Part shown: positions 1 to 64,000 of the stretch, in pieces | Numbering within the stretch: position 1 is the stretch's first letter | How the letters are laid out: each line of letters opens with the position of its first letter | NCBI RefSeq assembly: GCF_011383005.1 | Contig: NZ_CP049935.1 | Coordinates: 3,224,001-3,288,000, forward strand | Source of the DNA: Phycicoccus sp. HDW14 | Lineage (GTDB): Bacteria; Actinomycetota; Actinomycetes; Actinomycetales; Dermatophilaceae | DNA length: 64,000 nucleotides | Direction of reading: 5' to 3' | The notes under the pieces: generated by a model | The model's database searches: none | Told to the model about the DNA's origin: nothing | The model's input: the letters and a program-made list of their open reading frames with translations, nothing else | Position numbers and translations under genes: made by a program

Positions 1-715
1 CCCGATCCTCGTCGCGGCGTGCGACGTCCGCGCCGGCGAGCGCGTCCTCGACGTCGCCGCCGGCTCCGGCAACGCCTCGCTGCCCGCGGCCCGCACCGGC
101 GCCGACGTCACCGCCTCCGACCTCACTCCCGAGCTCCTCGACGCCGGCCGCACCCGGGCCGAGGCCGCGGGGCTCGAGCTGCTCTGGGACGTCGCCGACG
201 CCGAGGACCTGCCCTACCCGGACGCCACCTTCGACGTCGTGATGTCGTGCGTCGGCGTGATGTTCGCGCCGATCCACGAGGCCGCAGCCGACGAGCTGGT
301 GCGGGTCTGCCGGCCGGGCGGGCGGATCGGCCTCATCGCCTGGACCCCCGAGGGCTTCATCGGCCGGCTCCTGGCGGCGCTGCGCCCGTGGGCCCCACCG
401 CCGCCGGCCGGCGCCCAGCCGCCGCCGCTCTGGGGGTCCGAGGACCACGTGCGGGGCCTGCTCGGCGACGCCGTCACCGACGTGCGCGCCGAGCGCCGCG
501 ACCTCGTGGTCGACGCCTTCACGGCGCCGGAGGAGTTCCGCCGCTTCTTCGTCGAGCGCTACGGCCCGACGGCGGCGGTGCACCGGTCGGTGGCCGGCGA
601 CCCCGAGCAGCAGGCCGCGGTCGAGGCCGCCCTCGACGGGCTCGCACGAGAGGCCGACGAGGGGCACGGCCGGATGCGCTGGGAGTACCTGCTGCTCACC
701 GCAACCCGGACCTGA
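1..715 (+). CDS. SAM-dependent methyltransferase, class I (5' end outside window)
   Basis: The reading frame is open from the first bases to the TGA at 713-715, so the start lies upstream of the window; about 237 residues are visible. A glycine-rich SAM-binding loop (VLDVAAGSGNAS) opens the visible part, followed by an acidic strand end (VTASDLTPELL) and a motif-II-like segment (FDVVMSCVGVMFAP). This is the Rossmann-like class I methyltransferase layout, close to UbiE/Methyltransf_11 proteins. The C-terminal part (PPPLWGSEDHVRGLLGD) resembles small-molecule methyltransferases of actinomycetes. The substrate cannot be told. It is convergent with the DUF808 gene, 17 bases away. Confidence 0.85.
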   Translation, partial: PILVAACDVRAGERVLDVAAGSGNASLPAARTGADVTASDLTPELLDAGRTRAEAAGLELLWDVADAEDLPYPDATFDVVMSCVGVMFAPIHEAAADELVRVCRPGGRIGLIAWTPEGFIGRLLAALRPWAPPPPAGAQPPPLWGSEDHVRGLLGDAVTDVRAERRDLVVDAFTAPEEFRRFFVERYGPTAAVHRSVAGDPEQQAAVEAALDGLAREADEGHGRMRWEYLLLTATRT

Positions 716-732
716 GCCGCCGGGCCCCGACG

Positions 733-1677
733 TCAGGAGCGGCCGGCGCGGGCCCGCTTCACGAGCAGGACGACCGTGACCACGACCGCCCCGACGACGG
801 CGCCGGCGACGGCCGACCCGAGGGTGTTGGTCAGCCAGCCGAGCACGCCACCGAGGGCACCAGTGGCGTCGTGCACCGCCTCCTCGAGGTGGTGCACGAC
901 GCCGTACGGCCCGTGCCACCCCAGCTCGTCGGCGCCGACGAGGAGGATGTGCCCGCCGACCCACAGCATCGCGACGATGCCGACGGTCGAGAGCACGGCG
1001 AGCAGCTTCGGCATCGCCGTGACCAGCCCCCGGCCCAGGCCCTGCACCGCTGCGGAGCGCCCCGACTCGGCGAGGTGCAGGCCGATGTCGTCCATCTTGA
1101 CGATGAGCGCGACGACCCCGTAGACGAGCGCCGTGATGAGCACGGCGACGACGAGCAGGATGATCGCCCGCGAGACGAACGGCTCCTCGGACACCTCGTT
1201 GAGGGCGATGACCATGATCTCGGCGGAGAGGATGAAGTCGGTGCGGATGGCGCCGGCCACCATCGTCTTCTCCTGCTCGGCGCCCTCGGCGGCGGCCGGC
1301 TGGTCGTGGTGCGCCTCGTGGTGGGCCAGCTTCTCCCAGATCTTCTCGGCGCCCTCGTAGCAGAGGTAGGTGCCGCCGAGCATGAGGATGGGCGTGAGCA
1401 GCCACGGCACGAACTGGCTGAGCAGCATCGCCACCGGCAGGATGACGAGGATCTTGTTGCGCAGCGACCCGACGGCGATGCGCCGGATGATCGGCAGCTC
1501 GCGGTCGGCGGTGAAGCCGTGGACGTAGCGCGGGGTGACCGCGGTGTCGTCGACGACCACGCCCGCCGCCTTGACGCTGGCCCGGCCGGCCGCCGCCCCG
1601 ACGTCGTCGAGGGAGGCCGCCGCGAGCTTGGCGAGCACGGCGATGTCGTCGAGCAGGGCCACCAGCCCACCGGCCAT
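733..1677 (-). CDS. DUF808 (YedI-like) inner membrane protein
   Basis: This 314-residue protein starts MAGGLVALLDDIAVLAK, the hallmark N-terminus of the DUF808/YedI family. It continues with the family's DDTAVTPRYVHGF segment and several hydrophobic spans (around residues 75-105, 170-195, 225-250 and 280-305). Length and architecture match full-length family members, so it appears intact. The family is an integral membrane protein of unknown function that is widespread in bacteria. The ATG at 1675-1677 is the obvious family start. No operon partner is evident. Confidence 0.88.
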   Translation of the reverse strand: MAGGLVALLDDIAVLAKLAAASLDDVGAAAGRASVKAAGVVVDDTAVTPRYVHGFTADRELPIIRRIAVGSLRNKILVILPVAMLLSQFVPWLLTPILMLGGTYLCYEGAEKIWEKLAHHEAHHDQPAAAEGAEQEKTMVAGAIRTDFILSAEIMVIALNEVSEEPFVSRAIILLVVAVLITALVYGVVALIVKMDDIGLHLAESGRSAAVQGLGRGLVTAMPKLLAVLSTVGIVAMLWVGGHILLVGADELGWHGPYGVVHHLEEAVHDATGALGGVLGWLTNTLGSAVAGAVVGAVVVTVVLLVKRARAGRS

Positions 1678-1761
1678 GGGGTCGTCTCCGATCCGGGTCG
1701 CGGCAGCCGTGGCCGGCCGCCCGTGGGGGAGACGCTACTGGGCGAGGGGCCGGGGCCGCGC

Positions 1762-2040
1762 TCAGTCCGGGGTGGTGGACGCGGTGGTGGGGACGGTGGT
1801 GGCGACGACGTCGGCGCACACCTCGTCGAGCGAGGCGTAGTCGTGCGTCCGGTCGAGCCGGGCCAGGCGGCAGCAGAGCCGGGCCGGGGCGCCGGCGACG
1901 AGGCACGCGGCGATGAGGTCGTCCTGGCGCGCGGGGAACGGATGGACCGCCAGCACCCCCCGCAGCTGCTGCAGGTCGGCGGCGAGGGCGGGGTCACCGG
2001 GCTCGTGGGCGGTCAGCCCCCCGGCGTGCACGGTCGTCAT
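1762..2040 (-). CDS. DUF2795-like small protein
   Basis: This 92-residue soluble protein starts with ATG at 2038-2040, preceded by a GGAGGT Shine-Dalgarno sequence. The core LRGVLAVHPFPARQDDLIAAC, then a short helix and LDRTHDYASLDEVCADV, matches the pattern of DUF2795: a hydrophobic helix, a FPA..K/QDDL turn, and a D.-Y-.S..EV segment. In other actinobacteria these proteins occur as small single-domain units, often with stress genes; their function is unknown. The C-terminus is a low-complexity Thr/Pro tail. Assignment to the family is by pattern only. Confidence 0.7.
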   Translation of the reverse strand: MTTVHAGGLTAHEPGDPALAADLQQLRGVLAVHPFPARQDDLIAACLVAGAPARLCCRLARLDRTHDYASLDEVCADVVATTVPTTASTTPD

Positions 2041-2184
2041 CCCCCGGACCTCCTCGTCCGTCGATGTCCCCGCGACGAGCGGGGCCTGACGGACGTTACC
2101 CCCGTGCCGTCCTCCGCAAACGGTGTTCGCGCAGGTCGGGGCGGCGCGGGAATGCCACGACCGGTCCGCAGCGCTGACGCCACC

Positions 2185-3114
2185 ATGCGTGCGACGACCT
2201 ATGACCGGTACGGAGACCTCGACGTCCTCGAGGTCCGTGACGACCTCCCCGACCCCAAGGTCGGCCCCGGCGAGGCACTCGTCGAGGTCCGCCGGGCCTC
2301 GGTGAACCCCGTCGACTGGAAGCTGATGAGCGGCGGCCTCGACCCGATGATGGAGGCGACCTTCCCCGTCGTGCCCGGCTGGGACGTCGCCGGGGTCGTC
2401 CGCGCCGTCGGACCCGACACCCCCGAGGTCGCGGTCGGCGACGAGGTGCTCGCCTACGCCCGCAAGGACTGGGTGCACGGCGGCACCTTCGCCGAGCTCG
2501 TCACCGTGCCGGTGCGCGCCCTGGCCCGCAAGCCGGCCGGCGTCGACTGGGACACCGCGGGCGCCCTCCCCCTCGCCGGCCTCACCGCCCTGCGCGTGCT
2601 GCGCCGCCTCGAGGTCGGCCCCGGCGACACCGTCCTCGTCCACGCCGCGGCCGGCGGGGTCGGCCTGCTCGCCGTCCAGGTGGCCCACGAGCTCGGCGCC
2701 CGGGTCATCGGGACCGCGTCGGAGGCCAACCACGACCACCTGCGCGAGCTCGATGCCGAGCCGGTGGCCTACGGCGAGGGCCTGCCCGAGCGGGTGCGCG
2801 CCCTGGCCCCCGACGGCGTCGACGCCGTCGCCGACCTCGTCGGTGGCGTCCTCGAGGACACCCTCGCGGTCCTGGCCCCGGGCGGTCGGCACGCGTCGAT
2901 CGCCGACCCGTCGGTCCTCGAGCACGGCGGCACGTGGGTGTGGGTGCGCCCCGACGGCCCCGAGCTGCAGTGGCTGGCCGACCTCGCCGACAGCGGCCGC
3001 CTCACCGTCGACGTCGCCGGCTCCTACGGGCTCGACGAGGTGGCCGACGCCTTCGCCCGCAGCCGCGGGGGTCACGTGCGCGGCAAGCTCGTCATCGCCG
3101 TCTCGGAGGACTGA
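2185..3114 (+). CDS. NADP-dependent zinc-less alcohol dehydrogenase / quinone oxidoreductase (MDR family)
   Basis: This 309-residue protein has a GroES-like N-domain (MRATTYDRYGDLDVLEV, then VNPVDWKLMSGG) and a Rossmann domain with the nucleotide-binding VLVHAAAGGVGLLAVQVA around residue 150. It lacks the catalytic zinc ligands of true alcohol dehydrogenases, which is normal for the quinone oxidoreductase branch. The predicted role is NADPH-dependent reduction of quinones or enones in the cytosol. The ATG at 2185 fits the family N-terminus; much longer upstream reading is spurious. No Shine-Dalgarno is obvious just before the start. It stands alone between the DUF2795 gene and the sigma factor. 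Confidence 0.9.
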   Translation: MRATTYDRYGDLDVLEVRDDLPDPKVGPGEALVEVRRASVNPVDWKLMSGGLDPMMEATFPVVPGWDVAGVVRAVGPDTPEVAVGDEVLAYARKDWVHGGTFAELVTVPVRALARKPAGVDWDTAGALPLAGLTALRVLRRLEVGPGDTVLVHAAAGGVGLLAVQVAHELGARVIGTASEANHDHLRELDAEPVAYGEGLPERVRALAPDGVDAVADLVGGVLEDTLAVLAPGGRHASIADPSVLEHGGTWVWVRPDGPELQWLADLADSGRLTVDVAGSYGLDEVADAFARSRGGHVRGKLVIAVSED

Positions 3115-3186
3115 GCCGGGCTCCGGCGCCACCGCGCGGCGCTGTCGAAGGCGGGTCCCGCAAGCCCCGTCCTCGCAGCCCACGGA

Positions 3187-3192
3187 GTAGCG
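3187..3192 (+). promoter_or_regulatory. Candidate -10 element (TAGCGT) upstream of the sigma factor gene
   Basis: TAGCGT matches the actinobacterial TANNNT -10 consensus and lies 80 bases before the sigma factor start, giving an untranslated leader of about 75 bases. No clear -35 is visible. Weak evidence from sequence alone. Confidence 0.3.
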
Positions 3193-3272
3193 TGGAGGAC
3201 CTGCCCTCGGGACCCGGGGGCTTCGGTGGTCGAGCAGCGTGCCACCGGTCTCTTCTGACCGGAGGTCTCTCG

Positions 3273-4118
3273 ATGACCCGTCCCCTGCCTGCCCACCGCA
3301 CCCCCACCGCACCCCGCGCGCTGACCTGCGTCCCCCTGCCCGGCTCGTCAGCCGTCCAGCGTCCCGAGCACCCGGGGAGCGACCTCGAGACCCTGCTCGC
3401 CACCTACGAGCGGGCCTCGAACCCCGCCGACCGCGACCGCCTGCTCGCCGACGTCGTGGCGGCCACGATGCCCCTCGCCGACTCCCTCGCGCTGCGCTAC
3501 ACCGGCCGGGGCATCGACACCGAGGACCTCATCCAGGTCGCCCGCACCGCGCTCGTGGGCGCCGTCCAGCGCTACCGACCCGGAGCCGGGCGCGGCTTCG
3601 AGGCCTTCGCCGTGCCGACCGTGCGCGGCGAGCTCAAGCGCCACTTCCGCGACGCCGGCTGGATGGTCCGCCCGCCCCGCGGCCTCCAGGAGCTGCGGGC
3701 CGAGCTCGTCCCGGCCGAGGACGAGCTGCGCCAGCGCCTCGGGCGCGACGCGACCCTCACCGAGCTGGCCGCGGCCGTCGGGCGCGAGGGGTCCGACGTC
3801 GCCGAGGCCCGGGCCACCGCGTCCGCCTTCACGCCCGCCTCCCTCGACGCCCCGACCCCGTCGGGCGGCACGGCCGGCGAGCGCCTCGCCGACCCGGTCG
3901 ACGTGGCCGACGGCGTGCTGCTGCGGGCCGTCGTGCGCGCCGAGGTCGCCCGGCTCACCCCGCGCGAGCGGGTCATCCTCCGCCTGCGCTTCGTCGAGGA
4001 GCGCACGCAGAGCGAGATCGGCGAGGCCATCGGGGTCAGCCAGATGCAGGTGTCCCGGCTGCTCGCCGGGGTGCTGGCGCGGCTGCGCGAGCGCCTCGAC
4101 GCCCTCGTCGCCGCCTGA
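3273..4118 (+). CDS. RNA polymerase sigma factor, SigB/SigF/SigG family
   Basis: This 281-residue sigma-70 family protein carries region 2 (DLIQVARTALVGAVQRYRP, then FEAFAVPTVRGELKRHFRD), region 3 (LGRDATLTELAAAVG) and region 4 with a helix-turn-helix (RTQSEIGEAIGVSQMQVSRLL). The WMVRPPRGLQELRAEL segment is typical of the SigB/SigF general-stress and sporulation-type group 3 factors. The ATG at 3273 follows GGAGG at 3261-3265. No anti-sigma (RsbW) or anti-anti-sigma gene lies next to it, so its control is probably from elsewhere in the genome. The first 40 residues are a poorly conserved Pro/Ala-rich leader. Confidence 0.93.
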   Translation: MTRPLPAHRTPTAPRALTCVPLPGSSAVQRPEHPGSDLETLLATYERASNPADRDRLLADVVAATMPLADSLALRYTGRGIDTEDLIQVARTALVGAVQRYRPGAGRGFEAFAVPTVRGELKRHFRDAGWMVRPPRGLQELRAELVPAEDELRQRLGRDATLTELAAAVGREGSDVAEARATASAFTPASLDAPTPSGGTAGERLADPVDVADGVLLRAVVRAEVARLTPRERVILRLRFVEERTQSEIGEAIGVSQMQVSRLLAGVLARLRERLDALVAA

Positions 4119-4150
4119 GCGCAGGTCCCCGCGGGCGTGGCCGGCGGGCG

Positions 4151-4156
4151 GTACCG
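4151..4156 (+). promoter_or_regulatory. -10 element of a leaderless serine hydrolase transcript
   Basis: TACCGT (TANNNT) ends eight bases before the ATG at 4165, with no Shine-Dalgarno in between. This placement puts the transcription start at or next to the start codon, the standard leaderless arrangement in actinobacteria. Confidence 0.5.
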
Positions 4157-4164
4157 TCGCCGCC

Positions 4165-5515
4165 ATGCGTGTGCTGCGCCGGGTCCTCGCCGTCCTGCTC
4201 GTCCTCGTCGTCGTCGGGGCGGTGTTCGGCTACCGCCACTACCGGCCGCTCCTCGAGACGGGCACGGGGTACGCCGCGCACAACTCCTGCGCGGTCGCCC
4301 TCGTCGCGGGTCGTGACGACCCCGACACCGACCTGCCGCCCAACCCCCTGGTCCCGTACCTGACGGGGTACGTCAACCTCGCCGGGAAGTCCTCGACCTC
4401 GGCCGTCTGGTGGCTGCTGGCCAAGCAGAAGGCCTTCTACACCCAGGGGTACGGCTGCACGGTGGCCGGCGAGCGCCCCACCGTGTCCCGCCGGGCCACC
4501 AAGGTCGAGACCGAGGGCAACCCGTTCGCCGAGGTGCCGGCCCCCGAGACCGACCCCGCGCTGCAGGAGGTCGTGGCCCGCGCCTTCGGTGACGACTTGT
4601 CGGCGACGCGGAAGAAGGCGCTCGGCACGCGGGCGGTCGTCGTCATCCGCGACGGCAAGCTCGTCGCCGAGCGCTACGCCGACGGCTTCACGGCCGACAC
4701 CCCGCAGCTCGGGTGGTCGATGGCCAAGTCGGCCACCAACCTCCTCGTCGGGCGCTACGTGCTCGATCGGGGCCTGGACATCCAGGAGAGCGGCCTGCGG
4801 CCGGAGTGGACCGACGAGCGCAAGGCCATCACGGTCGACCAGCTGATGCGGATGACGAGCGGCCTGCGCTGGGACGAGACCTACGACCTCGGCACGCCGA
4901 TCACCCAGATGCTCTACGCCGAGCCCGACATGGCGAAGTACGTCGCGAGCCAGCCCCTGGCCCACCAGCCGGGCACCTACCAGCAGTACTCGAGCGGGTC
5001 GACCAACCTCGTGTGCTCGTGGCTCAGCTCGCTCGCCGACGTCCCCGACACCGACTTCCCGCGCACCGAGCTCTTCGCCCCCTCGGCCTGTCCTCGGCCG
5101 TCTGGGAGTCCGACGCCGCCGGCAACCCGGTGTGCTCCTCCTACCTCTGGGCCACCCCGCGCGACTGGGGGCCCTGGGCCAGTTCGCCCTCCAGGACGGC
5201 GTCTGGGGCGGCAAGCGGCTGCTGCCGGAGGGCTGGATGGCGCAGTCGACCACGGTCCAGCCGGTCGACCGCACCGAGGAGAAGGGCTACGCCGCCGGCT
5301 GGTGGGCCAACAAGGAGGCCGACGGCTCGCTCGTCAGCTCGCTGCTGCCGGCCGACGCGTACTGGGCCAGCGGCCACGACGGCCAGCGGGTCTACGTCGT
5401 GCCGTCGCAGCGGCTGGTCGTCGTGCGGCTCGGGTTCTCGCCCGAGGTCGACGGGTCGGGGCTGCGCACCGACGAGCTCGTGCGCGACGTCATCGCCGCG
5501 GCGCCGACCTCCTGA
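4165..5515 (+). CDS. Serine hydrolase of the beta-lactamase/class C family (two apparent frameshifts)
   Basis: The N-terminus has a membrane anchor (about residues 5-25) and the rest is a class-C-type penicillin-binding fold. The nucleophile motif SMAKS (S-x-x-K), a QYSSGSTN segment at the second motif, and GHDGQ matching the H-x-G third motif are all present, so it is probably an extracytoplasmic hydrolase. The frame is broken twice. A C run at 5078-5082 has five bases where six restore ELFAPLGLSS, and a G run at 5167-5171 has five where six restore DWGALGQFAL. With both corrected the protein is about 450 residues. The regular homopolymer pattern suggests sequence error and not a pseudogene. 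Confidence 0.85.
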
Positions 5516-5527
5516 CCCGGGGGCCGG

Positions 5528-6283
5528 TCAGAAGGTCGGGGTGACCGTCACCTCGGCGTCGTCGGCGACGTCGCCGAAGACGGGGATGCAGCTGACCGTC
5601 ACGGTGTCCGAGCCGCTCTCGGGCGACGCGGTGCAGAGCGTCTGCTCGCCGCCGGTGAAGGTCATCGAGAAGGCCGTGGGCACGTCACCGGCGCCGGTGA
5701 AGGTGCCGGTCATGTTCTCGATCGTCTTGCCGACGCCGCCCTGGTCCTCGAGCGTCCAGCCGTCGGCGACCGAGATGTTCGGCAGGTCGAAGCCGCCACC
5801 GACGGTGGTCGTGACGGGGTCGCCCTGGTTGGTCGGCAGGTTGCTCGGGAAGTTCGACGGGATGGCCGACTGCACCTGGTCGACGGTCGTGCTGACCGTG
5901 CGCGCGAAGAAGATGCCGCCGACGACCACGGCCGCGATGACGAGCACGACGACGACGACCGCGGCGATGAGGCAGCCCTTGGCCGTGCCGCTCATCCCCT
6001 GCTTCTGCTGCGGGGGCCACTGACCGGCCGGGGTGCCGTAGCCGGTGGCGCCGGGGGTGCCCGGAGCGCCGTACGCGTCGGGGGCGGGGTAGCCGGACCC
6101 CTCGGTCGTGCCGTAGCCGCCCCCGCTGCCGTAGGTGGTCGCGCCGGTCGTGCCGAGGACCTGGGTCTCGCCCGGGGTCGGTGCCGCGGTGGCCGGGTCG
6201 CGGAAGTGCTCGGTCCACTGCTGGCCGTCCCACCACCGCTCGCGGCCGTCCGGCTGCGGGTGCCATCCGGCGGGTGCGCTCAT
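5528..6283 (-). CDS. DUF2510 domain membrane protein with extracellular C-terminus
   Basis: This 251-residue protein starts with a DUF2510 module (PAGWHPQPDGRERWWDGQQW, residues 4-23). A Gly/Tyr/Thr-rich linker follows (to about 95), then one transmembrane helix (LIAAVVVVVLVIAAVVVGG, about 104-124) and an extracytoplasmic domain containing the segments CTASPES and VTVSCIP, each with a Cys that could pair. DUF2510 units occur at the cytoplasmic N-terminus of many actinobacterial single-pass proteins and are of unknown function. It is convergent with the serine hydrolase gene. Confidence 0.88.
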   Translation of the reverse strand: MSAPAGWHPQPDGRERWWDGQQWTEHFRDPATAAPTPGETQVLGTTGATTYGSGGGYGTTEGSGYPAPDAYGAPGTPGATGYGTPAGQWPPQQKQGMSGTAKGCLIAAVVVVVLVIAAVVVGGIFFARTVSTTVDQVQSAIPSNFPSNLPTNQGDPVTTTVGGGFDLPNISVADGWTLEDQGGVGKTIENMTGTFTGAGDVPTAFSMTFTGGEQTLCTASPESGSDTVTVSCIPVFGDVADDAEVTVTPTF

Positions 6284-6334
6284 CGCGTGCTCTCCTCGAC
6301 TCGGCCCGGCGTCACTCGCCGCGCTGGGTACAGG

Positions 6335-6838
6335 CTAGGGCCGGACGACCACGACGCGCGGCACCTCCCGGAGGCTGTGGCCCACGACGCAGTAGCGCTC
6401 GGTCGACGTCGCCAGCCGCTCGAGGGCGGTGTCGTCGGCGTCGGTCTCGGCCGTGAAGGTGACGGTGACCGGCCCGACGCCCACCGGGACGTCGCGGTCC
6501 AGGCCCAGGGTGCCGCGGGCGTCGAAGCTGCTCTCGGCCCGCGCGGTGACGGCACCGAGCGTCACGCCCATCGCCGTGGCGACGCTGCGGAGGGTGACGC
6601 CGGCGCAGGCCAGCAGCGCCTCGAGGAGCAGGTCCCCGCTGCACGCGTCCGACCCGTCACCACCCGTGGCCCGGTGCAGGCCGGCGCGCACCGGGCCGGC
6701 GAACCCGTCGACGGTGCACGTGATGCCGTCGTCGCGGAAGTCGGCGGTGGCGTGCAGCGGCGTGAGGGCCGAGGCGGGGTCGGCGGCGTACTGCTCGCGC
6801 AGAGGGGCCTGGAGCTGGCGGAGCGTGGCGCGGTCCAT
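6335..6838 (-). CDS. OsmC family protein
   Basis: This 167-residue protein has the OsmC/Ohr fold pattern: an N-terminal strand pair (ADFRDDGITCTVDG), a central helix with a conserved Cys (LLEALLACAGVTLRSVATAMG), and a C-terminal segment with a second Cys (RYCVVGHSLREVP). Members reduce organic hydroperoxides or act as general stress thiol proteins. The start is the ATG at 6836-6838; longer upstream reading overlaps the DUF779 gene and lacks family similarity. It follows the aldehyde dehydrogenase and DUF779 genes on the same strand, 47 bases after the latter, and may be the last gene of that unit. Confidence 0.85.
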   Translation of the reverse strand: MDRATLRQLQAPLREQYAADPASALTPLHATADFRDDGITCTVDGFAGPVRAGLHRATGGDGSDACSGDLLLEALLACAGVTLRSVATAMGVTLGAVTARAESSFDARGTLGLDRDVPVGVGPVTVTFTAETDADDTALERLATSTERYCVVGHSLREVPRVVVVRP

Positions 6839-6885
6839 CCCCCCAGCCAAGCACGGGTCCGGCCGCGGCGCCCCCGGCCACCCGG

Positions 6886-7272
6886 TCAGGCGTCGAGGAC
6901 CGCGAGCTCGTCCTCGGTGAGCATCCTCGAGCGGATGACGAACCGCACGCCCTCCGGCGCCTCGAGCGAGAAGCCGGCGCCGCGCCCGGGCACGACGTCG
7001 ATGGTGAGGTGCGTGTACCGCCAGTACTCGAACTGCGGGCGCGAGATCCACACGGGCACAGGGCGGTCCAGCTCGACGTCGAGGTCGCCGAGGAACACGT
7101 CCTGGTCGCCGGTGACGAACTCGCCGTCGGGGAAGCACATCGGGGCGGACCCGTCGCAGCACCCGCCGGACTGGTGGAACATCAACGGGCCGTGGGTGCC
7201 GGTGAGGCGACGCAGCAGCTGCGCCGCCCCACCGGTGACTCCGACCCGGCTCACGGTGGCCGGGGATCCCAT
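6886..7272 (-). CDS. DUF779 domain-containing protein
   Basis: This 128-residue protein has the family's signature cysteines and context: LMFHQSGGCCDGSAPMC, then VWISRPQFEYWRYTHLTIDV and a C-terminal GRGAGFSLEAPEGVRF. DUF779 genes typically sit directly after acetaldehyde/chloroacetaldehyde dehydrogenases, and here the gene begins four bases after the dehydrogenase stop. The function is unknown; the conserved CC...C pattern suggests metal or redox chemistry tied to aldehyde oxidation, which is inference. Length matches the family. Confidence 0.92.
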   Translation of the reverse strand: MGSPATVSRVGVTGGAAQLLRRLTGTHGPLMFHQSGGCCDGSAPMCFPDGEFVTGDQDVFLGDLDVELDRPVPVWISRPQFEYWRYTHLTIDVVPGRGAGFSLEAPEGVRFVIRSRMLTEDELAVLDA

Positions 7273-7276
7273 CGGC

Positions 7277-8799
7277 TCAGAAGAAGCCGAGGGCGTCGGG
7301 GCTGTAGCTGACGAGGAGGTTCTTCGTCTGCTGGTAGTGCTCGAGCATCATCTTGTGCGTCTCGCGCCCGATGCCCGACTGCTTGTAGCCGCCGAAGGCC
7401 GCGTGCGCCGGGTACGCGTGGTAGTTGTTCGTCCACACGCGGCCGGCCTTGATCTCACGGCCGGCCCGGTAGGCCTGGGACCCGTCGCGGCTCCACACAC
7501 CGGCGCCGAGGCCGTAGAGGGTGTCGTTGGCGAGCTTGAGCGCGTCGGCCTCGTCGTCGAACCGGGTGACAGAGACGACCGGTCCGAAGATCTCCTCCTG
7601 GAAGATCCGCATCGAGTTCTCACCCTCGAAGACGGTCGGCTGCACGTAGTACCCGCCGGAGAGCTCGCCGCCGAGGTCGGCGCGGGCACCGCCGATGAGC
7701 ACCTTGGCGCCCTCCTGCTTGCCGATGTCGATGTAGGACAGGATCTTCTCGAGCTGGTCGTTGCTCGCCTGCGCGCCGATCATCGTGTCGGTGTCGAGCG
7801 GGTTGCCCTGGACGATCTTCCCGACCCGGTCGACGGCGTCCTGGAGGAAGCGGTCGTAGATCGAGGACTGGATGAGCGCGCGGCTCGGGCAGGTGCAGAC
7901 CTCGCCCTGGTTGAGCGCGAAGAGCGCGAAGCCCTCGAGGGCCTTGTCGTAGAACGAGTCCCGCTCGCGCGCGACGTCCTCGAAGAAGATGTTCGGGCTC
8001 TTGCCGCCGAGCTCGAGGGTGACCGGGATGAGGTTCTGGCTGGCGTACTGCATGATCAGCCGGCCGGTCGTCGTCTCACCGGTGAAGGCCACCTTGGCGA
8101 TGCGCGGGCTGGACGCGAGCGGCTTGCCGGCCTCGACGCCGAAGCCGTTGACGATGTTGAGCACGCCGTCGGGCAGCAGGTCGCCGACGAGCTCGATGAG
8201 CTTGAGGATCGACCACGGGGTCTGCTCGGCCGGCTTGAGCACGACGCAGTTGCCGGCGGCGATCGCCGGGGCGAGCTTCCACACGGCCATGAGGATCGGG
8301 AAGTTCCACGGGATGATCTGCGCGACGACGCCGAGCGGCTCGTGGATGTGGTACGCCACGGTGTACTCGTCGATCTCGCCGATCGAACCCTCCTGTGCGC
8401 GAACGGCACCCGCGAAGTAGCGGAAGTGGTCGATCGCCAGCGGGAGGTCGGCGGCGAGGGTCTCGCGCACCGGCTTGCCGTTGTCCCAGGTCTCGGCGAC
8501 GGCGAGGTCCTCGAGGTGGGCCTCCATCCGGTCGGCGATCTTCAGGAGGATGTTGGAGCGCTCGGTGACGCTCGTGCGGCCCCAGGCCTCGGAAGCGCCG
8601 TGCGCGGCATCGAGGGCCAGCTCGACGTCCTCGGCGGAGGAGCGGGCGATCTCGGTGAACGGCTGACCGGTCACGGGGGTGATGTTCTCGAAGTACTGAC
8701 CCTTCACGGGGGCACCCACTGCCCGCCGATCCAGTTCTCGTAGCGGCTCTTGACCTCGATGCCGCTGCCCTCGCGGCCCGGCGGGGTGTACGTCGTCAT
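7277..8799 (-). CDS. Aldehyde dehydrogenase, acetaldehyde dehydrogenase ExaC/AldB type (one apparent frameshift)
   Basis: This NAD(P)-dependent aldehyde dehydrogenase would be 507 residues once one base is restored. Visible motifs are the cofactor-binding [18 protein letters not shown], the LELGGKSP glutamate motif and the catalytic cysteine in [12 protein letters not shown], which is typical of the ExaC/AldB group. The first 31 residues ([16 protein letters not shown]...) are in another frame: a G run at 8708-8712 has five bases where six join them to [14 protein letters not shown]. The ATG at 8797-8799 has AAGGAG ahead of it. It probably oxidises acetaldehyde or similar short aldehydes and is probably controlled by the GAF regulator upstream. 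Confidence 0.92.
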
Positions 8800-8930
8800 T
8801 GACTCGATCTCCTTCGATCGTCGGGGTCCCTCGACGGGATGCCGGTGACCGTAGGCAGCGGGACGTTGCAACGACGCTGCACCGTGCTCCCCCGGCGCCC
8901 TCTGCCCCTGCCCCCTGCCCTTGCGCCCTG

Positions 8931-8984
8931 CGCGAATGTGTGTGAACCCGCCGGGGATCCCCGGCGTGTTCACACACATTCGCG
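8931..8984. repeat. Long palindrome, family A copy 1
   Basis: A 17-base arm (CGCGAATGTGTGTGAAC at 8931-8947) pairs exactly with 8968-8984, and the centre is itself palindromic (CGCCGGGG/CCCCGGCG). Near-identical elements lie at 55044-55097 and 61922-61977. This copy lies between the 3' end of the GAF regulator and the aldehyde dehydrogenase start, so it may terminate regulator transcription. No U-tract follows. Confidence 0.85.
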
Positions 8985-9020
8985 GAAGGGGGGTCGCGGT
9001 GGGGGGTGTGGGAGGGGTGC

Positions 9021-10247
9021 TCAGGCGTCGGTGTCGAGCAGGCGCGCGACCTCGGCCTCGGCCACCGGGCGCAGCGGCGAGGTCGCGGGCAGGGCCTCGG
9101 CCTGGCGCTCCCACATCTCGAGGTCGGTGGCGCCCCAGCGCGAGCGCGTCCAGCCGACCATGAGGTCGGCCTCGCCCGAGCGCAGCACCGCCGAGCGGAC
9201 CTGCGCCTCGAGCACGTCGCGCAGCTCGGCGGCGAGCGGGGCCTCGGAGCCGGGGAGGAGAGGTCCCTTGTAGGCCTGGAGCGCCTCGCGGACCCGTCCG
9301 GTGCCGATGAGCGCGGCGACGGTGCGCCAGTCGGACTCGGTGTCGGCGAGCACGCGGTAGGGCCGGGAGGCCAGGGCGTCCGGGCCGAGCAGGGTGCGCA
9401 GCCGGGTCATCTCCGCGCGCAGCGTCGAGGCGTTGACGCGGCCCGGGTAGACACGAGCCTCGAGCTCCTCGGCGGTCAGCCCGGCGGGGTTCTCGAGCAG
9501 CGCGACGAGGATCTCGCTGTGCCGGCGGCTCAACCGGTGCGTGCGCCCGCCGACCTCGACGACCGCCTCGGGCAGCCCGAGCGCGCGCACCCGCACGACC
9601 CCGGTGGCGTCGGGCAGGTCGGTGGACGCGGAGACGGTGAGGGTGGTGCCGGTGAGGGCGAGCCGGGCCAGCTCGGACTCGGCCATCCGGGCGGCGGCGC
9701 GGATCATCGCCAGGCTCTGCGGGGAGGCGACGTCGGGGCCTCCGGTGATGTCGACGACGCCGAGGACGCGGCTCGTCGTGGGGTCGTGGATGGGGGCCGC
9801 GGCGCAGCTCCAGGGGTGGACCAGCCGGTTGTAGTGCTCGCGGGCGTGGACGGCGACCGGGGCGTCGAGGTGCAGGGCCATCCCGGGGGCGTTGGTGCCG
9901 GCGCCGGGCTCGCTCCAGACCGACCCCTCGACGAAGTTGATGCTCTCGGCGCGACGCAGGACGCTCGGCGGCCCGCATACCCACAGCAGGTGACCGCTGG
10001 CGTCGCCGACGGCCATCACCGAGTCGCAGTCGACGGCGGCCCGCCCGAGGACGTCGTAGAGCAGCGGGAAGACGTGCGAGAGGGCGTGGGTGGCGCGGTA
10101 GTCGGCGAGGTCGGCGGTGTCGAGGACGACCGGTGCGAGGTGGGCGTCGGGGTCGACGCCGGCCGCCGACGAGCGCAGCCAGGACTCGGCGACGACGGAG
10201 CGCACCCCCGGGGCGGGGTCGTCCCGCCGTGCGGTGTCGTGCGCCAT
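9021..10247 (-). CDS. GAF-domain transcriptional regulator with C-terminal winged helix (AcoR-like N-terminus)
   Basis: This 408-residue protein has an N-terminal AcoR-like sensor region ([17 protein letters not shown], then [19 protein letters not shown] and [14 protein letters not shown], residues about 15-180). A C-terminal DNA-binding half follows, with [19 protein letters not shown] and [18 protein letters not shown] (about 240-300) and then a helical tail. It lacks the sigma-54 AAA domain of true AcoR, as usual in actinobacterial homologues that sit beside acetaldehyde dehydrogenases. The gene is transcribed toward aldehyde dehydrogenase-DUF779-OsmC but separated from it by 221 bases with a palindrome. 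It is probably the aldehyde-responsive regulator of that run. Confidence 0.85.
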
Positions 10248-10415
10248 CCCGCCAGTAGAGCCGATGCCCGGCGACGGGACAACGGGCCGTCCGGACGGTG
10301 TCGCGGACCGGTCGGTGCCGCGCGCCGGCCGGTCGGGTCCGGGCTCACCTCCCGTGACCGGTCGGTCGATCCGGGGACGCGGCGGTGCCAGCATGGGCCC
10401 CGGAGGTGGTGCCCG

Positions 10416-10706
10416 ATGTCCGACGTCGAGGTGGTCAAGGACGAGCACGCGTGGATCGCCCGGGTCGGCGACCACGTGGCCGGTGAGCTCGTGTGGCGCG
10501 AGAGCCACGACGGGACGGCCGTCGTGCTCGTGCACACGCAGGTCGAGGACGGCTTCGAGGGGCAGGGCGTCGGGGGCGCCCTCGTGCGGGCGGCGGTCGA
10601 CGAGCTCGCCGCCGCCGGGCGCACCGTGCGCCCGGACTGCCCGTTTGCCGCCGCCTGGCTCCAGCGCCACCCGGACCACCCGGTGCAGGTCCAGCAGCGC
10701 ACCTGA
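10416..10706 (+). CDS. Small GNAT-like N-acetyltransferase (YidJ/Gtn type)
   Basis: This 96-residue protein is a minimal GNAT fold: N-terminal strands (AWIARVGDHVAGELVWRE), the acetyl-CoA loop (VEDGFEGQGVGGALVRAAVDE) and the C-terminal RTVRPDCPFAAAWLQRHPD that marks the small YidJ/Yjdj-like group. The substrate is unknown; related proteins occur across bacteria as stand-alone genes. The ATG at 10416 follows GGAGG about ten bases upstream. The downstream space holds the palindrome array at 10721-10829. Confidence 0.85.
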   Translation: MSDVEVVKDEHAWIARVGDHVAGELVWRESHDGTAVVLVHTQVEDGFEGQGVGGALVRAAVDELAAAGRTVRPDCPFAAAWLQRHPDHPVQVQQRT

Positions 10707-10720
10707 CGCCCGCCCGGCTC

Positions 10721-10829
10721 CCGGCTCTGGTCCGATCTCCCGGATGGCGGTGACTTCTCGCCGCCATCCGGCGAACCCGACCAGAGCCGGCGAACCCGAC
10801 CAGAGCCGGCACATCCGGACCAGAGCCGG
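10721..10829. repeat. Nested palindrome plus three-copy GACCAGAGCCGG array (class C)
   Basis: An outer stem (CCGGCTCTGGTC at 10721-10732 with its complement at 10779-10790) encloses an inner stem (CCGGATGGCGG at 10740-10750 with 10761-10771). The right outer arm GACCAGAGCCGG is then repeated at 10798-10809 and 10818-10829, spaced 19 and 20 bases. It lies between the GNAT stop and the promoter of the RseB-like gene. It may be a terminator that has duplicated part of one arm, or a binding array. Confidence 0.8.
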
Positions 10830-10929
10830 ACCGTCGGCGTGGCGTCCCCCTCGGGGAGTACGACGGCCTGCTCCGCACGGTGTACCAAAGGGCTGTTGCC
10901 CCGTTCAGGTTGCCGGGTGAGACTGCGGT

Positions 10930-12072
10930 ATGAGCACCGTCGTCAGCCGCGCCGCACGGCGGCGCTGGGCGTCGGTGGCCGGGGGGACCGCCCTGCTCGT
11001 GGGGTCGCTCGGTGTCGCGCCCTGGGCGTGGTCGGCCGTCGGGGTCGCGCCGACCAGCGCCTCCGCCGAGGCGGTCGTCGAGCGCGCCCTGGCCTCGGGG
11101 GACGTCTCCTACTCCGCCACCGGCGAGAGCCGCGGCAGCCTCGCGCTGCCGGACGTCCGGGGGTTCGGCGGGCTCGCCTCGCTCGTCGGGGGGACCACCC
11201 GGACCCGCATCTGGTGGGCCGGTGACTCCCACTGGCGGGTCGACGTGGTCGGGCTCACCGGGGAGCAGGACACCTACGGCCTCCCGTCCTCCACCACCAC
11301 CTGGGACTACGAGACCCGGCGCCTCGTCACCGTCGCGGGCGAGCCGTCCGCCCGGCTGCCTCGCGCCGACGACCTCGTCGCCCCCCGGGCCGTGCAGCGG
11401 CTGCTCTCGGCCCTCGGGCCCACCGACCGGCTCTCGCTGCTCCCGGCCCGGCGCATCGGCGGCCGGGACGCCGACGGCCTGCGCGTCGTCCCCGGCGACG
11501 CCCGCAGCACCATCGCCCGGGCCGAGGTCTGGGTCGACCGCGCCACCGGGCTTCCCCTCCGGCTGCGGATGGTCGACCGCGCCGGCGACGACGCCCTCGT
11601 GACGACCCTCTCGGGCGTCCGGCTCGGCCGGCCGGACGACGAGGTGCTCCGCCCGCCCACGACCTCCACCGCACGCCGCGAGCTGGAGACGGCGCCCGAC
11701 CTCGTCGCCCGCCTGGCGGCCCGCTCGACGTGGCAGATGCCGGACGAGCTCGCGGGGCTGCAGGCCTCGGACCCGGCCGCCGCGGGCACCCCGACCTACG
11801 GCACCGGGCTCGTCCGGGTGGCCGTGCTCCCCCTCCCGGGCCGCCTGACCCGGGAGGTCGTCGCGAACGTCACGTCCGCCGGGTCGGTGAGCGAGGACGT
11901 GGCCGGGGGGTCGCTCGTGCGGGTCGGGTCGAGCCTGCTCAACGTCGTCCTCGCCGTCGGCGACGACGGGCGGCACGCGTACGTCATCACGGGGCTCGTC
12001 GACCCCACCCTGCTCGACGAGCTCGCCACCGAGCTCCTCGCCTCTCCCCCACCGCTGCGGTACGGCCGGTGA
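10930..12072 (+). CDS. Secreted RseB/LolA-like sensor protein
   Basis: This 380-residue protein has an N-terminal hydrophobic signal/anchor (residues 12-40). The body resembles the MucB/RseB and LolA-like half-barrel seen in actinobacterial sigma-E-associated proteins: SAEAVVERALASGDVSYSATGESRGSL-type start, RTRIWWAGDSHWRVDV, TWDYETRRLVTV and VWVDRATGLPLRLRM. Its stop overlaps the start of an ABC ATPase by four bases (GTGA), so it is translationally coupled to the exporter genes. A role as an extracytoplasmic lipid- or envelope-stress-sensing partner of that exporter is inference; no sigma factor gene is adjacent. Confidence 0.75.
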   Translation: MSTVVSRAARRRWASVAGGTALLVGSLGVAPWAWSAVGVAPTSASAEAVVERALASGDVSYSATGESRGSLALPDVRGFGGLASLVGGTTRTRIWWAGDSHWRVDVVGLTGEQDTYGLPSSTTTWDYETRRLVTVAGEPSARLPRADDLVAPRAVQRLLSALGPTDRLSLLPARRIGGRDADGLRVVPGDARSTIARAEVWVDRATGLPLRLRMVDRAGDDALVTTLSGVRLGRPDDEVLRPPTTSTARRELETAPDLVARLAARSTWQMPDELAGLQASDPAAAGTPTYGTGLVRVAVLPLPGRLTREVVANVTSAGSVSEDVAGGSLVRVGSSLLNVVLAVGDDGRHAYVITGLVDPTLLDELATELLASPPPLRYGR

Positions 12073-13022
12073 GCGCCGGGGAGGAGCGGGCCGTCGTCGC
12101 GACCCGCGCGCTGACGAAGCGCTTCGGGAAGGTGACGGCCGTCGACGCGCTCGACCTGCTCGTGCGACCGGGCGACCGGTACGGCTTCCTCGGCCCGAAC
12201 GGGTCCGGGAAGACGACGACGGTGCGGATGCTGCTCGGGCTGGTCCACGCGACGAGCGGCGACATCGAGGTGCTCGGCCGCCCGGTTCCCCGCGCCGCCC
12301 GCGAGGTGCTGCCCGAGGTGGGCGCCCTCGTCGAGGGACCGGGCGCCTACCCGCACCTGTCGGCCCGGGCCAACCTCCGGCTGCTCGACGCCGCCGGACC
12401 GGCGCGGTCCGGAGGCGCTGGTGCCGAGCCGCTGGCGGCCGACACCGGCTCCCGCCGCACGCGCCGGCGACGCATCGAGGACGCACTCGAGCAGGTCGGG
12501 CTGGCCGACGTCGGCCGACGCCCGGTGCGCACCTACTCGCTCGGGATGAAGCAGCGGCTCGGGCTGGCGTCCGCGCTCCTGCGTGGTCCCCGGCTCCTCG
12601 TCCTCGACGAGCCGACCAACGGCCTGGACCCCCGCGGCATCGTCGAGATCCGGGACCTGCTGCTCGGCCTCAACGCCGCCGGGACGACCGTGTTCCTCTC
12701 CAGCCACCTGCTCGCGGAGGTCGAGCTGTTCTGCACGAGGATCGGTGTGCTCGACCGCGGTCGGCTGGTCGCCCAGGACGACCTCGACGCCCTGCGCGGC
12801 CCCACCGGGCGCACCCTGGTCCGGGTCGAGGACGTCGCCGCCGCCGAGCAGGCCCTCGGTCTCGCGCCGGGAGGCGACACCCGTCGGGACGGCGAGCTGG
12901 CCCTCGACGGCACGAGCGTCGCCGACGTCACCGACCGGCTCGTGCGGGCCGGTGTCCGGGTGCTCGAGGCCGCCCCGGAGCGACGGACCCTGGAGCAGTC
13001 GGTGCTGGAGCTGACCACGTGA
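12069..13022 (+). CDS. ABC transporter ATP-binding protein (exporter type)
   Basis: This 317-residue ATPase starts with GTG at 12069, inside the preceding stop codon. It has Walker A (GFLGPNGSGKTT), a signature loop in degenerate form (YSLGMKQRLGLA) and Walker B with the catalytic Glu (LLVLDEPTNGLDP), plus a switch His (FLSSHLLAEVE). The family is the DrrA/CcmA-like group of ABC-2 exporters. A stretch of about 30 residues rich in Ala/Gly and Arg (around 110-140) is inserted before the helical domain. It acts with the permease encoded immediately downstream, again through a GTGA overlap. Confidence 0.92.
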   Translation: MSAGEERAVVATRALTKRFGKVTAVDALDLLVRPGDRYGFLGPNGSGKTTTVRMLLGLVHATSGDIEVLGRPVPRAAREVLPEVGALVEGPGAYPHLSARANLRLLDAAGPARSGGAGAEPLAADTGSRRTRRRRIEDALEQVGLADVGRRPVRTYSLGMKQRLGLASALLRGPRLLVLDEPTNGLDPRGIVEIRDLLLGLNAAGTTVFLSSHLLAEVELFCTRIGVLDRGRLVAQDDLDALRGPTGRTLVRVEDVAAAEQALGLAPGGDTRRDGELALDGTSVADVTDRLVRAGVRVLEAAPERRTLEQSVLELTT

Positions 13023-13831
13023 TCCGCGTCGAGCTGCGCAAGCTCGTCGGACGACCGCGCACCTGGATCAGCATCGGTCTGCTCTGCCTGCTGCCGGTCG
13101 TCGTGGCAGTCCTGCTGTCGGTCACCGAGATCGCGCCGCGCCCCGGGCAGGGTCCGACCCTGCTGTCGGCGGTGCTCGGCAACGGCGCGCTCTTCCCGGC
13201 CGCGGCCCTCGGCATCGTCCTGCCGTTCTTCCTCCCCATCGCCGTCGCCGTGCAGGCCGGCGAGTCGGTGGCCGGCGAGGCCTCGGCCGGCACGCTGCGC
13301 TACCTGCTCGTCCGGCCGGTCGGGCGGACCCGGCTGCTCGTCGCCAAGCTCGTCTCGATCATCGCCTTCACCCTGCTGGCGGTCGTCGCGGTGGCGGTCG
13401 TGGGGTACGTCGCCGGCGTCACGCTGCTGGGGACGTCCGGCACGCTGACGACGACCACCCTCGCCGGCACCACCCTGACGCCGGCCGACCTCGCCTGGCG
13501 CACGGGGGTGATGGTCCTCTACATCGGCTGGTCGATGGTGGGGCTCGCGGCGGTGTCGATGTTCCTGTCGACCATCACCGACTCACCGATCGCCGCGGCC
13601 CTCGGCGGGCTCGCCGTCCTCGTGAGCAGCACCGTCCTCGTGGCCCTCGACGCGGCCGGGTCGGTGCGCGACTACCTGCCGACGCGCTACTGGCTGGCCT
13701 GGGTCGACCTCTTCCGCGACCCGGTGCCCTGGGGCGACCTCACGGCCGGGGTCCTCGTGCAGACCGGCTACGTCGTCGTCCTGCTCGGCGCGGCCTGGGC
13801 CAACTTCACGACGCGCGACGTCACGAGCTGA
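13019..13831 (+). CDS. ABC-2 type transporter permease
   Basis: This 270-residue membrane protein starts with GTG at 13019, overlapping the ATPase stop by four bases. About six hydrophobic spans are visible (near residues 18-38, 62-82, 110-140, 160-185, 192-215 and 240-262), and SVAGEASAGTLRYLLVRPV is the typical ABC-2 permease segment after the second helix. Together with the preceding ATPase and the RseB-like protein it forms a three-gene operon. The substrate is unknown; drug or lipid export are the usual options. Confidence 0.9.
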   Translation: MIRVELRKLVGRPRTWISIGLLCLLPVVVAVLLSVTEIAPRPGQGPTLLSAVLGNGALFPAAALGIVLPFFLPIAVAVQAGESVAGEASAGTLRYLLVRPVGRTRLLVAKLVSIIAFTLLAVVAVAVVGYVAGVTLLGTSGTLTTTTLAGTTLTPADLAWRTGVMVLYIGWSMVGLAAVSMFLSTITDSPIAAALGGLAVLVSSTVLVALDAAGSVRDYLPTRYWLAWVDLFRDPVPWGDLTAGVLVQTGYVVVLLGAAWANFTTRDVTS

Positions 13832-13838
13832 GGTCCGG

Positions 13839-14630
13839 TCAGGGCGCGCCGAGCGCCTGCGACCCGGCGGCCCGCAGCCCGCCGCACTCCGCCGGCGCTG
13901 GGGCCTCCTCGAGGGGGCGCTCCCCCAGGGCGCGCAGGACGAGGCCGACGACGAGCGGGTCGCCCGGCAGCTGACCGTGCGACACCCGGGCGTCGGCGCA
14001 CACGTCCTGGACCTCGATGTCGACAGCGCCGGCGAGGCGGGCGGACTCGGGCGGGGTCACGGTCTCGTCCTGCCCGGTCCAGATGCTCGTCCAGGCCGGA
14101 CCCGACGGCATCTCGTCGAGCCCCGCGAGCAGGTCGCTGTCGGGTGCGAGCTGCCGGCAGGCCTCCGGGCAGGCCCCGGTCGCGGCACCGAGCCCGGCGA
14201 CGTCGGCCCCGTGGTGCGGTGAGCCGAGCGTGACGATGCGCCGGGCGCGGTCGGCGCCGCCCAGGTCGTCGGCCCAGATCCTCGCGACGACCCCACCCGC
14301 GGAGTACCCGACGACGTCGACGGACGGGGCGCCGGCGGCGATGGCGTCGTCGGCGGCGCGGGCCAGCCGGTCCGCCTCGGCCCGCAGGTCGCCGGTGCCG
14401 TCGCCGACGGCCGGCACGACGACCGCCCGGCGTCCGCTCGAGCGCAGGGCAGCGGCCAAGGGCTCGAGCGAGCGCACGTCACCGCCGTAACCGGGGACGA
14501 GGAGGACCGGACCCGCGACGTCCTGCGCCACCCCACCGGCCGGGAGGAGCTGGCGGACGACGACGGCGCCGACCGCCAGGACGAGCGCGGCGACGAGGGC
14601 GACGAGGGCCAGCCGGCGCCTCGGGCTCAT
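13839..14630 (-). CDS. Secreted or membrane-anchored alpha/beta hydrolase (lipase-like)
   Basis: This 263-residue protein has an N-terminal hydrophobic segment (residues 5-28) acting as a signal or anchor. The oxyanion-side motif is VLLVPGYGGD, the nucleophile elbow is GYSAGGVVARIW (Ser in G-Y-S-A-G), and a SPHHGADVAG segment is typical of the triacylglycerol lipase/LipA-like esterases of actinobacteria. Cysteine pairs (ACPEACRQL and VCADARVSHGQ) suggest disulphides, consistent with export. The C-terminal His is likely in VSHGQLPGDP. It is convergent with the ABC permease, seven bases away. Confidence 0.88.
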   Translation of the reverse strand: MSPRRRLALVALVAALVLAVGAVVVRQLLPAGGVAQDVAGPVLLVPGYGGDVRSLEPLAAALRSSGRRAVVVPAVGDGTGDLRAEADRLARAADDAIAAGAPSVDVVGYSAGGVVARIWADDLGGADRARRIVTLGSPHHGADVAGLGAATGACPEACRQLAPDSDLLAGLDEMPSGPAWTSIWTGQDETVTPPESARLAGAVDIEVQDVCADARVSHGQLPGDPLVVGLVLRALGERPLEEAPAPAECGGLRAAGSQALGAP

Positions 14631-14686
14631 GGCTGCTCCCGTCGTCCCACCGCCCGATCGTGCCACCCCGCGGGGCGCACCGGGCG

Positions 14687-16039
14687 TCAGCGGCGGCGGT
14701 CGAACACGGCGTCGACCGCCGGGATGCGCGCCCGGTAGCCGGTGAGCAGCTCGCGGGCCACGGTGACGGAGTCGACGAGCGGGTGCACCGCGAAGGCCTC
14801 GACCGCCCGCTGCTCCGACCCCGTCGTCGACGCCTCGATGACGAGCCGCTCGACGGCCTTGACCTGCTGGACCAGCCCGAGCGGGTGCCCGACGAGGGGC
14901 AGGACCGCGTGCGGGTGCGGCCCGTCGGCGTCGACCGTGCACGGCACCTCGACGACCGCGTCGTCCGGCAGGCCCGGTACCGTCCCGCCGTTCCGGACGT
15001 CCAGGATCAGCTCGGCCGGCTCGCCGCGGGAGATGGCGGCCATGATGGCCAGCGCGACCCCCTCGTACCCACCGCCCTGCACGTCGGCCTCGTCGCGCTC
15101 CTCGTCGGCCTCGCGCGCCTCCTTCATGTAGGTGGCGTTGCGCTCCATCCGGACCCGGTCCCACTCGGCCAGCGCCCCTGTGCCGGAACCTGTCCCGGCC
15201 AGCCCGGCGTAGAACGCCCGCTGCTGCGCCAGGAGGTACTCGCCCCGCGTCTGCCCCGAGCCGGTGATCGACCGGACGGCGTCGCGGGTGAAGTAGTAGT
15301 AGTAGAGGTACTCGTTGGGGATGGTCCCGAGGGTGCGCAGCCAGTCGAGGCCGAAGAGCTGCCCCTCCTCCATCGACCCGAGCAGCGCGTCGTCGGCCAG
15401 GAGGTCGGGCAGCACGTCGCGGCCGCCGTGCGAGACCCCGCGCAGCCAGCCGAGGTGGTTGAGGCCGACGTAGTCGACCACCGTCTCGGCCGGGTCGATG
15501 CCGAGGGTGGCAGCAGCCCTGCGCCCCAGCCCGATCGGGCTGTCGCAGATGCCGACGACCCGGTCGCCGAGCACCGACTGCATCGCCTCGGTGATCATCC
15601 CGGCGGGGTTCGTGAAGTTGATGACCCAGGCATCGGGTGCCACCGCCGCGACCCGCCGCGCGACGTGCAGCGCGACCGGCACGGTGCGCAGCCCGTACGA
15701 CAGGCCGCCGGGGCCTGTGGTCTCCTGCCCGAGCAGGCCGAGGTCGAGGGCGACGCGCTCGTCGGCCGTGCGCCCCTCGAGACCGCCGACCCGGATGGCC
15801 GAGAAGACGAAGTCTGCGCCCTCGAGGGCGGTGTCGAGGTCGGTGGTCACGTGCACGGACGGCGGATCGGCCTGCGCCGCAGCCATCTCGGACAGCACCT
15901 GCTGGATGGCCGCCAGCCGGTCCTCGTCGACGTCGTGCAGCCACACCTCGTCGACCCGCCGCTCGTGCCGGTCGCGCAGCAGCGCGCCGTACACGAGGGG
16001 CGTGCGGAAGCCACCGCCGCCGAGCATCGCGAGCCTCAC
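14687..16039 (-). CDS. Glycoside hydrolase family 4, 6-phospho-beta-glucosidase-like
   Basis: This 450-residue GH4 enzyme has the N-terminal NAD-binding AMLGGGGFRTPLVYG, a FTNPAGMITEA segment, the metal-binding Cys motif ICDSPIGL and the His motif GLNHLGWL. GH4 enzymes cleave glycosidic bonds by NAD- and Mn-dependent redox elimination, usually on 6-phosphorylated disaccharides. The start is the GTG at 16039, overlapping the DeoR stop by four bases. The divergent genes encode a PfkB sugar kinase and a sugar importer, so a phosphorylated or imported disaccharide is the likely substrate. The exact sugar is not known. Confidence 0.9.
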   Translation of the reverse strand: MRLAMLGGGGFRTPLVYGALLRDRHERRVDEVWLHDVDEDRLAAIQQVLSEMAAAQADPPSVHVTTDLDTALEGADFVFSAIRVGGLEGRTADERVALDLGLLGQETTGPGGLSYGLRTVPVALHVARRVAAVAPDAWVINFTNPAGMITEAMQSVLGDRVVGICDSPIGLGRRAAATLGIDPAETVVDYVGLNHLGWLRGVSHGGRDVLPDLLADDALLGSMEEGQLFGLDWLRTLGTIPNEYLYYYYFTRDAVRSITGSGQTRGEYLLAQQRAFYAGLAGTGSGTGALAEWDRVRMERNATYMKEAREADEERDEADVQGGGYEGVALAIMAAISRGEPAELILDVRNGGTVPGLPDDAVVEVPCTVDADGPHPHAVLPLVGHPLGLVQQVKAVERLVIEASTTGSEQRAVEAFAVHPLVDSVTVARELLTGYRARIPAVDAVFDRRR

Positions 16040-16797
16040 GCGAGGACCACCTCGGTACCGGCCGCCCGGCAGGCGTCGAGCGTCGTGGCGTCGGCCCCCT
16101 CGTTGGTCAGCAGGACGTCGACCGCCCCGGCCTCGCAGACCCGCAGCGACCCGGTGCCCGGAAGCTTGTGCGCGTCGACGAGCAGTACGGAGGCGTCGGC
16201 CGACCGCAGCAGGGCCCGCTTGACCGGCACCTCGACCGCCGTCGTGTCGAGGACCGTGCCGTCCGACCGCACCCCCGACGCCCCGAGGAACACCGTCGTG
16301 CCGTGCACCTGGCGCAGGGCGTCCTCGGTGAGCGACCCGACGAGCGAGTGGTAGGTGCGGCGCACCACACCGCCGAGGAGGATGAGCTCGACCCGGTCGT
16401 CGTCGCGCAGCACGTCGAGCACGGCAAGGCTCGCGGTGACGACCGTGACGTCGCGCCCACGCAGCTCGCGTGCCAGGAGCATCGTCGTCGTGCCGATGTC
16501 GAGCACGACGCAGTCGCCGTCGCGCACCATCCCGGCGGCCCGGCGGGCGACGGCGCTCTTCTCGACGGCGTCGGTGGCCGCGACCTCGGCGAACCCGCGC
16601 ACGGCGTCGGCGTCGGCGACCCCGGAGGTCACCGCCCCGCCGTGGACGCGGCGCAGCGCCCCCAGCCGCTCGAGCTCGATGAGGTCGCGCCGGACGGTGG
16701 CGATCGACACCCCGCACAGCCCGGCCAGCTCCTCGGTGGACGCGCTCCCCCGGGCGCGCAGGCGACCGACGATGGATCGCTGCCGCGTCGCTCGCAT
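16036..16797 (-). CDS. DeoR/GlpR family transcriptional regulator
   Basis: This 253-residue repressor has an N-terminal winged helix (STEELAGLCGVSIATVRRDL) and the DeoR sugar-phosphate-sensing domain (LDIGTTTMLLARELRG, LLGGVVRRTYHSLVG, FLGASGVRSDG, VDAHKLPG). It is the first gene of a two-gene unit with the GH4 glycosidase and is divergent from the PfkB-importer operon, which it most likely controls. I prefer the ATG at 16797; an in-frame ATG at 16827 would add ten residues that overlap a likely operator region. The inducer is presumably a phosphorylated sugar. Confidence 0.92.
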   Translation of the reverse strand: MRATRQRSIVGRLRARGSASTEELAGLCGVSIATVRRDLIELERLGALRRVHGGAVTSGVADADAVRGFAEVAATDAVEKSAVARRAAGMVRDGDCVVLDIGTTTMLLARELRGRDVTVVTASLAVLDVLRDDDRVELILLGGVVRRTYHSLVGSLTEDALRQVHGTTVFLGASGVRSDGTVLDTTAVEVPVKRALLRSADASVLLVDAHKLPGTGSLRVCEAGAVDVLLTNEGADATTLDACRAAGTEVVLA

Positions 16798-16812
16798 GGG
16801 GCCACCATAGCG

Positions 16813-16858
16813 ATCAGAAATCGTCATCCCGTGACGGTGTGTGCAGATTTCCGTGCAC
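16813..16858. promoter_or_regulatory. Candidate operator region in the DeoR/PfkB divergent promoter
   Basis: Three small inverted repeats cluster here: GAAATC (16817-16822) with GATTTC (16846-16851), CGTCA with TGACG around 16823-16836, and GTGCA with TGCAC (16841-16858). This stretch is more AT-rich than its surroundings and lies between the DeoR and PfkB starts, as expected for DeoR binding sites. Which repeat is used cannot be told. Confidence 0.45.
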
Positions 16859-16938
16859 CTAGTGAGGGTGCGGACCCGTCCACGGGTGCATGCTGGCGAC
16901 CCACCCGCCGACGCCCCCCGCCCGAGGAGCAGCCCGCC

Positions 16939-18093
16939 GTGACGTCCCCGGCCTTCGACCCGCTCGCCGCGCTGCGCCGTGACGGCGACCCCGAGTGCGA
17001 CGTCTTCGTCTGGGGCACCGTCTTCCTCGACATCATCATGACCGGCCTCGAGGCGCTGCCCGACGGCGGCCAGGAGGTGTGGGCCACCGGCATGGGCTCG
17101 TGTCCGGGCGGCATCGCCAACCTCGCCGTCGCGGCCCGCCGGCTCGGCCTGCGCACCTCGCTCGCCGCGGCCTTCGGCGACGACGCGTACGGCGACTTCT
17201 GCTGGGAGACCCTGGCCGACGAGGAGCGCGTCGACCTCAGCCGCTCGCGCCGCTTCGAGGGCTGGCACTCCCCCGTCACCGTGTCGATGGCCGTCGCCCG
17301 TGACCGCGGGATGGTCAGCCACGGCCACGCGCCCCCGCTCGACCCCACGGCGCTCATCGGCGACCCGCCCCGCTCGCGCGCCGTGATGGCCGAGCTCGCG
17401 CCCGACCGCCCGCTGACCGGCGGCACCGACGAGACCTGGGTCGAGAAGGCCCGGGCCGCCGGGGCGCTCGTCTTCGCCGACGTCGGATGGGACCCCTCGG
17501 GCCGCTGGCCGAAGGAGGTCCTCGACCAGCTCACCGTCTGTGACGCGTTCCTGCCCAACGCCGTCGAGGCGATGGCCTACACCCGCACCCGCACGCCCAA
17601 CGAGGCGCTCTACGTGCTCGCCGACCTCGTCCCGCTCGCCGTCGTGACCAACGGCGAGGAGGGTGCGCTGGCCATCGACTCGACCACCGGCGAGGAGGCG
17701 GTCGTGCCGGCGCTGCGCGTCGACGCCCTCGACCCCACGGGCGCCGGCGACGTCTTCGGGGCGGCCGTCGTCCTCGGCACGGTGGCCGGCTGGCCGCTGC
17801 CGCAGCGCATCGGGTTCGCCGCGCTCTGCTCGGCCCTGGCCGTGCAGCACTTCGGGGGGTCGCTCGCCGCACCGGGCTGGGGCGACATCGCCGACTGGTG
17901 GCACCACCTGCGCGACGGCGAGTCCACCGACAGCTACCACCGGTCGCTGCGCCGCCGGTACTCCTTCCTCGACGACCTCGTGCCCGACGTCCCCATCGGC
18001 GCCGAGCGTCGAGCCACCGCCACCATCGCCCGCCACGTCGACGTCGAGGGCTACCGCCCCGTCGCCACCACCACCCCAGGAGAGCCCTCATGA
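16939..18093 (+). CDS. PfkB family carbohydrate kinase
   Basis: This 384-residue sugar kinase has the N-terminal substrate region (VWGTVFLDIIMTGLEALPDG), the first PfkB signature (GSCPGGIANLAVAARRLG) and the catalytic signature DPTGAGDVFGAAVV with its base Asp. It is longer than typical ribokinases because of a C-terminal extension of about 80 residues (WWHHLRDGESTDSYHRS...). The GTG at 16939 follows GAGGAGC. It overlaps the substrate-binding protein start by four bases (ATGA at 18090). It probably phosphorylates the sugar brought in by the downstream ABC importer. Confidence 0.9.
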   Translation: MTSPAFDPLAALRRDGDPECDVFVWGTVFLDIIMTGLEALPDGGQEVWATGMGSCPGGIANLAVAARRLGLRTSLAAAFGDDAYGDFCWETLADEERVDLSRSRRFEGWHSPVTVSMAVARDRGMVSHGHAPPLDPTALIGDPPRSRAVMAELAPDRPLTGGTDETWVEKARAAGALVFADVGWDPSGRWPKEVLDQLTVCDAFLPNAVEAMAYTRTRTPNEALYVLADLVPLAVVTNGEEGALAIDSTTGEEAVVPALRVDALDPTGAGDVFGAAVVLGTVAGWPLPQRIGFAALCSALAVQHFGGSLAAPGWGDIADWWHHLRDGESTDSYHRSLRRRYSFLDDLVPDVPIGAERRATATIARHVDVEGYRPVATTTPGEPS

Positions 18094-19450
18094 GGAGACG
18101 ACCCACGACCACCCTCATCGCCGCCGGGATGCTCGGCGCCCTCGCGCTGGCGGCCTGCACGCCCGGCTCGACGAGCGGCGGCGGCCCCACCGCGTCGCAG
18201 AGCGGCGCCGTGAACACCGACCCCGCCTCGATGGGCACGGTGACCCTGACCGTCTGGGACCAGGAGGTCCGCGGCGGCCAGGCGGCCCAGATCGAGGAGC
18301 TCAACAAGGAGTTCCACGCCAAGTACCCGAACATCACGCTCAAGCGGGTCACGCGCTCGTTCGACGACCTCAAGACGACGCTCGGGCTGGCCCTCTCCGG
18401 CAACACCCCGCCCGACGTCTTCCAGGCCAACAACGGCCGCCCCGACATGGGCAAGTTCGTCCAGGCCGGCCAGCTGCTCCCGCTCGACCGGTACGCCGAC
18501 GCCTACCAGTGGGACGAGCGCTATCCCGAGTCGGTGCGCAAGTACTCGAGCTACTCGACCGACGGCAAGACCTTCGGCACCGGTTCGCTCTACGGGCTCC
18601 CCAGGTCGGCGAGGTCGTCGGCGTCTACGCCGACAAGGCGGTGCTCGCCAAGGCCGGCATCACCGAGGTCCCCACCACGTGGGCCGACTTCGAGGCCAGC
18701 CTCGCGACCCTGAAGGCCAAGGGCCAGCAGCCGCTCGTGCTCGGCAACCTCGACAAGTGGCCGGCCATCCACGTCTTCGGCACGGTGCAGGCCCAGACCA
18801 CGCCGGCCGACCAGATCCGCCAGCTCGGCTTCGGCCAGAAGGGTGGGAGCTGGGTGACCCCGGAGAACACCCAGGCCGCCCAGACCCTCGTCGACTGGGT
18901 CGACAAGGGCTACTTCGGCAAGGACGTCAACGGCCTCGGGTACGACCCGGCCTGGCAGGCCTTCTCCAAGGGCACCGGCGCCTACCTCATCGCCGGCACC
19001 TGGCTGCAGGCCGACCTCGGCAAGGCGATGGGTGACGACCTGACGTTCGTCCTGCCGCCCAAGGCCCAGCAGACCCCGGCCGCGACCGGCGGCACCGGCA
19101 TCCCGTGGGCGGTGTCGAGCAGGACGAAGAACCCCGACGCCGCCGCCGCGTACATCGACTTCATCACGAGCAAGGACGCGATGGGCGTGCTCGCGAAGAC
19201 CGAGAACCTTCCGGTCGCCGACACCGCCGACCAGAAGGCGCCGAGCGCCATCGGGCAGGACGTCTTCACGGCGTTCGGCACGGCGGTCGACGACGACGCC
19301 CTCGTGCCGTACCTCGACTACGCGACCCCGACGATGGCCGACACCCTCGGTGCCGCGCTCCAGGACCTGCTCGCGAAGAAGGCGACCCCGGAGCAGTTCC
19401 TCCAGACGGTGCAGAAGGACTACGGCGACTTCGTCGCCCAGAACGGATGA
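18090..19450 (+). CDS. Sugar ABC transporter substrate-binding lipoprotein (one apparent frameshift)
   Basis: This family 1 extracellular solute-binding protein has a lipoprotein signal peptide (LALAAC, lipid-anchored Cys23). The body shows LTVWDQEVRGGQAAQIEELN and, later, PAATGGTGIPWAVSSRTKNP. The frame breaks at a C run at 18599-18602, where four bases should be five to join TGSLYGLP to QVGEVVGVYADK. Restored length is 453 residues, normal for the family. It is coupled to the kinase upstream and to the permease downstream by ATGA overlaps. No ATPase is encoded in the cluster, so a shared MsiK-like ATPase is expected elsewhere, which is common in actinobacteria. Confidence 0.9.
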
Positions 19451-20387
19451 CGCAGACCGCGACCGCGGCGAGCACCCGCGAGGCCACCCCGCAGCGGGCC
19501 CGCCGCCGACGAGGCGGCGGGCCCCCGGGGAGCCCCGCGCCGTCGGCTGGCTCTACGTCCTGCCGGCCCTGCTCGTCTACGCCGCCTTCCTCCTCTACCC
19601 GCTGCTGCGGGCGGTGCAGATCTCGCTCTACGACTGGAACGGCAACACGCTCGCGACGTGGGTCGGCCTCGACAACTACGTCGACGTCGTCTCCGACCCC
19701 GCGCTGCGCGCCTCGTTCGGGCACGCCCTGGTCCTCATCGCCTTCTACGCGCTGCTGCCGCTGCTCGTCGGGCTCGTCCTCACGGCGATCCTGTCGCGGG
19801 CGAGGGTGCGGGGGCTGGGGTTCTTCCGCACCGTGGTCTTCCTGCCCCAGGTCGTCGCGATGGTCGTCATCGCCGTCGCCTGGAGGCGGATGTACGCCCC
19901 GGACGGCAGCGTCAACGACCTGCTGTCCGCCCTCGGGATGGGGTCGCTGACCCGCGGCTGGCTCGGCGACTACACCGCGGCGCTGCCCGCCGTCGGGCTC
20001 ATCGGCACGTGGTTCGAGATCGGGCTGGTCACCGTGCTGCTGCTCGCCGGCACCGGCAAGATCCCCACCGAGCTCTTCGAGGCCGCCCGGCTCGACGGCG
20101 CCGGGCCCGTCCGCGAGTTCGTCACCGTCACCCTGCCCGCGCTGCGCGGTGAGATCGCGGTGGCCCTGACCCTCACCGTCATCGCCGCCCTACGGACCTT
20201 CGACCTCGTCTACGTGACGACCCGCGGCGGGCCCGGCACCAGCACGTCGGTGCCGTCGTACGAGGTGTACAACCGGGCCTTCCAGCAGGGCCGCGTCGGG
20301 TCGGCCGCCGCCATCGCCGTGGTGCTGACGGTCATCATCTTCGCGATCTCGTTCGGGATCACCCGGATCGCCGAGCGGGACCGCTGA
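19447..20387 (+). CDS. Sugar ABC transporter permease, MalF-like (one apparent frameshift)
   Basis: The ATG at 19447 overlaps the substrate-binding protein stop. The first 25 or so residues (MTQTATAASTREATPQ...) are in one frame and the membrane part (VGWLYVLPALLVYAAFLL...) in another. The G run at 19527-19530 has four bases where five restore continuity, giving 313 residues. Six transmembrane helices are apparent, and the EAA loop is ELFEAARLDGAGPVREFVTV. It forms a heterodimeric channel with the next gene product. Confidence 0.9.
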
Positions 20388-21214
20388 TGCGCGTCTCCCG
20401 CGGCGAGCGCACCGCCAACTACGTCGTCCTCGTGGCCTTCGCCGTCTTCGCCCTGTGGCCGGTGCTCACCGTGCTGCTCGCGGCCCTCGGCCCGGACGAC
20501 GCCGCCGGCGGGTCGGTGGGCGCCGGCGTCCTCGGCCTGCACCCCGAGAACTTCGTCACCGCCTGGGACCAGGGCCGGTTCGGCAGCTACCTGCGCACCA
20601 GCCTGTTCGTGTCCGGCACGGTCGTCGTCGTCAGCGTGCTGTTCTCGCTGCTCAGCGGATACGCCCTCGGCACGATGCCCTTCCGCGGCTCGACCGTGCT
20701 CTTCTACCTCTTCCTCGTCGGCATCATGATGCCGAGCGAGGCCGTGCTCGTGCCGCTCTACTACGACCTGCGCAGCCTCGGGCTCACCGACACGATCTGG
20801 GCGCTGCTGCTGCCACAGGTCGCGCAGTCGGTGGCCTTCGGCACGTTCTGGATGCGCGCCTGGTTCCGGTCCGCGAACCGGTCCGTCGTCGAGGCCGCCC
20901 GGCTCGACGGCGCCTCGACCTGGCGCATCCTCTGGCAGGTGCTCGTGCCGCTCGCCCGACCGGCGGTCGTCACCCTCACCGTGCTCACCTTCATGTGGAC
21001 CTGGAACGAGTTCCTCGTCCCCCTCGTCATGGTCGTCTCCGAGTCGCTGCGCACGGCACCGCTCGGGCTGGCGTTCTTCCAGGGGCAGTACACGCAGGGC
21101 TTCACCCTCCTCGCGGCCGGTGCCTGCATCGTCGCGACGCCGGTGGTCGTGCTCTACCTGTTCCTGCAGCGCCACTTCATCGCCGGGATGCTCGAAGGAG
21201 CAGTCCGGGAGTAG
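20387..21214 (+). CDS. Sugar ABC transporter permease, MalG-like
   Basis: This 275-residue inner membrane protein has about six helices and the conserved EAA loop SVVEAARLDGASTWRILWQV, which contacts the ATPase. The start ATG at 20387 overlaps the previous stop by one base (TGATG). It ends in the typical MalG-like IAGMLEGAVRE tail. Together with the MalF-like permease and the lipoprotein it makes an importer of the CUT1 type, whose substrates are usually oligosaccharides. Confidence 0.93.
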   Translation: MRVSRGERTANYVVLVAFAVFALWPVLTVLLAALGPDDAAGGSVGAGVLGLHPENFVTAWDQGRFGSYLRTSLFVSGTVVVVSVLFSLLSGYALGTMPFRGSTVLFYLFLVGIMMPSEAVLVPLYYDLRSLGLTDTIWALLLPQVAQSVAFGTFWMRAWFRSANRSVVEAARLDGASTWRILWQVLVPLARPAVVTLTVLTFMWTWNEFLVPLVMVVSESLRTAPLGLAFFQGQYTQGFTLLAAGACIVATPVVVLYLFLQRHFIAGMLEGAVRE

Positions 21215-21253
21215 GGGGCAGGGGATCCGTTCCGCGACAGGAAGAGGTCGACG

Positions 21254-24052
21254 ATGACCAGGTTCACGAGCAGATCACGCACGTCCGCGAAGAGGGCGGC
21301 GACGCTCGCCGTCGCGGGGGCGCTCGCCCTCTCCGGCGCGGGGGTGGCGGTCGCGGCTCCGGCCGGTGACCGCGGTGGGGACCACGGCGGGCACGACGCA
21401 CGGCCGCCGGCCTCGAGCACCTCGGCCGGGACCCCGGTCGACCTCGGCGCGCTCTTCGTCGGCGCGCACCCCGACGACGAGGCCGGGTCGCTGTCGGCGT
21501 TCGGCGAGTGGGGGCACGAGAACGGCCTGCGCACCGGCGTCGTCACGGTGACCCGCGGGGAGGGTGGGGGCAACGCCGTCGGCCCCGAGGAGGGTCCGCC
21601 GCTCGGGCTGCTGCGCGAGAAGGAGGAGCGCTCGGCGGTCGCGAAGGCCGGCATCACCGAGGTGTTCACCCTCGACGAGGTCGACTTCTACTACACCGTG
21701 AGCGACGCCCTGACCCAGCAGGTCTGGGACCACGACCAGGTGCTCGGCAAGGTCGTGCGGGTCATCCGCGAGACCCGTCCGGAGATCCTCTTCACGATGG
21801 ACCCCGCCCCGTCGCCGGGCAACCACGGCAACCACCAGGACGCCGCGCGACTGGCCACCGAGGCCTTCGAGGCCGCCGGCGACCCGAAACGCTTCCCCGA
21901 GCAGATCCGCCGCGAGGGGCTGGAGCCGTGGGCGCCCGCCAAGCTGCTGACCCGCGGCACGGCCACCGCCCCCACCGGCCAGCAGTGCATGTCGCAGCTG
22001 ACGACGAAGGACCCGACCCAGACCGTCTACGGCGTCTGGTCCGGGGCGACGGCTCCGGTCGGTCGGTCGTGGGCGGCCGTGGAGCGCGACGCCCAGCGCC
22101 AGTACGCCTCGCAGGGCTGGGCGGGCTTCCCCGACGTGTCGAGCGACCCGACCAGGCTCGGGTGTGACTTTTTCCGCCAGCTCGACTCGCGCGTGCCGTT
22201 CGCCGAGCCGGGAACGGATGCGGCGCACCGCTCGTCGGCCGTGCTGGCCGGTGCGACGGTCCAGCAGCCTGGCGCTGCCCCCCTCGGCACCGGGCTGCGG
22301 GTCGACACCGACCGCTTCGGTGTCCTTCCGGGTCAGGCGTTCCGGGCGACGGTCTCGGTCACCGCTCCCCGGCGCGCACTGCCCGGTGCCACCGTCGCCC
22401 TCGACCTGCCCGACGGCTGGACCGCCCGGGGCGACGGTGACCTCGGCACCGTCCGGCCTGGTCACACGGTGGAGCGCACGTTCCGGGTCACCCCGGCCGC
22501 GGACGCGACGGCCGGTGAGCGGCAGCGCATCGCGGCGCGACTGGCGACGCGGGCCGGGTCGGGGTACTCCGACCGGGTCGTCGAGGTCGTCCCGACGGTG
22601 TCGGCGCAGCAGCAGCTGCTGCCGCAGGTCGCCGCCTTCGAGACCTGGGCCCCGACCGTGGCGCACCAGCCGCAGCTGAGCGGCACCGTGACCCCCGTCC
22701 TGTCCCTGCCGTCCGGAGGAAGCCGTGAGGTGCGGGTCGACTTGCGCAACAACGGGTCCGGCACGGATGCCGGCACGGTGTCGCTCGACCTGCCCGCCGG
22801 GTTCAGCGCCTCCCCGGCCTCGGTGACGTACGGTCCGCTGGCCGGTGGCGCCACCGGCAGCGTGACCTTCACGGTGACCAACACCGACACCTCGCTCAGG
22901 ACGTCGAACCAGGGCGGGACGCCCGGGGCGGCCGCCGGTGACTACGCCTACTCGATCGTCACGACGACCCGGGCGGGGACGGCCACCAGCAAGGCCGCCC
23001 TCGAGCTCGTTCCGGCGACGACCATCGAGCAGGCCTCTGCCGCACCGGTGGTCGACGGGGTCGAGTCACCGGGCGAGTACCCCGGTGACGCGCTCGACCT
23101 CTCCGGGCTCTGGGAGGGCACGGCCTGCTCCTCGGCCGCTGACTGCTCGGCAACGGGCAAGGTGGCCTGGCACGACGACACGCTCACCGTCCTCGTCCAC
23201 GTCACCGACGACACCCTCGGCACGAAGCTCGCGGCCGCCGACTGCAAGCGGCACTGGCGCACCGACTCCGTGGAGATCGCCGTCGACCCGCGCGGCGACA
23301 GCGAGAACACGTCGACCACCTTCAAGGCCGCCGTGCTGCCGGTGACCGCGGAGGGGCCGGCGTGCGGCCTGCGCGACGCCGACAACCACCAGGGCCCGGC
23401 GGCCGAGACGGCACCGGGGATGAAGGTGGCCTCGGTCGTCGACGAGCCCTACGACGGCTACACCGTCGAGGTGTCCATCCCGATGTCCGAGCTCCCGGGC
23501 GCCGTCGACCCCGAGCACCTCGGGCTCGACGTGTTCGTCTACGACTCCGACACCCAGGACAAGACCGGCCAGACGCGCATCGGCTGGTCGACCTGGGGTG
23601 GCGTGCAGGGCGACCCGTACCGCTGGGGTGTCGCGACGCTGCCGGGGTACACCCCGCCCGCCGACCGGCCGGCGGAGGCGCCGGACCCCGTCATCCCGCT
23701 GACGGCGCTGTCCTCGCTCGACAGCCCGCCCAGCCTGGCCCAGGCCGTGCGGGTCGACGTTCCGCTCGCCGGTGACCCCGCGAGCCGTCCGCAGGACGCC
23801 GGTTGGGTCGAGAGCGCCCGGTCCGGCCGGGGTGCGGTGACCGCCCGGCTGCGGACGAACGCGTCGGGCACGGCGCACGTCGTGGTCGTCGACCGCGACG
23901 GGACCGTCGGGTCGCGGACCGTCGAGGTGCGCGCGGGACGTCCGGAGGTGCGGGTCGCGCTCGACCGGGCGCTCGGGCGGGACGCGCGGGTGTACGTCGG
24001 CTGGCTCGACCGGCGCGGCGGCACCCTCGCCTCGGTGGCGCGCCTGCGCTGA
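21254..24052 (+). CDS. Secreted PIG-L (LmbE-like) deacetylase with NEW3-type and CBM9-like domains
   Basis: This is a 932-residue multidomain exoprotein. A signal peptide (residues 1-35) precedes a PIG-L/LmbE N-deacetylase domain (about 60-330) with the zinc motif AHPDDE at 71-76 and a second metal segment GNHGNHQDA. Two NEW3/NPCBM-associated beta-domains follow (about 350-560), then a CBM9-like sugar-binding domain (about 600-800) and a short beta tail. PIG-L enzymes remove N-acetyl groups from sugars such as GlcNAc. It lies 39 bases after the importer, so it may pre-process an extracellular amino-sugar glycan for uptake. This is among the longer architectures of the family. Confidence 0.85.
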   Translation: MTRFTSRSRTSAKRAATLAVAGALALSGAGVAVAAPAGDRGGDHGGHDARPPASSTSAGTPVDLGALFVGAHPDDEAGSLSAFGEWGHENGLRTGVVTVTRGEGGGNAVGPEEGPPLGLLREKEERSAVAKAGITEVFTLDEVDFYYTVSDALTQQVWDHDQVLGKVVRVIRETRPEILFTMDPAPSPGNHGNHQDAARLATEAFEAAGDPKRFPEQIRREGLEPWAPAKLLTRGTATAPTGQQCMSQLTTKDPTQTVYGVWSGATAPVGRSWAAVERDAQRQYASQGWAGFPDVSSDPTRLGCDFFRQLDSRVPFAEPGTDAAHRSSAVLAGATVQQPGAAPLGTGLRVDTDRFGVLPGQAFRATVSVTAPRRALPGATVALDLPDGWTARGDGDLGTVRPGHTVERTFRVTPAADATAGERQRIAARLATRAGSGYSDRVVEVVPTVSAQQQLLPQVAAFETWAPTVAHQPQLSGTVTPVLSLPSGGSREVRVDLRNNGSGTDAGTVSLDLPAGFSASPASVTYGPLAGGATGSVTFTVTNTDTSLRTSNQGGTPGAAAGDYAYSIVTTTRAGTATSKAALELVPATTIEQASAAPVVDGVESPGEYPGDALDLSGLWEGTACSSAADCSATGKVAWHDDTLTVLVHVTDDTLGTKLAAADCKRHWRTDSVEIAVDPRGDSENTSTTFKAAVLPVTAEGPACGLRDADNHQGPAAETAPGMKVASVVDEPYDGYTVEVSIPMSELPGAVDPEHLGLDVFVYDSDTQDKTGQTRIGWSTWGGVQGDPYRWGVATLPGYTPPADRPAEAPDPVIPLTALSSLDSPPSLAQAVRVDVPLAGDPASRPQDAGWVESARSGRGAVTARLRTNASGTAHVVVVDRDGTVGSRTVEVRAGRPEVRVALDRALGRDARVYVGWLDRRGGTLASVARLR

Positions 24053-24069
24053 GGTCCCGGCCCATCGGA

Positions 24070-24115
24070 GTCGAGTGCGGACGTGGTCGCCCCGGCAGCC
24101 ACTTCCGCACTCGAC
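24070..24115. terminator. Inverted repeat after the PIG-L gene (class D)
   Basis: A 17-base arm at 24070-24086 (GTCGAGTGCGGACGTGG) pairs with 24099-24115 with one mismatch, around a 12-base loop. It begins 18 bases after the PIG-L stop, the expected place for a terminator. No U-tract follows, as is usual in very GC-rich actinobacteria. Confidence 0.65.
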
Positions 24116-24251
24116 CCCGGGACAATGAGGGTGACCGTGCCGGAGACGGGCAGGTACGGTGGTCGGACCATGGAGAGCTGACCCACGCACCCCGCTCGCG
24201 CCCGAGGCCCCGCCCGGCGAGCACCCGCCGCACCCCCCGCGTGGAGCCCCC

Positions 24252-25868
<1,617 letters not shown>

Positions 25869-25903
25869 GCGCCGGTGCCGCACGCGCGGGCCGGCACCGG
25901 CGC
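25869..25903. terminator. Inverted repeat after the ABC-F gene
   Basis: Perfect 12-base arms, GCGCCGGTGCCG (25869-25880) and CGGCACCGGCGC (25892-25903), surround an 11-base loop starting directly after the ABC-F stop codon. It is a plausible factor-independent terminator stem without a U-tract. Confidence 0.65.
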
Positions 25904-25946
25904 CCGTCTACCGTGGGGTGATGACCGGCATCGAGGGGGCAGCGCC

Positions 25947-26105
25947 GTGGCCCGGATGACGCGCAAGGGCGACCTGCCGACCAAGGTCTGCGCGACCTGC
26001 GGACGTCCGTTCACCTGGCGGAAGAAGTGGGCCAGGGACTGGGACGAGGTCCGCTACTGCTCCGAGGCCTGCCGCCGCGGGCGCGCTGGCAGGGTGGAGG
26101 CGTGA
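25947..26105 (+). CDS. DUF2256 zinc-ribbon-like small protein
   Basis: This 52-residue protein has [20 protein letters not shown] followed by [14 protein letters not shown], the four-Cys pattern and W-R-K core of DUF2256. The cysteines probably bind zinc. The GTG at 25947 is preceded by a GAGGGGG sequence at good spacing; an in-frame ATG at 25956 is the alternative. The stop overlaps the phosphoesterase GTG by four bases, so the two are coupled. In other genomes DUF2256 genes lie near cryptochrome/photolyase-type or metabolic genes; their role is unknown. Confidence 0.88.
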
Positions 26106-26650
26106 CCGGCACCGACGTCCTGCTGATGACCGACACCCACCTGCCGAAGCGCGCGAAGGACCTCCCGGCCCCGCTGTGGGAGGCCGTGGGGCGTGCCGAC
26201 CTCGTCGTGCACGCCGGCGACTGGGTCGACGTCGCGACGCTCGACGCGCTCGAGGCCCGCAGCACCCGGCTGCTCGCCTGCTGGGGCAACAACGACGGAC
26301 CCGACCTGCGGGCCCGGCTGCCCGAGGTCGCGCGCGCGACGGTCGATGGCGTGCGCGTCGCGGTCGTCCACGAGACCGGCGGCCGCGACCGCCGCGAGCA
26401 GCGGATGCGCGCCGCGTACCCGGACGTCGACCTGCTCGTCTTCGGGCACAGCCACATCCCGTGGGACACCGAGCACGAGGGCCTGCGGCTGCTCAACCCG
26501 GGGTCGCCGACCGACCGCCGGGCGCAGCCGGACTTCACCTGGATGACGCTGCGCCTCGAGGGCGGCGCCGTCCACGACGTCCGGCTGCACCGGCTGGCGC
26601 CCGGTGCGTCCCGTCCGGGTCAGGCCGGGGCGTCGGCGAAGCGCAGGTAG
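26102..26650 (+). CDS. Metallophosphoesterase, YfcE/MJ0936 type
   Basis: This 182-residue protein shows the calcineurin-like motif set: MTDTHLP (D-x-H), HAGDWVD (GD), WGNNDGP (GNHD-like, with N replacing H) and FGHSHIPW (GHSH). The family hydrolyses phosphodiesters such as cyclic nucleotides with two metal ions. The GTG at 26102 overlaps the DUF2256 stop. The 3' end overlaps the convergent peroxiredoxin gene by 31 bases, so both mRNAs share an antisense stretch. Function in the pair with DUF2256 is unknown. Confidence 0.88.
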
Positions 26651-27249
26651 GGCTTGACCTCGTCGACGTTCGCGAAGCGCTCGCGGGCGTCATCGGTCGA
26701 GATGGTCGGCGCGACGATGACCCGCTCGCCCGGCGTCCACTCGGCCGGCGTCGAGACCGGTGCCCGGTCGGTCTGCTGGAGGGCGTCGAGGGCCCGGAGG
26801 ATCTCGGCGAAGTTGCGGCCCACCGACTTCGGGTAGGTGATGGTCAGGCGCACCTTGTCGCTCGGGTCGACGAGGAAGACCGAGCGGACCGTCGAGGTGT
26901 CGCCCTCGCCCGGGTGGATCATGTCGTAGGCCTGCGCGACGGCGCGGTCCCGGTCGGCGATGATCGGGAAGTCGACCTCGACCCCGGCGACCTCGGCGAT
27001 GTCCGGCACCCAGCGCTGGTGGTCCTCGACCGAGTCGACGGACACGGCGATCGGCTTGGCGTTGCGCTGCGCGAACTCGCCCGAGAGGGCCGCGGTCCGG
27101 CCGAGCTCGGTGGTGCAGACGGGCGTGAAGTCGGCCGGGTGGCTGAAGAGGACGGCCCACGAGCCGGCCTTCCAGTCGTGGAAGGAGATCGGGCCGGCGG
27201 TCGAGTCGGCCGTGAAGTCGGGGGCGGTGTCACCGAGGCGGATGGGCAT
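26620..27249 (-). CDS. 1-Cys peroxiredoxin (Prx6-like, AhpC/TSA family)
   Basis: This 209-residue peroxiredoxin has the active-site block HPADFTPVCTTELGR with the peroxidatic Cys and catalytic Thr, followed by VSVDSVEDHQRW and the C-terminal domain typical of Prx6 (GRNFAEILRALDALQQ). There is no obvious resolving cysteine, so it is a 1-Cys type. It reduces peroxides in the cytosol. The ATG at 27247-27249 follows AAGGAG at good spacing. Its stop lies within the 3' end of the convergent phosphoesterase gene. Confidence 0.93.
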   Translation of the reverse strand: MPIRLGDTAPDFTADSTAGPISFHDWKAGSWAVLFSHPADFTPVCTTELGRTAALSGEFAQRNAKPIAVSVDSVEDHQRWVPDIAEVAGVEVDFPIIADRDRAVAQAYDMIHPGEGDTSTVRSVFLVDPSDKVRLTITYPKSVGRNFAEILRALDALQQTDRAPVSTPAEWTPGERVIVAPTISTDDARERFANVDEVKPYLRFADAPA

Positions 27250-27362
27250 CTATAACTCCTTGTTTGGCTACGTCTGCCACGACGTTATCGGTCCAGTGAC
27301 CCAGCGTCTCAGCCTGCCCGCCATCCGGACGCCGGGGGTTCCTGCCGGCCGCGTCCCGGAGC

Positions 27363-28751
27363 TCAGGCGCGGACGGCGGCCTCCGGCTCGTCGACGTCGC
27401 GACCGTCACCGGCCCGGCGCTGGCGCCACACCCCGAGGGCGACGATGACGACCGCCGAGGCCACCGACAGGGCGATGGCCTGCTGCTGGCCGGGGTCGAA
27501 GGCCATCAGCCCGATGACGACGACGATGAACCCGATGACGACCATCGTCAGCCCCGGGAAGAGCCACATCCGCACCGGCGGCAGGCTGCCCTCGGCCCGC
27601 ATCCGGCGGCCGAGGACGAGCTGGCTCACCGCGATGGTCAGGTAGACGAAGAGGGCCACGGCGCCCGACGTCGCGAGCAGGTAGCCGAAGATCTTGCCCG
27701 GGAGGACGTAGTTGCCGACGACCGCGAGGAAGCCGAGGACCATCGAGGCGAGGATCGCGACGAACGGCACGCCCTGGGCGTTGACGCGGCGCATCGCCCG
27801 GGGGGCATCACCGCGGTCGGCGAGCGAGAAGACCATCCGCGAGGCCGTGTACAGGGCCGAGTTGAGGCAGGACGCGACGGCGGTGAGCACGACGACGTCC
27901 ATGATGAGCGGCGCCCCGGGGACGCCGATGGCCTGGAGCACGGTCTGGTACGAGCCGTCGGCGAGCCGGTCGTACGGCACGAGCGAGACGATGACGGCGA
28001 TCGAGCCGAGGTAGAAGATGACGATCCGCCAGATGACCGAGTTGACGGCCTTGGTGATGCCCTTCGCGGGGTCGGGCGACTCGGCGGCGGCGATGGTGAC
28101 GATCTCGGTGCCCATGAACGAGAACATCGTCGTGAGCATCGCGGCGACGACCGCCCCTCCTCCACCGGCGAAGAAGCCGTCCGGTTCCCAGAGCCGCGAG
28201 ACGCCGCTGACCTCCGAGCTCGGCAGCACACCGAGGATCGCGAGGACGCCGAGCGCGATGAAGGCGACGATCGCGACGACCTTGACGAGTGCGAACCAGA
28301 ACTCGAACTCGCCGTAGTTGCCGACCGAGACGAGGTTGGTGCCCGTGAGCAGGAGGGTGACGAGGAGGGCCCAGACCCACGGGTCGAGGCCGACGAGGCG
28401 GCTGAGGATGTCGGCGGCCGCCGTGGCCTCGACGGGGATGACGAGCACCCAGAACCACCAGTAGAGCCAGCCGACCGAGAAGCCCGCCCAGCGGCCGAGG
28501 GCGCGCTGCGAGTAGACGGAGAACGACCCGGTGTCGGGGTTGGCGGTCGCCATCTCGCCGAGCATCCGCATCACGAGGACGACGAGGCTGCCGGCCATCA
28601 GGTAGGAGAGGAGCACGGCCGGGCCGGCCTGCTCGATGGCGGTGGCCGACCCCACGAAGAGCCCGGCGCCGATGACCCCGGCGATCGAGATCATCGTGAT
28701 GTGGCGTGGCTTGAGGCTGGTCCCGAGGGAGCTCTGGTCGGTCGTGGTCAC
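27363..28751 (-). CDS. Amino acid permease, GabP/AnsP-like (APC superfamily)
   Basis: This 462-residue membrane protein has about twelve hydrophobic spans. The N-terminus LKPRHITMISIAGVIGAGLF carries the APC helix-1 GAGLF signature, and GEMATANPDTGSFSVYSQRALG is a conserved loop of the amino acid transporter family. It is closest by eye to GABA/asparagine-type permeases. It probably imports an amino acid by proton symport at the cytoplasmic membrane. It stands alone between the peroxiredoxin and the Imm5-like gene. Confidence 0.9.
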   Translation of the reverse strand: MTTTDQSSLGTSLKPRHITMISIAGVIGAGLFVGSATAIEQAGPAVLLSYLMAGSLVVLVMRMLGEMATANPDTGSFSVYSQRALGRWAGFSVGWLYWWFWVLVIPVEATAAADILSRLVGLDPWVWALLVTLLLTGTNLVSVGNYGEFEFWFALVKVVAIVAFIALGVLAILGVLPSSEVSGVSRLWEPDGFFAGGGGAVVAAMLTTMFSFMGTEIVTIAAAESPDPAKGITKAVNSVIWRIVIFYLGSIAVIVSLVPYDRLADGSYQTVLQAIGVPGAPLIMDVVVLTAVASCLNSALYTASRMVFSLADRGDAPRAMRRVNAQGVPFVAILASMVLGFLAVVGNYVLPGKIFGYLLATSGAVALFVYLTIAVSQLVLGRRMRAEGSLPPVRMWLFPGLTMVVIGFIVVVIGLMAFDPGQQQAIALSVASAVVIVALGVWRQRRAGDGRDVDEPEAAVRA

Positions 28752-28815
28752 TTGCTCGTTCCTACCGCACGGCGAGGGTCGGCGCGACTCGCACGGACCG
28801 GTCCTGCGGGAGTGC

Positions 28816-29325
28816 TCAGTCCGTGAACACCGACCAGCAGATGTCGTTGCGGCGCACCTGGTCCTCGAGGACGAGGTCGCGCACCGCGTCGGGCAGGCGG
28901 CTGCGCTGCCACGCGCACTCGGCGACGCGGGCGGCCTCGGGGTCGCCGGCGGCGGCCATCACGGCCTTGAGGGCGTAGGCCGCCGCCCCGAGGTCGTGCT
29001 CGGCGACGTGGGCGACGCACCCCGCCTGGCCGGCGGCGTAGGCGGCGAACCGTGGCGCACCCCGCAGCGGACGGGCGGCGCCCATCGCGTGCCCGCCCGC
29101 GGCGCGCGAGCGCATCATCGGGACCTCGCCACGGACCCAGCCCCGGACGGCGGCGAGGGCGTCCCGCGGGCGGGCGTCGCCGGGAGCCGCCGCCTCGAAG
29201 AGGTGGAGGACGTGCTCGGCGCACTCCGCCGCCCACAGCGCGAGCAGGCCGTGGTCGGCGTCGGTGAGGGTGCCGCCGCGGCGGACGGTGACGAGCCGGG
29301 GGTCGCGGACGGCAGGCAGGATCAC
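28816..29325 (-). CDS. Imm5-like putative immunity protein
   Basis: This 169-residue helical protein matches the putative immunity family Imm5 by pattern: LTDADHGLLALWAAECAEHVL, ARPRDALAAVRGWVRGE, FAAYAAGQAGCVAHVAEHDLGAAAYA, and a C-terminal QVRRNDICWSVF. Family members are often annotated as immunity proteins from toxin loci, but here no toxin gene is adjacent. The GTG at 29325 overlaps the stop of the WYL regulator by four bases, so the two are co-translated. Function is unproven. Confidence 0.72.
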   Translation of the reverse strand: MILPAVRDPRLVTVRRGGTLTDADHGLLALWAAECAEHVLHLFEAAAPGDARPRDALAAVRGWVRGEVPMMRSRAAGGHAMGAARPLRGAPRFAAYAAGQAGCVAHVAEHDLGAAAYALKAVMAAAGDPEAARVAECAWQRSRLPDAVRDLVLEDQVRRNDICWSVFTD

Positions 29326-30293
29326 GACGACGCCTCTGCGAGAGGGTTTCCGGCGTCCGTGAGCCGCCTCGCGAGGGCGGCGACGGCCTCGCGCAGCTCG
29401 GGACCGCCGACGACCGTGAAGGGCACCGGGACCTGCGCGAGGTCGCTCGCGTAGCCGGTCAGGTTGCTCGTCGTCCCGATGAGCCGGGTCGTCTCGTCGT
29501 CCACCGCCTCGAGCCGGCCGAGCGTGCGGGGCAGCCACTGCACCCGGGAGAGCGGTGCCCGCAGCAGCACCTCGGTGTGGTGCTCCCACCCGGCGGCGAG
29601 GTGCTCCTCGAGCGAGGCCACCGGGTCGAGGTCGTCGGGCGGGCGGAAGGTGCTGTCCAGCAGCTCGACCCGGTGCACGCGGTCGACCCGGTAGGTGCGC
29701 ACCGACCCCGAGCGCACCGACCGGCAGAGCAGGTACCAGCGCCCGTGCCGCACGACGACCGCCCAGGGTTCGACGTCGGTCGTGAACTCGCGACCGTTCT
29801 CGGATCGGTAGTGCACGGTGACGCACCGGGCCTCGGCGCGCGCCCGGACGAGGGCCACCGTCGTCGCGGGGTCGGGGCGGGCGGCGCCGCGGTCGGGGGC
29901 GGCGGCGGCCATCCGCCGCACGACGTCGGCCTGCTCGGCGACGTGCTGCGGCATGGCCCGGAGCAGCTTGGCCACGGCGACACCGACCGGGTCGGCGGGG
30001 TCGGCCGCGGGGTGGTGGCCGTCGAGCACGGCCATGACGAGCCCGAGCGCCTCGGCGCTGCTGAAGACGAGCGGGGGCAGGCGGGTGCCGCGCCCGAGCC
30101 GGTAGCCTCCGGCCGGCCCCCGGGCGGACTCGACGGGGATCTCGGCGTCCCGCAGGATGCCGACGTAGCGCCGCACGGCCCGCGACGTGACGCCCAGGCG
30201 CTCGGCCAGCCGGTCGGCGGTGATGCCCGGCTCGTCCTGGATCGCCTCCATCGTGAGGAGGGCGCGCGCGGCGGGGCTCGTGTCGGGTCGCAC
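29322..30293 (-). CDS. WYL-domain transcriptional regulator (YafY/DeoR-type HTH)
   Basis: This 323-residue protein has an N-terminal winged helix (ITADRLAERLGVTSRAVRRYV) and a WYL region (VVVRHGRWYLLCRSVRSGSVRTYRVDR) with a C-terminal WCX-type segment. WYL proteins sense nucleic acids or small ligands and control DNA-damage, phage-defence and metabolic genes. The start GTG at 30293 is chosen because the HTH begins within 15 residues. It is coupled to the Imm5-like gene and divergent from the dienelactone hydrolase gene, with 55 bases between starts. Confidence 0.9.
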   Translation of the reverse strand: MRPDTSPAARALLTMEAIQDEPGITADRLAERLGVTSRAVRRYVGILRDAEIPVESARGPAGGYRLGRGTRLPPLVFSSAEALGLVMAVLDGHHPAADPADPVGVAVAKLLRAMPQHVAEQADVVRRMAAAAPDRGAARPDPATTVALVRARAEARCVTVHYRSENGREFTTDVEPWAVVVRHGRWYLLCRSVRSGSVRTYRVDRVHRVELLDSTFRPPDDLDPVASLEEHLAAGWEHHTEVLLRAPLSRVQWLPRTLGRLEAVDDETTRLIGTTSNLTGYASDLAQVPVPFTVVGGPELREAVAALARRLTDAGNPLAEASS

Positions 30294-30335
30294 CGGCCCA
30301 TCGTCATCCGGACGCGATCCGTCCGCAACCGTCCC

Positions 30336-30341
30336 TAGGGT
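30336..30341 (+). promoter_or_regulatory. -10 element of a leaderless hydrolase transcript
   Basis: TAGGGT (TANNNT) ends eight bases before the ATG at 30349 and no Shine-Dalgarno lies between, which fits leaderless transcription. Confidence 0.5.
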
Positions 30342-30348
30342 GGCCGCC

Positions 30349-30920
30349 ATGGAGATCCTCCTCGTCCACCACATCCAGGGCCTGACCCCCGGGGTCGTCG
30401 CGTTCGCCGACGCCCTCCGGGCCGGTGGCCACACCGTGCACACCCCCGACGTCTTCGAGGGGCGGACCTTCGGCTCGGTCGACGAGGGGGCCGCGTACTG
30501 CCGCGAGGTCGGCTTCGAGGAGGTGCGGGCCCGGGGGTCGCGGCCGCCGACGGGCTGACGGACGACCTCGTCGTCGGCGGGTTCTCGCTCGGGGTGATGG
30601 CCGCGCAGCAGCTGGCGCAGAACCGCCCCGGCGTCCGCGGTGCGCTGCTCTACGAGGCGTTCGCCGCGCCCGAGAACTTCGGGACCTGGCCCGACGGCCT
30701 GCCGGTGCAGGTGCACGGCATGGACCACGACCCGTTCTTCGGCGAGGAGGGCGACCTCGAGGCGGCTCGGGAGTTCACCGAGGGTCGCGAGGGTGCCGAG
30801 CTGTTCGTCTACCCGGGCGCAGTGCACCTGTTCACCGACTCGTCGCTGCCCTCGTACGACGCGGAGGCGACCCGGCTCGTGCTCGACCGGTCGCTCGCCC
30901 TGCTGGGGCGTCTCGGATGA
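30349..30920 (+). CDS. Dienelactone hydrolase family protein (one apparent frameshift)
   Basis: This small alpha/beta hydrolase opens with MEILLVHHIQGLTPGVVAFA. The elbow GGFSLGVMAAQQ carries a Ser nucleophile, and GAVHLFTDSS holds the likely catalytic His. The frame changes at a G run at 30533-30537, where five bases should be six to continue RARGVAAADG. Restored length is 190 residues, normal for actinobacterial DLH-like proteins of this short type. The stop overlaps the DinB-family start (ATGA). The substrate is unknown. Confidence 0.85.
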
Positions 30921-31482
30921 GCGAGCGTGTCACTCCGCCGTGGGAGCCCCCCTCGCCGGGACCGAGGCCGAGCACCTCGTCGCGGCGCTCGACCGGCTGC
31001 GGGTGACCTTCCGGTGGAAGGCCGACGGGCTCGAGGCCGCCGGGCTGGGGACGCGCATCCCGTCCTCGTCGCTGACCCTCGGCGGTCTGCTCAAGCACCT
31101 CGCCACCGTCGAGGACTTCTACTCGACCCAGCGGCTCTCCGGCACACCGATGCCCGACGCCTGGGACGACAACGGGTGGGACGACGCCGACGACTGGGAG
31201 TTCATCTCGGCCGCGACCGACTCGCCCGACGTCCTCTACGCGCTGTACGACGGTGCGGTGGAGCGCAGTCGGAGCCTCTTCGCCGCGGCCGTCGCCGAGC
31301 GTGGGCTCGACGGCGAGGCCCACGCGTCGTGGCCCGACGGTCGGCACGCGAGCATCCGGCGGCTCCTCTTCGACCTGCTCGAGGAGTACGGCCGGCACAC
31401 CGGGCACGCCGACCTGCTGCGCGAGGCCGTCGACGGACGCACCGGCGAGGACCCACCCGCCGACTGGCGACCCGCCCGCTGA
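30917..31482 (+). CDS. DinB/DUF664 family protein, possible mycothiol-dependent enzyme (one apparent frameshift)
   Basis: The protein starts MSERVTPPWEPP and, after one restored base in a C run (30947-30952, six where seven are needed), continues LAGTEAEHLVAALDRLRVTF, giving 188 residues. The four-helix DinB pattern has its metal His residues in LLKHLATVEDF and EEYGRHTGHADLLRE. This matches the DUF664/mycothiol transferase group, in which a metal activates the mycothiol thiol. It is coupled to the hydrolase gene upstream, so a thiol-dependent detoxification step is plausible but unproven. Confidence 0.88.
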
Positions 31483-31487
31483 CCCGC

Positions 31488-32699
31488 TCAGGTGTGGTCG
31501 CGCAGGTACCGACCGAAGTGCGGCACCGTGAAGGCGATGAGCCCACGCTCGCCGGAGTAGATGAGGCCCTTCTTGAGCAGGGCGTCGCGGGCGGGTGAGA
31601 GCGACTGGGGCTTGCGGCCGAGGTGGGCGGCGACCTCCGACGTGGCGACGGCCTCGGCCTCACCGTCGGGGGCGGCCGCCGCGACCTCGGCCATGGCCCG
31701 CAGGTACTCGCGCTCACCCGGCGTCGCCCGCTCGAAGCGGGAACCGAAGAACCCGACGGCCAGCTCGGACTCGGCCTCGGGAGCGGCGACCTCGACATCG
31801 GATGTCGTGATGGGCGAGCCGGGAGCCCTGTCCCACACCGCCTTCCCGTACGCCTGGATGAAGTACGGGTACCCGCCGGTGGCCGCGTACATCGCGTCGA
31901 GGGCGTCGGGCTCGTAGGCCGCGCCCTCCTCCTCGGCGGGGCGGACGAGGGCCGAGTCGGCGGCGGCCCGGTCGAGCCTGTCGATGCGCGAGTACCGGAA
32001 CAGCCTCTCCGAGTACGACTTCGAGGCCGACAGCACGGCAGGGAGGTGCGGCAGCCCGGCCCCCACGACGACGAGCGGCAGGCCGGTCTGGCTGATCTCG
32101 TGCGCGGCGGCGCAGAGCGCGGAGACGTCCTCGGGGCCGAGGTCCTGCATCTCGTCGATGAACACGGCGATGCCGCGGCCGGTGTCGGCGGCCATCCCCC
32201 CCAGGTCCGAGAGCAGCTCGACGAGGTCGATCTCGACGTCGCCCGAGTCGGCGCGCCCGGCGACCGCGGGGACCGAGATACCGGGGTTCCAGCGGTCCCT
32301 CAGCTTGGGCGCGCCTCGACCCGTGCCGGACCCGACCGGCTCACGCTGGGCGAAGGAGCGGACGACACCGAGCGCGTGGTCGCCGGCGCCGCCTGCCGGC
32401 CCCAGCTCGCGCACCGCCTGGTGCAGGGCCGAGGAGAGCGGCCGCCTCAGCGACTGGTCGGGCCGGGCCTCGAGCTTGCCGGTGCCCCAGCCCGCCCGGA
32501 CCGCCGCGGATCGCAGCGCGTTGAGCAGCACCGTCTTGCCGACGCCCCGCAGTCCGGTGAGCACGACCGAGCGCTCGGGGCGCCCGCGCGCCACGCGCTC
32601 CAGGACGACGTCGAAGGCGTCGAGCTGCTCGTCGCGGCCGGCGAGCTCGGGCGGGCGCTGCCCCGCGCCGGGGGCGTACGGGTTCCGGATCGGGTCCAC
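31488..32699 (-). CDS. AAA+ ATP-binding protein with C-terminal winged helix (orphan)
   Basis: This 403-residue protein has an N-terminal RDEQLDAFDVVLERVARG segment, Walker A (VVLTGLRGVGKTVLLNALR), Walker B (GIAVFIDEMQDLG) and a sensor-like region (LPLVVVGAGLPHLP). The C-terminus has a wHTH-like segment (TSEVAAHLGRKPQSLSPARD) that could bind DNA. The layout is that of the ORC1/MalT-like archaeal-type ATPases common in actinobacteria. The GTG at 32699 is placed at a leaderless position behind a TACGCT box. No partner gene is adjacent and the function is unknown. Confidence 0.85.
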   Translation of the reverse strand: MDPIRNPYAPGAGQRPPELAGRDEQLDAFDVVLERVARGRPERSVVLTGLRGVGKTVLLNALRSAAVRAGWGTGKLEARPDQSLRRPLSSALHQAVRELGPAGGAGDHALGVVRSFAQREPVGSGTGRGAPKLRDRWNPGISVPAVAGRADSGDVEIDLVELLSDLGGMAADTGRGIAVFIDEMQDLGPEDVSALCAAAHEISQTGLPLVVVGAGLPHLPAVLSASKSYSERLFRYSRIDRLDRAAADSALVRPAEEEGAAYEPDALDAMYAATGGYPYFIQAYGKAVWDRAPGSPITTSDVEVAAPEAESELAVGFFGSRFERATPGEREYLRAMAEVAAAAPDGEAEAVATSEVAAHLGRKPQSLSPARDALLKKGLIYSGERGLIAFTVPHFGRYLRDHT

Positions 32700-32705
32700 G
32701 ATCGC

Positions 32706-32711
32706 AGCGTA
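32706..32711 (-). promoter_or_regulatory. -10 element of the leaderless AAA ATPase transcript
   Basis: On the minus strand TACGCT (TANNNT) ends six bases before the GTG at 32699 with no Shine-Dalgarno, so the transcription start should fall on the start codon. Confidence 0.5.
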
Positions 32712-32778
32712 TGCGCTTCTCTAGCGTCCATCCGATACATCCGCAGACAGCCCGATCGTGTCGCCATCCTCCCGACCT

Positions 32779-32839
32779 ATTGCCCAGAACCCACCTCGAG
32801 GGACCCGGAACGGGCCTCGAGAGGTGGGTTCTGGGCAAT
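32779..32839. repeat. Long palindrome, family B copy 1
   Basis: A 19-base arm (ATTGCCCAGAACCCACCTC, 32779-32797) is perfectly complementary to 32821-32839, around a 23-base centre. A second copy lies at 47667-47727. This copy sits just after the rhodanese gene stop on the minus strand, where a terminator would be expected. Confidence 0.85.
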
Positions 32840-32850
32840 CAGTCGTGGGG

Positions 32851-33186
32851 TCAGGAGACGGTGGGCTCGCCGCCGGCGGACTCCATCGGACGTCCCGCGG
32901 CGTGCCAGGCGCGCATCCCGCCCTCGAGGTTGGCCACCTCGTAGCCCTGCTGCGCGAGCCACGGCATGACCCGCTGGACGCGCCCACCGGACCGGCAGGT
33001 GACGACCAGCGGCTCGTCGCGGTCGAGGAACGGCGCGAGCTCGTCGACCCGCTCCGGCAGCTGGCTCATCGGGATGTGGACGGCGGTCGGCGCGTGCCCG
33101 AGGTCCCACTCGTCCTGCTCGCGGATGTCGAGCACGACGGCGTCGTCGGGCAGGTCGGACACGGGCACGTCGGGGAACTCGCTCAT
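32851..33186 (-). CDS. Rhodanese-like sulfurtransferase
   Basis: This 111-residue single rhodanese domain has VVLDIREQDEWDLGH near the N-terminus and the catalytic-loop Cys in VVTCRSGGRVQRV. A typical C-terminal ANLEGGMRAWHAAGRP follows. It probably transfers sulfane sulfur, or serves as a thiol carrier, in the cytosol. The ATG at 33184-33186 fits the domain start. It is the downstream neighbour of the secreted M15-like gene (38 bases), but common transcription is uncertain. Confidence 0.92.
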   Translation of the reverse strand: MSEFPDVPVSDLPDDAVVLDIREQDEWDLGHAPTAVHIPMSQLPERVDELAPFLDRDEPLVVTCRSGGRVQRVMPWLAQQGYEVANLEGGMRAWHAAGRPMESAGGEPTVS

Positions 33187-33224
33187 CGCGACAGCATCGC
33201 AGAGCCCGCCCGGCGCCGGGGCGA

Positions 33225-34247
33225 TCACCCCCTGGCCGCGAGGTAGTCCTCCCACGTGACGACGGTGCGCTGCGCCGAGGTCGAGGCGACCCGCCCGTCG
33301 CAGTGGCCGAGCCCGTCGCCCTTGTAGACCCACTCGTACACCTGGCAGTAGCCGGTCCAGCCGTCGTCGACGATCGGGGCCGGCGCACCGCCGACGCCGT
33401 GCACGGCCCAGGCCATCTGGTAGTCGTTGAGCGCGACGGCGTGGATGTGGTTGCTCCGCTGCCACGCGGCGAAGCCGACCGCGCGCAGGGCCGCCAGCCG
33501 GTTGGCGATGCCCGCGGCGGTGGTGTCGACGATGCGCACGTCGATGATGCCGCCGCCGTCGTGGGTCCCGAACGACTCGGGGGCGCACGACGCGTCGCAG
33601 TAGCTGCCCTGCGTGATCGTCATGTCCTTGCCGACCTTGTCGGCCCGCACGAGGTTGCGCTGGGCCTCGAGGAACATGTCGAGGGTGCGCCGGTTGACGA
33701 CCTCGGTGCCGTCGTCGCTGTTGCCCGCGGGCGCCTTGGCCACCGTGACCCGTGCCCCGACGTCGTAGGACCTGACGACGTCGAAGCGGCCGGCCCCGAT
33801 CTTCCGCAGCTCGGCCGGGCTCGGCAGCCCGTTCCGGGTGTGGATCCCGTTCTGCCCGATGGACTTCTCGTACTTGCCCCAGGCGGTGGTGGTCGTGGTG
33901 CCCCAGTAGCCGTCGGCGTAGCGCGAGGCGAGCAGCCCCTTGGCGACGAGGGCCTGCTCGACGCGCAGCACGCTCGTCGCGGCCCCCGGCGTCTTGACGT
34001 CGTCGGTGCGCCAGGGGTCCAGCGTCGCGGCGAGCACGACCTTCTGGACGTCGACGTCCGGGAGCGAGGTGCACTGGTCGCCGGCCGGGCAGGCGGCCAG
34101 GGCGACCGGCGCCGGAAGGGCCACCAGCCCCGCGACCACGGCGGCGGCACCGGCCAGGGCGCGCAGGGCACCCCTCCGGCGAGGTGGACGGGCGGGCCGC
34201 CGAGTGGTCGGGCGCCCGGTCAGGTGCGTGCTCGGGTGGTCGGTCAT
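33225..34247 (-). CDS. Secreted M15-like peptidase-fold protein with N-terminal binding domain
   Basis: This 340-residue exported protein has an Arg-rich N-terminus and a signal peptide (LAGAAAVVAGLVALPAPVAL, ending near residue 52). A segment resembling a peptidoglycan-binding repeat follows (SVLRVEQALVAKGLLASRYADGYWG split around residues 92-116). The C-terminal half fits the Hedgehog/D,D-peptidase fold: SFGTHDGGGIIDV supplies the H...D zinc pair and SNHIHAVALND the third ligand. It is probably a cell-wall-acting hydrolase. It resembles family M15 only distantly, so the activity is inference. Confidence 0.7.
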   Translation of the reverse strand: MTDHPSTHLTGRPTTRRPARPPRRRGALRALAGAAAVVAGLVALPAPVALAACPAGDQCTSLPDVDVQKVVLAATLDPWRTDDVKTPGAATSVLRVEQALVAKGLLASRYADGYWGTTTTTAWGKYEKSIGQNGIHTRNGLPSPAELRKIGAGRFDVVRSYDVGARVTVAKAPAGNSDDGTEVVNRRTLDMFLEAQRNLVRADKVGKDMTITQGSYCDASCAPESFGTHDGGGIIDVRIVDTTAAGIANRLAALRAVGFAAWQRSNHIHAVALNDYQMAWAVHGVGGAPAPIVDDGWTGYCQVYEWVYKGDGLGHCDGRVASTSAQRTVVTWEDYLAARG

Positions 34248-34348
34248 GGTGGTTCCTCCCCGTCGGGCGCCGGTCTCCCCCCGACGCGCTGGACCCTTCG
34301 GAGGCTAGCCCCGAACCGGCGCCGCGGCGAGGGGGAGCGGTCCCCGCC

Positions 34349-35209
34349 CTACTTGAGGAACTTGCTCGTGCGCCGGTCGGCGAGCGGCTTGCCACCGGTC
34401 TGGCAGGTGGCGCAGTACTGCAGCGAGGAGTCGGCGAAGGACACCTCGCGCACGACGTCGCCGCACTCGGGGCAGGTCTCCCCCGTGCGTCCGTGCACGC
34501 GCATCCCGGCGCGTTTGGCGTCCTTGAGCTCCTTGGCCGGCTTGCCGGACGCGGTGGCCACGGCCTGGGCGAGGGTCTCGCGCAGCGCGGTGTAGAGCCG
34601 GGTGACCTGCTCGGGCTCGAGCTTCGCGGCGAGCGCGAACGGCGAGAGCTTCGCGACGTGGAGGATCTCGTCGGAGTAGGCGTTGCCCACCCCGGCGATG
34701 ATCGCCTGGTCGCGCAGCAGCCCCTTCACCTGCATCCGGTGGCTCGCGAGGATGCCGGCGAAGACCTCCTCGGTGAACCCGTCGGCGAGCGGGTCGGGCC
34801 CGAGCGAGGCGATGCGCGGCACGTCCTCGACCCGGTTGACGACGTACGCGGCCAGCCCCTTCTTCGTGCCGGCCTCGGTGAGGTCGAACCCCGAGCCGTC
34901 GTCGAAGCGCACGCGCAGGGCGATGGGCGACTTGCCGGGCCGCAGCACGGTGTTGGGCATGGCATCGGACCAGCGCAGCCACCCGGCGCGTGCGAGGTGG
35001 AAGACCAGGTGGGTTCCGCCGCAGTCGAGGTCGAGGAACTTGCCGTGCCGGCCCACACCGTCCACGGGGGCACCGACCAGCGCGTCGGGCGGCGGCGTGA
35101 AGGTCTTGAGCACCGCGAACGAGCCGAGCTCGACGCCGGTGACGACGAGCCCGTCGGTGCGCCGGCCGAGGAAGTCGGCCAGCGCCTGCACCTCCGGCAG
35201 CTCGGGCAT
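34349..35209 (-). CDS. Fpg/Nei family DNA glycosylase
   Basis: This 286-residue base-excision repair enzyme starts MPELPEVQALADFLG, giving the catalytic Pro2 and Glu3. GRHGKFLDLDCGG holds the conserved Lys, QAIIAGVGNAYSDEIL is the helix-two-turn-helix, and the C-terminal zinc finger is CPECG ... YCATCQTGG. It removes oxidised bases such as 8-oxoguanine or formamidopyrimidines. The ATG lies behind a leaderless-type TAGCGT box. Whether it is Fpg or Nei type is not decidable by eye. Confidence 0.93.
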   Translation of the reverse strand: MPELPEVQALADFLGRRTDGLVVTGVELGSFAVLKTFTPPPDALVGAPVDGVGRHGKFLDLDCGGTHLVFHLARAGWLRWSDAMPNTVLRPGKSPIALRVRFDDGSGFDLTEAGTKKGLAAYVVNRVEDVPRIASLGPDPLADGFTEEVFAGILASHRMQVKGLLRDQAIIAGVGNAYSDEILHVAKLSPFALAAKLEPEQVTRLYTALRETLAQAVATASGKPAKELKDAKRAGMRVHGRTGETCPECGDVVREVSFADSSLQYCATCQTGGKPLADRRTSKFLK

Positions 35210-35216
35210 GGGCCCG

Positions 35217-35222
35217 ACGCTA
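35217..35222 (-). promoter_or_regulatory. -10 element of the leaderless Fpg/Nei transcript
   Basis: TAGCGT on the minus strand ends seven bases before the ATG at 35209, with no Shine-Dalgarno between them. Confidence 0.5.
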
Positions 35223-35468
35223 CCGCCCGCCACCGACCTCCGGGGCGACTCCGGGGGGCCGGCCGGCCGCTCGCGGGGGCCGCATCCGGGTCGGTGCCCG
35301 GGCAGCAGCGGCCACGGCCCCGGTCGGTGGGGAGGTGCTCCGGGGCTCCTTGCACCGGTCAAGGGAGAGCGTGCGACGCGCAACGGAATCCGTGCTCCGG
35401 GCAAGGAGCTGAGCGACACCACCCCCCACGACGGGACCAGGGGGTGTTCTCCCGACATCCGGTCGCCG

Positions 35469-35573
35469 CGTCAGGGATCCCAGTCGCAGCGTCAGGGATC
35501 CCAGTCGGAGCGTCAGGGATCCCAGTCGGAGCGTCAGGGATCCCAGTCGGAGCGTCAGGGATCCCGGTCGGAG
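35469..35573. repeat. Five tandem copies of a 21-base unit
   Basis: The unit CGTCAGGGATCCCAGTCGGAG repeats head to tail at 35469, 35490, 35511, 35532 and 35553. Copy 1 ends CGCAG and copy 5 carries one A-to-G change. Each unit has the 8-base palindrome GGGATCCC at its centre, so sites repeat every two helical turns. It lies between the 3' end of the App1-type gene and the 5' end of the Fpg/Nei gene. Confidence 0.9.
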
Positions 35574-35650
35574 CGACTGCAGTCCCGGAGCACACCCCTC
35601 ACCTCCGGCGCGCCTCGGCCCGCTGATCCGGTGCCCCGCCGCCTCCGGCG

Positions 35651-36801
35651 TCAGCGCTCGTCCGGCCCCTCGAGCACGTAGTCGGGCGGGTCGTCGACGT
35701 CGGTGACCACCGCCGAGGCGTACTCGCGCAGGGTGCGCGCCCGCGGCGCCTCGTCCCACAGCGCCTGCACCCGCCGCCTCAGCTCGTACCCGTCCGGCCC
35801 GCGCACCACCGGCACCTCGAGCTGCTCGGTCGGCGCCGGCGCGATGTCGTCGGTCGCCACCGGGATGACGTGGCTGAGGACCTGCTCCCCCGCGGTCAGC
35901 TCGCGGATGGCGATGCCGCGCACGCGGTCGGGACGGCGGGTGGCGAAGTCGGTGTAGAGCCGAGGGTCGTGCTGACCGTCGTCACCGACGAGCAGCCACC
36001 GCACGTTGGGCAGCTCGCGGGCCAGCCGGTGCAGCTGGGCGCGCTTGTGCTCCTGCCCGGACCGGAACCAGCCCGTGTTCGTCGGCCCCCAGTCGGTGAG
36101 CAGCATCGGTCCGGCGGGGTAGCCGTTGCGGCGGAGGAACCGGGTCAGCTGCGGAGCGGTGTTCCAGGCACCGGTCGAGAGGTAGACCACCGGCGCCCCG
36201 GGCTGCGAGGCCAGCAGCTCGCGGTACATCGTCGCCATCCCCGGCACCGGCCGGCGGGCCCCCTCCGAGCGCAGGAAGGTGTTCCACGCGGCGATCATCG
36301 GCCGCGGCAGCGACGTCGACAGCACCGTGTCGTCGATGTCGGAGATGATGCCGTGCGTCACCGTCGCCCCGACGACGAGCACGGGCACGTCGATGGTCTC
36401 CGCGCGCGGCGAGGAGAGGTACACGTGGTGCCACCCCGGCGTCAGGCCGTGCCCGCGGACCACGAGGTCTACGAACCCCCGCGGTCGGTGCGCGTGGTGA
36501 TGAGCCGGTCGTCGATCCGCACCGTGACGGGCTCCTCGGTGGCCGGCGTCGCGACGAACGCCCGCCAGCCCCGCGTCTCGAGCTCGACGGCCCGCAGCCG
36601 GGCGGCGTAGGTGGGCTCCTCGGGCTCGTCCTCGGGACGGCCGCGGGTGAAGATGACCCGCCCGAAGATCCGCAGCTGGCTCGCGCTGCCGTACCCCGTC
36701 GACGGCACGATCCGGGTCACCCACCCCCGAGAGCGCAGCAGGTCCGCCTTGCGCTCGGTGTAGGCGTCCTCGAGGAGGGCTGCCGCGTGCGGTCGCGCCA
36801 T
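35651..36801 (-). CDS. App1/DUF2183 family phosphatase-domain protein (one apparent frameshift)
   Basis: The N-terminus (MARPHAAALLEDAYTERKAD, IDDRLITTRTDRGG) and the rest (FVDLVVRGHGLTPGWH...) are in different frames. The C run at 36476-36480 has five bases where six restore continuity, giving 383 residues. The phosphatase core has GIISDIDDTVLSTSLP (DxDxT), VVYLSTGAWNTAPQL and VRWLLVGDDGQHDPRLY, the App1 phosphatidate-phosphatase-like (DUF2183) set. It may act on phospholipids or another phosphomonoester. Transcription appears leaderless. Confidence 0.88.
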
Positions 36802-36807
36802 GGACCG

Positions 36808-36813
36808 ACTCTA
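36808..36813 (-). promoter_or_regulatory. -10 element of the leaderless App1-type transcript
   Basis: TAGAGT on the minus strand ends six bases before the ATG at 36801; no Shine-Dalgarno is present. Confidence 0.45.
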
Positions 36814-36824
36814 GGACACGGGTC

Positions 36825-37598
36825 TCAGCGGCCCGACAGGTCGGTCTCCACGCTGCCGGTGCGCACCCCGCGCACGACCTCCTCGGCGAGCACGCGCACC
36901 TTGACGTTGCGGTCCTGCGAGGTCTTGCGGAGCACCTGAAACGCGTCGTGCTCCGGGATGCCCCGCAGCGCCATGATGACCCCCTTGGCCTGCTCGATGA
37001 CCGCCCGGCTGGCCATCGCCTGCTCGAGCTGGCCGGCCAGCCGGCGCATGCCGTCGAGGGCGGTCACGGCGACCACGGCGTCGGCCGCCCGGGCGGCGGC
37101 GATCCGCACGAGGGCGGCGTCGAAGTCGTCGAAGGCGTTCGTGGCCCACGCGTAGAGGTTGATCGCGCCGACGCACTCGTCGCCGCTGACCAGCGGTACC
37201 GCGAAGAGGCTGCGCATGCCGTCCTGGCGCGAGATCTCGGCGAACGTCGGCCAGCGCCCGTCGTCGGTGCACAGGTCGGGGACGATCTGCTCGCGCCGGG
37301 TGCGGGCGGCGTCGAGGCACGGCCCCTCGTCGAGCGCGTACTGGGCGGCGTCGATCTCGAGGGTCTGAACGGTCGTGTACGCGGCAGTGTGCGGGCGGTC
37401 GCTGCTCAGCACGGTCACGCCCACCTCGTCGCAGCCGTCGACGTGCCGGCGCACGGCGTGGACGACGCGCTCGAGGTAGTCGGACAGCTGCTCCATCGAC
37501 TCGAGGACGCCCCCGAGCTCGTGGTTGTAGCGCTCGAGCAGGGCGCCGGCGTCGGTGTCCTCCTCCTCCGGGGGAGGAGGGGTCAGGGTGTCGGTCAT
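36825..37598 (-). CDS. GAF and ANTAR domain RNA-binding regulator
   Basis: This 257-residue protein has a GAF sensor (about residues 35-175; GCDEVGVTVLSSDRPHTAA, ALDEGPCLDAARTRR, MRSLFAVPLVSGDECVGAIN). A C-terminal ANTAR domain follows (about 185-245; QAMASRAVIEQAKGVIMALRG, EHDAFQVLRKTSQDRNVKVR). ANTAR proteins bind paired hairpins in mRNA leaders and prevent transcription termination. The ATG at 37596-37598 follows GGGAGGA, and a TACAGT box lies about 35 bases upstream. Its target RNA is not visible next to it. Confidence 0.92.
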   Translation of the reverse strand: MTDTLTPPPPEEEDTDAGALLERYNHELGGVLESMEQLSDYLERVVHAVRRHVDGCDEVGVTVLSSDRPHTAAYTTVQTLEIDAAQYALDEGPCLDAARTRREQIVPDLCTDDGRWPTFAEISRQDGMRSLFAVPLVSGDECVGAINLYAWATNAFDDFDAALVRIAAARAADAVVAVTALDGMRRLAGQLEQAMASRAVIEQAKGVIMALRGIPEHDAFQVLRKTSQDRNVKVRVLAEEVVRGVRTGSVETDLSGR

Positions 37599-37693
37599 GG
37601 GAGTCCTCCCAGGTCACGGGGGTTGCCGTGAAGACTGTAGTCCGCCGAGCCGACGTCGGGCCGGGTGCGGGCGCCGGGTGCGACGATGGGCCC

Positions 37694-38468
37694 GTGCCGC
37701 GCCGCCACCGCAAGTCCTCGGCCAGCGCACCGCCGGGTTACTTCGAGTGGGAGGCCCGGGGGCTGCGCTGGCTCGGTGACGCCGGGGGTCCGGGGGTGCC
37801 CTCGTGGCGGAGGTGCTGGCGGTCGGCGCCGACTTCCTCGAGCTGCCGCTGCTCGAGGCCGCCCCGGCCGGGCGCGCGCACGCCGAGGAGCTCGGGCGCG
37901 GGCTCGCGGCCACGCACGCCGCGGGGGCGCCGGCCTTCGGGTCGGGTCCGGACGGATGGACCGGCGACGGCTGGCTCGGTCCGCTCAGCGAGCCGCTGCC
38001 GCTGCGTCTCGGGGCGTGGCCGGCCTGGGGCCGTTCGCCGCGGAGGCCCGGGTGCGCCCGCTGGCCCGGCTCGGCCACGACCGCGGAGTCTTCGACACCG
38101 ACGCCCTCGCCCTCCTCGAGCGGCTCGCCGACACGCTCGCCGCCGGCACCCACGACACCGACGAGCCCCCGGCCCGGCTCCACGGCGACCTGTGGTCGGG
38201 CAACGTCGTGTGGACGCGCGAGGGCGCCGTCCTCATCGACCCCGCGGCGCACGGTGGGCACCGGGAGGCCGACCTCGCGATGCTCGACCTCTTCGGCGCC
38301 CCCGAGCTCGACCGGGTCCTCGCCGCGTACGACGAGGCCGCCCCGCTCGCCGACGGCTGGCGCGACCGGGTGCTGCTGCACCAGGTCCACCCGCTCCTCG
38401 TCCACGCCGTCCTGTTCGGCGGCTCCTACGTGCGTCAGGCCCTCGACGCGGCCGCCCGGTTCGCCTGA
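37694..38468 (+). CDS. Fructosamine kinase / aminoglycoside phosphotransferase-like protein (two apparent frameshifts)
   Basis: The restored protein is about 258 residues and starts PRRHRKSSASAPPGYFEWEARGL-type sequence at the GTG at 37694. The kinase core shows ARLHGDLWSGNVVW (catalytic loop) and VLIDPAAHGGHREADLAML (metal-binding DPA), as in fructosamine-3-kinase family proteins. Frame changes occur at a C run 37799-37801 (three where four restore GVPLVAEVL) and a G run 38027-38030 (four where five restore PAWGPFAAEARV). It is probably a protein-deglycation kinase in the cytosol. It lies seven bases before the HprK/PqqD-like gene. Confidence 0.85.
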
Positions 38469-38475
38469 GGCCGGC

Positions 38476-39648
38476 GTGGTGGTGCAGCGGCTGGACGCGT
38501 TCGGCGCCGGATGGGACCTCGACGTCACGGGCCTCGGCGAGCCGATGTCCGGCCGGCTGCAGGCGCTGTGGAGTCGGGCGGCGAGCGGGCCGGAGCCCGT
38601 CGGCGAGGTGCTGCCCTACGAGGTGTCCCGCGCCGGTGACGGGCTGACGCTCGCCGGCGTGCCGCACCGGTGCTCGGACGCCGAGCTCCCCTACCTCCTG
38701 TCCCGGGCCCTCACGATGGCCTCGATCCGCCGCCGCACCGGCCAGTGCCTCCTGCTGCACGCCGCGGGCGTCAGCACCCCGGGCGGCGCGACCGTCGCGC
38801 TCGTCGCCGCGTCGGGCACCGGCAAGACCACCGCCGCCCGGGTCCTCGGGCGCTCGCTCGGGTACGTGTCCGACGAGACGGTGGCCGTCGAGGACGACCT
38901 CACCGTCCGGCCGTGGGCCAAGCCCCTCTCGGTGCTCCTCGACCCGAGCGACCCGTTCGACAAGACCGAGTCCGGGCCCGACGAGCTGGGGCTGGCCCGC
39001 GCCCCCGACCGGCTGCGGCTGGCGGCCCTCGTGCTGCTGGCGCGCGACCCCGGGCAGCCCGAACCGGTCCTCGAGCCGGTGCCGCTCGTCGAGGCCCTCG
39101 CCGAGGTCGTGCCGCAGACGTCGGCGCTGCTCCGGCTCCCGCGTCCGATGGAGTCCGTGGTCGCGGCGCTGACCGCCGGCGGTGGGCCGTGGCGGCTGCG
39201 GTACGCCGAGATCGCCGACTGCGTCGACCTCGTCGCGGGGCTCGCGGACGGGTCCGGGGGCTCGCAGCCTCCCATCGGATGGACGAGTGAGCGCGGTGAC
39301 GAGCCGGCGCTGCTCGACGACGACGACACCGCTGCGGGTGCGCCGGTCCCCGACGTGACGCCGGACGACCTACCGGCCGGCGCCCCGGTGCAGCGGACGC
39401 CGTTCCAGCACGCGGTGCACGCCGAGGGGTCCTCCCTCGTCGTGCGCGGGCAGGTGCCGGCCGTCCTCCCCGACCTGGCGTCGACGCTGTGGCGGGCGGC
39501 GGAGCGGCCGGTGACCGTCACCGAGCTCGTGGCCGCGGCCGTCGAGGTGCACGGGGCGCACCCCGAGGCCGAGCAGCTCGTCACCGCGACGGTGCACGTG
39601 CTGCTGGCCTCGGGGCACGTGGCGCCGGCCGTGAACCGGCGCCCCTGA
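38476..39648 (+). CDS. HPr-kinase-like P-loop protein with C-terminal PqqD-like domain
   Basis: This 390-residue protein has an N-terminal domain, then a P-loop kinase-like core with LLLHAAGVSTPGG, Walker A (ALVAASGTGKTTAARVLG) near residues 105-120 and a GYVSDETVAVEDDLTVRPW strand, as in the HPr kinase C-domain. After an acidic linker (around 275-300) the C-terminus (FQHAVHAEGSSLVVRG, LWRAAERPVTVTELVAA) has the small winged fold of PqqD-type peptide-recognition proteins. Similar parts occur separately in HPr-rel-A/PqqD systems. GTG codons at 38476, 38479 and 38482 are in frame; I choose the first. Function is unknown. Confidence 0.65.
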   Translation: MVVQRLDAFGAGWDLDVTGLGEPMSGRLQALWSRAASGPEPVGEVLPYEVSRAGDGLTLAGVPHRCSDAELPYLLSRALTMASIRRRTGQCLLLHAAGVSTPGGATVALVAASGTGKTTAARVLGRSLGYVSDETVAVEDDLTVRPWAKPLSVLLDPSDPFDKTESGPDELGLARAPDRLRLAALVLLARDPGQPEPVLEPVPLVEALAEVVPQTSALLRLPRPMESVVAALTAGGGPWRLRYAEIADCVDLVAGLADGSGGSQPPIGWTSERGDEPALLDDDDTAAGAPVPDVTPDDLPAGAPVQRTPFQHAVHAEGSSLVVRGQVPAVLPDLASTLWRAAERPVTVTELVAAAVEVHGAHPEAEQLVTATVHVLLASGHVAPAVNRRP

Positions 39649-39683
39649 CCGGACCGGGTACGACAGGGGTGCACCCGGTCCGG
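39649..39683. terminator. Bidirectional inverted-repeat terminator
   Basis: CCGGACCGGGT (39649-39659) and ACCCGGTCCGG (39673-39683) form a perfect 11-base stem with a 13-base loop, between the stops of the convergent HprK/PqqD-like and chaplin-like genes. Confidence 0.65.
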
Positions 39684-39694
39684 CCCGTCCGTGC

Positions 39695-41056
39695 TCACCC
39701 GCGCGACGCCACCGGCGTGCGACGCGTGGTGAGGACCAGCCCGGCGCCCATGAGGAGCAGGGCCCCGGCCAGGGCGAGGAGCAGGCCCGCCTCGAGGCCG
39801 GTCTGCGCCAGCCGGGCGGCCGGAGCGACGGCCAGGACGGCGTCCTGGACCGCGGTCGGCGTCACCGAGCCGGCGGGGGCGTCGGGCGTGCCCGGCGTGC
39901 CGGGGTCGCCGGGAGTGCCCGGGGTGCCGGGGTCACCGGGAGTACCCGGGTCGCCCGGGGTGCCGGGGTCACCCGGGGTGCCGGGGTCCTGCGGGCCGGT
40001 CGTCGGGCCCTCCGTCGTGGAGTCACCGACCACCGAGACGGCGTTGCCGCCGACCGTCACCGGGAGGCCGACCGGCAGGCCGACCTGGTTGCCGCCGAGC
40101 GCCGAGTCCTCACCCGAGGTCACGCCGCCGGAGCCACCGGGAGCACCCGAGCCGCCGGTCGTGGTCGCACCGGTGCTCGTGGAGTCACCGACACCCGAGA
40201 CCGCGGTGCCGCCGATCGTCACCGGGATGCCGACCGGCAGGCCGACCTGGTTGCCGCCGAGCGCCGAGTCCTCACCCGAGGTCACGCCGCCGGAGCCACC
40301 GGGAGCACCCGAGCCCCCGGTCGTGGTCGCACCGGTGCTCGTGGAGTCACCGACCACCGAGACGGCGTTGCCGCCGACCGTCACCGGGATGCCGACCGGC
40401 AGGCCGACCTGGTTGCCGCCGAGGAGCGAGTCCTCGCCGGACGTGGTCGACGAGCCCGTCGTCCCGGACCCGGTCGACGCCGCCGTCGAGGCACCGTCGG
40501 AGCGGGAGTCCCCGAGCACCGAGATCGCGTTGCCCGAGACCGTCACCGGCACCGACACCGGCGCCGTGGCCTGGTTCCCACCACCGACCGAGTCCTCACC
40601 CGACGTGCTCCTCGCCCCTCCGGAGGAACCGCTGCCGGACGAGGCCTTGGTCGGCGCCGTCGTCGTGGTCGTCGCCTTCTCGGACCGGGAGTCCCCGAGC
40701 ACCGAGATCGCGTTGCCCGAGACCGTCACCGGCACCGACACCGGCGCCGTGGCCTGGTTGCCGCCACCGACCGAGTCCTCACCCGACGTGCTCCTCGCCC
40801 CTCCGGAGGAACCGCTGCCGGACGAGGCCCTGCTCGGCGCCGCCGTCGAGGCACCGTCGGAGCGGGAGTCCCCGAGCACCGAGATCGCGTTGCCCGAGAC
40901 CGTCACCGGTGCCGTGACCGCGGTGACCACCTGGTTGCCCCCGAGGAGGCTGTCGGAGCCGGACGTCGTGTCGTCGGCCCACGCGGGACTGGCGAACAGG
41001 ATGCCGCCTCCCACGAGGAGGCCCACCTGGAGCCCTCTGCGCATGTATGCGTGCAT
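39695..41056 (-). CDS. Six-repeat chaplin-like protein with LAXTG sortase anchor
   Basis: This 453-residue surface protein has a signal peptide (to about residue 27, ASPAWA). Six chaplin-like repeats follow at about 35-64, 94-123, 154-184, 209-238, 263-292 and 318-346, each with a GGNQ...P(V)xxPVTVxGNAxSVxGDS core. They are separated by Ser/Gly/Thr-rich linkers. A PGTPGD repeat (358-390) precedes LAQTG (416-420), a hydrophobic helix (421-444) and TTRR, the class E sortase layout. The repeats lack the Cys pair of streptomycete long chaplins. It likely forms a hydrophobic cell-surface layer. Confidence 0.88.
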   Translation of the reverse strand: MHAYMRRGLQVGLLVGGGILFASPAWADDTTSGSDSLLGGNQVVTAVTAPVTVSGNAISVLGDSRSDGASTAAPSRASSGSGSSGGARSTSGEDSVGGGNQATAPVSVPVTVSGNAISVLGDSRSEKATTTTTAPTKASSGSGSSGGARSTSGEDSVGGGNQATAPVSVPVTVSGNAISVLGDSRSDGASTAASTGSGTTGSSTTSGEDSLLGGNQVGLPVGIPVTVGGNAVSVVGDSTSTGATTTGGSGAPGGSGGVTSGEDSALGGNQVGLPVGIPVTIGGTAVSGVGDSTSTGATTTGGSGAPGGSGGVTSGEDSALGGNQVGLPVGLPVTVGGNAVSVVGDSTTEGPTTGPQDPGTPGDPGTPGDPGTPGDPGTPGTPGDPGTPGTPDAPAGSVTPTAVQDAVLAVAPAARLAQTGLEAGLLLALAGALLLMGAGLVLTTRRTPVASRG

Positions 41057-41141
41057 GGTCGTGCTTCCTTTCCTGGATGATCCGTGGACCCACGCGGACG
41101 TGGGGTCGAGCCGAGCGCCGTGGAACGGGCGCGGGCGGGGA

Positions 41142-42149
41142 TCAGCCAGGGCTGGAACCGGGGACGAGGGCCGGGCCGGCGGCCGGGCGCCTCGTGACCG
41201 AGCGGACCGCGTCGGCGACGAGCTCCACGGCGGGAGCGGACGTCGGCGACAGCGCCGCGGCCCCGGACGCGAGACCGCGCCCGGAGAAGGAGGACAGGGC
41301 CCCGGCCGCCGCGAGGCAGGCGAGGGTGGTCAGTGGCTGCAGGGGGCCCGGGTCGGCGGGCACGGGCACGGAGGCGACACCGACGGCCGCGAGCACCGCG
41401 ACGACGTGCGCCGTGGGGCCGACCGAGGTGGCGGGCCGGGCCACCGCGGGGGCCGATGCCGACCGGTCGGCGGTCGCCGGCCCGGTGGCGATCGCCGCGC
41501 CGCGGGGCGACGGCGACACGGCCTCGGGGGTCTGGTCGGTGCCTCCCGGGGAGGTGACCGCGCCGACGGGCACGGGGCGGACCGGGACGAGCGGGTCGAC
41601 CACGTCGGTGACCGTGCCGACGACCTCGGAGAGCACCCCGTCGGTCGCCCCGGCCACACCGGAAACGGTGTCGGACAACGTCTTCGTCGCCGTATCGACC
41701 GTCACCGCGACCTGGGCGGCCGTCTCGTCCACGACCGTGCGGGCCGACGACGTGGCCGCGTGGCCGGTGCGCTCGACGGTCGCCGTCGCGTTCTTGACGA
41801 CCCGGTCGACGACCGGCGCGACCGGAGCCGCCGGCGCGACGCTGCTCGCCTCGTCGGAGACCCGGGTGGCGACCCGCGTCGCGTGGTGCACGGTGGCGTC
41901 GGCCGACCCCAGCACCCGGTCCGTCGTCCGTGCGACCGACCGCGTGGTGTCGGTGGCCGCCTCCGTGACGGGCGCGGTGACGTCGTGCTCGAGAGCCTGG
42001 GCGACCTGGCCGAGGAGTCCGGGTCGGGCTGCGGGAGAACGCTCTTCAGCGTGGGCGTCGGCCGGTGCCAGGAGCATCCAGCACACGGCGACGAACCCGA
42101 CGGTCAGCACCAGTCGGAGGGGCACACGCACGAGCGGTGATCCGGTCAT
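41142..42149 (-). CDS. Secreted Ala/Thr/Val-rich protein upstream of the chaplin-like gene
   Basis: This 335-residue protein has a signal peptide (LRLVLTVGFVAVCWMLLAPA, cleavage near ADAHAEE). A long low-complexity region of helix- or coil-type repeats follows (VTEAATDTTRSVARTTDRVL, VVDRVVKNATATVERTGHAA), then a Pro/Ser-rich linker and a weakly hydrophobic segment (HVVAVLAAVGVASVPVPA). I do not recognise a family. The ATG at 42147-42149 follows GGGGAGG. It lies 85 bases upstream of the chaplin-like gene on the same strand, so a cell-surface role is likely. Confidence 0.7.
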   Translation of the reverse strand: MTGSPLVRVPLRLVLTVGFVAVCWMLLAPADAHAEERSPAARPGLLGQVAQALEHDVTAPVTEAATDTTRSVARTTDRVLGSADATVHHATRVATRVSDEASSVAPAAPVAPVVDRVVKNATATVERTGHAATSSARTVVDETAAQVAVTVDTATKTLSDTVSGVAGATDGVLSEVVGTVTDVVDPLVPVRPVPVGAVTSPGGTDQTPEAVSPSPRGAAIATGPATADRSASAPAVARPATSVGPTAHVVAVLAAVGVASVPVPADPGPLQPLTTLACLAAAGALSSFSGRGLASGAAALSPTSAPAVELVADAVRSVTRRPAAGPALVPGSSPG

Positions 42150-42338
42150 CGGTGCGCCTCCCCTCGTCGCTGTGACTGGTCTTCGCTCCAACACATCACA
42201 ACGGATTGCCTCATTTCCAGCATTTCGACGATTCTTTGCACATCCTTTGCAATTGCGCGGCGACACATTGCCGACACCACGGGAAATGTCGTTGACCGCT
42301 CGATGACCTCGCCGCGCGGCGGATGGCATGCTGGCGCG
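42150..42338. promoter_or_regulatory. AT-richer divergent promoter region of the surface-protein genes
   Basis: The stretch 42170-42290 is markedly less GC-rich than the rest of the window. Two TTTGCA hexamers (42235-42240 and 42246-42251) lie exactly 11 bases apart, one helical turn, which suggests a regulator site. It separates the secreted surface-protein genes (minus) from the dienelactone hydrolase (plus). Confidence 0.45.
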
Positions 42339-43045
42339 ATGAGCGAGCGCCTCGACGTCCCGACCCCCGACGGCCCGATGCCGGCCCACCGCTGGCTGCC
42401 CGACGGCGGCCGCGGGCCGGGCATCCTCCTGCTCCAGGAGATCTTCGGCATCAGCCCGTACATCCGCCGTCGGGCCGAGGACCTCGCCGCTCTCGGCTAC
42501 GTCGTGCTCGCCCCGAGGTCTTCTGGCGGCTCGGGGTCAGCGAGGTCGAGGGCGGCCCGAGCATGCTCGAGGAGGCGATGGGCCTGCTCGGCCGCCTCGA
42601 CTGGGACGCGGCCGTCGCCGACTCCTCCGCCGCCCTGCGCACCCTGCGCGAGCAGCCCGAGGTCGAGGGCGGCACCGGCGTCGTCGGGTTCTGCTTCGGC
42701 GGTGGCCTCGGGTACGCGGTCGTCGCGGGGGAGCCCGCCGACGCCCTCGTCTCCTTCTACGGCTCGGCGCTGCCGGGGTTGGTCGAGCACGTCCCGTCCG
42801 TGTCGACGCCGTCCCTCCACGTGTTCGGCGAGGCCGACGCCTACCTCCCGATGGAGGCCGTCGAGACCATCCGGTCCGCCGTCACCTCCGGCCCCGCACC
42901 GGCCGAGGTCATCACCTACCCGGGCGCCGACCACGCCTTCGACAACCCCGACTTCGTCAACCACGACCCGGAGGCGAGCGCCGCGGCGTGGTCGCGCACC
43001 GAGGCCTGGCTGGCCGCGACCCTCCCGACCGGCACCGCGGGCTGA
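42339..43045 (+). CDS. Dienelactone hydrolase family protein (one apparent frameshift)
   Basis: This alpha/beta hydrolase opens with MSERLDVPTPDGPMPAHRWL and LLLQEIFGISPYIRRRAEDL. The nucleophile elbow is GFCFGGGLGYAV (Cys in G-x-C-x-G), the acid is probably in GEADAYLP, and the His is in GADHAFDNPDF. One base is missing in a C run (42511-42514; five would continue LAPEVFWRLG), giving 235 residues. True dienelactone hydrolases open a lactone in chloroaromatic pathways, but many homologues have other ester substrates. No catabolic partner is adjacent. Confidence 0.9.
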
Positions 43046-43046
43046 C

Positions 43047-43328
43047 CTACGCGCAGGTGCAGGGTGACCCGCCGCAGCGCGGGCAGCCGTCGGCGTAGCG
43101 CTCGACGGCGGTCGTGAGGTCGACCCCCACCTGGTTGGCCAGCGACGCGACCCATGCCACGACGTCGGCGAACTCGTGCTCGCGCTGGGCGTGGGTGCCC
43201 TTGCGCACCGCCTGGGCCAGCTCGCCGACCTCCTCGGCGAGCCACGCGACGGTGCTCGGCACCCCGCGGGCCCGGTCACGCTCGCCGTAGGTGCGCTCGA
43301 TGACCTCCTGGAGGCGGGCGAGGTCCAT
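43047..43328 (-). CDS. MazG-like nucleotide pyrophosphohydrolase
   Basis: This 93-residue protein has a MazG-like single domain, VAWLAEEVGELAQAVRKG and EHEFADVVAWVASLANQVG, with the EExxE and ExxD metal-binding pattern. A Cys-rich tail (CPRCGGSPCTCA) could bind a metal. It probably hydrolyses non-canonical NTPs. The ATG at 43326-43328 is behind a leaderless-type TAGGGT box. It is convergent with the dienelactone hydrolase, one base apart. Confidence 0.9.
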   Translation of the reverse strand: MDLARLQEVIERTYGERDRARGVPSTVAWLAEEVGELAQAVRKGTHAQREHEFADVVAWVASLANQVGVDLTTAVERYADGCPRCGGSPCTCA

Positions 43329-43335
43329 GCGCGGC

Positions 43336-43341
43336 ACCCTA
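43336..43341 (-). promoter_or_regulatory. -10 element of the leaderless MazG-like transcript
   Basis: TAGGGT on the minus strand ends seven bases before the ATG at 43328, without an intervening Shine-Dalgarno. Confidence 0.5.
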
Positions 43342-43348
43342 CCGAGGC

Positions 43349-44011
43349 TCAGTTGAGCGAGGCGCCGCCGAGGTCGGTCGGCGTCGGGAGGGCGGAGAAG
43401 CGGTCGACGATGGCCGTCTCCCGGCCGAGGAGCGAGAGCACCGTGCGCAGGCGGGTGGCGGTGTCCGCGCCGTCGAGCACGCGCTGGCGGTCGGCCGGGT
43501 CGAGGACCATCCGCTCGGCCACGCGGTAGGCCACCTCCCGCGGCCCGGCCGGCACCGGGTCGGTCCGCGCCCCGAGGGTCTCGAGGTAGCGGGCGTGCGC
43601 CGCGAGGACGCGGGCGACCAGCGCGGTCACTTCCGGGTCGTCGTCGGCCGGCTCGTCCAGCCAGGTCACCGACCCGGTGAGGAACGAGGTGCCGGCGCCC
43701 TCGTCGAGGCCGTCGAGCCGGAAGCGCCGCGCACCCCGGGCCACGAGGTGCACGACCGTGCCGGCGTCGCCGCGGGAGAGGGCCATCGCGTCGACCCGTG
43801 CCTCGCACCCGATCTCGTGGAGGTCGGTGGCCGCACCGTCACCCACCTCGTGCCCGTGCCGGATGCGGATGACGCCGAAGGCGCGCTCGTCCTCGGGCTC
43901 GTGGGCGAGGCGCTGGGCCAGCTCGAGGTAGCGGGGCTCGAAGAGCTGGAGCGGCATCCGGGCCCCGGGCAGCAGCACCCCGCCGAGCGGGAAGAGGGGC
44001 AGCACGGCCAT
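43349..44011 (-). CDS. LON peptidase substrate-binding (LON-N) domain protein
   Basis: This 220-residue protein has MAVLPLFPLGGVLLPGARMPLQLFEPRYLEL, the signature LON N-domain start (here shown as LPLFPLGGVLLPG plus LFEPRYLEL). It then runs through FGVIRIRHGHEVG and HEIGCEARVDAM. Like other stand-alone LON-N proteins it lacks the ATPase and protease domains, and its function is not known. A TACAGT box ends five bases before the ATG, a leaderless pattern. The downstream MazG-like gene has its own box. Confidence 0.9.
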   Translation of the reverse strand: MAVLPLFPLGGVLLPGARMPLQLFEPRYLELAQRLAHEPEDERAFGVIRIRHGHEVGDGAATDLHEIGCEARVDAMALSRGDAGTVVHLVARGARRFRLDGLDEGAGTSFLTGSVTWLDEPADDDPEVTALVARVLAAHARYLETLGARTDPVPAGPREVAYRVAERMVLDPADRQRVLDGADTATRLRTVLSLLGRETAIVDRFSALPTPTDLGGASLN

Positions 44012-44016
44012 GCCTC

Positions 44017-44022
44017 ACTGTA
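44017..44022 (-). promoter_or_regulatory. -10 element of the leaderless LON-N transcript
   Basis: TACAGT on the minus strand ends five bases before the ATG at 44011; no ribosome binding site is visible. Confidence 0.4.
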
Positions 44023-44068
44023 GGACCGCTGCCGCGGTGGCGGGGCGGTTGTCGAGGCCCGGCCCGGG

Positions 44069-45373
44069 TCAGCCCGCGAGGACGAAGTAGCGCAGCCAGA
44101 CGTAGGGCACGCAGATGCCGATGGTCGCCGCGGTCACGATGAGGCCGTACCTCGTGAAGGTCCAGAACGAGATCGGGTGGTCGTTGCGCTTGGCGATGCC
44201 CGTGATGACGACGTTGGCGCTGGCACCGATCGCGGTCGCGTTGCCCCCGAGGTCGGCGCCCAGGGCCAGCGCCCACCACAGCGACTGCCGGCCGGGTGGC
44301 AGCCCGGCTCCGGGACCGACGAGGTCGTGCACGAGCGGTGACATCGTCGCCACGTACGGGATGTTGTCGACGATGCCGGAGAGGGCCGCCGACCCGACGA
44401 GGATGCCCTGCGCGGCGGCGAGGTAGTTCTCGCCGATGGCGTCGGTCAGGGAGCCGGCGAGGTCACCGATGATCCCGGCCTTGACGAGCGAGCCGACCAT
44501 GACGAACAGGCCGGCGAAGAACAGGAGGGTCTCCCACTCGACGTCAGCGAGGAACTTCTCGGACGGCAGGCGCGAGGCGAGCACCGAGGCCCCGGCGCCG
44601 AGCAGCGCGACGAGCGAGGGGTCGAGGCCGGTCAGGGGGTGGGTCAGGAAGCCGACCAGGACGGCGCCGAGGATGAGGAGCATCCGTCGCAGCAGGCGGG
44701 GGTCGCTGATGGTCTCTCGCGGGGTCAGGGCCATGACGGCCTCGGCGCGCTCCGGGTCGTAGCGCAGCCGCCGACCCCAGAGCAGCCAGGCGAGGAGGAC
44801 GAAGACGCCGAGCAGCACGACGACGACCGGCGCGAGGTGGACGAGGAAGTCGTTGAAGGTCAGCCCGGCCCGGCTCGCGATGATGATGTTCGGCGGGTCG
44901 CCGATGAGGGTCGCGGTTCCGCCGATGTTGCTCGCCATCGCCTCGGCGAGGAGGAAGGGCACCGGGGCCAGCGCCAGCCGGTCGCAGAGCAGGAGGGTGA
45001 CCGGCGCGACGAGCAGGACGGTCGTGACGTTGTCGAGCAGCGCCGAGGCGACCGCCGTGATGACGATGAGCAGCGCCATCATCCGGAAGGGCCGGGCCCT
45101 GGACCGTTGGGCGGCCCAGATCGCGACGAACTCGAAGACGCCGGTCTGGCGCAGGATGCCGACGATGATCATCATCCCCAGGAGCAGGAAGATGACGTTC
45201 CAGTCGACACCGGTGTCCTCGGAGAAGAAGACGTCCTCGCCGCGGACCACCCCGATGAGCACCATCGCCGCCGCGCCGCCGAGGGCGACGGCCGTGCGGT
45301 TGAGCTTCTCGGTCGCGATGAGGACGTAGGCGCCGACGAAGACGGCGACCGCGAGGACGGAGGTCACGCTCAC
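44069..45373 (-). CDS. SLC13/ArsB/NhaD-type ion transporter
   Basis: This 434-residue membrane protein has about ten to twelve hydrophobic segments, MIIVGILRQTGVFEFVAIW and ALLDNVTTVLLVAPVTLLLC (the conserved DNVTT motif), and SNIGGTATLIGDPPNIIIAS with the GDPPN signature of the ArsB/NhaD superfamily. It probably moves an anion or Na+ across the membrane. The GTG at 45373 overlaps the CBS gene stop by four bases, so the two are co-translated and the CBS protein probably regulates this transporter. Confidence 0.9.
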   Translation of the reverse strand: MSVTSVLAVAVFVGAYVLIATEKLNRTAVALGGAAAMVLIGVVRGEDVFFSEDTGVDWNVIFLLLGMMIIVGILRQTGVFEFVAIWAAQRSRARPFRMMALLIVITAVASALLDNVTTVLLVAPVTLLLCDRLALAPVPFLLAEAMASNIGGTATLIGDPPNIIIASRAGLTFNDFLVHLAPVVVVLLGVFVLLAWLLWGRRLRYDPERAEAVMALTPRETISDPRLLRRMLLILGAVLVGFLTHPLTGLDPSLVALLGAGASVLASRLPSEKFLADVEWETLLFFAGLFVMVGSLVKAGIIGDLAGSLTDAIGENYLAAAQGILVGSAALSGIVDNIPYVATMSPLVHDLVGPGAGLPPGRQSLWWALALGADLGGNATAIGASANVVITGIAKRNDHPISFWTFTRYGLIVTAATIGICVPYVWLRYFVLAG

Positions 45374-45921
45374 GGCGCCTCACGGCTCGGAGCCGACTCG
45401 TCGGGCGTGCCGCGCAGGATGATGTCCTTCTCGAGGCGGCGGCGGATGAGGTCGCTGTCCTGCCCGGCGGCCGAGGCGATGGCCGCGAGCACCCGGGACA
45501 TCGTCAGCACCCCGTGGAAGGTCCCGTCGCGGTCGCGGACCAGGACCATCGGGCTGTGGCTGCCGTCCATCGCCGAGGCGATCTCGAGCAGGGTGTCCTC
45601 GGGGAGGACCGCGGGAGGGGTCGTCGCGGTCAGCTTCTCGTCGTCGAGCAGGTCGCCGATCGTCGCCTCGTTGAGGCGGCGGCACAGGTCGTCGGCGCCC
45701 TTCTCGTCGTAGGCGTGCACGAGCGTGCGGTCGTCGCGCACCCAGCGGGGCAGCACCAGGCCGAACAGCTGGCTCCCGGGGATGACCGCGATCGGCACCC
45801 CCGACTCGTCGGCGACGACGAGGGCCGAGAGCCGGTACTCGGCGACGACGCGGGCCGCCTCGGCGCCCGTGGTCGAGCGCCTGACGGTGGGGACCTGCTC
45901 GACGAGCTCTTCGGCGCGCAT
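45370..45921 (-). CDS. CBS-domain protein, probable transporter regulator
   Basis: This 183-residue protein contains two CBS motifs: VEQVPTVRRSTTGAEAARVV with ALVVADESGVPIAVIPGSQL, and AVLPEDTLLEIASAMDGSHS with MVLVRDRDGTFHGVLTMSRV. CBS pairs bind adenosyl nucleotides and gate transporters or enzymes. The ATG at 45919-45921 is 31 bases after the NagA stop, and its own stop overlaps the transporter GTG. The end of the coding region is the TGA at 45370-45372. Confidence 0.9.
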   Translation of the reverse strand: MRAEELVEQVPTVRRSTTGAEAARVVAEYRLSALVVADESGVPIAVIPGSQLFGLVLPRWVRDDRTLVHAYDEKGADDLCRRLNEATIGDLLDDEKLTATTPPAVLPEDTLLEIASAMDGSHSPMVLVRDRDGTFHGVLTMSRVLAAIASAAGQDSDLIRRRLEKDIILRGTPDESAPSREAP

Positions 45922-45952
45922 GGTGGCTGCCTCTCCGGTGCGGTGGTCGTGC

Positions 45953-46887
45953 TCAGGGGGTGTCGGGCAGGCCGAGGGCGCGCCGGGGGTGCGGGTGGCG
46001 GCCGTCAGCACGTCCTCCTCGGGGAGCCCGGCCACCTCCACCGCCCAGCGCACGCAGTCGGCGAGGGTCGAGGTGCCGCCGGCGATCGAGCCGGTGCTCA
46101 CGGTGCGGGCGGTGCCGTCGGCGACGACGACCTCGAGGCTGCCGAGCCGGTAGCGCCCGTCGCCGAGACCGGTGGCGGCCATCGCGTCGGACACGAGCAC
46201 GACGGCGTCCGGCCCGACCGTGTCGAAGACCATCCGCACGACCTCGGGAGCGACGTGCACCCCGTCGGTGATCAGCTCGAGGACCGCCTCGCCCCGGGCG
46301 GCGGCGGCCAGGGCGGCGGCGACCGGCCCGCCGGCGCGGTGGTGCAGCGGCGGCATCCCGTTGAAGAGGTGCGTCACGAGCGCCGGCGATCCCTGGAGGT
46401 CGGCGACCTCTGCCAGCGTGCGCGCCGTGCGGGCGGCGTCGGCCTCGGTGTGCCCGACGGACGGCCGGATGCCGTGCTCGACGAGGGCGCGCACGAGGGC
46501 GTCCGCACCGGGCAGCTCGGGGGCGAAGGTCATGTGCCGCAGCGCGTCCGGGGCTCCGGCCAGGGCCACCGCCTCGGCGAGGCGCTCGACGAGCGAGGGG
46601 TCGGGGTCGGTGAGGGCGGCGGGGTCGTGGGCCCCGCGGCGGCCCTCGGCGAGGAACGGGCCCTCGAGGTGGATGCCGGCCAGCGTCCCGTCCGCCACGA
46701 GCGGTGCGAGCGTCGTCACCCGGGCGACGAGGTCGTCGAACGGTGCCGAGACGAGGCTGGCGACGAGGCGCTCGACGCCGGCCGAGTGGTGGTGGGCGGC
46801 GGCGGTGCGGGTGCCCTCGGTCGTGCCACCGAGCTCGGCGCCGGCGGCACCGTGGCAGTGGATGTCGACGAGCCCGGTCACGTCCAC
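45953..46887 (-). CDS. nagA: N-acetylglucosamine-6-phosphate deacetylase-like amidohydrolase (short, one apparent frameshift)
   Basis: The protein has VDIHCHGAAGAELGG (metal-binding HxH), GIHLEGPFL (catalytic-side E), SVGHTEADAART, THLFNGMPPLHHRAGG and ELITDGVHV, all classic NagA motifs. It ends in a frame change at a G run 45985-45989 (five bases where six give RRALGLPDTP then stop). At about 311 residues it lacks the first 50 or so residues of the usual NagA, including part of the N-terminal beta-sandwich. The GTG at 46887 is the only sensible start before the divergent M50 gene. It removes acetyl from GlcNAc-6-phosphate in amino-sugar catabolism. Confidence 0.88.
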
Positions 46888-46931
46888 CGACGCTACCGGG
46901 TCCCCGCGCGCGGGTGCACAGGTGCGGCGGC

Positions 46932-46937
46932 TACGGT
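46932..46937 (+). promoter_or_regulatory. -10 element of the leaderless M50 peptidase transcript
   Basis: TACGGT ends ten bases before the GTG at 46947 and four before the GTG at 46941; the spacing favours the former as a leaderless start. Confidence 0.4.
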
Positions 46938-46946
46938 CCGGTGCCC

Positions 46947-47648
46947 GTGGACGTCGACGAGGTGTGGCAGCGGCTGCAGCCGGTGGGCGAGGTGTCGCTC
47001 ATCGGGCGGCCGGTGCTCGTCGTGCTGCTGGCGGCAATCGTGGCCGTCGGGGTCGGGCCGGTGTGGCGGGTGCTGCGCCTCGGGGTGACGCTCGTGCACG
47101 AGCTCGGGCACGCCGGCGTCGGCATCCTCTGCGGGCGGCGCTTCACCGGGTTCGTGCTCCGGGGCGACATGAGCGGGCACGCCGTGACGGTCGGCCCGGC
47201 GCGCGGGCCCGGGCGGGTCGCGACGACGTGGGCCGGCTACCCGGCGCCCGCGGTCGTCGGGGCCGCGGCCGTGTGGCTCGCGGGACGCGGCTGGGGTCCG
47301 ACCGTGCTGGGCGTCGTGCTCCTGGTGCTGCTCGTGGCCCTCGTGCGCTCGCGCTCGGTGCTCACCGCCGTCGTCGTGCTCGGGGTCGGGGCGGTCACGG
47401 CGTGGCTGTGGTGGTCGGGGTCGGACCGGCTGCACGCCCAGGTCCTCGTCGGGACGGGCGTCGTGCTCGTCGTCGGCGCGTGGCGCCACCTCGCGGCGGT
47501 GGCCGGGACCCGTGACAGCTCGACGAGCGACGCGGCGGTGCTCGCCCGGCTGACCGGTGTGCCGAGGCTCGTGTGGGTAGCGACCTTCGCGCTGGTGTGC
47601 GCCGCCGCCACCTGGGTCGTCGCGACGACCGTCCTCGCCGCCCTCTGA
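46947..47648 (+). CDS. M50 family membrane peptidase
   Basis: This 233-residue membrane protein has LGVTLVHELGHAGVGILCGR with the zinc HExxH motif in a hydrophobic helix. It then has GDMSGHAVTVGPARGPGRV, a pattern of short M50 proteins, and several hydrophobic helices. The start may be GTG 46947 or GTG 46941; a TACGGT box favours 46947. It may cleave a membrane protein or be a pseudo-protease; no substrate is seen nearby. Confidence 0.85.
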   Translation: MDVDEVWQRLQPVGEVSLIGRPVLVVLLAAIVAVGVGPVWRVLRLGVTLVHELGHAGVGILCGRRFTGFVLRGDMSGHAVTVGPARGPGRVATTWAGYPAPAVVGAAAVWLAGRGWGPTVLGVVLLVLLVALVRSRSVLTAVVVLGVGAVTAWLWWSGSDRLHAQVLVGTGVVLVVGAWRHLAAVAGTRDSSTSDAAVLARLTGVPRLVWVATFALVCAAATWVVATTVLAAL

Positions 47649-47666
47649 CCCCTCCGAGCTCGACTT

Positions 47667-47727
47667 ATTGCCCAGGACCCACCGCGCGGGGCCCTGAATC
47701 GACCCCTGGCGGTGGGTTCTGGGCAAT
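47667..47727. repeat. Long palindrome, family B copy 2
   Basis: ATTGCCCAGGACCCACCG (47667-47684) pairs with 47710-47727 with one mismatch. The sequence matches the element at 32779-32839. It lies between the convergent stops of the M50 gene and the MalG-like permease, a terminator position for both. Confidence 0.85.
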
Positions 47728-47745
47728 GAGTCGGGAAGACCCGGG

Positions 47746-48570
47746 TTACTTGACGGAGCCGGCGGTCAGGCCGCCGACGAGGTGCTTCTCGATGAGCGCG
47801 AAGAGGATGACGACCGGCACGACGGCGATGACCGAGGCGGCGAACAGCTGGTCCCAGTTCTGCTCGTAGCCGGTGACGTAGGACCGGAACCCGACGGTCA
47901 GCGGCTTCTTGTCGTCGTCGATCATCAGGGTCAGCGCGACGACGTACTCGTTCCACGCCGCGATGAACGTGAAGATCACGGCGGTGACGAGCCCGGGCAG
48001 CGTCAGGGGCAGCATGATGCGGCGGAGCATCCCGACCCGCCCGACGCCGTCGAGCGCCGCGGCCTCCTCGACCTCGAGCGGGATCGAGGAGAAGAAGCCG
48101 TGGAGGATCCAGATCGCGAAGGCGAGGTTGAAGGCCGCGTTCGTGATGATCAGCGCCCCGTAGGTGTTGATCATGTTCAGCTCGAAGAACTGCCGGTACA
48201 GCCCGACGACGAGCGAGGTCGGCGCGAACATCTGGGTGATGAGCACGACGAGCAGGAACGCCCCCCGCCCCGGGAAGCGGTGCCGCGCGGTCATGAACGC
48301 CGCCGGGATGGCCACGACGATGACCACCGCCGTCGCGCCGAGCGAGACGATGAGCGAGGTCAGCAGCCAGTGCGGGAAGCGGCCGTCGGTGACCACCGTG
48401 AGGTAGGTGTCGAACTGCCACACCCGCGGCAGGAACGACGGCGGGGTGGTCTTGACGTCGGTGCTCGTGCGAAAGCTGTCGAGCACCATCACGAGGTACG
48501 GCGCGAGGAACACGAGCCCGACGACGGCCGCGGTGAACGCGACGAGCCGGGGGCGGCGGACCTTGGTCAT
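47746..48570 (-). CDS. Sugar ABC transporter permease, MalG-like (second importer)
   Basis: This 274-residue membrane protein has six hydrophobic helices and the EAA motif VEEAAALDGVGRVGMLRRIM. The ATG at 48568-48570 overlaps the preceding permease stop by four bases. It ends with the typical LVGGLTAGSVK tail. It is the last gene of a substrate-binding protein, MalF-like and MalG-like run on the minus strand. No ATPase is encoded here either. Confidence 0.93.
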   Translation of the reverse strand: MTKVRRPRLVAFTAAVVGLVFLAPYLVMVLDSFRTSTDVKTTPPSFLPRVWQFDTYLTVVTDGRFPHWLLTSLIVSLGATAVVIVVAIPAAFMTARHRFPGRGAFLLVVLITQMFAPTSLVVGLYRQFFELNMINTYGALIITNAAFNLAFAIWILHGFFSSIPLEVEEAAALDGVGRVGMLRRIMLPLTLPGLVTAVIFTFIAAWNEYVVALTLMIDDDKKPLTVGFRSYVTGYEQNWDQLFAASVIAVVPVVILFALIEKHLVGGLTAGSVK

Positions 48571-49535
48571 CGCGACGTCTCCTCGCGCCAGTTGACGAGC
48601 TTCAGGTAGACGAGCACGACGACGAGGATGATCGCGACGTTGATGATGCCCGTGGCGGCCGACATCCCGACGTCCTTCTCCTGGCTCTTGAACGCGAGCT
48701 TGTACATGAACGTGATGAGGGTGTCGTGGCCGAAGCCGGGGTTGCGGTCGTTGAGCGTGTAGATGATCGGGAAGCTGTTGAACACGTAGATCGTGTTGAG
48801 CACGGTGGCGATGAGCATCGCGGGGCGCAGCAGCGGGAAGGTGATCTGCCGCCAGCGCTGCCAGGGCGAGGCGCCGTCGACCTCGGCGGCCTCCATGACG
48901 TCGTCGGGGATCGCGTTGAGCCCGGCGATGAAGACGAAGATCGTGAACGGCAGCGACACGAAGACGCCGACGACGACCATCGAGGCCATCGTGAAGCGGT
49001 CGTCGCCGAGGAACGAGATCGGTGTCGAGATGACGTGCAGCTTGAGCAGCACGTGGTTGACCAGCCCGTAGTTGTCGTCGTACAGCAGGACGAACAGCTG
49101 GCTGGTGATGACGAGCGAGGCGGCCCACGGCACGATGACCGCCCAGCGCACGAAGCGCCGGCCCGGGAAGTCCTTGACGAGCAGCTGGGCCAGGGCCAGC
49201 GACAGGACGATGGTGATGGCCACGACGGCGACCACCCAGACGACGGTGTTCTTCAGCACCACCGGGAGGTCGGGGTAGCTGAGCACCTTCGTGTAGTTGT
49301 CCCAGCCCGCGGCGCCCTTGTAGAGCCCGGTGATGGAGTACTCGGAGCGCGAGGCCCGGAAGAGCATGATCGCCGGGAACACCACGACCCCGACGATGAG
49401 GAGGATCGCCGGGGTCAGCCAGAGCAGCGCGACGGGGGCGCTGACCCGGCCGACCCCGGAGGACCGCCGCCGCTGGCGGGGTCCCCCGGGGGTCGTGCGG
49501 GCCGACGGCGCCTGGACGTCGCCGGTCGTCGTCAC
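48567..49535 (-). CDS. Sugar ABC transporter permease, MalF-like (second importer)
   Basis: This 322-residue membrane protein has a basic, Arg-rich N-terminal tail, six hydrophobic helices and the EAA loop MEAAEVDGASPWQRWRQIT. The GTG at 49535 is five bases after the substrate-binding protein stop. It works with the MalG-like permease and lipoprotein as a CUT1 importer. Confidence 0.93.
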   Translation of the reverse strand: MTTTGDVQAPSARTTPGGPRQRRRSSGVGRVSAPVALLWLTPAILLIVGVVVFPAIMLFRASRSEYSITGLYKGAAGWDNYTKVLSYPDLPVVLKNTVVWVVAVVAITIVLSLALAQLLVKDFPGRRFVRWAVIVPWAASLVITSQLFVLLYDDNYGLVNHVLLKLHVISTPISFLGDDRFTMASMVVVGVFVSLPFTIFVFIAGLNAIPDDVMEAAEVDGASPWQRWRQITFPLLRPAMLIATVLNTIYVFNSFPIIYTLNDRNPGFGHDTLITFMYKLAFKSQEKDVGMSAATGIINVAIILVVVLVYLKLVNWREETSR

Positions 49536-49540
49536 GTCGG

Positions 49541-50796
49541 TCAGCCCCCGGCCTCGGCGGACTTCTGGAGCTTGTCGAGGGTGGCCTTCGGGTCACCGGT
49601 GATGCCGCCACCGAGGTTCTGCTGCACGGCGAGCTTGACCTTGTCCCACGTCGGGTCGTCGGTGGGGGTCAGGCGGGCGTTCGGCAGGGTGTCGAGGTAG
49701 ACCTTGAGCTTGTCGTCCTTCTGGAAGTACTCGACGCCCGAGGTCGTCACCGGGAGGAAGCCCTCCTTCTCGATGAACGTGTTGATCTGGTCCTTCGAGT
49801 AGTAGAGCTCGTAGAACGCCTTGACCGCGTCCTGGTTGCCCTTCTTCTTGAAGGCCATGAGGTAGTCGGTGACACCGAAGGTCTTGCTCTCGGAACCGTC
49901 GTTGCTCGGGAACGGCGCGACCGCGTACTTGACGGTGCCGTCCTTGTCGAGGTCACCGGCCAGCGGCGAGAAGCCGACGACCATCCCGGCCTTGCCCGAC
50001 TTGAAGAGGTCGAAGGCGTCGGCGCGGTTGGTGCGGGCAGGGTTCGACTGCGTGAGACCGGCCGCCGCGAGCTTCTTCATGAAGGTCAGGGTCTCGACGT
50101 TCTTGTCCGAGTTGATCGACCACGTGCCGTCGGTCTTCCAGTCGCCGCCGTTGTTGAACAGCCACATCGAGAACTCGCCCTGCGACTCCTCCGGGCCGAG
50201 CGGCATCGCGTAGCCGGTGTTGCCGGTCGCCTTGACCTTCTGGGCGTCGGCCTCGAGCTCGGCCCAGGTCGTCGGCGGGCCGAGATGCCGGCCTTGCTGA
50301 AGAGGTCGGTGTTGTAGAAGAGCGCGCGGGCGCTGCTGAGGTCCGGGAAGCCGTAGAACTTGCCGTCGTAGGTGCCGTACTTGACGAAGGTCGGGAGGAT
50401 GTCGGACTTGACCTCCGAGGGCAGGACGTCGTCGGCGCTGTAGAGCAGGCCGTCCTTGGCGTAGCTGGCGTACGCGTTGAGGTTGAGGATGTCCGGCGGC
50501 TGGTTGTTCTGGATCATCGTCGAGGACTGCTGGTCGATGTTGTCCCAGCTGACGACGTTGACGTCGAGCGTGTACCCGTACTTGCTCTTGTACTCCTTGG
50601 CGAAGGCGTCCCAGAACGCCTTGGTGTTGTCCTTGGAGTACTCGGCGGCCATGAGGGTGATGGTCGTGGCCTTGTCGCCGCTGCCGCCCGAGTCACCCCC
50701 GGCGTCGCCCGCACCACTGCCCCCGCCACACGCGCCGAGCAGCAGCGCCGGGACGAGCGCCCCGACCGCGACCGCGGCCCTTGTCGACTTCCCCAT
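49541..50796 (-). CDS. Sugar ABC transporter substrate-binding lipoprotein (second importer, one apparent frameshift)
   Basis: The lipoprotein signal is clear (LLLGAC, lipid-anchored Cys23). The body has TITLMAAEYSKDNTKAFWD and QNNQPPDILNLNAYASYAKD, matching family 1 solute-binding proteins, and ends in the expected ATLDKLQKSAEAGG. A frame change at a G run 50277-50279 (three bases where four restore ISAPPTTWAEL) splits the gene; corrected length is 418 residues. It is divergent from a ROK repressor and a ROK kinase, so it is likely induced by the same sugar. The ligand is unknown. Confidence 0.9.
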
Positions 50797-50938
50797 GTCA
50801 CGTCCTCGTCTCTCTCGCAGGCACCCGGGCGTCCGGGGCGTCGAGGTGGGTCGTCCGCGGCGCGCTCGGCCGGGACGAGGGGCGGTCGCCGGGGCGACCC
50901 TGCCCTCGAGCCCGTGGCCGGAAACTCACCATGGACAG

Positions 50939-50955
50939 TTACGAATGATTCGTAA
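50939..50955. promoter_or_regulatory. Perfect palindromic operator for the ROK repressor
   Basis: TTACGAAT-G-ATTCGTAA is a perfect 8-base inverted repeat with a single central base, AT-rich in an otherwise GC-rich window. It lies 143 bases upstream of the lipoprotein start and 51 bases before the ROK gene. It resembles the operators of ROK/Mlc-like sugar repressors. Confidence 0.75.
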
Positions 50956-51005
50956 ATAATCGTCCCCGACCGGACCCGCGTCAAGACCTTCGGGGGAGGA
51001 ACCTC

Positions 51006-52247
51006 GTGAGCGACACCGCACCGGTGGCCAAGGGGCCGCACGTGCTGCGGGGCATGAACCGTGCCGCCCTCCTCGACGCCCTCCGGCGCAGCGAGGGACC
51101 GGTGAGCCTCGCCGAGCTCGTCGCCCTCACGTCGCTGTCCCGGCCCGCGACGACGCGCTCCGTCGACGACCTGGTCGACCTCGGCCTCGTCGAGCGCACC
51201 GCCTCCCGGTCCGAGGGTGCCGTCGGCCGGCCGGCCCAGCGGGTCCGCTTCCGGCACGAGCTGGGCTGTGTCGCAGGCGTCCAGGTGAGCGCGCACGAGG
51301 TGCATGCCGTGCTCGCCGACCTCGGTGGCACCGTCGTCTCCGAGGTCCGGACGGCGACGACGGCCGTCGCCGACGAGGTCCTCGGGGCCGTGCTCGACGC
51401 CCTGCGCACGGTCGTCGCCGCGGACACCTCGGCCACCGGGCTGTGGGCCATCGGCATCGGGACGACGGGGGTCGTCGACGTCGGCACCGGACGGATCCGG
51501 ACGGCCTCGAACATCCCCGGATGGAGCGCGCTGCCCGTCACGGACCGGGTCGCCGAGGCGTTCGGGTGCCCGGTCCTCATCGACAACGACGTGCGCCTCG
51601 CGGCCCTCGCCGAGCGGACCGTCGGGGTCGCCCGAGGCATCGACACCTTCGCCTTCGTCCACTGGGACGAGCAGATCGGCACCGGCCTCGTCATCGACGG
51701 GACGCCGTACCGCGGCGCGACGATGGCCTCCGGCGAGCTCGGCCTCGTCGACGTGTTCCGCGACCCGGACGGTGCGGCGTCGGACGGCTCCTCCCTCCGC
51801 GAGGGCAGCCCGGGACCGTTCGAGCGACGGGTCTCGACCCTGGCCGTGCAGGCCCTCGCCGCCGACCTCGCGGAGCACGACCCGCTGGTCGCGTCCGCGC
51901 TGGTGGGCACAGAGCCCGCCGACGTGCTCGGCGCGCTGGTGCGGGCCGCGGACGCCGGGAGCGCCGAGGCGGCGGCGGCCGTGGAGCGGCTCGTCGGCTG
52001 GTTCTGCGCGGGCGTCGCCGCCCTCGTCCTCGTCGTCGACCCCGGGACGGTCGTCCTCGGCGGACGCACGAGCCGGGTCGGCCGGCCCCTCGCCGACGCC
52101 GTCCGCACCGAGCTCGGCCGCCGGACGCTGGACCCGCCGCGGGTGCTGCTCTCCGGCCTCGGGGACTCGGCGGTCGCGACCGGTGCCGTGCGGCTGGCCC
52201 TCACGGTGGTCGAGGCGCGCCTGGGTGACGCGGTGGCCGCGCCGTGA
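51006..52247 (+). CDS. ROK family transcriptional repressor
   Basis: This 413-residue protein has an N-terminal winged helix (LAELVALTSLSRPATTRSVDDL) and a ROK kinase-like sensor domain. In the sensor, GTTGVVDVGTGRIRTASNI and GCPVLIDNDVRLAALAE fit the sugar-binding region, while GELGLVDVFRDP corresponds to the usual ExGH segment but lacks its His. It therefore probably senses a sugar without phosphorylating it. The GTG at 51006 follows GGGGGAGGAACC. The stop overlaps the kinase GTG by four bases. Confidence 0.92.
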   Translation: MSDTAPVAKGPHVLRGMNRAALLDALRRSEGPVSLAELVALTSLSRPATTRSVDDLVDLGLVERTASRSEGAVGRPAQRVRFRHELGCVAGVQVSAHEVHAVLADLGGTVVSEVRTATTAVADEVLGAVLDALRTVVAADTSATGLWAIGIGTTGVVDVGTGRIRTASNIPGWSALPVTDRVAEAFGCPVLIDNDVRLAALAERTVGVARGIDTFAFVHWDEQIGTGLVIDGTPYRGATMASGELGLVDVFRDPDGAASDGSSLREGSPGPFERRVSTLAVQALAADLAEHDPLVASALVGTEPADVLGALVRAADAGSAEAAAAVERLVGWFCAGVAALVLVVDPGTVVLGGRTSRVGRPLADAVRTELGRRTLDPPRVLLSGLGDSAVATGAVRLALTVVEARLGDAVAAP

Positions 52248-53263
52248 CGGCCGACGGTGCGACGGCCGACGGTGCGACGGCCGCCGGTGCGACGGCCGAC
52301 GGTGCGACGGCCGCCGGTGTCGACGTCGGCGGGACCCGCATCAAGGCCGTGCTGCGTCGTGGCGACGTCGTCCTCGGCCGCCACGTCGAGCCGACGCCGG
52401 CCGACATCGCCTCGACGATGGGCCCCACGGTGGCGCGGGTGCTCGAGCGGCTCGTCGCGTCGGTCGAGGGGGCGCCGGCGCCGCAGCGCGTGGGGCTGGT
52501 CGTGCCCGGCCTCGTCGACGAGGCCGGCGGGCACGGAGTGTGGTCGGCGAACCTCGGCTGGAGCGACCTCGACCTGCGCGGTGCCCTCGCGGTCCACGTC
52601 ACCCCCGAGGTCGTCATCGGGCACGACGTGCGCGCCGGCCTGCTCGCCGAGCACCTGCTCGGCGCGGCCCGCGGCGTCGACGACGTGCTCTTCGTCCCCC
52701 TCGGCACCGGGCTGGCCGTGGCCCTGATGACGGGCGGCCGGGTGGTGCGCGGCAGCACCTGGACGGGTGAGCTCGGCCACGTGCGCGTCCAGCCGGACGG
52801 CCCCGAGTGCGGCTGCGGCCGACGCGGCTGCCTCGAGGTCGTCGCGGGCGCCACGGCCGTCGGACGTCGCTGGCGCGAGGCCGGACGGTCGGGGGACGCC
52901 TCCGACGTCGCGGCCGGGGTGGTCGCCGAGGACCCGGTGGCGAGCACCATCTGGCACGAGGCGGTGGGCTTCCTCGCCGGCGCCCTGGCCCCCGTGGTCG
53001 CCTCTGCCGGAACGCGACTCGTCGTCGTCGGCGGAGGGATGGCCGAGGCCGGACCGACCCTCCTCGACCCGTTGCACGCCGCGCTCACCGAGCTGCTGCC
53101 CGACCCGGACGGCGTCGCCGTGGTGCGGGCCGCCCTCGGCGAGTGGGCCGGGGCCATCGGGGCCAGCCACCTCGCGCCGACCGCACCCCCGGCGCCGCCC
53201 ACGGCCGACGGCGCGGACCCCGTCCGAGCGACCCTGTCCGTGACGGTGCCCGACCTGCCGTAG
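52244..53263 (+). CDS. ROK family sugar kinase (glucokinase-like)
   Basis: This 339-residue protein has the ATP-binding AAGVDVGGTRIKAVL, the sugar-binding DEAGGHGVWSANLGWSDLDL and VVIGHDVRAGLLAEHL, the GELGHVRV His motif and the zinc-binding CGCGRRGCLE. All mark a functional ROK kinase. The first residues repeat TA(D/A)GA five times, encoded by a 15-base tandem repeat at 52246-52320. It probably phosphorylates the imported sugar. A TAGACT box lies at its stop codon and belongs to the next gene. Confidence 0.92.
   Translation: MTADGATADGATAAGATADGATAAGVDVGGTRIKAVLRRGDVVLGRHVEPTPADIASTMGPTVARVLERLVASVEGAPAPQRVGLVVPGLVDEAGGHGVWSANLGWSDLDLRGALAVHVTPEVVIGHDVRAGLLAEHLLGAARGVDDVLFVPLGTGLAVALMTGGRVVRGSTWTGELGHVRVQPDGPECGCGRRGCLEVVAGATAVGRRWREAGRSGDASDVAAGVVAEDPVASTIWHEAVGFLAGALAPVVASAGTRLVVVGGGMAEAGPTLLDPLHAALTELLPDPDGVAVVRAALGEWAGAIGASHLAPTAPPAPPTADGADPVRATLSVTVPDLP
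52246..52320. repeat. 15-base coding tandem repeat at the kinase N-terminus
   Basis: Five copies of a 15-base unit (TGACGGCCGACGGTG-like, with A/C change in the third and fifth) encode TADGA/TAAGA repeats at residues 2-26, before the first strand of the kinase fold. The unit keeps the frame, so copy number change would not break the protein. Confidence 0.8.
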
Positions 53264-53267
53264 ACTG
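53262..53267 (+). promoter_or_regulatory. Candidate -10 element with long leader for the helicase gene
   Basis: TAGACT (TANNNT) overlaps the stop codon of the kinase gene and would give a leader of about 170 bases before the helicase GTG at 53446. Long leaders are common in cold-responsive DEAD-box helicase genes. Confidence 0.4.
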
Positions 53268-53445
53268 GTGCGCGGTGGGTCCGCCCGGTTCTGCAGCGGA
53301 CACCCCTTCTTTGATGTCGATGCCATCGTGACGGACCCCGGTCCGGCCACGGCGCCGCGGCCCCAGAGCCCGCCCGGCAGAACATCCACCTCGTCGCTGC
53401 CGACGGCTCGCCCCGCGCTGCGACACCACAGACCTTGGAGTTCCC

Positions 53446-54993
53446 GTGTCCCACGACACCTTCGGCGCGCTCGGCGTGCCCGCCCCCCTCGTCGACGTGC
53501 TCGCCACCGGCGGCATCACGACGCCCACGCCCATCCAGGCCGCGACCCTCCCCGACTCGCTCGCGGGCCGGGACGTGCTCGGCCGGGGCCGCACCGGCTC
53601 CGGCAAGACCGTGGCCTTCCTCCTGCCCCTGCTCACCCGCCTCGCCGCGAGCCGTTCGCCGCGGGCGCCCAAGCGTCCCCGGGCGCTCGTCCTGGCCCCC
53701 ACCCGCGAGCTGGCCACCCAGATCGACGACGCGATGGCCCCGCTCGCGAAGACCCTCGGCCTCACCTCGTGCACGATCTTCGGCGGGGTCGGCCAGGGCC
53801 CGCAGGTCGCGAACCTGCGCCGCGGCGTCGACGTCGTCGTCGCCTGCCCCGGCCGGCTCGAGGACCTCATCGGCCAGGGCCACGTCTCGCTCGGCGCCGT
53901 CGAGGTGACGATCATCGACGAGGCCGACCACATGGCCGACCTCGGCTTCCTCCCGCAGGTCCGGCGCCTGCTCGACGCCACGCCCGAGCGCGGCCAGCGG
54001 ATGCTGTTCTCCGCCACGCTCGACGGCGGCATCAGCGTCATCGCCCGCCGCTACCTGCACGACCCGGTGACCCACGAGGCCGACTCCGCGCAGTCCCCGG
54101 TCTCGACGATGGAGCACCACGTGCTGCACGTCAGCCACGACGCACACTTCCCCGTCCTCGTCGACCTCACCGCCGCCCCGGGGCGCACCGTCGTCTTCAC
54201 CCGCACCAAGCACCGCGCCAAGAAGCTGGCCCGCCAGCTCAACGGCTCGGGGGTGCCGGCCGTCGAGCTGCACGGCAACCTCAGCCAGGGCGCGCGCACC
54301 CGGACGATGGAGGCCTTCCACAGCGGCGCCGCCCGCACGCTGGTCGCCACCGACATCGCCGCCCGCGGCATCCACGTCGACGACGTCGCCCTCGTCATCC
54401 ACGCCGACCCGCCGGTCGAGCACAAGGCCTACCTCCACCGCTCCGGACGCACCGCGCGCGCCGGCGCCTCGGGCACCGTCATCACGCTGATGACCGACGA
54501 CCAGGTCCGCGACGTCCGCGACCTGACCCGCAAGGCCGGCATCCGCGCCACGACGACCCGGGCCGGCGCCACGCACCCCGTGCTGCGCGAGCTCGCCCCG
54601 GGCGAGCGCACCTTCGAGGGCGCGTTCGTCTTCGCCGGGGCCTCCGAGTCCTCGGGCTCGCGTGGCGGCGGTGGCGCTCGCGGCGGCCGTGGTGGTCGCG
54701 GCTCGGGTGCCGGTCGGAGCGAGGGTTCGGGCCAGCGCCGTGCGGGTGGTCCGCGTCGCGCGCGTGGCCCGCGCGCCGAGGCCGGCAGCGGCCAGGGCGC
54801 CCCGCGCTCGGGGTCGGCCGCGCAGGCGTCGGGCCAGAAGCGCTCGGGCCAGGGTCGTCCGGCCGGTGGCCGCGGTGCTGCCGGTCAGGGTGGCGCGCGT
54901 CGTGGCCAGGGCGGCGGTCGTCCGCAGGGCGGCGGTCGCTCCGGTGGTGGCGCCGCCGGGTTCTCCGAGCGCGCCGGCGGCCGCTCCCGCTGA
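53446..54993 (+). CDS. DEAD-box RNA helicase with Gly/Arg-rich tail
   Basis: This 515-residue protein has motif Q (TPTPIQAATLP), motif I (GRTGSGKT), motif Ia (APTRELATQ), motif II DEAD (IIDEADHMADLGF), motif III (SAT), and motifs IV-VI (VVFTRTKHRAKKL, ATDIAARGIHVD, HRSGRTARAG). The last 120 residues are a Gly/Arg/Ser/Gln-rich tail for RNA contacts. It probably remodels rRNA or mRNA, for example at low temperature. The GTG at 53446 is preceded by TTGGAG. A family A palindrome follows at 55044. Confidence 0.93.
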   Translation: MSHDTFGALGVPAPLVDVLATGGITTPTPIQAATLPDSLAGRDVLGRGRTGSGKTVAFLLPLLTRLAASRSPRAPKRPRALVLAPTRELATQIDDAMAPLAKTLGLTSCTIFGGVGQGPQVANLRRGVDVVVACPGRLEDLIGQGHVSLGAVEVTIIDEADHMADLGFLPQVRRLLDATPERGQRMLFSATLDGGISVIARRYLHDPVTHEADSAQSPVSTMEHHVLHVSHDAHFPVLVDLTAAPGRTVVFTRTKHRAKKLARQLNGSGVPAVELHGNLSQGARTRTMEAFHSGAARTLVATDIAARGIHVDDVALVIHADPPVEHKAYLHRSGRTARAGASGTVITLMTDDQVRDVRDLTRKAGIRATTTRAGATHPVLRELAPGERTFEGAFVFAGASESSGSRGGGGARGGRGGRGSGAGRSEGSGQRRAGGPRRARGPRAEAGSGQGAPRSGSAAQASGQKRSGQGRPAGGRGAAGQGGARRGQGGGRPQGGGRSGGGAAGFSERAGGRSR

Positions 54994-55043
54994 CCCGCCA
55001 CCTGCACGTCCCCGACCCCCGAACCCTCCGCGGGTCCCCCCTG

Positions 55044-55097
55044 CGCGAATGTGTGTGAACTCGCCGGTACATCCCGGCGTGTTCACACACATTCGCG
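55044..55097. repeat. Long palindrome, family A copy 2
   Basis: The 17-base arm CGCGAATGTGTGTGAAC (55044-55060) is identical to copy 1 and pairs with 55081-55097. It lies between the convergent helicase and IclR genes, with the helicase stop 51 bases away and the IclR stop 25 bases away. Confidence 0.88.
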
Positions 55098-55121
55098 GAA
55101 GAGGGCAGGGTCCGCCGGGGC

Positions 55122-55937
55122 TCAGGCGGGGGGTGCCGGGTCGACCTCGACGTGGGGTCGGCGCTGCCACTGCGCCCAGTCGTCGCTGACCTCGGCCGCG
55201 GTGCGCTGGAGCATCGGCAGCAGGTCGTCGACCAGCCGCTCGGTGGAGGTCTCGGCGGCGTGCACGGTGACGTTCATCGCCGCCCGCACGGTGCCGGTGC
55301 CGTCGCGCACCGGGACCGCGACCGAACGCACGCCCGGCGCGAGCTCCTCGTCGGCGAGCGCCCAGCCGCGCGCCCGCACCCGCGCCAGCTCGTCGTCGAG
55401 CTCGTCGCGCACCGGCTCGCGATGGCCCCGCAGCCCCGAGCGGCTCGGCTGTGCGAGAACGGCATCGAGCTCGTCGGGTGTGAGCGCCGCGAGCAGCACC
55501 TTGCCCTGTGAGGTCGGCGGCGCCGGGAAGCGCGTCCCCACCTCGACCCGCAGGGCGATGATCTTGGGCACGGAGACGCGCGCGACGTAGACGATGTCGG
55601 AGCCGTCGAGCTGGGCCATCGACGAGGACTCCCCGGTGCGGGCCACGAGCGCCTCGAGCCGCGGCCGGGCGATGTCCCAGAGCCCGAGCGAGGCGACGTA
55701 GGCCGTCCCGAGCGAGAGCACCCGCGGCGTCAGCGCGTACGCACCGTCGCGCGAGCGGACGAAGCCGAGCTCCTCGAGCGTGAGCAGCAGGCGGCGGGCC
55801 GTGGGCCGGGCCAGGCCGGTCGCCTGCGCCACCTCGCTCAACGACCGCTCGGGGTGCTCGCGGTCGAAGCAGGCGATGACGTCGAGCCCGCGCGCGAGCG
55901 CCTCGACGAAGTCCGGTCCCTCACCGCGCCCAGCCAT
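55122..55937 (-). CDS. IclR family transcriptional regulator (PcaR/PobR-like)
   Basis: This 271-residue protein has an N-terminal helix-turn-helix (RSLSEVAQATGLARPTARRL) and an effector domain with SMAQLDGSDIVYVAR, FPAPPTSQGKVLLAAL and ELAPGVRSVAVPV. It resembles the aromatic-acid-responsive PcaR/PobR-type regulators. It is encoded after the amidohydrolase, 78 bases away on the same strand, and most likely controls the divergent promoter at 57498-57722 with its paired CGGAC-N4-GTCCG sites. Confidence 0.92.
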   Translation of the reverse strand: MAGRGEGPDFVEALARGLDVIACFDREHPERSLSEVAQATGLARPTARRLLLTLEELGFVRSRDGAYALTPRVLSLGTAYVASLGLWDIARPRLEALVARTGESSSMAQLDGSDIVYVARVSVPKIIALRVEVGTRFPAPPTSQGKVLLAALTPDELDAVLAQPSRSGLRGHREPVRDELDDELARVRARGWALADEELAPGVRSVAVPVRDGTGTVRAAMNVTVHAAETSTERLVDDLLPMLQRTAAEVSDDWAQWQRRPHVEVDPAPPA

Positions 55938-56015
55938 CGCTGCTGCTCCCTCCTGACGACCCGACCGCTGCGCGCCGCACCCTACGCGGTCACGACCGCG
56001 CGCCGGGAGCGCTGC

Positions 56016-57497
56016 TCAGCCCTGGTCGCCCGCGCCCGGCTCGCCGAAGACCGTGCCGCGCGCGAGCGTGGTGTCGGTGCGGAAGTCGGTGTACTGGTAC
56101 GGGTTGTCGAGCACCTTCCCGTCGTCGTCGGGCAGCGCGGGGTTCATCCCGTCCTGCCAGGCCTGCTCGCCCATCTCTGAGACGAGGTGCTCGACGGTGG
56201 CCTCGGCCCGGCGCCGGAGCGCGTCGAGGTCGCACCCCACGAGGCGGCCCTCGTGCTTGACCACGCGGCCGTCGACGAGCACGGTGTGCACGTCGCCGCG
56301 CTGGGCCTGGAACGCGACGTGGCCGTAGGGGTTGAGCACGGGGAAGGACACCGGCGAGGCGTCGTTGCGGAGGAGGACGACGTCGGCCTTGGCACCCGGC
56401 ACGATGCGCCCGATCTCGTCGCGGCCGAGGGCCCGGGCGCCGCCGCGCGTCGCCCAGTCGACGACCTGCTCGGCGCGCAGGTGCACGTTGGTCACGGTGT
56501 CGCCGGCCGCGTGCGCCTCGAGGTGCTCGCGCGAGCGGTCGGCGCCGAGGGTCGTGCGCATCGCGGAGAAGAGGTCGCCGCTCCACCAGACGCTGGTGTC
56601 CATCGAGAGCGCCACCGGGATGCCGTGCCGGCGCAGCTGCCAGGTGGGCGGGTAGCCCTGGCCGGCGCTCTGCTCGGACTCGGTCGACACCGACACCGTG
56701 CCTCCGGTGGCCGCGATGCGGTGGTAGGAGTCGGCGGCCAGCGTGGCGGCGTGCACGTAGACGGTGCGCTCGTCCATGAAGCCGTTCTCGTGCATGAGCC
56801 GGATGCCGTCGTCGTTCGTGGCACCCCACACGCCGGCGTGCGTCGTCACCGGGAGGTCGAGCTCGCGGGCGACCTCGAAGGCCGGGCGCTCGGGGAAGGC
56901 GGGGTCGCCGGTGACGTCGAAGGCCAGCTGCCAGCCGTACAGGTCGCCGCGGCGGCGCTCGAGGAAGGAGCGCACGTCGGGGTCGGCGGTCCACTCCCAC
57001 GGCCCGGCCTGGATGTTGCCGTAGCCGAGGACGAAGCGGCCCGGCACGGCCTGGAGCGCGTCGACGGCGGCCTCGGCGTGCTCGACCGACTGGAGGCCGT
57101 GCGACCAGTCGACGGTGGTCGTCACCCCGGCCTCGAGGGCGTCCCACGCCGAGAGCAGGTTGCCGGTGTGCACGTCCTCGGGGCGGAAGCGCCGGCCGTG
57201 CTCGAGGTAGTACCAGACGAAGTACTGGGTCAGCGTCCAGTCGGCGCCGTAGCCGCGCATCGCGGTCTGCCACATGTGCCGGTGGGTGTCGACCATGCCG
57301 GGCATGACGATGCCGCCGGCCGCGTCGACCTCCAGGGCGCCGTCCGGCGCAATGAGGCCGTGCCCGACCTCGGCGATGCGGTCGCCGACGACGAGCACGT
57401 CGCCGCCGGTGAGCACGCTGTGGGTGTCGTCCATCGTCAGCACCGTGGCGTTCCGGAACAGCACCGGACGACCGTCGGCCACCTCGTCGTGAGCCAT
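56016..57497 (-). CDS. Amidohydrolase family protein (TrzA/AtzA/SsnA-like)
   Basis: This 493-residue protein has a beta-sandwich N-terminus (VLFRNATVLTMDDTH), metal ligands in MVDTHRHMWQT (HxH), VTTHAGVWGATN and VYVHAATLAADS, and the catalytic Asp in LSMDTSVWW. The family includes S-adenosylhomocysteine/guanine deaminases and triazine hydrolases. Together with the divergent ring-cleavage and CoA genes it may hydrolyse an amide, amine or ring-bound group of the substrate. The ATG at 57495-57497 follows GGGAGAGG. Confidence 0.85.
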   Translation of the reverse strand: MAHDEVADGRPVLFRNATVLTMDDTHSVLTGGDVLVVGDRIAEVGHGLIAPDGALEVDAAGGIVMPGMVDTHRHMWQTAMRGYGADWTLTQYFVWYYLEHGRRFRPEDVHTGNLLSAWDALEAGVTTTVDWSHGLQSVEHAEAAVDALQAVPGRFVLGYGNIQAGPWEWTADPDVRSFLERRRGDLYGWQLAFDVTGDPAFPERPAFEVARELDLPVTTHAGVWGATNDDGIRLMHENGFMDERTVYVHAATLAADSYHRIAATGGTVSVSTESEQSAGQGYPPTWQLRRHGIPVALSMDTSVWWSGDLFSAMRTTLGADRSREHLEAHAAGDTVTNVHLRAEQVVDWATRGGARALGRDEIGRIVPGAKADVVLLRNDASPVSFPVLNPYGHVAFQAQRGDVHTVLVDGRVVKHEGRLVGCDLDALRRRAEATVEHLVSEMGEQAWQDGMNPALPDDDGKVLDNPYQYTDFRTDTTLARGTVFGEPGAGDQG

Positions 57498-57517
57498 GAC
57501 CTCTCCCGTTCAGTTCG

Positions 57518-57535
57518 TGCGGACGGCTGTCCGTC
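57518..57535. promoter_or_regulatory. Candidate IclR operator, site 1 (amidohydrolase side)
   Basis: TGCGGACGGCTGTCCGTC contains CGGAC-N4-GTCCG at 57520-57533. It begins 21 bases upstream of the amidohydrolase start and matches site 2 in arms and spacing. Confidence 0.6.
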
Positions 57536-57675
57536 CAGCGGCACCCCTGTGCCGTCGCAGCCACTGTGGGCGCGCTCGGGCCGTCGTGTCAAGGGGCCGC
57601 GCGTGGGGACTGCATGCCCTGTGCACGAGCCCTTGACAGCCGCCGCTCCGCGCGGCGAGACTCAGGAGGGCCAGA

Positions 57676-57693
57676 TGCGGACAGGTGTCCGCG
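57676..57693. promoter_or_regulatory. Candidate IclR operator, site 2 (CoA-transferase side)
   Basis: TGCGGACAGGTGTCCGCG holds GCGGACA-GG-TGTCCGC, a perfect inverted repeat, with CGGAC-N4-GTCCG at 57678-57691. It ends 30 bases before the CoA-transferase start. Confidence 0.65.
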
Positions 57694-57722
57694 ATTCGCC
57701 ACGTGGAGCAGGAGGAGCCGCG

Positions 57723-58901
57723 ATGACCACCAGGTCCGGACCGCTCGCCGGCCTGCTCGTCGCCGACTTCTCGCGCATCCTCGCCGGGCCCTACGCGACG
57801 ATGCTGCTCGCCGACCTCGGGGCCGAGGTGGTCAAGGTCGAGTCCCCCGGCGGTGACGACACGCGCACGTGGAGCCCGCCGGTGCGCGAGGGTGTCTCGA
57901 CGTACTACCTCGGCGTCAACCGCAACAAGCGCTCGGTGGCCCTGGACCTCAAGGACGAGGGCGACCTCGCCGCCGCCCGTGAGCTCGCGCGCCGGGCCGA
58001 CGTCCTCGTCGAGAACTTCAAGCCCGGGGGCCTGGCCCGCTTCGGCCTCGACTACGACACCGTCGCGGCGGGCAACCCCGGCGTCGTCTACGCCTCGATC
58101 AGCGGGTTCGGCAGCGGCCCCGGTGGTCGCGAGCTGCCCGGCTACGACCTCATGGTGCAGGCCATCTCGGGGCTGATGAGCCTCACCGGCGCCCCGGACG
58201 GCCCACCGTTCCGCGCCGGCATCTCGGTCTTCGACGTCATGGCCGGCCTGCACGCGAGCATCGGGGTGCTCGCCGCCCTCCACGCCCGCGAGGCCTCCGG
58301 GCGCGGCCAGCACGTCGAGGTCAACCTCCTGTCCTCGGCCCTGTCCGGGCTGGTCAACCAGTCGAGCGCCTTCGTGGCCGGCGGGGTCGTGCCGACCCGG
58401 ATGGGCAACAGCCACCCGAGCCTGTTCCCGTACGAGCCGATGCCCTGCGCGGACGGCGACCTCATCATCACGGCGGGCAACAACGGCCAGTTCCGCCGGC
58501 TCGTGGAGGTGCTGGGCGTGCCCGAGCTCGCCGACGACGCACGCTTCCGCGGCAACGAGGACCGCACCGCCCACCGCGACGAGCTGCGCCCCCTGCTCGT
58601 CGAGCGGCTCGCGACCCGCACGACGATGGAGTGGTTCCGCGACATCACCGCGGCCGGGGTGCCGTGCGGGCCGATCAACACCGTCGACGGGGGAGTGGCC
58701 TTCGCCGAGTCGGTCGGGCTCGAGCCCGTCGTCGTCGTCGGGCAGGGCACGGACGCGGTGCCGTCGGTGCGCAACCCCATCCGGCTCTCGGCCTCGCCAC
58801 CGGACTACGTGCTGCCGCCGCCGTCCCTCGACGAGCACGGCGAGGAGATCCGCCGCTGGCTCGCCACCCCGCCCGACGACGCCGAGGAGACCGACGCATG
58901 A
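57723..58901 (+). CDS. CaiB/BaiF family (class III) CoA-transferase
   Basis: This 392-residue protein has VADFSRILAGPYATMLLADL and GAEVVKVESPGGDDTR, then NRNKRSVALDLKDEG, VLVENFKPGG and the catalytic Asp region ELPGYDLMVQAISG, all hallmarks of class III CoA-transferases. These move CoA between carboxylic acids by a covalent enzyme intermediate. It heads an operon with a citryl-CoA-lyase-like gene (ATGA overlap) and the LigB/LigA genes. The ATG at 57723 follows AGGAGGAG. The donor and acceptor acids are unknown. Confidence 0.92.
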   Translation: MTTRSGPLAGLLVADFSRILAGPYATMLLADLGAEVVKVESPGGDDTRTWSPPVREGVSTYYLGVNRNKRSVALDLKDEGDLAAARELARRADVLVENFKPGGLARFGLDYDTVAAGNPGVVYASISGFGSGPGGRELPGYDLMVQAISGLMSLTGAPDGPPFRAGISVFDVMAGLHASIGVLAALHAREASGRGQHVEVNLLSSALSGLVNQSSAFVAGGVVPTRMGNSHPSLFPYEPMPCADGDLIITAGNNGQFRRLVEVLGVPELADDARFRGNEDRTAHRDELRPLLVERLATRTTMEWFRDITAAGVPCGPINTVDGGVAFAESVGLEPVVVVGQGTDAVPSVRNPIRLSASPPDYVLPPPSLDEHGEEIRRWLATPPDDAEETDA

Positions 58902-59683
58902 GCACCTACCCCACGTCGCTCGGCACCTCGAGCGCCGACGAGATCCGGCTGCTCGGCCAGGACCTCACCGCCGACCTGATGGGCGAGGTCGGGTTCGGCG
59001 AGCTCGCGTTCTGGCTCGTCGCGATGCGCCGCCCGACCCCGTCGGAGGTGAGGGTCTTCGAGGCCGTCCTCGTCGCCCTGGCCGACCACGGGTTCACCCC
59101 GACGGCGATCGCCGCCCGGCTCACCTACCTCTCGGCGCCCGACTCGCTCCAGGGAGCGCTGGCCGCCGGGCTGCTCGGCGGCGGGTCGCGCTTCCTGGGC
59201 GTCACCGAGGACTGCGGCGCCTTCCTCGACGCCGTCGTCACCGACCTCGGCGACGACCTCCCGACCACCGACGAGCAGTGGGACGCCGTCGCGCTCGACG
59301 CGGTGCGCCGCACGAAGGAGGCGGGTCGGTTCGTCCCCGGCCTGGGCCACCCGGTGCACAAGCAGGGCGACCCCCGCACCCCGGTCCTCGTCCGGATCGC
59401 CGAGGAGGAGGGCCTGCGCGGCCCGCACCTGCGGCTGTTCGAGGCGGTCGGCCGCGTGCACGAGCAGGTGCTCGGGAAGAGGTTGCCGCTCAACGGTGCC
59501 GGAGTGTGCGGAGCGGCGCTGGCCGACCTCGGCCTCCCCGTCGAGCTACTGCGCGGCTTCGCCCTCCTGGCCCGGGCTGCCGGCCTGCTCGGCCAGCTCG
59601 CCGAGGAGCGCCGCCGCCCCATCGGGATGGACGTGTACCTGTCCGTCGACCGGCACGCCGAGTACGTGGACCCCCAGAGCTGA
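58898..59683 (+). CDS. Citryl-CoA lyase / citrate-synthase-like C-C lyase
   Basis: This 261-residue protein is a short citrate-synthase-fold enzyme. TADLMGEVGFGELAFWLVA aligns with the first helices of the small citryl-CoA lyase group, VPGLGHPVHKQGDPRTPVL holds the active-site His/Asp, and LPLNGAGVCGAALADLGLP plus AEERRRPIG complete the pattern. Family members cleave citryl-CoA to acetyl-CoA and oxaloacetate. Here it may cleave another 3-hydroxy-3-carboxyacyl-CoA made by the adjacent CoA-transferase, which is inference. It lies 21 bases before LigB. Confidence 0.85.
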   Translation: MSTYPTSLGTSSADEIRLLGQDLTADLMGEVGFGELAFWLVAMRRPTPSEVRVFEAVLVALADHGFTPTAIAARLTYLSAPDSLQGALAAGLLGGGSRFLGVTEDCGAFLDAVVTDLGDDLPTTDEQWDAVALDAVRRTKEAGRFVPGLGHPVHKQGDPRTPVLVRIAEEEGLRGPHLRLFEAVGRVHEQVLGKRLPLNGAGVCGAALADLGLPVELLRGFALLARAAGLLGQLAEERRRPIGMDVYLSVDRHAEYVDPQS

Positions 59684-59704
59684 CCGCAGGGAAGGAGACC
59701 CTCC

Positions 59705-60568
59705 ATGGCGAAGGTCGTCGCCGTCATCGCCTCGACGCACCATCCGTTCTACTACCGCGCGAGCACCGCTGTGGGAGAGGATCGCCCACCGTTCGCCGAC
59801 GAGTGGGTGGCCAAGATCGAGCGCTTCCGCGAGACGCTGACGAAGGCACGTCCAGACGTGCTCGTCATGGTCGGCAGCGACCACTTCCACCAGCTCTGGC
59901 TCGACAACATGCCGCAGTTCCTCGTCGGCAAAGCGCCTGTCTACGATGCCAACTGGTACAACGAGGAGCGGGAGTTCGGCCTACCGAGGTTCCGCCTCGA
60001 GGGCCACGAAGAGCTGTCGTCGCACATCCTGCGCGGCGGGCTCGACTCCGGGTTCGACCTCGCGTTCAGCAACGAGCTGCGCATCGACCACTCGATCACC
60101 TGCCCGATCATCACGCTGCGGCCCGAGGCCGACCTGCCGATCGTGCCGATCTACACGAACATCTTCGCGCCGCCGCTGCCGCAGCCGAAGCGCTTCGTCG
60201 AGCTGGGCCGCACCATCCGCGAGCTCGTCGAGTCGTGGCCCAGTGACCAGCGCGTCGCCGTCATCGGCACCGGGCACCTGTCCCTCGAGCTCGGCGGGCC
60301 GCGCCAGTTCGGCCCGCACGGCCCCGACCCCGACTTCGACCGCAAGGCCGTCGAGTGGATCGCCAACGGCGACCTCGAAGGCTGCCTCGGCGAGGTCACG
60401 CTCGACAGCCTCCACCTGCCGGGCAACGCGACCCACGGCTTCATGGACTTCATGCTGATGATGGGCGTCGCGGGTCAGGGCGTGCGCGCCGACCACGTCG
60501 ACTCCCTCGACCTGTTCCACACGATGGAGGCCTACTTCACCTGGTACCCGGACGGAGCGCCGACATGA
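59705..60568 (+). CDS. Extradiol ring-cleavage dioxygenase, class III catalytic subunit (LigB-like)
   Basis: This 287-residue protein has AVIASTHHPFYYRAS with the N-terminal His pair for iron, VMVGSDHFHQLWLDNMP, and VAVIGTGHLSLELGG, and ends in a LigB-type tail. LigB enzymes insert both atoms of O2 next to a catechol hydroxyl, as in protocatechuate 4,5-dioxygenase or gallate dioxygenase. The ATG at 59705 follows GAAGGAG. It overlaps the alpha-subunit start by four bases. Substrate may be protocatechuate, gallate or another catechol acid. Confidence 0.9.
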   Translation: MAKVVAVIASTHHPFYYRASTAVGEDRPPFADEWVAKIERFRETLTKARPDVLVMVGSDHFHQLWLDNMPQFLVGKAPVYDANWYNEEREFGLPRFRLEGHEELSSHILRGGLDSGFDLAFSNELRIDHSITCPIITLRPEADLPIVPIYTNIFAPPLPQPKRFVELGRTIRELVESWPSDQRVAVIGTGHLSLELGGPRQFGPHGPDPDFDRKAVEWIANGDLEGCLGEVTLDSLHLPGNATHGFMDFMLMMGVAGQGVRADHVDSLDLFHTMEAYFTWYPDGAPT

Positions 60569-60927
60569 GCAAGTACCTGCTCAACAAGTTCCTGTACACG
60601 GTCGACCGCGACCCCGAGCTCGTCGAGCGCTACCGCGAGGACGGCGAGGCGTTCGTCGCGTGGTGGGAGGAGACCCAAGCGAACCGGATCCTCAACGTCA
60701 TCGACGGGGAGGCCAGCACCTGGCTGGCCTTCACCGGCCCGGAGCGCGCGGCCCTCGCGGCGCACGACCACGTCGCGCTCTTCCAGCTGGGCGCCCACCC
60801 GTTCCTCACGCTGACCCTCTTCATCGCGATGTTCGAGCGCGACCACCCCGAGCCACTGTCGTACCAGAAGGGCTACGGGGAGGCCCTCGCGCACCTGTCG
60901 CTGCCCTACCCCGACATCGCGACCTGA
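60565..60927 (+). CDS. Protocatechuate 4,5-dioxygenase alpha-subunit-like protein (LigA-like)
   Basis: This 120-residue protein has LLNKFLYTVDRDPELVERYR and LTGPERAALAAHDHVALFQLG-type sequence with the family's short all-helical form; it ends PYPDIAT. LigA-type subunits cap the active site of the LigB subunit. The ATG at 60565 overlaps the LigB stop, so the subunits are made together. It confirms that the dioxygenase is of the two-subunit LigAB kind and not a fused gallate dioxygenase. Confidence 0.88.
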   Translation: MSKYLLNKFLYTVDRDPELVERYREDGEAFVAWWEETQANRILNVIDGEASTWLAFTGPERAALAAHDHVALFQLGAHPFLTLTLFIAMFERDHPEPLSYQKGYGEALAHLSLPYPDIAT

Positions 60928-60928
60928 C

Positions 60929-61909
60929 GTGCGCGCCGCGACGCTGACCGCCCACGGCCACCCGCCGGGGGTGACCGAGCGCGCCGATCCCGACGGCCTC
61001 GGCGAGGGCGAGGTGCTCGTCGAGGTCACCGCGGTCCCCATCACCCCGCTGGACCTCCTCTGCGCCTCCGGCACCTCGTACTTCGGCCCGCCCGCGCTGC
61101 CCTACGTACCCGGGGTCCAGGGTGTCGGCCTCGTGCTCCGCGGCCCGGACGGGCTCGTCGGCCGGCGGGTCTGGTTCCCGACGACCGCGGGGATGGCCCC
61201 GGGCGACGGGGCGATGGCGACGCTGGCCCGCGCCGGGGCCGCGTCGGTCGTCGTGGTCGAGGCGGCCGTCGACGACACGGTCGTGGCGGCCCTGGGGCTG
61301 TCGGCCGTCTCGGCCTGGGAGGTGCTCGAGCGCCGGGCCGCCCTCGTCGCCGGCGAGACGGTGCTCGTGCTGGGCGCCGGCGGTGCCGTCGGGCAGGCCG
61401 CGGTCGGAGCGGCCCGGGTGCTCGGGGCGGGCCGGGTGGTCGCCGCGGCGCGTTCGGGCGAGGCGCTCGAGCGGGCGCGCGCGCTGGGCGCCGACGAGGT
61501 GGTCGAGCTGCACAGTGGGGAGGATGCCGCCGCCCTGACGACCCGGCTCTCGGCGACCGTCGAGCGCGGGTTCGACGTCGTCGTCGACCCGCTGGCCGGC
61601 GTCCCCGGCAGCGCCGCCGTCGGGGCGCTGGCGGCGGGTGGGCGGCTGGTCAACCTCGGCAGCAGCGCCGGACCGGCCCTGTCCGTCGACTCCGCGGTCG
61701 TCCGCAGCCGCTCGGCCGCCGTGCTCGGCTACACCAACGTCTCGCTGACGGCCGCCCGCCAGGCCGAGGTCCTCACGACGGTGCTGGAGCACGCGGCGGC
61801 GGGGAGCATCGCCGTCGCGCACGACGTGGTCCCGCTCGACGAGGTGGGCGCGGCGTGGGCGGAGGTGGCCGCCGGCCGGGCCCGCCACCGGGTCGTCCTC
61901 GTCCCCTGA
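60929..61909 (+). CDS. Zinc-binding-dehydrogenase-family reductase (MDR, quinone-oxidoreductase-like)
   Basis: This 326-residue protein has an N-terminal GroES-like domain (GEGEVLVEVTAVPITPLDLL) and a Rossmann domain with VLVLGAGGAVGQAAVGAARV. The catalytic-zinc Cys is not evident, as in quinone oxidoreductases. The GTG at 60929 begins one base after the LigA-like stop, so it is the last gene of the aromatic operon. It probably reduces or oxidises a pathway intermediate with NAD(P)H. Confidence 0.88.
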   Translation: MRAATLTAHGHPPGVTERADPDGLGEGEVLVEVTAVPITPLDLLCASGTSYFGPPALPYVPGVQGVGLVLRGPDGLVGRRVWFPTTAGMAPGDGAMATLARAGAASVVVVEAAVDDTVVAALGLSAVSAWEVLERRAALVAGETVLVLGAGGAVGQAAVGAARVLGAGRVVAAARSGEALERARALGADEVVELHSGEDAAALTTRLSATVERGFDVVVDPLAGVPGSAAVGALAAGGRLVNLGSSAGPALSVDSAVVRSRSAAVLGYTNVSLTAARQAEVLTTVLEHAAAGSIAVAHDVVPLDEVGAAWAEVAAGRARHRVVLVP

Positions 61910-61921
61910 CCCCCGTTCCTC

Positions 61922-61977
61922 CCGCGGATGTGTGTGAACACGCCGGCGGCTCCCGGCGTGTTCACACACATCCGCGG
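61922..61977. repeat. Long palindrome, family A copy 3
   Basis: Two perfect 25-base arms (61922-61946 and 61953-61977) with a six-base loop. The core TGTGTGTGAAC and GTTCACACACA matches copies 1 and 2, and the flanks are CCGCGGA instead of CGCGAA. It starts 13 bases after the reductase stop, so it is a likely terminator. Confidence 0.9.
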
Positions 61978-62004
61978 CAGGAGGGAAGCGGCGGGTGGGG
62001 ACGC

Positions 62005-62050
62005 GACGAGGCCCCCGGTCGCGGATCGCTCCACGGCCGGGGGCCTCGTC
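62005..62050. terminator. Inverted-repeat terminator of the nuclease gene
   Basis: GACGAGGCCCCCGG (62005-62018) and CCGGGGGCCTCGTC (62037-62050) form a perfect 14-base stem. It lies just past the nuclease stop on the minus strand. Confidence 0.7.
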
Positions 62051-62055
62051 GTCGG

Positions 62056-64000
62056 TCAGCGCAGGCGCAGCGTCGACGTCACCGACTGACCCGTCGCGGG
62101 CAGCGTGGTGCCCAGCGCGTACGTGCCCTTGGCCAGGCCGGACGTGCGGACCGCACCGACCCAGAGTGGCCCGACGGCCGACAGGGTGGTCCGGGACACC
62201 ACCGTCGAGCCCTGCGTCAGCGTGACGACGGGCGCGGCGGTGGAGGCGAACCGGCCGTCGCAGTCACGGACGAGGGCGATGACCGGCACCGGAACCCCGC
62301 GCGACAGCGTGAGCGTCGACCCGGCCGTGGGCACGACGTCGAGGCGGTACTCGACGACGACCTGCGCGGTCGTGGTCGCCACGTTGCCCCGGCTGTCGGT
62401 GACGGTGACCGTCGCCGTGTGCTGCCCGGCCGTCGCGTACGTGTGCCCGATGGTGCGGGTGCCGGTGACGCCCTCGACCGTCGAGGTCGTGCCGTCACCC
62501 CACTCGACCTTCACCGTCGCCGTGTCGCGCGGGTCGGTGACCGTGACCTTGAGCTGGGCGTTGTCCCGACCGCAGGAGACCGAGCCGTCGACGAACGCGG
62601 CGTCGACGCGCGGCGGGCCGTCCGGGGCGAGCCCGACGATCACCGGGTCGTGGTCCGAGACGCGGTACTGGTCGGGCGCGTAGAGCGAGCCGACCTGGGC
62701 CGCGGACTTGAACTCCGTGTTGTAGTCGAGGATCGCCGGCTCGTCGGAGTTGATGTGGTAGTCACCGACCCCGGTCACCTGCCCGACGAGCGACGCCGAG
62801 CCGAGCGCGTGGTCGAGGTAGCCCCACTGCCCGTCGAAGGCGTACGAGTAGGCGTCCTCGCCCTGGTACTTGCGCACGAGGTTGGTGAAGCCGCCCGCCT
62901 CGAGGGTGCGGATCGGGTCCTCCTTGGCGTAGGAGTTGTAGTCGCCGACGAGCAGGACGTCGTCGTCACCGGTGCCGGTGGGGTCGGTGCCGAGCCACTG
63001 CAGCAGCGCCTTGACCGAGTTGGTCCGGACGACGTTGCAGTTGCCCTGTCCGTCACCGGCATCCGCGACCTCGCAGGCCGAGCCCTTGGACTTCAGGTGG
63101 TTGACGTCGACGATGAACACGCCGCCGGTCGCGTTGACCTTCCACGCCTGGGCGAGGGAGGGACGGGCCCGCGGGGCGCTGTCGCCGCCGTTGACGAACT
63201 CCGGGGTGTTGAGCACCGAGGTGTTGCCGACCGGCGTGACGACGGACGGCTTGTAGATCGTCCCGACCTTGATGGCGTCCGAGCCGAGCACGTCGGTGCC
63301 ACCGGTGCGGGCGTCGACGTCGAGGTACGCGTACGTCCCCGGCGCCGTGGCCGCGTTGAGCCGCCCGACGAGGTCGGCGAGCGCGCTGCTCGGGCCGTAC
63401 CCGTCGTTCTCGATCTCGTTGACGCCGAACACGTCCGCGTCGAGCGCCTTCATCGCGGCGACCGTCTTGGCCGCCTGCCGCTCGAACTCCGCCGCGTTGT
63501 TCGCGCCGCGGCAGTCGGTGGCGGCACCGGCCGTCCCGGCGGTGCAGCCGGAGAAGGTGTTGAAGTAGTTGAGCAGGTTCATCCCGACGACCTGGACGTC
63601 GCCGCCCACGTCCGGCACGGACGACGGCCGCGGGTTGGCCGCCTCGAAGCGGATGCCGGCACCGGTCTGGTCGACCGGCCGCAGCCGGTAGGCGTTGCCG
63701 CTGGCGGCGTTCCCGGCCCACGTGTAGGTCATGACGCCGGTGGCGCCGGTGACGGTGTCGCCGCCGCGCAGGGTGTTCTCGGCCGACAGCGGCTGCCCGC
63801 CACGACCCCAGATGATCGGGTCGGGGTTCTGGGCCTGGGTGGCGTCGTCGACGATCAGGCGGTTGAGGGTGTTGGCCGCCTGGAGGGCGAGGGCCTCGGG
63901 ACCCGGGGCGACGACGTTGGTCGGCTGGCGCAGGCGCCCACCGGAGGAGACGACGACCTGGCCGAAGCGGCCGAGCTGGAAGTGCTCGGTGACCGACAGG
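62056..64000 (-). CDS. ExeM/NucH-type extracellular endonuclease (5' end outside window)
   Basis: The reading frame is open to the window edge and the true start is upstream (beyond 64000 on this strand). The visible part is at least 647 residues. An N-terminal segment (HFQLGRFGQVVVSSGGRL, NPDPIIWGRGGQPLSAENTL) is typical of ExeM/NucH nucleases. An endonuclease/exonuclease/phosphatase domain follows, with VGMNLLNYFNTFSG, VFGVNEIENDGYGP, FIVDVNHLKSKGSAC, VLLVGDYNSYAKEDPI and YRVSDHDPVIVGL. A PKD-like domain (WGDGTTSTVEGVTG, HTYATAGQHTATVTV) and a further beta domain end the protein. It is probably a secreted DNase for nutrient use. Confidence 0.9.
   Translation of the reverse strand, partial: LSVTEHFQLGRFGQVVVSSGGRLRQPTNVVAPGPEALALQAANTLNRLIVDDATQAQNPDPIIWGRGGQPLSAENTLRGGDTVTGATGVMTYTWAGNAASGNAYRLRPVDQTGAGIRFEAANPRPSSVPDVGGDVQVVGMNLLNYFNTFSGCTAGTAGAATDCRGANNAAEFERQAAKTVAAMKALDADVFGVNEIENDGYGPSSALADLVGRLNAATAPGTYAYLDVDARTGGTDVLGSDAIKVGTIYKPSVVTPVGNTSVLNTPEFVNGGDSAPRARPSLAQAWKVNATGGVFIVDVNHLKSKGSACEVADAGDGQGNCNVVRTNSVKALLQWLGTDPTGTGDDDVLLVGDYNSYAKEDPIRTLEAGGFTNLVRKYQGEDAYSYAFDGQWGYLDHALGSASLVGQVTGVGDYHINSDEPAILDYNTEFKSAAQVGSLYAPDQYRVSDHDPVIVGLAPDGPPRVDAAFVDGSVSCGRDNAQLKVTVTDPRDTATVKVEWGDGTTSTVEGVTGTRTIGHTYATAGQHTATVTVTDSRGNVATTTAQVVVEYRLDVVPTAGSTLTLSRGVPVPVIALVRDCDGRFASTAAPVVTLTQGSTVVSRTTLSAVGPLWVGAVRTSGLAKGTYALGTTLPATGQSVTSTLRLR

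Follow-up and report, generated by a model that had tools for sequence, protein, structure and literature searches.

A conserved GH4-PfkB-CUT1 gene cluster with a putatively secreted PIG-L family protein and its possible role in glucosaminyl-inositol catabolism

The window (the whole 64,000-nucleotide stretch of Phycicoccus sp. HDW14 DNA that was analysed) carries a cluster of seven genes in which a GH4-DeoR unit faces a PfkB-SBP-MalF-MalG-PIG-L unit. The gene set is found across the Actinomycetota and at single loci of Bacillota and Chloroflexota, the phyla to which we take the Paenibacillus and Thermomicrobiales loci, respectively, to belong. We tentatively propose, with slightly less than even confidence, that the cluster catabolises an alpha-linked N-acyl-glucosaminyl-inositol (GlcNAc-Ins, or a glycan of mycothiol type or GPI type) to GlcN-6-P and inositol, the substrate being a prediction. 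It is possible, although again short of probable, that these loci represent a dedicated route in which a secreted, modular PIG-L protein acts on mycothiol, GlcNAc-Ins or GPI-type glycans outside the cell, followed by a kinase and an alpha-type, NAD-dependent GH4 enzyme that supply GlcN-6-P and myo-inositol to central metabolism.

All seven genes have family matches above the Pfam cut-offs, and their translations were read. On the reverse strand lie the genes for a GH4 NAD-dependent 6-phospho-glycosidase (14687..16039; Glyco_hydro_4 and Glyco_hydro_4C, solved chains and a residue table) and a DeoR-family regulator (16036..16797; HTH_DeoR and DeoRC), the reading frames of which share four bases. 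Beyond a divergent promoter region (16798..16938), the forward strand carries the genes for a PfkB-family sugar kinase (16939..18093; PfkB), a CUT1 solute-binding lipoprotein (SBP; 18090..19450; SBP_bac_1 in both halves), permeases of MalF type (19447..20387) and MalG type (20387..21214), both matching BPD_transp_1, and a PIG-L family de-N-acylase of 932 aa (21254..24052; Pfam, fold comparison and alignment); the SBP and MalF genes were also compared with those of the closest relative, locus L099. Coordinates, translations and Pfam matches bear out the gene content, facing arrangement and family identities (DeoR, GH4, PfkB, CUT1 importer, PIG-L) given in the preliminary description. In the promoter region, the block GGGTGCATGCT (16884-16894), between DeoR and PfkB, is the same in the window and seven congeners (alignment A5, eight sequences) and is a candidate operator or promoter; DeoR would govern both divergent units. 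Searches of the window for RNA genes gave no Rfam match at the gathering score and no tRNA, and no NCBIfam equivalog matched the kinase at its cut-off when its subfamily was sought as a substrate clue.

Conservation was assessed on the best 80 of 231 confirmed PIG-L stretches, a sample skewed to close relatives of the query, in which 20 loci have less than 8.5 kb on one or both sides and the remaining 60 have both flanks. Genes were predicted with a simple caller, with rough starts and some genes missed, and few neighbour clusters were annotated. All five partners (GH4, PfkB, SBP, MalF and MalG) are present at 49 of the 60 loci with both flanks and at 62 of all 80, so co-occurrence in other genomes, which had been set beforehand as a test of the proposal, was found. 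Gene order varies among the loci holding all five, and the partners adjoin PIG-L in other orders in L076, L155 and L167, which, with the full set at 49 of 60 loci, argues against the PIG-L gene being a passenger, that is, the gene of a secreted deacetylase that serves some separate purpose (on the cell's own wall, for instance) and lies beside a sugar operon by chance. Such an arrangement would be consistent with the absence of GH4 from 9 of the 60 loci, four of which (L114, L122, L166 and L173) lack any partner, and with a phylum-wide sample, where among four other PIG-L genomes PIG-L lies beside PfkB-GH4 in G125 only; no partners were seen at the PIG-L loci of G073, G255 and G259, two of these being near contig ends, and no GH4 match was obtained in genome G259. 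We consider the passenger explanation highly improbable. Within the genus, the cluster of G006 lacks PIG-L, and at the G008 locus only GH4, DeoR and PfkB were found; PIG-L genes without partners and the G006 and G008 arrangements also count against the inositol reading. So does the Paenibacillus locus (L155), where identity of the importer genes is only 28-30% and no match was obtained for the SBP.

Two characterised systems share the logic of this cluster. The Streptomyces csnREFGHK chitosan-oligosaccharide operon combines a CUT1 importer, a saccharide kinase, a GH4 enzyme and a repressor (excerpts of PMC6097792 and PMC5635096), as does the window locus. The csn-type gene order was found in three genomes (L179-L181), with no PIG-L gene seen at these loci; the one that was run, L179, encodes a regulator of the ROK family and a kinase of BadF/BadG type, whereas the window locus has DeoR and PfkB, and the GH4 enzymes of L179 and L180 are 39% and 37% identical to that of the window. 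In the chb system of E. coli and Salmonella, ChbF cleaves the 6-phosphorylated disaccharide only after de-N-acetylation, and ChbG acts on the imported, phosphorylated sugar (PMC13197890, in excerpt). This need for prior de-N-acetylation provides a reason for pairing a deacetylase with GH4. The E. coli locus relies on PTS uptake, ChbR, ChbF and the deacetylase ChbG, whereas the window locus has CUT1 and PfkB and, in place of ChbG, a PIG-L protein whose N-terminus is signal-like. ChbF, which cuts a beta link, is 30% identical to the window GH4, and its listed -1 subsite residues are conserved there, Asn/Asp excepted. The earlier remark that this combination was not recognised among described pathways stands, within the search made, for the exact set of genes, but not for the logic, which is that of chb and csn. 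A re-assembled chb/csn route would have PIG-L de-N-acetylate the non-reducing end of chitobiose (or a chitosan oligosaccharide), the CUT1 importer take it up, PfkB phosphorylate the GlcN and GH4 cut the beta link; the shared logic is in its favour, and we regard it as rather unlikely overall.

Much depends on the linkage cleaved by GH4. The window enzyme has both Pfam GH4 domains and the conserved catalytic and metal-binding residues Cys165 and His195, and its closest solved chains are 5c3m, 1s6y and 1u8x. By overall score it is nearer to 6-phospho-beta-glucosidases (249 bits) than to GlvA (177 bits), which favours the chitobiose route and counts against the inositol reading. The residue beside the catalytic Cys, however, is Asp166, where ChbF and the csn-type enzymes have Asn. 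In a residue table, Asp occupies this position in 64/64 GH4 sequences from PIG-L loci and 45/45 from other GH4 loci (the latter share some genomes with the former, and the second, distant GH4 of the window genome was left out), and Asn is found in the three csn-type enzymes and E. coli ChbF. Five of 14 solved chains divide similarly, with Asp in 1u8x and 6vc6 (6-phospho-alpha) and in 6wbt, and Asn in 5c3m and 1s6y (6-phospho-beta). We assume that Asp at this position sets alpha specificity, the role we presume for Asp172 of GlvA. In this residue the window enzyme agrees with the two solved 6-phospho-alpha-glucosidases, and the cluster's GH4 is predicted from its sequence to be of alpha type and to cut an alpha link, not chitosan. 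GlvA, a 6-phospho-alpha-glucosidase acting on maltose-6-phosphate-type substrates (excerpt of PMC10628242, and the molecule name of the structure), shares the Cys-Asp pair at the metal site. The remaining -1 subsite residues, including two Arg, given for StChbF (PMC13197890, in excerpt) are kept as R90, E106, T107, N144, C165, H195, Y244/Y247 and R265, Asp166 standing at the StChbF-type Asn173 position; one of the 45 other GH4 sequences has F at position 247. Chitosan, suggested earlier as a food source, is disfavoured by this marker, and nothing was seen pointing to mucin or teichoic acid, which had also been suggested.

The PIG-L catalytic domain (residues 67-204, 21452..21865; PF02585) is Rossmann-like by Pfam, alignment and fold, and carries the HxDD motif and second-motif His of the PIG-L metal site (PMC4101496, in excerpt), with H72, D74, D75, H191 and H194 invariant in 29 aligned sequences. 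Together with the N-terminus, which is signal-like by eye, this intact metal site supports the earlier proposal of a secreted deacetylase, as a prediction. Several carbohydrate-binding modules had been claimed as well; one is present, a CBM9-like module (residues 614-797, 23093..23644; PF06452) with VIA Z of 20.3 to CBM9 chains 1i82 and 7nwn, together with a NEW3/NPCBM-associated stretch (residues 381-423, 22394..22522; PF10633). The top-scoring folds for the catalytic domain are the Pyrococcus diacetylchitobiose deacetylase Dac (about 20% identity, in a chain some 260 residues long) and LnmX, both at VIA Z 21.1, followed by MshB at 19.0, a ranking that is against the inositol reading and, in the level match to archaeal deacetylases, for the chitobiose route; Dac, LnmX, MshB and BshB all lie within 2.3 Z, a spread too narrow for the fold to single out a substrate. 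MshB, the substrate of which is GlcNAc-alpha-inositol (PMC4101496, in excerpt), and Mca share with the window protein the PIG-L fold, the HPDD motif and the paired His residues of the second motif, but MshB has about 300 aa (chain 4ewl) against 932 aa with NEW3 and CBM9-like modules. Assignment as MshB proper (37.6 bits, NCBIfam cut-off 224.35) or Mca proper (44.6 bits, cut-off 277.15) was rejected. The window genome has 12 PF02585 matches in a profile search and a single match to the full protein at E <= 1e-30, and no second copy of the cluster was seen in eight stretches inspected around paralogues.

The SBP, which has a lipobox by eye, is closest in sequence to NagB2, a chitin-oligosaccharide binder, and in fold (L099 copy) to the same type of binder (Z 43.7, next type 40.7). 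The NgcE model TIGR03851 scored 27.9 and 52.7 bits against the two halves of the broken window gene (cut-off 399.65). The likeness to chitin-oligosaccharide binders, which weighs against the inositol reading, keeps chitobiose as the main rival. NagB-type genes within the GH4-PfkB clusters L040 and L068 are in favour of chitobiose and of the inositol reading alike; no chitinase or chitosanase was seen among the few annotated neighbours, a point against chitobiose. The PIG-L family, these NagB-type genes and the SBP fold all favour an amino sugar as the food, as first suggested. A further NagB-like gene lies elsewhere in the window genome.

Genes for myo-inositol catabolism were found beside the cluster in some lineages, and it is this neighbourhood that changed the likely food towards an inositol compound. 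At least two such genes occur at 13 of the 80 PIG-L loci (11 of 21 Actinomadura loci, one of three Arsenicicoccus and the one Paenibacillus), iol genes also adjoin the cluster in L054, of the window's own family, making four lineages altogether, and none were found at 40 control GH4 loci without PIG-L, at least seven of which end at contig ends. Many of the iol candidates that were run pass NCBIfam cut-offs. The queries for this test were Actinomadura proteins; 11 of the 13 linked loci belong to this one genus, and no iol genes were found near the cluster in Phycicoccus (the window's own included) or Nonomuraea loci, which is evidence against the inositol reading. In the window genome, iolD lies about 223 kb from PIG-L, a further point against it. 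In its favour, iolD is present in the window genome and was detected in 45 of 49 PIG-L genomes searched (for 50 of the 80 loci, picked mostly for long contigs); it also occurs in 8/8 PIG-L genomes versus 31/50 others in a 58-genome comparison, which is weak and ignores kinship. The four-lineage linkage argues against chitobiose, and myo-inositol is the more likely aglycone. Alternatively, the substrate could be a different glycan with alpha-linked N-acetylhexosamine (fragments of mannose-bearing GPI or N-glycans, or alpha-GlcNAc or alpha-GalNAc caps), with inositol freed in some lineages only or the iol operon there for another reason. A GH76 alpha-1,6-mannanase-type gene between GH4 and PfkB at eight Actinomadura loci (by Pfam in L148, by clustering in the other seven) is consistent with this, as are GH38, GH2 and GH29 genes adjoining the GH4-DeoR-PfkB module in L090 and GH38 and GH2 in Streptomyces L041. 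We judge it unlikely, however, as iol-type families are among the commonest neighbour clusters of PIG-L loci and absent at the 40 PIG-L-free loci.

For the favoured glucosaminyl-inositol reading we infer the following route, which keeps the step order of the preliminary description (de-N-acetylation outside, import, PfkB, GH4 cleavage) as the best reading of predicted reactions. The PIG-L protein, which the CBM9-like module would keep attached to the glycan source, would strip the N-acyl group outside the cell, and the CUT1 importer would bring in the free-amine glucosaminyl-inositol. PfkB would phosphorylate the sugar, probably at O6, and the alpha-type NAD-dependent GH4 would release GlcN-6-phosphate, destined for a NagB-like deaminase, and myo-inositol, destined for the Iol pathway. 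Mycothiol and GPI anchors both have glucosaminyl-inositol at their core; in mature GPI the GlcN is already free, which counts against the reading. No bacterial catabolic route for glucosaminyl-inositol appeared in the literature searched. If the proposal is correct, the cluster accounts for recycling of this linkage, a PIG-L enzyme gains a feeding role outside the cell, a GH4 group is defined by a testable alpha marker, and enzymes cutting GlcN-alpha-inositol would be of use as tools in mycothiol and GPI research.

In the window, one break interrupts the SBP frame near 18602 and another the MalF frame near 19527, each a net single-base loss relative to L099, and both genes are full-length in five congeners (L042, L043, L044, L045 and L047). 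The system could be decaying in this strain, with no uptake, which is compatible with any of the substrate readings, and a second importer in the window likewise seems to have its SBP (49541-50796) split over two frames. A 505-aa ORF adjoining that importer (45370-46887), considered as a NagA candidate, matched only a CBS domain in Pfam. Decay appears doubtful, given that GH4, DeoR, PfkB, MalG and PIG-L each have a full-length open frame and that the single-contig genome has an estimated completeness of only 92.72%, which suggests base errors in the assembly.

The cluster consists of two divergent units, with genes for a GH4 enzyme and a DeoR regulator on the minus strand, and those for a PfkB kinase, the CUT1 importer (SBP, MalF and MalG) and a PIG-L protein on the plus strand. 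This arrangement, proposed in the preliminary description, is confirmed by the ORFs and by a Pfam search in which every gene of the divergent cluster scored above cut-off. Two importer frames are broken: compared with the closest relative, L099, there is a net loss of a single base near 18602 in the SBP gene and near 19527 in malF, and both genes are full-length in five congeners (L042, L043, L044, L045 and L047). The window's genome has an estimated completeness of 92.72% in one contig, which suggests that the breaks are base errors of assembly, real decay in this strain being the possible alternative. Read by eye, the SBP appears to be a lipoprotein. Between DeoR and PfkB lies a block (16884-16894, GGGTGCATGCT) that is identical in the window and seven congeners, and is a candidate operator or promoter element.

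The PIG-L protein, encoded by the last gene of the plus-strand unit, is 932 residues long and begins with a probable signal sequence, as judged by eye. Pfam places the catalytic domain at residues 67-204, a NEW3 stretch at 381-423 and a CBM9-like module at 614-797. Carbohydrate-binding modules had been claimed in the plural, and just this one was found; the structure is confidently predicted (mean pLDDT 88.4), and comparison of its last module with solved structures gives CBM9 at Z 20.3. The nearest named relative among the matches listed is Phycicoccus sonneratiae, with a PIG-L protein 88% identical. The window's genome (G000 C1, 4.07 Mb) holds twelve PIG-L family matches, two of which may be one gene, and several sit in open frames of more than 600 codons.

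Among 58 near-relative genomes, the window's own included, GH4 occurs in 31 (E <= 1e-40) and the PIG-L protein in eight (E <= 1e-30); in seven of the eight, the window's among them, PIG-L lies inside the GH4 cluster. G023 has PIG-L with SBP-MalF-MalG, and GH4 on a different contig. Within the genus, the cluster is present without PIG-L in G006, and GH4, DeoR and PfkB are the only cluster genes found at the locus in G008. A phylum sample of 396 genomes, also counting the window's own, gave PIG-L in five (E <= 1e-60) and GH4 in 20 (E <= 1e-90). G125 alone among the four other PIG-L genomes has PIG-L adjoining PfkB, GH4 and the importer (locus L076); in G073 and G255 PIG-L and GH4 are on separate contigs, some of them short, and a search of G259 for GH4 gave zero matches. 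In Nonomuraea gerenzanensis, a matching stretch covers 92% of 14687-21214, with PIG-L behind it.

A scan across named genomes with the PIG-L alignment gave 231 confirmed stretches; the best 80 were used, which skews the sample towards close relatives. Within these 80, matches were found for GH4 in 64, PfkB in 66, DeoR in 56, SBP in 69, MalF in 72 and MalG in 73. Co-occurrence in other genomes was looked for and found: GH4, PfkB, SBP, MalF and MalG stand together in 49 of the 60 untruncated loci (each flank longer than 8.5 kb), while nine of the 60 are without GH4, four of these without any partner. The gene order varies. It is divergent in the window, DeoR-GH4-(GH76)-PfkB-SBP-MalFG-PIG-L in many Actinomadura, PfkB-GH4-SBP-MalFG-PIG-L elsewhere, and PIG-L-PfkB-GH4-SBP-MalFG in L076; in Pseudokineococcus L129, GH4 has PIG-L on its opposite flank. 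Outside the 49 complete loci, Paenibacillus L155 is convergent (permeases 28–30% identical, SBP search without match), and L167, a cut contig from a Thermomicrobiales bin, runs from SBP to PIG-L and then PfkB-GH4. That these genes have been put together in so many different arrangements speaks for a function in common. Six loci (L135, L137, L140, L143, L154 and L160) have a GH4 just 32–35% identical, directly behind PfkB, and here too Asp adjoins the catalytic Cys. Three others (L138, L146 and L147) read PfkB-SBP-MalFG-PIG-L with no GH4 match in the locus, and PfkB is preceded by a gene of one family, the L146 copy of which has an alanine-racemase N-terminal domain.

By bit score, the GH4 is nearest to the 6-phospho-beta-glucosidases 5c3m (249 bits) and 1s6y (242 bits), followed by GlvA, 1u8x (177 bits). 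In a comparison covering five of 14 solved chains, Asp adjoins the catalytic Cys in the window's enzyme, as in 6wbt and the 6-phospho-alpha-glucosidases 1u8x and 6vc6, and Asn does so in 5c3m and 1s6y. In an alignment of 114 sequences, Asp was found in all 64 GH4 from PIG-L loci and all 45 from other loci, and Asn in three csn-type enzymes (from the chitosan-oligosaccharide operon type of Streptomyces) and E. coli ChbF. We take this Asp to be the acid that accompanies alpha substrates, and its presence in place of Asn leads us to predict an alpha link in the substrate. The remaining -1 subsite residues, as given in PMC13197890, are conserved throughout the alignment except for one Phe at 247. 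PMC10628242 gives a preference for alpha substrates in GlvA and for beta in BglT.

Parts of this system are known. Like the window's cluster, the csnREFGHK operon combines a CUT1 importer, a GH4 and a kinase (PMC5635096, PMC6097792). The csn-type GH4 are 39% (L179) and 37% (L180) identical to the window's, and in L179 the places of DeoR and PfkB are taken by a ROK regulator and a kinase of BadF type. The chb operon of E. coli and Salmonella has the deacetylase-GH4 pair but PTS uptake. ChbF is reported to be inactive on GlcNAc6P-GlcNAc until ChbG takes off the acetyl group (PMC13197890, citing others), and the secreted PIG-L could fill the role of ChbG, removing the acetyl group before import. 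Given csn and chb, the set combines known logic in a new way; its secreted deacetylase is unusual, and its substrate class is probably new. GlcN-6-P is favoured as the GH4 product because two clusters sharing this GH4 and PfkB also hold NagB-type genes, adjoining GH4 in L040, a Curtobacterium plasmid (just under the nagB cut-off), and behind MalG in L068 (above it). The NagB-like gene of the window's genome lies elsewhere, and scores just under the cut-off.

After the core genes, clustering of neighbours in the best 80 of 231 loci gave families of iolG type (16 loci), GntR (13), ABC-ATPase-like (12), iolB type (11), iolE-like and IolJ-like (nine each), and iolD type and GH76 (eight each), labeled from NCBIfam/Pfam runs on examples and by eye; an NCBIfam search with the IolJ-like gene gave no family. 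A direct search found at least two myo-inositol catabolic (iol) genes in 13 of these 80 loci, namely 11 of 21 Actinomadura, one of three Arsenicicoccus, and Paenibacillus, with L054, from the window's own family, as a fourth lineage. NCBIfam cut-offs were exceeded by iolD, iolB and iolC in L161 (iolG and iolE below) and L054 (iolG below), by iolD, iolE and iolG in L155, and by iolC in L168. The iol genes were present at none of 40 GH4 loci without PIG-L, and at one of eight loci with both from the same set. Of 49 genomes with PIG-L loci that were searched, 45 have iolD. Counting against a link of the cluster with inositol, no iol genes were found near it in Phycicoccus or Nonomuraea loci, and the iolD of the window's genome is about 223 kb away.

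The likeliest reading, tentatively held, is a feeding pathway for aminosugar-inositol compounds, and a literature search of limited reach found no description of such a route. GlcNAc-Ins, mycothiol and GPI-type glycans would all match a food with an N-acyl amino sugar in alpha linkage that sets inositol free; the N-acyl group of mycothiol is removed by Mca, of the PIG-L family. The main rival, chitobiose, is a rather unlikely food, and draws on two fold comparisons. The SBP fold (L099 copy) is nearest to the chitin-oligosaccharide binder 7eho (Z 43.7, versus 40.7 for a xylobiose binder), and the best-scoring match of the PIG-L fold, level with LnmX, is to diacetylchitobiose deacetylases (Z 21.1 over 218 residues, 3.2 Å); MshB gives Z 19.0 over 242 residues. 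The mechanism put forward in the preliminary description is partly supported: deacetylation before GH4 cleavage and an amino sugar are favoured, the link is predicted to be of alpha type, and inositol is likely released. The GH76-type genes of eight Actinomadura loci (best 80 of 231) would suit mannose-bearing forms, as would the genes that adjoin the GH4-DeoR-PfkB module: GH38, GH2 and a GH29 fucosidase in L090, and a GH38 alpha-mannosidase and GH2 in Streptomyces L041. In both L041 and L090 the module is joined to a different importer, and no PIG-L was seen.

The window also carries a second importer of the SBP-MalF-MalG type on the minus strand (47746-50796), with an SBP that seems to be divided between the ORFs 49541-50206 and 50086-50796, which lie in different frames; one of the halves matches SBP_bac families. 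The ORF at 45370-46887 (minus strand, 505 aa) has a CBS domain as its sole Pfam match and, by eye, an amidohydrolase-like N-terminus.
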